From NCBI GenBank assembly GCA_031261165.1, contig JAISJU010000024.1:1-36138 (forward strand): a DNA stretch of 36,138 nt. The letters run 5' to 3'. Position numbers and translations under genes: made by a program. Positions 1-36,138 of the stretch are shown one piece after another (the stretch's first letter is position 1; each line of letters starts with the position of its first letter). The notes beneath the pieces were generated by a model that saw nothing but the letters and a program-made list of their open reading frames with translations, was not told the origin of the DNA and searched no databases. Source of the stretch: Prevotellaceae bacterium. Lineage in GTDB: Bacteria; Bacteroidota; Bacteroidia; Bacteroidales; Paludibacteraceae.

Positions 1-6504: not shown

Positions 6505-8208
6505 TTATTTTGCATATTTCCGCCGTCTGACAATCACATTCCCCACCGCAAAGAGCATCAAAACGATTACCGGCAAGCCCACATTGACGGTTTGCAGCAG
6601 TTTTTTGTTTTCATTTACGGCGACTTTGTCCAGCAGGCGCAGTTTTATTTCGCGCGAGCGCAGGGCGAGCCAACCCTCGTCATCGGTGAGGTAGAGAATG
6701 GCGTTGAGGATAAAGTCGCGGTTGCCAAAGGTTTGGTTGGTGTATTTGTCAAAGCCGAGCGGCAGGGGGCGGAGGTTGTAGCCCGAGCCGCTCACATCGT
6801 TGCGGATAACATCGCCGTTGGCAACCACTATCATTCTGGTGTCTGCGCTTTCCGTTTTGGGCGTTCCGGCGTTCACAATTTCTTTTGGCGGCAGCCGACC
6901 GGCAAAAACCGATGGAAACTTCCCGCTCAACGCCACCGCCACAGGCAGGTATTGCTGATTGAAAAAATGGGGGTCGGCAGTCAGTTCCAACGCCTCCATT
7001 CCGATGCGCGTGGGCGTGGCAATGGCGCGTGAGTGCGGCGAGGTGGCAAGCAGAACTTCTTTGTCGATATTCTTGTCGTTGCCCACAAAATCAATGCTTG
7101 AGGCAAATTCGCCTCTTACCACATTGATGTTTTTTGTTACCACGTTGTAGGGCGAGGCGAGCAGCAGCGGCGCGTAATACCACGCCATCGGCTGATAGTC
7201 GTGCGCATCGCCCTCGCGGGCTTGGTCAACCGGTATCACGCTGCATTGCGCGTCCATCACCATATCCGCATTGATGCGCACGCCGTAGCGGAAAAGTTGG
7301 TCGTTCAGGTTAATGTCGTTCGGAATGGCGGGCGACATTCCGTAAGCCGCCAGCGTATCCATCGACACCCGCGCCCCATCGACAAGCCACAGCACGCGCC
7401 CGCCGTTCATAATGTAGTGGTCGAGAATGTATTTGTCGCTTTCCGAAAACTTTGCGAGCGGTTTTGCCACCACTACGGCTTTGTAGCCCGACAAAATATT
7501 GGGGTCGCTGCCGAGCGTTCCCCTGTCGATTTGGAAATAATGGCTCAACGCTTGCGTGATGTCGTAAGTGAGGATTTCGGGCAGTTCGCGGTGTCCTTCG
7601 AGGAGGGCAATTTTTTGCGTTTCGTGTATGGTCAGCGTGCGAATGGCATCGGTGAGTTCAAATTCGAGGTTTTCGATGGAGATGTTCAGGTTTTGCGTTC
7701 CATCGTTGCCCTGTATGTTTTTCAGCAGGCTGACGTTTGCCGTGTCCGTGCGCCCCGTTTCGGGGTTTTGGTAAATGATTTGCGCCCAGGGGAAAAGGGC
7801 TTTTTGCACCGTTTGCCCTTCGCCGTCTTTGTCGTGTACAATGGTGGCGCGAAGTCCCTGCCGTTCGAGCCTCTCGTAGTTAGCAAAACGCTCTTTGTTC
7901 GTTGCCGCCAGCGATGGATTGACAAAAGAATACGTCAGTTTTTTGCCCGCATACACGCGAAACTCGTCAAGCATTTCCACCGTTGCGCGTTTCAGCCGCA
8001 GGAAACCGGAGTTCATTTCACCGTCAAGATACACCACTATTTGCAACTCATTGTCCGTATTCCGCAGCAGTTCTTTGGTGTTATCCGCAAGGGTATATCG
8101 CCCCTCGCTCGTCAGGTCGAAACGGTAAAAGTAGTTTTGCGAGGCAATGTTTGCCCCGACTATCACCGCAATCACGGCAATCGTTATGATGATGTTTTTC
8201 TTTTTCAT
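6505..8208 (-). CDS. gldG: gliding motility-associated ABC transporter substrate-binding protein GldG
   Basis: N-terminal TM followed by NYFYRFDLTSEGRYTLADNTKELLRN; C-terminal TM; Bacteroidetes-specific GldG architecture. Confidence 0.85.
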   Translation of the reverse strand: MKKKNIIITIAVIAVIVGANIASQNYFYRFDLTSEGRYTLADNTKELLRNTDNELQIVVYLDGEMNSGFLRLKRATVEMLDEFRVYAGKKLTYSFVNPSLAATNKERFANYERLERQGLRATIVHDKDGEGQTVQKALFPWAQIIYQNPETGRTDTANVSLLKNIQGNDGTQNLNISIENLEFELTDAIRTLTIHETQKIALLEGHRELPEILTYDITQALSHYFQIDRGTLGSDPNILSGYKAVVVAKPLAKFSESDKYILDHYIMNGGRVLWLVDGARVSMDTLAAYGMSPAIPNDINLNDQLFRYGVRINADMVMDAQCSVIPVDQAREGDAHDYQPMAWYYAPLLLASPYNVVTKNINVVRGEFASSIDFVGNDKNIDKEVLLATSPHSRAIATPTRIGMEALELTADPHFFNQQYLPVAVALSGKFPSVFAGRLPPKEIVNAGTPKTESADTRMIVVANGDVIRNDVSGSGYNLRPLPLGFDKYTNQTFGNRDFILNAILYLTDDEGWLALRSREIKLRLLDKVAVNENKKLLQTVNVGLPVIVLMLFAVGNVIVRRRKYAK

Positions 8209-8314
8209 TCTCTTGGTTGATTTTGACTTGCAAAAGTACGAAAAATTAATATTACTTGTTGTTTTTCATTGATAAAATGATTTAAGCAGATAATTACAAA
8301 ATATATTTTTCTGT

Positions 8315-8406
8315 CTTCGTGTTTCTTCGTGTCTTCTTCGTGTATCTTCGTGTGATGAATATTGTTACACGAAGATACACGAAGTTTTGCACGAAGAAAC
8401 ACGAAG
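8315..8406. repeat. long inverted repeat built from CTTCGTGT / ACACGAAG units
   Basis: Arms 8315-8353 and 8367-8406: 17 bp + 18 bp complementary around a 4/5-nt internal mismatch. Confidence 0.85.
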
Positions 8407-8413
8407 TTTATAA

Positions 8414-8450
8414 AAAAAGAGGCTATCCCCCAAAGGAACAGCCTCTTTTT
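8414..8450 (-). terminator. bidirectional intrinsic terminator after secDF
   Basis: AAAAAGAGGCT...AGCCTCTTTTT, just downstream of the secDF stop. Confidence 0.8.
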
Positions 8451-8463
8451 TCATTTATATTTT

Positions 8464-11400
8464 TTATTTTTTCAATGCCGCTTTCTTTTCCGCGCGTTTT
8501 GCTTGCCATCTTTGAATATCGTAAGCCAGCGGCGTTGCCACAAACAGCGTGGAGTACGCGCCTGAGGCGATACCGATAAACAATGCAAAGATAAATCCGC
8601 GTATCACATCACCGCCGAAGAAGAAGATGATAATCAACACAAGCAGCGTGCTGAACGTGGTACTGAACGTGCGGCTCAACGTAACATTGAGCGATTCGTT
8701 AATTACCTCGTACTTGTCGCGTTTCGGATACAAGCCCACAAGTTCGCGGATACGGTCGAAGATAACCACCGTATCGTTGATGGAGTAACCGATAACCGTA
8801 AGGATTGCCGCGATAAAGTCCTGCCCGACTTCCATTGAGAACGGCATTATCCTGTAAAGCAGCGAATAAGCGCAAACAATCAAGATGGCATCGTTTACCA
8901 AAGAGGCTATCGCGCCCAAACTGAACGACACGTTGCGGAAACGGAACAGAATGTACAACCCGATGCCGATGATGGCAATGAATACCGCCCAATAAGCGGC
9001 TGTGGTAATATCGTTTGCGATTGAAGGACCTACTTTTTGCGAACTTTGAATGCCGAGCGTGGTTTCCGTTTTTTCGGATAATTGCGGGTTTCCGCCGAAA
9101 TCAACCGTGTAGCCGCCGATAAATTGCTCTTCGGTTACTTTGTCGTTGCCGGTAAAGGGTTTCAAGCCGTTGAACAACAGTTTTTCAATTTCGCCGTCAA
9201 CTGTTTCCGAGTTGTCCGCAATTTTGTAGTTAGTCGAGATGCGTACCTGGTTGTCATCGCCGATGGTAGTAACATTTATCGTAGTTTCTTCGCCGAATGT
9301 TTCTTTCAATGCGCTTTGAATATCTACCGTGCTGACTGCTTTGTCGAAACGCACTTTATAGTTGCGCCCGCCGCTAAATTCAATACCTTCGTTCAAGCCA
9401 AAAGTAAAGAGCGAAACAATAGTTACAATTGCCAAAGCGATGGTAATGCCGTAGGTATATTTGCGGATACCCAAGAAATCGAATTTTGTGCCTTGGAACC
9501 AGTTTTTGGTAATTTTAGTGGTAAAGGGTACATCTTTTAATTGGTCTTTGTCTGCCATTCGAGCCAAAATAATGCGAGTAACGAACACAGCGGTAAATAC
9601 CGAAGTGAGGATACCGATAATTAATGTAGTGGCAAAACCTTTGATGGGACCTGTGCCGAAGAAAGCAAGAATAACACCGACCAGCAGGGTAGTAATGTTA
9701 CCGTCTAAGATGGCTGAGAATGCGTTTCTAAATCCGTCATCTACCGCCTTTTTAGGATTCTTGCCCAAGCGCAATTCCTCTCGGATACGCTCGTAAATAA
9801 GCACGTTGGCATCAACCGCCATACCCATTGTAAGCACGATACCCGCGATACCCGGCAGTGTCAGCGTTGCCCGCCAAGCCACCAGAATGCCGACTAAGAA
9901 GAAAAGGTTGGCAAGCAGTGCAAAGTCGGCTACAAGACCCGGTTTTGCGCCGTAGTAGAATATCAGGTAGAACATCACCAGCACAAAAGCAAGAATAAAC
10001 GAAGTCATACCGCTGTTGATAGCCTCTTCGCCGAGCGAAGGACCTACAACGTCTTCCTGCACGATGCGTGCCGGCGCGGGCATTGCACCCGATTTCAGCA
10101 CGTTAGCCAAGTCTTTTGCCTCTTCTTGCGTGAAGTGTCCGGTAATTTGCGAACGTCCGCCCGAGATTTCCGTATTAACGGTCGGATAAGAATATACATA
10201 GTCGTCAAGCACGATGGCTACGGACTTTCCGATGTTTTCGCGTGTTACTCGCGCCCAATTGGTAGCGCCTTCGGCGTTCATCGTCATACTTACTTCCGAT
10301 GATGCGCCGTGCTGGCTGAAATCTGCCGAAGCATCGGTAATCACGCTACCGTTAAGTTTCGGTGCCCTGCCTTTGATGGCAATGAGCGCGTAAATATTGG
10401 TTTTGCTATCAACAGGTTTTACTGTCCAACGCAAGCGCAAATCGGGCGGCAAAGCCTCTTTTACCGCTCTTAATGCAAAATATTGATTTACTTTTGAGGT
10501 GTCGCTCGCCAAAACGTAGCCGACAATAGGACCTGCGCCCGATTGCGAAATTTGCAATACGGCAAAGAGCGGATTGTTTTTAACCCAGTTTTCGCGTTCT
10601 TTCTCGCCGAGTGCATCTTGTTTCAATGTGTCAGCCTTTGCTGCCTGTGCCAAGAGGTCGTTTTCGGCAGGTTTGGCGGCGGTTGTGTCGGCTTTTGCAG
10701 TAACAGCAGTTGTGTCCGCTTTCGTTTTGTTTTCTTGCAGATTGCGGATAATATTGTTGGCTGTTACGATACCATTGTATATCTCGGCAAAGTTATAAGT
10801 TTCGTAAAATTCGAGGTTAGCCGTTCCCTGCAAGAGTTTGCGCACGCGTTCGCGTTCTTTCACGCCCGGCAGTTCCACCAAAATGCGTCCGCTGTTTTCG
10901 AGGCGTTGAATGTTGGGTTGCACCACGCCGAAACGGTCGATACGCGAGCGAAGCACGTTGAACGAGTTCTGAATAGCACTGTCGGCTGCATCGCGCAACA
11001 CCTTCATTACTTCCGCATTGGAAGAACTCGGTTTGATTTTGTCTTGCAACTCGAATGTGCTGAAAAACGAAGACAGACGCCCATTCGGGTCGATTTTTAG
11101 AAATTCCTGCTCAAAGAGCGTCAGAAAATCCTTTTGGCTCGTGTGTTGTGCCGTTTGCGCATTGGCGATGGCTTTGTTGAACGTGGGGTCGGGGTTGTTG
11201 CCCGAGAGCGAGCGAAGAATGTCCGCCACCGAGATTTCGAGCGTTACGTTCATACCGCCTTTGAGGTCAAGCCCCAAACTGATTTCGCGTTCGCTGCATT
11301 CCTTGTAGGTGTAGCCCGCGTGCAGAAATCTTAAAAACTTGTTTGTACCCGTGTATTCGTCCATAAAACCGGGCAATCCCCAAACTTTTACGCCCGAAAT

Positions 11401-11571
11401 AGAGTCCAAATACTTGGTTTCTAACGCCTGGTCGATTTTCCCGTCAGCCGTAGTGGCGTATTTCTCGGCTTTCCCGTTCTGGTAACGTGTAACGAAACTG
11501 AACGAGAGATAGAATAAGCATATTATGCCCAATGTGATGGCAAAAAACTTAACAAATCCTTTGTGTTGCAT
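8464..11571 (-). CDS. secDF: fused protein translocase subunit SecDF
   Basis: 1035 aa; LGLDLKGGMNV and GIEFSGGRNYKVRF, duplicated SecD/SecF TM regions with GMAVDANVLIYERIREE and GYSINDTVVIFDRIRE. Confidence 0.95.
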   Translation of the reverse strand: MQHKGFVKFFAITLGIICLFYLSFSFVTRYQNGKAEKYATTADGKIDQALETKYLDSISGVKVWGLPGFMDEYTGTNKFLRFLHAGYTYKECSEREISLGLDLKGGMNVTLEISVADILRSLSGNNPDPTFNKAIANAQTAQHTSQKDFLTLFEQEFLKIDPNGRLSSFFSTFELQDKIKPSSSNAEVMKVLRDAADSAIQNSFNVLRSRIDRFGVVQPNIQRLENSGRILVELPGVKERERVRKLLQGTANLEFYETYNFAEIYNGIVTANNIIRNLQENKTKADTTAVTAKADTTAAKPAENDLLAQAAKADTLKQDALGEKERENWVKNNPLFAVLQISQSGAGPIVGYVLASDTSKVNQYFALRAVKEALPPDLRLRWTVKPVDSKTNIYALIAIKGRAPKLNGSVITDASADFSQHGASSEVSMTMNAEGATNWARVTRENIGKSVAIVLDDYVYSYPTVNTEISGGRSQITGHFTQEEAKDLANVLKSGAMPAPARIVQEDVVGPSLGEEAINSGMTSFILAFVLVMFYLIFYYGAKPGLVADFALLANLFFLVGILVAWRATLTLPGIAGIVLTMGMAVDANVLIYERIREELRLGKNPKKAVDDGFRNAFSAILDGNITTLLVGVILAFFGTGPIKGFATTLIIGILTSVFTAVFVTRIILARMADKDQLKDVPFTTKITKNWFQGTKFDFLGIRKYTYGITIALAIVTIVSLFTFGLNEGIEFSGGRNYKVRFDKAVSTVDIQSALKETFGEETTINVTTIGDDNQVRISTNYKIADNSETVDGEIEKLLFNGLKPFTGNDKVTEEQFIGGYTVDFGGNPQLSEKTETTLGIQSSQKVGPSIANDITTAAYWAVFIAIIGIGLYILFRFRNVSFSLGAIASLVNDAILIVCAYSLLYRIMPFSMEVGQDFIAAILTVIGYSINDTVVIFDRIRELVGLYPKRDKYEVINESLNVTLSRTFSTTFSTLLVLIIIFFFGGDVIRGFIFALFIGIASGAYSTLFVATPLAYDIQRWQAKRAEKKAALKK

Positions 11572-11802
11572 TTTAGTAAGTTGTTTTTAATGAATATATT
11601 AAATGTTGTTTTTCAAAATTTGGCTGCAAAGGTAAGAAAAAATTATAATTTACCGTTTATAATTTGCCGTTTTTTTATTTTTGGGTGATATTTTTTCATT
11701 AACAACTTATTTTGTCCACTCCAATAATTAAGAAAAAAATGTAACACGTCTAATTGGTGCAAGTCTGCGACATTGGGCAGAGTCTACGCCCAACGGAGAT
11801 AG

Positions 11803-12924
11803 TCATTCATTGTTTTTAATTTCATCTTCATTTTTCCAACAATCACAAGGCGTTGCATTATAAAATTCTTGTTCCCGTTTCTTTACTCCGAAATTAACTC
11901 CATTAACATAGTAATTTAAAAGATTAGCAAGCCATTCATTATCCATTGAACAATATTTTAATTCTCTGCGTGGTTTCAGATAAATAGCACCATCATAATA
12001 ATTTTTTATTGAAAAATGAGGCAACAAACGAGGCGCAATAATGCCCTCGCAAATATAATCTTCTAAAAATGAAGAATTCAAATCAAATCCTATTCGATTA
12101 ATTCCTTGTTTTTCCAACAAATCTTCTAATGGTGTTGTGCATTTTCCTTCATTCCCATTAATAATAGGAAGCGGCACAAATACGATATTTGTTACTTTAT
12201 TCGGTAGTTTTTCGTATAAAATATTCCCCATTCTTATCATAAACTCGCCGGTTACATACTTGCCGTCACGCGGTATTGATTCATACTGATGAGCCTTTGT
12301 CAGTCCGTGATTTGCGCCACAATATACAACCGCTTTTGTATGTGATGCCAAATGATAATCCAATACCAATTTTGCCATCAGTGAATCGTAATCCGTATGC
12401 AAATACTCTTGTGGAACAGGTTTAATGTAAGTTTGAAAATAATTCTTAACGGCTTCTTGTTGCAACGAATCTAATCCATCATCAAGCCATCGTTCGATTT
12501 TAGTCGGTCGTGTTAATGCTAAAACTTTAATTTTTTCATTTTCTATGCCTATTTGTTGTTGTAGTTTCCATAACTCGTATAAAATATTTTCATTCGGTTT
12601 TCTAAGAAACATTGGAAATTGTCCTAAAATTACGTTTTGCAGCAAGACATCATATGTATCATTATAAATTAACGAGTCTGTTAAATCTTGCACATTGACA
12701 CACAGGAACTCAAAAGCAAAACACTTTACGCCGTTTTTATACAATTCCGGTATCATATCTGCAAAAAAGTTCATATCATCTGCTATCCAATGCGACTCGC
12801 CAAAAATGACGATGTCGTGTTTTTGGATTTTCTCAATAACATAGTCATCGGCATTTTTTGTTTTAAATGCAGAGAGGCTAATACTTATAACAATAAGCAA
12901 ACAAATTTTCAAAATAGATTTCAT
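11803..12924 (-). CDS. secreted ChaN/erythromycin-esterase-like protein
   Basis: Signal peptide; IVIFGESHWIADDMNFF and AVVYCGANHGL resemble the Glu/His motifs of the EreA/ChaN-like fold. Confidence 0.55.
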   Translation of the reverse strand: MKSILKICLLIVISISLSAFKTKNADDYVIEKIQKHDIVIFGESHWIADDMNFFADMIPELYKNGVKCFAFEFLCVNVQDLTDSLIYNDTYDVLLQNVILGQFPMFLRKPNENILYELWKLQQQIGIENEKIKVLALTRPTKIERWLDDGLDSLQQEAVKNYFQTYIKPVPQEYLHTDYDSLMAKLVLDYHLASHTKAVVYCGANHGLTKAHQYESIPRDGKYVTGEFMIRMGNILYEKLPNKVTNIVFVPLPIINGNEGKCTTPLEDLLEKQGINRIGFDLNSSFLEDYICEGIIAPRLLPHFSIKNYYDGAIYLKPRRELKYCSMDNEWLANLLNYYVNGVNFGVKKREQEFYNATPCDCWKNEDEIKNNE

Positions 12925-13006
12925 AATGTAGATTCTTTAATTGTAATACAATACTTTCCTACGGAATGCAACCTTGTAACTCGCTTAACTAATGTTTTCT
13001 ATAATC

Positions 13007-13831
13007 TTACAAAGTAATTCCGCTCTTAGCCAAAGCCTCCGCCTCTTCGGGGCGATAAGCGGTGAGGCGCATTAGCATTTCGTCAAAATCCACCTGGTGT
13101 GCATCAAATTCGGGACCATCAACACAGACAAACTTCGTTTTTCCGCCCACCGTTACGCGGCACGCGCCGCACATTCCCGTGCCATCTACCATTATCGTGT
13201 TGAGTGAGGCGAGGGTGGGAATGTCGTATTTCTTGGTCAGCAGCGACACGAATTTCATCATAATGGCGGGACCGATGGCTACGCACATATCTACTTTTTC
13301 GCGTTGGATAACGCTTTCTACGCCGTTAGTAACCAGACCTTTCGTGCCATACGAGCCGTCATCGGTCATAATGATGACTTCGTCTGAGAACTTGCGGATT
13401 TGTTCTTCGAGGATAATCAAATCTTTGGTGCGGGCGGCGAGTACGCTGACTACGCGGTTGCCTGCTTTTTTTAATGCCTCGATAATGGGCAGCATCGGAG
13501 CCGTGCCTACGCCGCCGGAGGCGCAAATCACCGTTCCGAAATTTTCAATATGCGTGGCTTTGCCCAAAGGACCGACAAGGTCTGTGATATAATCACCCAC
13601 GTTCAAGTCCGTGAGTTTGGCAGATGACACGCCGACACGTTGTACGACGAGGTCGATAGTACCTTTTTGCGGGTCGCTCGTGGCGATGGTCAGCGGAATG
13701 CGCTCGCCTTTTTCGCCCACTTTTACCAGCACGAAATGCCCTGCTTTACGCGAGCGTGCTATAAGCGGTGCCTCTACTTCCAATCGGAATACTTTGTCCG
13801 AAAATTTTTCTTTGGCTACAATTTTGTTCAT
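13007..13831 (-). CDS. sulfide/dihydroorotate dehydrogenase-type FAD/NAD-binding protein (NfnA/SudB-like)
   Basis: FNR-like fold; GTVICASGGVGTAPMLPIIEAL and C-terminal MVDGTGMCGACRVTVGGKTKFVCVDGPEFD [2Fe-2S] motif. Confidence 0.9.
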   Translation of the reverse strand: MNKIVAKEKFSDKVFRLEVEAPLIARSRKAGHFVLVKVGEKGERIPLTIATSDPQKGTIDLVVQRVGVSSAKLTDLNVGDYITDLVGPLGKATHIENFGTVICASGGVGTAPMLPIIEALKKAGNRVVSVLAARTKDLIILEEQIRKFSDEVIIMTDDGSYGTKGLVTNGVESVIQREKVDMCVAIGPAIMMKFVSLLTKKYDIPTLASLNTIMVDGTGMCGACRVTVGGKTKFVCVDGPEFDAHQVDFDEMLMRLTAYRPEEAEALAKSGITL

Positions 13832-13912
13832 ATAATTCTGTTTTGATTGTCAAATTGATATTTAGAGAGCGCAAAAGTATAAATTTTTTCTGAATTTTAT
13901 TTGTTTATGCCG

Positions 13913-14896
13913 TTATTTTTTTCTGTCTTTATTTTTTTGCATATTATCCCAATAGGCTTTTAAACTTTCGGGCGTGGTTTTCCATCGTTTGTGCAGCCAT
14001 ACCCATTGTGCGGGGGCGGAGAGTATCATTTCGCCGATGATGTCGTTGTGCCGTTGCGTACTCAGGCGTATGTCTTCGGCGGTGTTGCCGCTCACAATCA
14101 AAGGCTCTTCGGGGTATATTTTAAATGTATAAGTGTCGTCTGTGTTGCGGAAAGTTGCCATCGGTACGATTGCCGCGCCGGTGTCCATTGCGAGGCGTGC
14201 ACAGCCGAGCGGCGTGTATGCCTGCATTCCCAGAAAGTTGAGGAACTCGCCCCGCACGCGCTTTGAGTCCTGGTCTATCATTATGACCATACACTCGCCT
14301 TCGTTGAGGATTTCCACCAACTTTTGATAGACGTTATGCACGCGGCTGTAATTTTTCATTCCGCGTTTTTCGCGCATTTTTATCATCAGGCAGTTGAGTT
14401 CCGCATTTTTGATTTCGCGGCTCACTGCCGAAGTGCTGTAACCTAATATAGGCGGCATTATTGCCGAAAATTCCCATCCTGCCGTATGCGGCACGAGGCA
14501 AAGAACGCCCTTGCCTTTTTCGTAGGCTCGCCGCAAATGTTCTTCGCCTTCGATGCGGAAATATTTGAGGAACTGCTTGCGGGTGGTAAGGTTGGAAAAG
14601 ATAGCGTAGTCGGTAAAGGTTTTGCTCAGATTGACAAACACATCTTGCCCCATTCGGCGAATTTCTTTCGGCGATTTTTCGTTACCGAAAACCATTGTGA
14701 GTTGTTTCAAAATGGTTTTGCGCGAATTTTTGAAGAAGTTGAACACAAATTTTGCTAACACGCCGTGCCACCACAAAACGGCTTTTCGCGGAAACAGTTT
14801 GACGAAAAGAAAAAGGGAACGCAAAAAGAGGTACACAATCGTGTCGCGTACCGGTCTGATAATTTTTGTTTTAAATCTGCTTGCCATTTTTTTCAT
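13913..14896 (-). CDS. lipid A biosynthesis lysophospholipid acyltransferase (LpxL/HtrB-like)
   Basis: VLCLVPHTAGWEFSA (HX4-5E-type) and VMIMIDQDSKR motifs. Confidence 0.85.
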   Translation of the reverse strand: MKKMASRFKTKIIRPVRDTIVYLFLRSLFLFVKLFPRKAVLWWHGVLAKFVFNFFKNSRKTILKQLTMVFGNEKSPKEIRRMGQDVFVNLSKTFTDYAIFSNLTTRKQFLKYFRIEGEEHLRRAYEKGKGVLCLVPHTAGWEFSAIMPPILGYSTSAVSREIKNAELNCLMIKMREKRGMKNYSRVHNVYQKLVEILNEGECMVIMIDQDSKRVRGEFLNFLGMQAYTPLGCARLAMDTGAAIVPMATFRNTDDTYTFKIYPEEPLIVSGNTAEDIRLSTQRHNDIIGEMILSAPAQWVWLHKRWKTTPESLKAYWDNMQKNKDRKK

Positions 14897-15360
14897 CTAT
14901 TTTTCACGGCAACTATATACCGCTCACCCTCAATAAAACCTTTGTTGAGTCCGGATTCATACACGCCATCAAGCAAAATTTTGATGAATATCGTATCGGC
15001 ATCTTTAAATCCGATTTCCCTTACATTTACGCCGGAAAAAATAACGTCTTCCATTTGAATGTCGCTTGTGTAGTTTGCCCGAAACTCACTGCCTGATGTG
15101 ATGTATTCGTGCTTCTCCACTCTGCCGGTGGAAGATGTAAATGTGGCGGTTATTTTACCGTTTGTCCCGGATATACGGAGGTCGCCGTGTCGGGTCTGGG
15201 TATATTCTTGCAGCACTTCGCCGCGCTGTATCTGTCTGATACTGCCGGTTTCGTCATAAGAATATTTTCCGGTAAACTGGTCGGTGTGATACTCGTCTTT
15301 ACAAGAAACTGCCAAGAGAGGCAACAATAAAAGCAAAAGTAATTTTTTCATATTATACAT
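14893..15360 (-). CDS. hypothetical lipoprotein
   Basis: MKKLLLLLLLPLLAVSC lipobox; ATGA overlap with the downstream acyltransferase. Confidence 0.7.
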   Translation of the reverse strand: MYNMKKLLLLLLLPLLAVSCKDEYHTDQFTGKYSYDETGSIRQIQRGEVLQEYTQTRHGDLRISGTNGKITATFTSSTGRVEKHEYITSGSEFRANYTSDIQMEDVIFSGVNVREIGFKDADTIFIKILLDGVYESGLNKGFIEGERYIVAVKNR

Positions 15361-15381
15361 TGTTTTTTAGGTTGAACATTC

Positions 15382-17109
15382 TTATTTTATCAACGCCTGA
15401 TTTAATGCCGCATAAATATCCGAACAAATATTTTCTTCGCCTATTTCCTGCGCAAATTGGGTTTGTTGCAATGTTTGATGTACATTCTCATTCACGCCCG
15501 AAAGAATAATGCGTACTCCCTCGCGGTTTGACGAGCGAACGAGGCTGCGTAAATTGTGCAGCCCTGTGGAATCGATAAACGGCACTTTGCGCATACGGAT
15601 AATACGCACGCGCGGCTTTTCGGCTACGGTTTTTATTTGTTCGTTGAACTTGTTTGCCACGCCGAAAAAGAAAGGACCGTTAATCTCGTAGATTTCCACG
15701 CCTTTCGGAATAATCAGTTTGTCGGTGTCGTCTGCGCTCAATTCTTCTTCGTTTTCGGAGTTAATCACTTCGCGGTCAATCACCGAAATGCTTGTGCTTT
15801 CGGTTACACGTTTCAGCAGTAATATCAAACCGAGCAGCAAGCCGACTACAATGGCATAAGTTAAATCCACCATCACCGTGAGCGCGAAAGTAATCAACAG
15901 CACGCCCGCATCGGTCATCAGAATGGCGAGGCTTGTTTTGGATTTGCCCGTAATGTTCCACCATTTGTGGTGTTTGCGCCGCGTTCCCCAATGGCGGCAA
16001 ATGCCTGTAAACGACCGCCATTCGCTCATATTGTAGGACACAATCACCAGCACGCCCGCCAAACACGCCATCGGGATATGCTGCGTGAGCGAGCCGAGAA
16101 ACAACATTATTAATAACAGCACAATAGCGTGAATGATACCCGCAATGGGTGTGCGCCCGCCGTTGTTAATATTCGTCATCGTGCGGGCGATGGCACCTGT
16201 GGCGGGAATGCCGCCGAAAAACGGCGTTACGATGTTCGCAATGCCTTGTGCTATGAGCTCCGTGTTCGAGTCGTGGCGGTCGCCGGTTACGCCGTCTGCC
16301 ACCATTGCCGAGAGCAGCGACTCAATCGCCCCAAGCATCGCAATGGTAAAGGCGGCAGGCATCAAAATCCGCACCAAATCAAAAGTGATGTGCGGCACTT
16401 CGGGCGAGGGCAGCGAAAAACTGCTGCCGAAACGGTCGCCGATGGTTTCGATATGAAAACCGTATTGCCGCAACAGATACACCGCCACCGTCATCACGAT
16501 AATCGCCACGAGCGAGCCGGGTATCTTTTTGGAAATGCGCGGCATCAATACAATAATAAGTATGCTCGCCGCCGCTACGGCTACCGACCACCAATTTACC
16601 GTGTTCATCGCGCCGATATACGCCAGCCATTTGCCGATGAAATCGCCCGGCACATTGGCAATCGTCAAGCCGAAGAGGTCTTTGATTTGCGTAGTAAAAA
16701 TGGTCAGCGCAATGCCGCTCGTAAAACCGACAATGACCGGATAGGGCACAAATTTAATCACGTTGCCGAGTTTGAACGCGCCGAGCAAAATGAGGATAAC
16801 GCCCGCCATCAACGTGGCAATAATCAGCCCGTTCAAGCCGAATTGCTGAATGATGCCATACACAATGACGATAAACGCGCCGGTGGGACCGCCTATCTGC
16901 ACGCGGCTGCCGCCGAAAAACGAGATGATGAATCCCGCAATGACGGCGGTTGCCAAACCGACTTCGGGTTTCACGCCCGATGCGATACCAAAGGCTATTG
17001 CCAAAGGCAACGCCACAATGCCCACGATAATGCCCGACATCAGGTCGGCATAAAATTGCTCTTTCGAGTAATCTTTAATAGTAGAAAAAAGTTTTGGCGA
17101 AAAATTCAT
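15382..17109 (-). CDS. SulP-family anion transporter with C-terminal STAS domain
   Basis: GIVALPLAIAFGIASGVKPEVGLATAVIAGF; STAS-like VPFIDSTGLHNLRSLV. Confidence 0.92.
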   Translation of the reverse strand: MNFSPKLFSTIKDYSKEQFYADLMSGIIVGIVALPLAIAFGIASGVKPEVGLATAVIAGFIISFFGGSRVQIGGPTGAFIVIVYGIIQQFGLNGLIIATLMAGVILILLGAFKLGNVIKFVPYPVIVGFTSGIALTIFTTQIKDLFGLTIANVPGDFIGKWLAYIGAMNTVNWWSVAVAAASILIIVLMPRISKKIPGSLVAIIVMTVAVYLLRQYGFHIETIGDRFGSSFSLPSPEVPHITFDLVRILMPAAFTIAMLGAIESLLSAMVADGVTGDRHDSNTELIAQGIANIVTPFFGGIPATGAIARTMTNINNGGRTPIAGIIHAIVLLLIMLFLGSLTQHIPMACLAGVLVIVSYNMSEWRSFTGICRHWGTRRKHHKWWNITGKSKTSLAILMTDAGVLLITFALTVMVDLTYAIVVGLLLGLILLLKRVTESTSISVIDREVINSENEEELSADDTDKLIIPKGVEIYEINGPFFFGVANKFNEQIKTVAEKPRVRIIRMRKVPFIDSTGLHNLRSLVRSSNREGVRIILSGVNENVHQTLQQTQFAQEIGEENICSDIYAALNQALIK

Positions 17110-17237
17110 TTCAATTTACTTAAAAACAGAAAATATCCACATTAAAATTTTGAGGTGCAAAGGTAGGTAGAATTTCAATAAGTTAGCAAATTTAACGGAG
17201 AAAAAATGAGGTTTTTTTTAATATTCTTGTCGAAACC

Positions 17238-17269
17238 TTTGTGTAGTTCAAAAATAGTACATATCTTTG
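17238..17269 (+). promoter_or_regulatory. Bacteroidetes consensus promoter for trxA
   Basis: TTTG, 20-bp spacer, TATCTTTG; 60 bp upstream of the ATG. Confidence 0.75.
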
Positions 17270-17328
17270 TATCACACATTTATTTATAACAAACAGTTTA
17301 TTATCAAACTTTTAAAACTTGTAATACT

Positions 17329-17646
17329 ATGGCATTGACAATAACAGACAGCAACTTTGAAGAAATTGTGCTGCAATCGGACAAACTCGCGGTAGTGGAT
17401 TTTTGGGCAGAATGGTGCGGACCCTGCCGAATGATTACCCCTATTATAGAGGAACTTGCGGAAGAATATGCCGGTAAGGCAGTTATCGGTAAGGTTGATG
17501 TGGATAACAATCCCGAAGTGTGCGACAAGTACGGCATCAGAAACATTCCCACCATTTTGTTTTTCAAAAACGGCGAAATCGTAGATAAACAAGTGGGCGC
17601 GGCTCCCAAAAATGCTTTGACGGGCAAAATTCAGTCGTTTATTTAA
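17329..17646 (+). CDS. trxA: thioredoxin
   Basis: VVDFWAEWCGPCRMITPIIEELA, cis-Pro NIPTILFFKNG. Confidence 0.95.
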   Translation: MALTITDSNFEEIVLQSDKLAVVDFWAEWCGPCRMITPIIEELAEEYAGKAVIGKVDVDNNPEVCDKYGIRNIPTILFFKNGEIVDKQVGAAPKNALTGKIQSFI

Positions 17647-17654
17647 TTTATTAG

Positions 17655-17742
17655 AGAACGCAAATTACGCAAATATCGCAAATTTACGCAAATGACAAAA
17701 GAAATTTGCGGAAATTTGCGCTATTTGCGTAATTTGCGTTCT
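17655..17742. repeat. long inverted repeat of ACGCAAAT units
   Basis: AGAACGCAAATTACGCAAATA... / ...TATTTGCGTAATTTGCGTTCT. Confidence 0.85.
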
Positions 17743-17770
17743 ACATTATTATAAGTGCAACAAAAAATAC

Positions 17771-17859
17771 CTTTGTGGTCTTTGTGAAAATTCTTTGTAT
17801 TCTTTGTAGTTATTTTTTACCACAAAGAACACAAAGGGAATACACAAAGTATCACAAAG
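17771..17859. repeat. imperfect inverted repeat of CTTTGTG / CACAAAG units
   Basis: CTTTGTGGTCTTTGTG...TTCTTTGTAG / CCACAAAGAACACAAAG...ATCACAAAG. Confidence 0.75.
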
Positions 17860-17883
17860 AAAAACACAACATTAATTGCTATT

Positions 17884-18420
17884 ATGTCTATCAAGAAGAA
17901 AATAACCGAACTCAACCGCCTTTCGGTAGAAAAATTCAAAGAAACGGAGAAAATCCCGCTTATCGTGGTACTGGACAATGTGCGCAGTTTGCACAATGTC
18001 GGCTCGGTGTTCCGTACCGCAGACGCTTTTTTGGTTGAGGGGGTGTATCTTTGCGGCATTACTTCCGTGCCGCCCAATGCCGAAATTCACAAATCGGCTC
18101 TCGGCGCGGAGTTTAGTGTGGATTGGCGGTATTTTGAAGATGCCTGTGAGGCGGTTTCCGACTTGAAATGTGCGGGTTACACGGTTTTTGCCGTAGAACA
18201 GGTGGAAAACAGCATAAAGTTACCCGATTTGCAACTCGAGAAAGGGCGGAAATACGCCGTAGTTCTCGGCAATGAGGTGAAAGGCGTGCAGCAAGCGGTG
18301 GTGGATATGTGCGATGCAAGTGTGGAAATTCCGCAGTTTGGCACGAAACATTCGCTCAATGTCAGCATTGCGGGCGGGGTTGTTATTTGGGAGGTTTTTC
18401 GGAAAATCACTGCCATTTAA
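17884..18420 (+). CDS. TrmH/SpoU-family RNA methyltransferase
   Basis: VVLDNVRSLHNVGSVFRTADAF, VVLGNEVKGV, SLNVSIAGGVVIWE SPOUT motifs. Confidence 0.92.
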   Translation: MSIKKKITELNRLSVEKFKETEKIPLIVVLDNVRSLHNVGSVFRTADAFLVEGVYLCGITSVPPNAEIHKSALGAEFSVDWRYFEDACEAVSDLKCAGYTVFAVEQVENSIKLPDLQLEKGRKYAVVLGNEVKGVQQAVVDMCDASVEIPQFGTKHSLNVSIAGGVVIWEVFRKITAI

Positions 18421-19621
18421 AGCGATAGCCCACATTCCATTCGATGTAATCTGCTACCGAGAAATTGTGCGCCAACAAACTGATACCCGCAAACAGATTG
18501 CTTTTGAAGTGATATTTGATACCCACCTTTTCGTTGAGCGACAGTTTTTTTTCTTCGGGCATTCCCTGCCAGAGGTAGTAGCCGACTTGTGCGAGAATGC
18601 TCACTCGGTGGATACAAAACTCGTGCGCCGCAAAGAGATTGACGGCAAAACGGTCGCGCTGCCTGCCCAAAACGGTAAACGGTTTTCCGCCGCTCATATC
18701 AAGGTGGATACCGCCCCGTTCATCATAAATGACGGAAACGCCGCTCGTATCAAAGCGGCTGCCGCCCCATTCATCATAAATGACAGAAATACCCCCGCCC
18801 GTCTTACTCATATAAGAATACTGCCGCATATAGGCAAGCGAGGCTGTAAATACTTTATATTGAAAGTTATCATACTCATAAGGAGTGCCTCTTAGATACC
18901 AAATTTCTTGATTGAAAGCCTTGATACCCGCGCCGGCGGTTACAAAAATCTCGTGATTCTTCGGGTAGGGCGGGATATAACTTTTTCGGATAAATTCGGG
19001 TTTGGATTGCAGGTAATAATTCAGGGCGATATGGGGCGAAACGAGGTTTAAGCCTTTGTTCGGTTTTTTGTACGAGCCGTTGCTGAAATGCGTAAAACCT
19101 GCGCCGGCAGAGAGTTCCAAGTGCTTTGTCAGCCAATAATTGTATGACGCACGCAAACCGATATACACGGTGCCTTTTGAGCCGATGACGATGTTAAACG
19201 GATTTTTGTCGAAGTCGTAAGGATTCCAACCGTAGGCAAAACCGCCCTCTATTTTGTAAACGAAAGAGGATTTTTCCCAACGCCGAAATGCGCCGTTCAA
19301 GAAGCCGTAGAGTGCCAGCGGTCGCCCGAGTTCATCGCCGCCTTCGGGCAAGAGGGCGTAGAGTGCAAGTCCGTAACTCGGAAAATTATACAGTTGTTCC
19401 CAATCGCGTTTGCCGGCACTTTGCTTGCCGAAACCGAGTGAAAAGGCGGCAAACTCATTGACTGTTTGGTTTTTCTTGTTGATGCCGCGTACAAAATCGT
19501 TGGTTTGGAAAACGCGCCCATAGTCTGTGCGTGCGGTGAAAAACAAACCTTTATTTTCAGCATAGCACAATAGATTTAAATGGATAAAAATGGATAAAAG
19601 CAGATAAAATTTATTCTTCAT
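18407..19621 (-). CDS. acyloxyacyl hydrolase (PagL-like lipid A deacylase)
   Basis: Signal peptide, beta-barrel-like sequence with AGAGFTHFSNGSYKKPNKGLN (PagL HxS motif). Confidence 0.8.
   Translation of the reverse strand: MKNKFYLLLSIFIHLNLLCYAENKGLFFTARTDYGRVFQTNDFVRGINKKNQTVNEFAAFSLGFGKQSAGKRDWEQLYNFPSYGLALYALLPEGGDELGRPLALYGFLNGAFRRWEKSSFVYKIEGGFAYGWNPYDFDKNPFNIVIGSKGTVYIGLRASYNYWLTKHLELSAGAGFTHFSNGSYKKPNKGLNLVSPHIALNYYLQSKPEFIRKSYIPPYPKNHEIFVTAGAGIKAFNQEIWYLRGTPYEYDNFQYKVFTASLAYMRQYSYMSKTGGGISVIYDEWGGSRFDTSGVSVIYDERGGIHLDMSGGKPFTVLGRQRDRFAVNLFAAHEFCIHRVSILAQVGYYLWQGMPEEKKLSLNEKVGIKYHFKSNLFAGISLLAHNFSVADYIEWNVGYRFKWQ
18689..18790 (-). repeat. 51-bp tandem duplication within the PagL-like gene
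   Basis: Units 18689-18739 and 18740-18790 encode (I/V)SVIYDE(W/R)GG...D(T/M)SG twice. Confidence 0.85.
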
Positions 19622-19635
19622 TTTTCAATCTTCAT

Positions 19636-21093
19636 TTACAAACTCCACTCAAAGCCATCTTTTGTATCTTTTACCTGAAAACCGTACTCGGCAAGTTGCT
19701 TGCGGATTTTGTCGCTCGTTGCCCAATCTTTGTTTTGCTTTGCCTGCAAGCGGATTTCGAGGAGCAAATCCACCGCCTTTTTGTATGCCTCGTTTGAAGT
19801 TTCGTTTGCCGTGCTTTGCAAACCGAGCAAGTCTTCGACAAAGAGTTTGAAGGTGGCTTGCAGTTCCTGCAAATCTTCGGCATTGAAGGTTGCTTTGCCG
19901 TCTGTGGCGGCGTTGATGTGCTTGATTGCCTCGAAGAGCTGCGAAATAACTATCGGCGTATTCAGGTCATCGAGCAATGCCTCTTCGCATTTGCTTTTTA
20001 AGCCTTTGACTTCTACGGTGGAAACGCCGGCGGGCTGCAATTTCTGCAAACGCGCGTAACCTTCGAGCAAGCGTTCAAGTCCTTTTTCCGATGCCTGCAA
20101 AGCCTCGTTGCTGAAATCGACCGTGCTGCGGTAGTGCGCCTGCAAGATGAAGAAACGTATCGTCATCGGCGTGTAGGCTTGCGCGAGAATGGGGTGCGCG
20201 CCGGTGAAAAATTCTTCGAGCGTAATGAAATTGCCGAGCGATTTGCCCATTTTTTTGCCGTTGATGGTTATCATATTGTTGTGCAGCCAGTAGCGCACGG
20301 ACTCTTTGCCGGTTGCGCCCACCGATTGGGCGATTTCGCATTCGTGGTGCGGGAAAAGCAAGTCCATTCCCCCGCCGTGAATGTCGAACTGCTCGCCGAG
20401 GTACTTCGTTCCCATTGCCGAACATTCCAAGTGCCAGCCCGGAAAACCCTCGCTCCAAGGCGAGCGCCAGTGCATAATATGTTCGGGCGCGGCTTTTTTC
20501 CACAGCGCAAAGTCGAAAGAGTTGCGTTTTTCTTCTTGCCCATCGAGGTCGCGGGTGGTTTCGAGCAACTCGTCAATGTTTCTGCCCGACAGTTTGCCGT
20601 AATGGTGCTGTTTGGCGTATTTTTCCACATCAAAATACACCGAGCCTTCGCTTTCATACGCCCAGCCGTTGTCGAAAATCTTTTGGATAAATTCAATCTG
20701 CTCAATGATATGCCCCGATGCGTGTGGCTCAATGCTCGGCGGCAGTACGCCCAACGCCTCCATCGCTTTGTGGTAGCGGTTGAGGTAATATTGCACCACC
20801 TCCATCGGCTCGATTTGTTCCAGTCGGGCTTTTTTGGCAATTTTGTCCTCGCCGCTGTCGGCATCGTTTTCGAGGTGTCCCACATCGGTTATATTTCTGA
20901 CGTAGCGCACTTTGTAGCCGAGATATTTCAGCGTGCGGAACAGAATATCAAAGGTGATGGCGGGTCGTGCGTGTCCCAAATGCGGGTCGCCATACACGGT
21001 GGGACCGCAGACGTACATACCCACATTGGGCGCGTGCAACGGTTTGAAAACTTCTTTTTTGCGGGTCAGGGTGTTGTAAACTTGCAGTTCCAT
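19636..21093 (-). CDS. cysS: cysteinyl-tRNA synthetase
   Basis: [58 protein letters not shown]. The ORF track starts at 21147; MELQVYN (21093) is the likelier start. Confidence 0.95.
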
Positions 21094-21437
21094 AATTGCT
21101 TGTGATTTTAAAAGTGCAAAGATATTGTAAATTATTTTTACCACCAAACCTGTTGCTTGTTTTCATAAGTAAAAATACGCTCATCGTGTCCGCGCGAGTG
21201 CTTGCGTATGGGTTCTTTTTGAAAAAAGGTTTCTTCTGTTTCTGTTTAGTTGTGTAGATGATACTGCAAATCGGCGTGAGCGGGAAGTTTTGGGGATTAT
21301 TTCCCGCAGTAAAATCCAATTGACGCCAAATTATACAGTCAATTATGCCATTTTTTGAAAATAAATATAACAAAAATCTGTTCAATGCACAAAATCAATA
21401 AAAAAGTTGTAATTTTGTGCCATATTTTAATGGTTAA

Positions 21438-22301
21438 ATGACAACAGAAATATCTGCAAATAAAAAAAACGAAATCATTTTCTACCAACCGGACAGTTTC
21501 ATTCAGTTGGAAGTGTTGGTAGAGAACGAAACTGTGTGGTTATCACAGTCGCAAATGGCTGAATTGTTTTAAACCACAAAGCAAAATATCAGTTTGCATA
21601 TAAACAATGCTTTTAAAGAAGGTGAAATTGAAAGAAATTCAGTTGTCAAGGATTACTTGACAACTGCTTCCGACGGCAAAAATTATATTACAAAATACTA
21701 TAATCTTGATGTAATTATTTCCGTTGGTTACCGTGTTAAATCGTTGTCCGGTGTGCAGTTCCGCAAATGGGCTACCCAAATTGTAAAAGAATATACTTTG
21801 CGTGGCTACGCTCTAAATCAGCGGTTTGAACAAGTTGATAATAAACTTTTTCAGCACGAACAGCGATTGCTAAATGCCGAAAAACAGATTAATTTCTTTG
21901 TGCGCACAAGTTTACCTCCGGTTGAAGGCGTGTTTTATAATGGACAGATTTTTGATGCCTACAAATTTGTGTCTGATTTGATTGAGATGGCGAAAAAGGA
22001 AATTGTTGTGATAGATAATTATATTGATGTCAGTATTTTAGCCCTGCTCACAAAACGCAAAAAGGAAGTAAAAGCAACAATCCTTACAGCCAATTTGAAT
22101 AAAATACAACCTGACTTAGACAAACACAACGCTCAATATCCTGAAATTTTTATTGAAGAAAAACTAAATATACACGACCGTTTCATTTTGATAGACAACG
22201 ATTTGTATCATATTGGTGCTTCATTGAAAGACTTAGGCAAAAAACTGTTTGCGTTTTCAAAAATGGAAATGTCGGCAACAGATTTATTGAAAAATATTTG
22301 A
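21438..22301 (+). pseudogene. RhuM-family virulence-like protein disrupted by an in-frame TAA
   Basis: MTTEISANKKNEIIFYQPDSFIQLEVLVENETVWLSQSQMAELF*TTKQNISLHINNAFKEGEIERNSVVKDYLTTASDGKNY...; both halves are in the same frame. Confidence 0.85.
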
Positions 22302-22402
22302 TTGAAAATCAAATATAAATTCGTAATATTGCAATCGAAATTTAAACAAAAAATATAAGATAAAAAAACAGACATTTAGCGTAGAAATACGCAGGACATA
22401 TT

Positions 22403-22574
22403 AAAAATAGCGATTACTGCTATTCTTGACTATCATTTTCCACACTTGTAATCCATTTGGATTACTACCTCAAGAATAAGTTAGTGAAACGCCGTGTGTT
22501 ACGGCGTGGAATAACTTGCCAGAGGTAGAGGCGTGGAAACCTGATAGTCAGACAGGTTGTTCCGCGCTATTTTT
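22403..22574 (+). ncRNA. structured ncRNA candidate, rod-like with open central bubble
   Basis: Nested pairings: AAAAATAGCG/CGCTATTTTT, TTGACTATCA/TGATAGTCAG, TTTCCAC/GTGGAAA, hairpin GTAATCC-attt-GGATTAC, TACCTC/GAGGTA, AAGTTA/TAACTT, ACGCCGT-gtgtt-ACGGCGT. Confidence 0.65.
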
Positions 22575-22607
22575 ATTGATAATAAGTAACTTCTTAATTT
22601 TTATTTT

Positions 22608-24788
22608 ATGATACTTTTAAATCAAACACCACAGCGCACAAGTGCAATGGAGACCGGAAACCATTTCAAAAACGGGGCGAGTCTGAAAAGCCTAATGAGT
22701 AAGGGAAAACAATATTTGCTGTTCTTTATGCTTTTGCTAAACTCGGCAACGATGCTCGGACAAAATTTTGAATGGGCGTTGAAAGATGTAAAAAGTAGTG
22801 AGCCGTTTCATGATGGTTTGGCCAGTTTCTATGAATATGAAAGCGGGCTCTATGGTGCTATTGACCGTAGTGGACAAGTAATAATTAAACCTCAATTCAA
22901 ATCTTCTTTTGAATTTGAAAATGGTTTTGCGGTGGTTGAAACAGAAACAGGCAAAGGCATTATTAACCGTAGCGGACTGTTTCTTTTAGAGCCTGTGTAT
23001 AAATATATTTTACCAGGCCTGAATAAAATTGCTGGTCTATACACAATTGTAAACACAGAGGGAAAGGAAGGAGTTTTTTATAATAATCGTTTAGTACTAC
23101 CTGTTGTTTATAAGAGTATTTATACCGATGACTTTCCTTTTATTTCAATAGAAGAGCGCAAAATCAATCTTATTGACGGTAAAATATTTGATAAAGTAAA
23201 AAATGAAGGTGCCGTATTTATTACAGAAATCGGAAAAGAAATAAAATATTATAACAAAGATGGCGAAGAAATAAATTCACAGGTAAGCAGTAAAGGCGTT
23301 CAGTTTTTTAAAGACGAACAATCAGAAAAATATGGATTTAAAAATATTGAAACAGGTGCAATTATTACTTCGCCGATTTATGATGTATCTGACATACCTA
23401 TATTCGTTAACAATGTAATGATTGTTTCATATCGTAACCCAAAAGATAATGAAAAATCAGAGTTATTGATTGATGCAAATGGAAAAGAAGTAATTAAACG
23501 AAATCTTTTCAAATATGTGCGATATTGTACATTAGACGCTGTTTTAGTTGCTCCTTCAGCTTTTGATACCAAATACGGATTATATTCTATTACAGGAAAG
23601 CAATTATTACCTGCAATATATGGTTATATTTATTACGCAGGTCACGACTGTTTCATTGCGAAGAAAGGAGAGGAACAATTTCTCTATAATTTTCATAACG
23701 GAAAACTTTCCGATGCATACGAAACGATTTATCCTGTCGGTAAAAATAAAGAAGGAATGATAAAGGTTACAAAAAAGATTAATGGGGAAAAAGTGTGGGG
23801 ATATGTTAATAGTGAAACAATGAAAGAAATTCCTCCGCAATTTGGTTATACTTATAGTTTTTCTGAAGGACTTGCCGTAGTACAAAAAAAAGACACCAAA
23901 CGACTTTTGATAAACAAAAATGGCGAAGTAATTATGACAGATGAAAAATTTTATTTGAGTACTGAAGTTAATAACGGAGTATTGGGTGTCAAAGATAAAG
24001 AAACTCTCGAAATGGGATATATCTATGTTTCCAAAGATAGCAAATACACTTACAATCAGACAAATGTTTCCGATACTAAACTAATATATGATGTTACAGT
24101 TGAAGATTGGTTGGCAGAAGGCCATAAATATTTTGAAAAAGAAAAATATGCAACAGCCAAAGAATATTACTACAAAGTAATGATGGCTCAACCTAAAAAT
24201 ATAGATGCAATTATCAGTTATGGTGCTTGTTTGGGTAATTTGGGTTATTACGAAGAAGCACTCGAAAGTTGCAATATGGCACTTGATATTGACCCCAATA
24301 ACAAAATAGTATTAAATAATGTTGAAACTGCTCGCAAGAATATGGAAATAGAACGACAAAACGCCATAGCACAGCAAAACGCCAATAACAACCGGAGTTC
24401 TACTTTTTGGGACGCGCTTTCTTCCTTTGGTCAGGTGTTGTATGATGTCGGCTCTGCGTATAACAGCGGAGGCTCCGGCAGTTATGGTTCGGGCGGATAT
24501 TCGGACAGTTCAGGCAGTAGCGGCAGTTCTTCGAGTTGTGCCTCGTATAAACAACGCTATAACGATATGAAATACAAACGCGACCGAGAAGCCAATGGCA
24601 ACGCAGGCAGAGAAGGAACAGCCACAGGAAAAAATAAAGCTCATTCTATTGCACCTGATAAAGCAAGCGGTGCTACATCGGGAGATTACCGAGTTATCAA
24701 TGGTTCAAGAGCCTTGATACGGGAATATGAACGGCAAATGCAAAGTATTGAACGGCAAGCAAAGCAAGCGGGTTGCAGTGTGTATTAG
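22608..24788 (+). CDS. secreted WG-repeat protein with TPR domain and Ser/Gly-rich tail
   Basis: Repeated YG(A/F)I(D/N)...G..I(I)xPxF/Y units; TPR-like WLAEGHKYFEKEKYATAKEYYYKVMMAQPKNIDAIISYGACLGNLGYYEEALESCNMALDIDP. Confidence 0.8.
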   Translation: MILLNQTPQRTSAMETGNHFKNGASLKSLMSKGKQYLLFFMLLLNSATMLGQNFEWALKDVKSSEPFHDGLASFYEYESGLYGAIDRSGQVIIKPQFKSSFEFENGFAVVETETGKGIINRSGLFLLEPVYKYILPGLNKIAGLYTIVNTEGKEGVFYNNRLVLPVVYKSIYTDDFPFISIEERKINLIDGKIFDKVKNEGAVFITEIGKEIKYYNKDGEEINSQVSSKGVQFFKDEQSEKYGFKNIETGAIITSPIYDVSDIPIFVNNVMIVSYRNPKDNEKSELLIDANGKEVIKRNLFKYVRYCTLDAVLVAPSAFDTKYGLYSITGKQLLPAIYGYIYYAGHDCFIAKKGEEQFLYNFHNGKLSDAYETIYPVGKNKEGMIKVTKKINGEKVWGYVNSETMKEIPPQFGYTYSFSEGLAVVQKKDTKRLLINKNGEVIMTDEKFYLSTEVNNGVLGVKDKETLEMGYIYVSKDSKYTYNQTNVSDTKLIYDVTVEDWLAEGHKYFEKEKYATAKEYYYKVMMAQPKNIDAIISYGACLGNLGYYEEALESCNMALDIDPNNKIVLNNVETARKNMEIERQNAIAQQNANNNRSSTFWDALSSFGQVLYDVGSAYNSGGSGSYGSGGYSDSSGSSGSSSSCASYKQRYNDMKYKRDREANGNAGREGTATGKNKAHSIAPDKASGATSGDYRVINGSRALIREYERQMQSIERQAKQAGCSVY

Positions 24789-24926
24789 AAAAAGAACGGC
24801 AGATAACAAATTGTTACTTTGATGGCTGTAAATTAATAATAACTATTTGAAAAGCAGCGATAATTCATTTTACCGCTGTTTTCCTGCCCGCGCGGATTTC
24901 CAAAATTCGTTGTTATTAACTACCCT

Positions 24927-25010
24927 GCTCGCGCCGATTTGTAATCGGCACGGCATTAATTAACTGAAAATAAAGAACATATAACGCGCCGATTGCAAAT
25001 CGGCGCGAGC
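24927..25010. repeat. REP-like inverted repeat GCTCGCGCCGATTTG(C/T)AATCGGC
   Basis: Two outward copies in inverted orientation, each itself palindromic. Confidence 0.8.
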
Positions 25011-25109
25011 AATAGTTCGCGTCCGCGCGAGGGCTTGCGTATCCAAAAGAGGGCATACTTCGGCTACGCTCAGTAACCGAGCCTCGCCCCTACAATCAAC
25101 CAAATGAAA

Positions 25110-25129
25110 GGGCGGAAAATTTTCCGCCC
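25110..25129. repeat. perfect 20-bp palindrome GGGCGGAAAATTTTCCGCCC
   Basis: Direct reading. Confidence 0.9.
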
Positions 25130-25188
25130 CTACGATACACATATACAGCAAGTTGTAATTACTAATATAAATGTGTGTTTCATTTTCT

Positions 25189-28100
25189 TCAACTTTTCAA
25201 AATAGTCCGTTCAAAAGTTTCATTGCCGCTTATCAGTTTGACCACATAAACGCCGTTTGTGAGTTTTGAAATATCAATTTTGCCGTTTTGTTGTTGTTTT
25301 TGCAACACTTTTTCGCCCGAAAGATTGAAAATCTGCACATCGAAATCGGCAATGCCCGAAATGTACAAAAGTCCGTCATTCGGATTCGGATAAAGCAGTA
25401 TGTCCGAGGCGGTTTGTTTGGTTGTTTTAATGCTCGACAGGTCGTCTTTTTCTTCCAAACCGAAAATATTCCAACCCTCAACAGCCAATTTCGGGGTCTT
25501 GTCGCTTTCAAACGCCATCGTTATTTTTTTTGTTTCGCCGGGCAAAAGCGAGAAATAATTATCGGAATAAAAGACGGGTAAAATCCGCTCGCCCTGCTCA
25601 TCTTGCACTTTCAGGCGTATCATTAATGCCACATCGTTGCTCGGATTTTTGATTTGGGCAGTTATTTTTCCGCTCGATTTTTCTACTTTTCCGATTAAGG
25701 TTACTTTGTTCATTGTTTGCAACGGCGTGTAATTTTGGTAATCCGTTGCCCGCCAATAGAAATTGTCCGACAGTAATTCATCGCCTTTCATCAGTTTTAA
25801 TTTGATGAAATGCACCGGCGAAATCGTAGTCGGATAAGTCAGCGCAAAGCAATTTCTCACATCATCGGCAAGCGATGTAATTAATAAAGAATCAGAGTAT
25901 TGCAATACTCCGCTCATATTATAAACGTAGGCTTTGGCAGTAATATTTTCAACAGTTTTGCCGGTATTATTCGCCACTTTCACGCGGTTGGCATTGGCGT
26001 CCCAAAGAATGTGCAGCGGCTCGCAGGCGCGGCGACATCCGTAGTAACCGCCGTTTTGGTCGAGGTAATAGTCATAGGTTTGCCACACCATCGACTGCCA
26101 CGCGGGGTGGCTCATCCACATCAGCAAGCCGTTTGCCTTGTAGCCCGCAAAGCCCTCGAACATCGCCTTGTGATTTTCCATATTCACCATTTGGGCTTTC
26201 TGGCAAAAATCTTCAATGCTCGTTGCTGTGCCGTATTTATTCACGGCGGCAACATAATCATTCGCTTTGGCAGCAGGCTCTTGGCTGAAATCGTGAATGC
26301 CCCACATATCGTTGATGGGGAAAAGTTTGTTGGCGGGCATCATCGCTTGCATCGTTTCCAACACCGGCACGTTGGGCAAGCCGCGTTCGCTGTGAATTTT
26401 GCGGTTGTTTACTGCCGAGAAATACCATTTTGGATTTTGCACGCCGTAAGGTCCAAAGCCGCTGACCGAGTTGGCTGCCGAGTGCGGAATGTAGAGGCGC
26501 GTGCCATCGAGGGTGCTGATGGCGTTTTGCAAAGCGGCGTTCAGCGTTGCAGGAGGGTCGCCCTCGTTTCTGCCGCAGTAGAGCGCAACGCTGGGGTGAT
26601 TTCGCACGCGGCGGATTTTGTCGTTGGCATTTGCCATAAACATTGCCTCGTCATTCGGGTTGGGTCCATCGCCCGGGTTGGCGAGCCAGAAGTCGTCCCA
26701 AATCAAGATGCCGTAGCGGTCGCAAGCCTGATAGAAATAATCGCTGCCGGTCATTCCCACCCAGTTGCGAATCATTGTGAAATTCATATCTTTGTGCAGT
26801 TTCACGCAATTATCGTAATCTTTTTCGCCGAAACGCAGCATTGATTCGCTCAAACCCCAGTTGCCGCCGCGCAGGAAGATGCGTTTGCCGTTGACAAACA
26901 CCGTGAGCGTGCCGCCGGTGGTGGTGGTTGTGATTTCGCGGATACCGAATTTTGTGGTTTTGGTGTCCGAAATATCTTCGTTTATTTCAAAAGATACGTT
27001 CAAATCATAAAGAAACTGTTCGCCATAGCCGTTTGGATACCAAAGTTGCGGATTTTCTACCGACAAATTGGAAACGGTAACGCTTTTCGTTTCATTGGCA
27101 GACAGATTTACAGTTTGATTAATCTCAACACCTGCAACATTTCCCTTCAAAATCCCGCTGACAGCAGCATTCGTGTTGTTTTTTACATCAACAAGCAAAG
27201 TAAGTTTCGCAGTCCAATTATCAAACAATTCTGTTTTTACAAACGGATTTTCGATGGACACCGCGCCCGCCGCCGATAGAAAAACCTCGTCCTGAATACC
27301 GATGTTTCGCCCGCGAATGGTGGGCAGCCAGTCCCAACCCACAGAGGCGTGAATGGTAGGATTGTCCGCGCCGAGCGCGCCGCCGTTGTAGCCCGCAGTG
27401 GCGCGGCTTTGCAATGTAACCGCGCCCGGCGTGTCGTTTCGATGAATGAAAACAGCCAAATATGCCGTGTCGCCCGCCGAAACATATTCTGTGATGTCGA
27501 ATTTCCCGCGAATAAACGCGCCGTCAATCCGCCCTAAATAGTTGCCATTTACATAAATGTCGGCTTTCCAGTTGATGCCGTCAAAATTCAGGAAAATATT
27601 TTTGCCTGTGTATGTTTCGGGGATTTTAAAGGAGTTTCGGTACCAAAAGTCGGCAACGAAAAAGGCATCGGAAATCTGCAACTGTTGGTCGCCGTAGTTC
27701 GGGTCGGGCACTGCGCCGTTGTTCAAATAACTTGTCAGCACCGTGCCGGGTACGGTGGCGACAATCCAATTTTCGTCATCATAGCCCGCCTGCGAAAGTT
27801 GCTCGCCGTTTGCCGTAACAAAATTTGTACGTTGCACTTTCCAATTTCCGCCGGTGAGAAGGAGTTTGCCGTCCGGCGAAATGTTGGGTTGCGGCTTCGG
27901 CTCAACGGTTTTTCCGCCTGTGCCGAAGATTTCAAATTCCGCTAACTCGTAACCTGCCGCCCAACCGCTAAATTCGACAGCACTCAAACGAATATATCTG
28001 CCTGTGGTTGATGGAATAATTATCTCGTCAATTCCGCCGTTTTCTTCGGCAGTTTGGTATATTTGTCGCCAATTCTCAGCATTATCCGAAATGTCAATAC

Positions 28101-28809
28101 TGTATGCTTTTGCAAAACCTTCGCCCCAATGCAATTTTATTCCGTCAATGGTTGCCGTTGCGCCTAAATCAATGTAAATCCATTGATTGCCGTAATTTTT
28201 GCTTATCCACGCACTTGAATATCGCCATTCTTCTTTCAAATTTGTTTCATTATTATATAAAGCAAATTCTGAGAATTGCAACTTGTTATCGCCGTGATTT
28301 GCCGTAACATTCAGGCGATAAGTTTTATAAGGCGTATCGTTTTCAAAAGTAAAAGTTTTGGTTTCTTGCCTGTCTGCAAAGTCAATATTGCTTTGTGCAT
28401 CAAGCGTAACCCAATCCGTACCGTTATTTGAGGCTTGCAACTGCCAATTTTTCGGGTCGCGGCGCGGCTCATCGTTTGCCGAAGAAATGGTGTATTTGTT
28501 TGCCACATACGCATTTCCTGCGCTAAACGCATATTGCAGCCAGCAAGCGGCGTGGAAAGTTAGAAATTTACTGTCTGTTGTGCCGTCAAAAACCTTTGTC
28601 TTGTCCTCGCCCGATGGTGAATCTTCATATTGCGCCAGGATAAAAGGGTTTTCAAGAACGGCAAAATCGCCGTCTGTGGCAAGATGCGCCGTGTTGTCGT
28701 AGTTTGCGCACGAAGAATGATAGGCAGCGCAATTTTTGGCGAGGTTTTTTACTTGCGCGGTCGCAGTTAATGCCAACAAACAAGCAGTAAGCAAGAATAA
28801 CTTTTTCAT
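25189..28809 (-). CDS. GH2-family exo-beta-glucosaminidase/mannosidase-like enzyme with N-terminal F5/8-type (discoidin) domains and T9SS C-terminal sorting domain
   Basis: Discoidin-like NQWIYIDLGATATIDGIKLHWGEGFAKAYSIDIS; GH2 sandwich RNSFKIPETYTGKNIFLNFDGINWKADIYVNG; catalytic-domain YCGRNEGDPP; CTD ILLYPNPNDGLLYISG...LTNGVYVVKLISGNETFERTILKS. Start set at MKKLFLLTACLLALTATAQ. Confidence 0.85.
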   Translation of the reverse strand: MKKLFLLTACLLALTATAQVKNLAKNCAAYHSSCANYDNTAHLATDGDFAVLENPFILAQYEDSPSGEDKTKVFDGTTDSKFLTFHAACWLQYAFSAGNAYVANKYTISSANDEPRRDPKNWQLQASNNGTDWVTLDAQSNIDFADRQETKTFTFENDTPYKTYRLNVTANHGDNKLQFSEFALYNNETNLKEEWRYSSAWISKNYGNQWIYIDLGATATIDGIKLHWGEGFAKAYSIDISDNAENWRQIYQTAEENGGIDEIIIPSTTGRYIRLSAVEFSGWAAGYELAEFEIFGTGGKTVEPKPQPNISPDGKLLLTGGNWKVQRTNFVTANGEQLSQAGYDDENWIVATVPGTVLTSYLNNGAVPDPNYGDQQLQISDAFFVADFWYRNSFKIPETYTGKNIFLNFDGINWKADIYVNGNYLGRIDGAFIRGKFDITEYVSAGDTAYLAVFIHRNDTPGAVTLQSRATAGYNGGALGADNPTIHASVGWDWLPTIRGRNIGIQDEVFLSAAGAVSIENPFVKTELFDNWTAKLTLLVDVKNNTNAAVSGILKGNVAGVEINQTVNLSANETKSVTVSNLSVENPQLWYPNGYGEQFLYDLNVSFEINEDISDTKTTKFGIREITTTTTGGTLTVFVNGKRIFLRGGNWGLSESMLRFGEKDYDNCVKLHKDMNFTMIRNWVGMTGSDYFYQACDRYGILIWDDFWLANPGDGPNPNDEAMFMANANDKIRRVRNHPSVALYCGRNEGDPPATLNAALQNAISTLDGTRLYIPHSAANSVSGFGPYGVQNPKWYFSAVNNRKIHSERGLPNVPVLETMQAMMPANKLFPINDMWGIHDFSQEPAAKANDYVAAVNKYGTATSIEDFCQKAQMVNMENHKAMFEGFAGYKANGLLMWMSHPAWQSMVWQTYDYYLDQNGGYYGCRRACEPLHILWDANANRVKVANNTGKTVENITAKAYVYNMSGVLQYSDSLLITSLADDVRNCFALTYPTTISPVHFIKLKLMKGDELLSDNFYWRATDYQNYTPLQTMNKVTLIGKVEKSSGKITAQIKNPSNDVALMIRLKVQDEQGERILPVFYSDNYFSLLPGETKKITMAFESDKTPKLAVEGWNIFGLEEKDDLSSIKTTKQTASDILLYPNPNDGLLYISGIADFDVQIFNLSGEKVLQKQQQNGKIDISKLTNGVYVVKLISGNETFERTILKS

Positions 28810-28855
28810 ATTGGATTTAGATTTTTTGGTTGGGGCAAAGATAGAAAAAAAATCA

Positions 28856-29557
28856 TTATTCCCCAAACTCCAAAATCCACCGCGCCGCTTTCCTGCTGTC
28901 GGGCGAAGAATTTTTCAAACTTGCGAGTGCAAATTGTTTGGTAAGTGCCGGCTCATCGGCGGCGTGGTTTTCAATCAGATGCCCTTCGTATTCGGGTGTA
29001 AATTCGGGGTGTCCCTGAAAAGTCAAAACCTGCTTGCCGATATAAAACCCCTCGTTGGGGCAAAACTCGCTTGCGGCAAAAGATACGGCTTTCGGCGGCA
29101 GTTGCAGCACTTGGTCGTGGTGGTTATAAAGCAGGCGCATCGCCCCGCAGTCAAAATAATTCAGCGCGTAATTATCCGTAATCAGCGAAGTGCGAATACC
29201 CGCACCCCAGCCGGCGGCGGCTTTTTCCACACGCCCGCCCAAGGCTTGCGCAATAGCCTGATGTCCAAAGCAAATCCCGACCAATTTCGCGTCATTCCGG
29301 TAAGCCTCGCGGATAAACTCCAACAGGTTTTTCACCCACAGCACCTCCTCATAAGCCCCCGCGTTGCTGCCCGTTATCAGATAAACCTCGCCGCTTTCTG
29401 CCTCCGCCGGAAATTCGTTGTTCCATACATTATATATAATGTATTCTACATTCGAGGAAACGCTGCGGAACATTTCCTCAAACATCGAAAAATATGAGGG
29501 AACGTTGTCGGGCAACAGCCCCTCAAAAATGTCGCATAGCAGAATGTTTATTTTCAT
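28856..29557 (-). CDS. class I glutamine amidotransferase-like protein
   Basis: YLITGSNAGAYEE, LVGICFGHQAIAQALGG nucleophile elbow, FQGHPEFTPEY. Confidence 0.88.
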   Translation of the reverse strand: MKINILLCDIFEGLLPDNVPSYFSMFEEMFRSVSSNVEYIIYNVWNNEFPAEAESGEVYLITGSNAGAYEEVLWVKNLLEFIREAYRNDAKLVGICFGHQAIAQALGGRVEKAAAGWGAGIRTSLITDNYALNYFDCGAMRLLYNHHDQVLQLPPKAVSFAASEFCPNEGFYIGKQVLTFQGHPEFTPEYEGHLIENHAADEPALTKQFALASLKNSSPDSRKAARWILEFGE

Positions 29558-29574
29558 ACGTTTATGTTTTTTGG

Positions 29575-29655
29575 GAACGCGAATGACGCAAATAACGCAA
29601 ATTTGCGCAAATTATGTTTTTGCGAAGATTTGCGTTATTTACGTCATTTGCGTTC
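29575..29655. repeat. long inverted repeat of ACGCAAAT units (second copy of the family at 17655)
   Basis: GAACGCGAATGACGCAAATAACGCAAAT.../...ATTTGCGTTATTTACGTCATTTGCGTTC. Confidence 0.85.
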
Positions 29656-29660
29656 AAAAA

Positions 29661-31328
29661 TTACTTGTAACTCTGTTCGTGAACGCCTTTTATGGCGCGT
29701 CCCGAAGGCTCATTCATATTCTTAAAAGACTCGTCCCATTCCAGCGCGATGGCAGTGCTGCACGCCACCGATTTTTCCCAGGGCACCGTTTCGGCAGCCG
29801 TTTGGCTTGGGAAATGCTCGGTGAAATATTGGCGATACAGATACGCCTCTTTCGAGTCCGGCGTGTTGTGCGGAAACACCTTTGCGGCATCAGCCAGCAT
29901 TTCGTCTGTAATCTTTTCGTTGGCAACCACCTTCAAAGTGTCAATCCAGTTGTAGCCCACGCCGTCAGAGAATTGCTCTTTTTGACGCCACGCCACGCTT
30001 TGGGGCAAATAATCTTCAAACGCTTTGCGCAACACCCATTTTTCCATTTTGCCGTTTTTCGCCATCTTATCTTCCGGATTCAGGCGCATCGCAATATCCA
30101 TAAACACCTTGTCGAGGAACGGCACACGCCCTTCTATACCCCAAGCCGCCAGCGATTTATTGGCGCGAAGGCAGTCGTAAGCGTGCAGTTTGTCTAATTT
30201 GCGAACGGTTTCTTTATGAAACTCCTCCGCATTCGGTGCTTTGTGGAAATAAAGGTATCCGCCGAAAATCTCATCAGCCCCCTCGCCCGAAAGCACCATT
30301 TTCACGCCCATCGACTTGATAACTCGCGCCATCAAATACATCGGCGTACTTGCGCGAACGGTAGTAACATCATACGTTTCCAAGTGATAAATCACATCGC
30401 GAACGGCGTCTAATCCCTCTTGCACCGTAAAGTGAATTTCGTGATGCACCGTACCGATATAATCCGCCACTTTCTTGGCAGCCACCAAGTCCGGCGAGCC
30501 TTCCAACCCCACAGCAAAAGAGTGCAACTGAGGCCACCAAGCCTCCTGCGTGTTGCCCGATTCTATGCGTTTAGCCGAATACCTTTTTGCCACCGCCGAG
30601 ATAATCGAAGAGTCCAATCCCCCCGACAGCAGCACGCCATAAGGCACATCAGACATCAACTGCCGGTGCACCGCATCTTCCAACGCCGTGCGCAGTTCGT
30701 CAATAGACGTTTTGTTGTTTTTCACGTTTTCGTAGTCCATCCAGTCGCGCTTGTACCATTTGGTCATCTTGTTGTCTTTGCTCGACAAATAATGCCCGGG
30801 CAAAAACTCCTCAATCTTTGCGCAATACCCCTCCAACGCTTTGAGTTCCGAAGCCACATACAGCGTATCGTCATCGTCCCAGCCGATGTAGAGCGGGATA
30901 ATGCCGATATGGTCGCGGGCAATGAGATACTCATTTTTTTCAATATCATAAAGCGCAAAGGCAAAAATACCGTTCAAATCTTCGAGAAAATCCACACCTT
31001 TGTCGCGGTAGAGCGGCAAAATCACTTCGCAGTCCGATTTTGTCAAAAACTCATATTTGCCGGCATATTTTTCACGATACGCTTCGTGGTTATAAATCTC
31101 GCCATTCACGGCAAGCACCAACTTGCCGTCTTTGCTGTAAAGCGGCTGTTTGCCCGACTGCGGGTCAACAATTGACAAACGCTCGTGTGCCAAAATGGCT
31201 TTCTCGCCGGCATAAATTCCCGACCAATCCGGTCCTCTATGACGGATACATTTCGACATTTTCAACGCCTGCGCACGCAGTTTTTCAGGACTTTTCTTAA
31301 AATTGAATACTCCAACTATTCCACACAT
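29661..31328 (-). CDS. asnB: asparagine synthase B (glutamine-hydrolysing)
   Basis: MCGIVGVF N-terminal nucleophile domain, GVLLSGGLDSSIISA PP-loop. Confidence 0.95.
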   Translation of the reverse strand: MCGIVGVFNFKKSPEKLRAQALKMSKCIRHRGPDWSGIYAGEKAILAHERLSIVDPQSGKQPLYSKDGKLVLAVNGEIYNHEAYREKYAGKYEFLTKSDCEVILPLYRDKGVDFLEDLNGIFAFALYDIEKNEYLIARDHIGIIPLYIGWDDDDTLYVASELKALEGYCAKIEEFLPGHYLSSKDNKMTKWYKRDWMDYENVKNNKTSIDELRTALEDAVHRQLMSDVPYGVLLSGGLDSSIISAVAKRYSAKRIESGNTQEAWWPQLHSFAVGLEGSPDLVAAKKVADYIGTVHHEIHFTVQEGLDAVRDVIYHLETYDVTTVRASTPMYLMARVIKSMGVKMVLSGEGADEIFGGYLYFHKAPNAEEFHKETVRKLDKLHAYDCLRANKSLAAWGIEGRVPFLDKVFMDIAMRLNPEDKMAKNGKMEKWVLRKAFEDYLPQSVAWRQKEQFSDGVGYNWIDTLKVVANEKITDEMLADAAKVFPHNTPDSKEAYLYRQYFTEHFPSQTAAETVPWEKSVACSTAIALEWDESFKNMNEPSGRAIKGVHEQSYK

Positions 31329-31543
31329 ATACTTAATTAAGAATTATGAATTAAGAATTATGAATTAGCAATGCGCTAAAATTCAAGTTCTTAATATTGC
31401 GTTAATATTAGATTTGTTGTTTAGAAACTTAAATGCAAGTACATTTAAAATTTCAGATTACAAAATTACAGAATTTATTTGATATAAATTGCTTTTTGAT
31501 AAAATAATTTTTGAGAGGGAAAAAATCAGAATTTTATTTTTTC

Positions 31544-31596
31544 ACTACGAACTCACGAATTTCTTGCTGTCAATAAAAAATTCGTGAATTCGTAGT
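31544..31596 (-). terminator. long hairpin downstream of the 31599 gene
   Basis: ACTACGAACTCACGAATTT / AAATTCGTGAATTCGTAGT, 18 of 19 paired. Confidence 0.6.
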
Positions 31597-31598
31597 TA

Positions 31599-31832
31599 TT
31601 AGGTATATTCGTATTCTATTAAATAAAATTCCATTTTTTCGCCGATACGGACTTCTTCCTTATCTTTCGGCATCAGAGTGCCATTGAAAAATTCGGTTTG
31701 CGAAGTTTCGGCGGGCAGGTTGTCCAACGAAAAGAAATTTTGCACAACACCCTTGTCGTCAAGTTCGACAACGCCGTTTCTTAGTGTCGTTTCTGCATTG
31801 ATGTAGAGGTAATTGGCGGCTATTCGTTTCAT
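31599..31832 (-). CDS. hypothetical 77-aa protein resembling an amidohydrolase N-terminal beta-domain
   Basis: MKRIAANYLYINAETTLRNGVVELDDKGVVQNFFSLD...TEFFNGTLMP; ATGA overlap with upstream gene at 31829-31832. Confidence 0.55.
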   Translation of the reverse strand: MKRIAANYLYINAETTLRNGVVELDDKGVVQNFFSLDNLPAETSQTEFFNGTLMPKDKEEVRIGEKMEFYLIEYEYT

Positions 31833-32284
31833 TTCTCCAATTCCGCCTCTTTTTGGTTGAGGTTGGCGGTTACTTTTTCGTAGATTATTCCCAATTTGGC
31901 AGGCGTGCGAGCATACCACGTAAAAGACGTATCAAATTGTGCCGGCGTAATGCCGTGTTTTTCGAGTACATAATTATAATACGCCTCTTTTTTTTGTTTG
32001 TCAGTCCACGCAATGCCCGAAATCATCATCGTGCCTTCCACCAAATTCAGGTCGGTAATCACTTCCACCATTTGTTTTTCGGAAAGCACGTCTTTCGGTG
32101 TTCCGCTGCACGAAATGAAAAGCGCGATAATCAGAAATAGCGCACTTGTCATTGCGGGCTTGACCCGCAATCCCCTGTTTCGGTCTGTCATTCTGACGAA
32201 AGTCAGAATCCCCTTAAAAAGCAAAAGGGGATTGCGGGTCAAGCCCGCAATGACAAAGTGGCTATTTAATTTTTCATTCTTCAT
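31829..32284 (-). CDS. DUF4296-like lipoprotein (signal peptide may start at 32152)
   Basis: MTSALFLIIALFISCSG lipobox; VLSEKQMVEVITDLNLVEGTM...YNYVLEKHGITPAQFDTSFTWYARTP. Confidence 0.75.
   Translation of the reverse strand: MKNEKLNSHFVIAGLTRNPLLLFKGILTFVRMTDRNRGLRVKPAMTSALFLIIALFISCSGTPKDVLSEKQMVEVITDLNLVEGTMMISGIAWTDKQKKEAYYNYVLEKHGITPAQFDTSFTWYARTPAKLGIIYEKVTANLNQKEAELEK
32149..32262. repeat. composite REP-like hairpin element
   Basis: GTCATTGCGGGCTTGACCCGCAATCCCC ... GGGGATTGCGGGTCAAGCCCGCAATGAC with inner hairpin TTCTGACGAAAGTCAGAA. Confidence 0.9.
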
Positions 32285-32816
32285 TTTTATTATCGCCCAA
32301 ATATTTGCGGTAGAAAATCAGAATATAAATCACCGCAACAGTAATTGCCGAGTCGGCAATATTGAACACCGGACTGAAAAAGAGCGTTTCGCCCGCCGCG
32401 TTTCTAATAATTGGAAAGTACAGCATATCAACCACTTTGCCATAGAACAGGGGCGCATAATCAAACGCGACACCATAAAAAACACAGTCGATAATATTGC
32501 CCAATGCGCCCGCAAAAATCAGCGCGATGCAAATGATAAAGCCGTCAGAATACTTGTTTTGCTTGATGAAACGGTAAATGAGGTAGCCGATGCCGCCCAC
32601 TGCCACAATTCGGAAGAGTGTGAGGAAGAGTTTGCCGATAAATTCCATACCAAACGCCATTCCGTTGTTTTCGATAAATGCGATTTGAAACCACGAAAAG
32701 ACCTCTACGCTCTCGCCGAGCGCGAAGTGCGTTTTTATCCAAATTTTGGAAATCTGGTCGATAATCAGCACGAGCAAAATGACCAAAATGCTTTTTTTCC
32801 CAACCGACAGTGCCAT
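32274..32816 (-). CDS. lspA: lipoprotein signal peptidase
   Basis: DQISKIWI, ENNGMAFG, AGALGNIIDCV, FNIADSAI motifs of LspA. Confidence 0.93.
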   Translation of the reverse strand: MALSVGKKSILVILLVLIIDQISKIWIKTHFALGESVEVFSWFQIAFIENNGMAFGMEFIGKLFLTLFRIVAVGGIGYLIYRFIKQNKYSDGFIICIALIFAGALGNIIDCVFYGVAFDYAPLFYGKVVDMLYFPIIRNAAGETLFFSPVFNIADSAITVAVIYILIFYRKYLGDNKNEE

Positions 32817-32817
32817 T

Positions 32818-33192
32818 TTACTGTTTGTTTTTTGCTTCGATACTCAATGTGGCGTGCGGCACGGCGCGGAGGCGTTCGGCGGGTATCAGTTCGCCCGTTT
32901 CGCGGCAGATGCCATAAGTTTTGTTTTCGATGCGCACCAACGCCGCTTGCAGGTGTTGAATGAACTTCATTTGCCGTTGCGCCAGCCTGCCCGCCTCTTC
33001 TTTGGAGAGGGTTGCCGCGCCTTCTTCCAGCACTTTGAAAGTGGGCGAAGTGTCGGTTACATCGTTGCCGTCCATATTCGTAAGGCTGAGCCGCAGCGAT
33101 TCGTAGTCGCGTTGCGCCGCCTCCAATTTATCCATTATAATAGCACGAAATTCTTCGAGTTCGGCATCGGAGTATTTGGTTTTTGTTGCCAT
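32818..33192 (-). CDS. TraR/DksA-family regulator (Bacteroidetes type, degenerate zinc finger)
   Basis: YGICRETGELIPAERLRAVPHATLSIEAK. Confidence 0.88.
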   Translation of the reverse strand: MATKTKYSDAELEEFRAIIMDKLEAAQRDYESLRLSLTNMDGNDVTDTSPTFKVLEEGAATLSKEEAGRLAQRQMKFIQHLQAALVRIENKTYGICRETGELIPAERLRAVPHATLSIEAKNKQ

Positions 33193-33340
33193 AGTTTTAT
33201 TGCTTAAATTTCAGGGCGCAAAGATACAACATTATTCCATATCTTTGATATATAAGGCATAAAAAAAAGCGAAACATTTGATTTCGCTTTTGTAAATACG
33301 ATAAAAACAGAGAAGTTTTCTATTTGTAGAATTATATTTT

Positions 33341-33841
33341 TTATTTGAATGCTATCGTATAAGTAACAATATCATTATACCCCCATTTTGCATCTATCAT
33401 TATTAAGTTCTCATTTTTTGGGGTAGTAAAAGTTCTGGAAGATAAATTACTTAATTTTTGCGAGGAATAGACAGTTGCAGTATATGAACCTATCTGACTG
33501 ACTCTACCTGTAAGATTCAATTCATCAAGCATATCTAAAATTGTACCGGAATATTCGTATAGACCATTGTCTAATTTTACAAATTTCAGTCCTGTTACAA
33601 TACTGCAAATATCACGATTAGTAGGATTGTTAAAAATAATTTTGTATGTATTATTGTCTGTTTTATATATGTCCACTAATGCATTGCTTTTTGAGGTAGA
33701 ATAATAGGTACTCGGTCGAGTAAACACAATATTATAGTTATATGGTTTGTCTGTCATTTGTTGAGGACAGCACGCTGAATATTGAGCATAAAGAGTTGCA
33801 CTACAACAACTAATCAGAATTAATACTAATGCTTTTTTTAT
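33341..33841 (-). CDS. hypothetical exported protein lacking an ATG ahead of its signal peptide
   Basis: In-frame (I)KKALVLILISCCSATLYAQYSACCPQQ precedes the ORF-track Met at 33757; codon at 33841-33839 is ATA; in-frame TAA at 33868-33866. Confidence 0.55.
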   Translation of the reverse strand: MKKALVLILISCCSATLYAQYSACCPQQMTDKPYNYNIVFTRPSTYYSTSKSNALVDIYKTDNNTYKIIFNNPTNRDICSIVTGLKFVKLDNGLYEYSGTILDMLDELNLTGRVSQIGSYTATVYSSQKLSNLSSRTFTTPKNENLIMIDAKWGYNDIVTYTIAFK

Positions 33842-33911
33842 TTTTATTTTCCTTTCTTTATTTTTTTATTCTATGTACAATGGATGCTGGAATTTTAATA
33901 ATGGTTCAAGA

Positions 33912-34451
33912 TTAGAATAATGGATTATTTCTTATATTTTTGAGGAAAATTAGATATATATTTTTCTTTCTAAAATTGTATCTGAATTCGCATTCTTTAA
34001 TGTGTAAATAGAACTTATGTTTATGCACTCCTTTGAACTTTGCAAGCCTTGTTTTACAAAGCCCCCAAAAGTTTTCAATGCCATTAATATGATTATTTCC
34101 TACAGCAAATTCATTCTCCCCGTGCCTAACTCTATAATGCTTTTTATAGCCAAAATCAGCCAAGCCATCGTATGTTTTAAACCCGTCTGTAAATAATACT
34201 GCACCTTTATCCGCCTTACCCTGTATAATAGGCATCAACTCGCTCATAGAGCAGTTTTTGACTATTTGTGTATATACTTTATCGCCTCGTTTTAGCATAC
34301 CAAAAACAGGTATTTTCCCTCTTGCACCTCTGCCTCTTATGCCTCGTACTCTACGCGCACCAAAATAACTTTCATCAAGTTCTATTTCCCCATTGACAAA
34401 TGGACTCTCGGCTTCGCATAATTCCGATATACGAACTCTGAGTTTGTCATA
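33912..34451 (-). pseudogene. IS1595 (ISXO2-like) transposase, C-terminal part
   Basis: DKLRVRISELCEAESPFVNGEIELDESYFGARRVRGIRGRGARGKIPVFGMLKRG...; first residues of the tracked ORF lie in IS5 DNA. Confidence 0.85.

Positions 34452-36138: not shown

Follow-up and report, generated by a model that had tools for sequence, protein, structure and literature searches.

The window, by which we mean the whole 36,138-nt stretch analyzed here, carries one copy of a large and apparently uncatalogued family of switch-like leader RNAs. Judging from sequence comparison, we favor the reading that this RNA works in cis, as a 5′ leader that attenuates transcription of the gene behind it, and we give this a probability of roughly 0.7. 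To our knowledge, Bacteroidota have so far yielded few classes of cis-regulatory RNA.

A DNA search of the window's own genome returned six copies counting the window's own, with the others 77-89% identical. Copies were present in 4 of 61 genomes (its own and relatives), ten of them in a single genome. A spaced pattern of conserved strands gave 113 stretches in a species-level genome collection, nearly all from MAGs titled Bacteroidales, Bacteroidia or Bacteroidetes and, according to record titles or by inference, from rumen, horse faeces and termite gut; the pattern had no matches in viral contigs, phages or plasmids. The covariance model built from these subfamily A stretches, R2, matched 63 of 395 Bacteroidales genomes (43 of 208 genera) and revealed a divergent second subfamily, B, with the same plan. 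R3, the model of subfamily B, matched 106 of 396 Bacteroidia genomes (about a quarter), and five matching genomes in a draw across the phylum lay outside Bacteroidia. The family is very common, with model matches in 64 of 196 sampled Bacteroidia genera. The window's own genome alone holds at least 24 copies: seven of subfamily A, 13 further ones of subfamily B and four upstream of matches to DUF805 RNA. In genome G013 (loci L007 and L012-L019), a longer repeated stretch lies upstream of nearly all A copies, and behind most of them are genes for paralogous secreted proteins (MKKSILILG...AQVGINT...), which suggests that leader and gene were duplicated together.

When the window and the element were scanned with cmscan against Rfam 15 at E up to 5, nothing useful was found in or over the element, and models of 6S and Bacteroidales-1, which an earlier note on this DNA had put forward for comparison, did not match it. 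Rfam's sole match within the window, at 22642-22710, is to DUF805 RNA. Scanned homologues matched no Rfam 15 family at the element either, Bacteroidales-1 included, and no description of the leader was found in the searchable literature. One survey lists Bacteroidetes motifs, most with Rfam accessions (PMC2864571). For Flavobacterium psychrophilum, one report describes 64 structured 5′ regions, some of which are conserved and have no Rfam hits, and overlap with our family is possible (PMC9723704). As far as Rfam 15 and searchable papers reach, the suggestion that the element might belong to an undescribed class is supported.

The minimum free energy (MFE) fold of the element is -71.6 kcal/mol, which none of 200 dinucleotide shuffles reached (z -8.55). 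This fold is the combination of all the helices that the earlier note had read by eye, each found within one base of where it had been placed, and the small hairpin GCGTAGAAATACGC is present at 22379-22392. The opposite strand has a fold of similar strength (z -8.67), as the element is nearly self-complementary; since both strands fold well, direction was taken from context, namely the promoter, the U-tract and the placement of ORFs. For individual helices, z compares the two strands of each copy, folded as a duplex, with strands permuted between copies, shared ancestry being uncorrected; the A set comprises 63 non-redundant copies (<84% identity) and the B set 72 copies. The parts of the locus are as follows.

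22324-22332, + strand: promoter -7 element TAATATTGC, which departs from the Bacteroidota TAnnTTTGC at one position
22353-22363, + strand: start-stop mini-ORF site, degenerate (ATATAAGATAA), with no ATG in the window copy
22379-22392, + strand: small palindromic hairpin GCGTA-GAAA-TACGC, read from the sequence
22406-22411 with 22419-22424, + strand: H0 hairpin AATAGC/GCTATT, own versus permuted partner z -4.0
22413-22418, + strand: H0 loop ATTACT, which doubles as the 5′ strand of HI
22421-22429 with 22470-22478, + strand: HA, TATTCTTGA with TCAAGAATA, pairs kept, covariation in B
22413-22418 with 22483-22488, + strand: HI, ATTACT with AGTGAA, bulged, z in A and B
22428-22435 with 22542-22549 and 22437-22443 with 22533-22539, + strand: HB, part of the rod, z in A and B
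22448-22465, + strand: HC, side hairpin GTAATCC/GGATTAC, subfamily A only
22465-22471 with 22522-22528, + strand: HD, part of the rod, z in A and B
22478-22482 with 22513-22517 and 22489-22495 with 22501-22507, + strand: HE, apical hairpin, z in A and B
22504-22518 with 22553-22567, + strand: HG, putative terminator stem, 15 of 15 pairs, exclusive with HE
22568-22576, + strand: U-tract of the putative intrinsic terminator (TATTTTTAT), directly after HG
22608-24788, + strand: downstream gene (ORF), encoding 726 aa that include WG and TPR repeats (PF14903 WG_beta_rep, PF00515 TPR_1)
22642-22710, + strand: DUF805 RNA (RF03081), scoring 70.9 bits, where the gathering score is 51.1

The palindrome at 22379-22392 is replaced in related copies by other palindromes (GTGCTAATTAGCAC, GCGCAAGCGTGCGC); this position ahead of the element is palindromic in many termite-gut copies despite varied sequence, and the palindrome is missing in rumen copies.

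Homologues bear out the idea of a structured RNA with massive covariation, and support both predicted sets of helices in the two subfamilies. The rod stems are hypervariable in sequence yet still complementary in A and B. For HB, z is -21 in A, where a T-A to A-T swap occurs in 15 copies, and -33 (HB1) and -21 (HB2) in B; the values for HD are -26.5 and -31, and for HE -8.0 and -12.5, in A and B respectively. The side hairpin HC (z -12.4 in A) was not seen in folds of B. In a MAFFT alignment of A, 84% of cells are paired under the rod structure and at most 44% under slid versions, and changes on both sides of a pair number 288 cells compared to 158 in shuffles.

A second helix set, consisting of HA, HI and HG, is conserved as well and is partly incompatible with the rod. 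HG has z -7.3 in A, where alignment columns 129-136 and 198-205 are paired in nearly all of the 63 copies, G-C to A-U changes included, and HI has z -5.9, with several distinct pair sets. The pairs of HA are intact in about 98% of cells in A; most HA sequence in this subfamily was fixed by the search pattern, which makes B the independent test of HA. In B, where strands were cut by an alignment fitted to R3, whose own structure is without HG, HA and HI, z is -14.6 for HG, -7.9 for HI and -10.4 for HA, and HG shows swaps of its own, for example GGGGTGAGC with GCTTACCCC in L206. We regard B as an important replicate because HB has re-paired there with quite different sequence, HG persists, and a local hairpin, HF (GGCGTGGAAACC..GGTTGTTCCACGC), is impossible. 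HF had been a candidate terminator and was rejected: its own pairing in A is no better than permuted (z +0.8), and its 5′ strand is missing from B copies.

Two features of the original description have to be revised. The 10-bp closing stem P1 (22403-22412/22565-22574) does exist in the window, but homologues lend it little support (z -2.5), and it is broken in rumen copies, whose U-run is longer, so we dropped it as a defining feature. Its 3′ strand forms the tail of the conserved putative terminator, and its 5′ strand is in part taken up by the H0 hairpin. The central bubble, which had been described as open, is not simply so, as it contains the strands TATTCTTGA and ATTACT, which are conserved through pairing elsewhere.

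HE and HG both use the strand 22504-22517 and therefore cannot coexist, giving two exclusive helices that each have evolutionary support. In the window, HG pairs all 15 positions of 22504-22518 with 22553-22567, and the U-tract begins at the very next base, 22568; a U-run after HG is conserved in nearly all copies, as CTTTTTTT in rumen and B copies. The loop of HG in the window is about 34 nt, long for an intrinsic terminator. When HG alone is forced, HI and HA emerge in the fold unforced. The HG fold has -53.5 kcal/mol, so the rod is 18 kcal/mol better in the window, with a median advantage of 13 kcal/mol in B, and when the transcript is folded only to 22552 the rod is complete ahead of strand 22553-22567.

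We hypothesize that HG is the terminator and the rod the read-through state, with a signal setting the balance between the two. RNA polymerase would begin at the TAnnTTTGC promoter, and the emerging leader would normally fold as the rod (HB, HC, HD and HE) before 22553-22567 is made, resulting in read-through. In the alternative state, HA and HI would hold the 5′ strands and HE would open, leaving its freed 3′ strand to pair with the last strand and form the 15-bp HG before the U-tract, an intrinsic terminator. The signal could be a protein, a small molecule or the state of translation at the mini-ORF. Since the rod is more stable and is already complete when polymerase reaches 22553, the simplest reading appears to be that transcription reads through unless termination is induced; the reverse may hold instead. 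HA and HI might instead be tertiary contacts of a single pseudoknotted fold, with no separate state. An energy difference of this size, in the window and in B, means that switching would need a strong trigger or kinetic control. The two-state model is directly testable, as the strands to mutate are named.

The attenuator reading draws further on position. TAnnTTTGC lies 65-160 nt upstream of the element and is perfect at all seven positions in 73 of 109 copies, while the shorter TAnnTTTG occurs upstream in 87 of 108. The longest downstream ORF shares the strand of the element in 90 of 94 cases (90:4), as opposed to 49 of 86 (49:37) for the longest upstream ORF, and the gap from element to ORF has a median of 42-54 nt, with the promoter motif in only 2 of 100 gaps. 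The element thus sits between a promoter and a same-strand gene. Together, the promoter, the strand bias and the short, promoter-poor gap make a leader much likelier than a free RNA. Terminator-type attenuators and riboswitches likewise have a promoter, a 5′ leader, exclusive conserved folds and a GC-rich stem plus U-run before the gene; our leader differs from them in having no known aptamer (none by Rfam), a long-looped terminator stem, unrelated downstream genes and, in most copies, a start-stop mini-ORF.

A leader could also control translation or mRNA stability, with its alternative folds hiding or exposing the start region or a nuclease site. The ORF starts only about 40-55 nt past the element, and at B loci L143-L157 and L163-L171 there is an extra small hairpin just past the U-tract (with a TGGGACTG or GGGGCTG loop; not seen in the window copy) that, judged by eye, could pair with the CAGTTCCA terminator strand. 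We nonetheless consider this reading unlikely, as the conserved U-tract directly after HG is a hallmark of intrinsic terminators.

Termination at HG would also suit a free-standing sRNA of about 230 nt, trans-acting or binding RNA polymerase in the manner of 6S, whose neighboring gene is incidental. Such an RNA would account for the promoter, the terminator-like end and the rod shape, which the leader has in common with 6S RNA and 6S-Flavo (RF00013, RF01685). The 90:4 strand bias speaks against it, as do the gap, which is too short for another promoter and poor in the motif, and the 24 or more divergent copies that a single genome contains, and we think it quite improbable. The 6S-like character suggested by the earlier note fails on several counts and we rejected membership: no Rfam 6S model matched, the bubble strands have alternative partners in HA and HI rather than forming a single-stranded central bubble that mimics an open promoter, and the many copies in leader position, between promoter and same-strand ORF, contrast with the one or two copies per genome, independently transcribed, that are typical of 6S. 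A search with RF01685 found nothing in the window's own genome, and control genomes gave no match either. Finally, a mobile or DNA-level palindrome (MITE, REP or an attC-like ssDNA fold) that sits before genes by chance would explain the many copies per genome, the near-palindromic strands and the patchy distribution, but is highly implausible given the strict orientation to genes and promoter, the conserved U-tract, the kept mini-ORF frame, the helix swaps over a wide phylogeny and the lack of matches in phages, plasmids or viral contigs, which led us to reject a phage or plasmid element.

In most copies the mini-ORF lies close to the leader's 5′ end, following the promoter and then a stretch rich in A. 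Recurrent forms are ATGTAA, ATGTAG and ATGNNNTAA; ATGTAG, ATGTAA, ATGAAATAA and ATGATATAA are the commonest. An in-frame stop comes within one codon of the first ATG in 55 of 79 copies of A and 18 of 30 of B, compared to 6-17% for a stop in the other two frames of that ATG. That the frame is kept, with zero or one intervening codon, argues that the mini-ORF is translated. It is degenerate in the window copy and missing from copies whose promoter is too near, and therefore is not a universal sensor. We speculate that it may sense translation or simply exclude ribosomes from the folded domain. Start-stop sites and minimal ORFs have been noted in E. coli and Campylobacter (PMC11955535). There, too, a start codon is followed by a stop at once or after one or two codons; the Campylobacter sites are reported to be internal and out of frame, whereas the mini-ORFs described here occupy the same position in copy after copy of a conserved leader. 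One may ask why so many leaders retain a start codon with a stop immediately after it.

The genes behind the leader are diverse. Downstream proteins (127 representatives) fall into 122 Pfam families, none of which is found in more than five, and Pfam gave no common function among them. The families include TonB plug/SusC-type, HTH, BACON, BspA repeats, CsgG, DNA methylase and TerD, and sigma factors are also among the proteins. This diversity makes a metabolite riboswitch for one pathway unlikely and favors a general physiological cue over a single metabolite. By a crude Kyte-Doolittle measure, N-termini are hydrophobic in 40 of 52 B and 55 of 105 A cases, compared to 45% of control ORFs; with the A fraction this low, we abandoned hydrophobic N-termini as a general rule. 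In rumen Bacteroidales, a protein of 69-70 aa (MKERIKEIYSPPVIKVVEFVVEMGLGVS...) follows the leader at L028, L031, L044, L060, L068, L098, L125 and L128, with no Pfam match for the one tested (L028). As a tentative proposal, which we hold to be possible rather than probable, the family may form a phylum-wide Bacteroidota switch by which a general cue, possibly translation of the mini-ORF, sets the expression of dozens of genes in each genome that are unrelated to one another and often exported or regulatory. If true, this would be a new kind of attenuator, global in reach.

The leader is also linked to DUF805 RNA. In the window genome, 11 of 15 DUF805 RNAs (RF03081) lie downstream of a leader copy; for seven, a previously found copy lies no more than about 180 nt upstream, and the other four led to new upstream copies. 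The pairing recurs in other genomes, and the unexplained DUF805 RNA now stands in tandem with a second RNA. Rfam lists DUF805 RNA and DUF805b RNA (RF02914) as cis-regulatory, which our leader would be as well, but the DUF805 RNA is a separate sequence, about 70-180 nt further on, with no sign of homology to the leader. The DUF805 stretch is either the in-frame N-terminal part of the downstream ORF or a separate short ORF. In the window, the gene at 22608-24788 is open in frame across the match, which reads as METGNHFKNGASLKSLMSKGK, and similar in-frame N-termini occur at L004, L008, L045, L066, L236 and L240. By eye, DUF805 at L236 and L240 is a separate ORF, about 40 codons long, whose end falls at the next start codon or shortly ahead of it. 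Part of the conservation of DUF805 RNA may therefore be that of a coding sequence or leader peptide. Elsewhere in the window's own genome, a DUF3800-VIII RNA (RF03075, 66.4 bits; L184:1921-1986) lies about 1 kb downstream of a leader copy.
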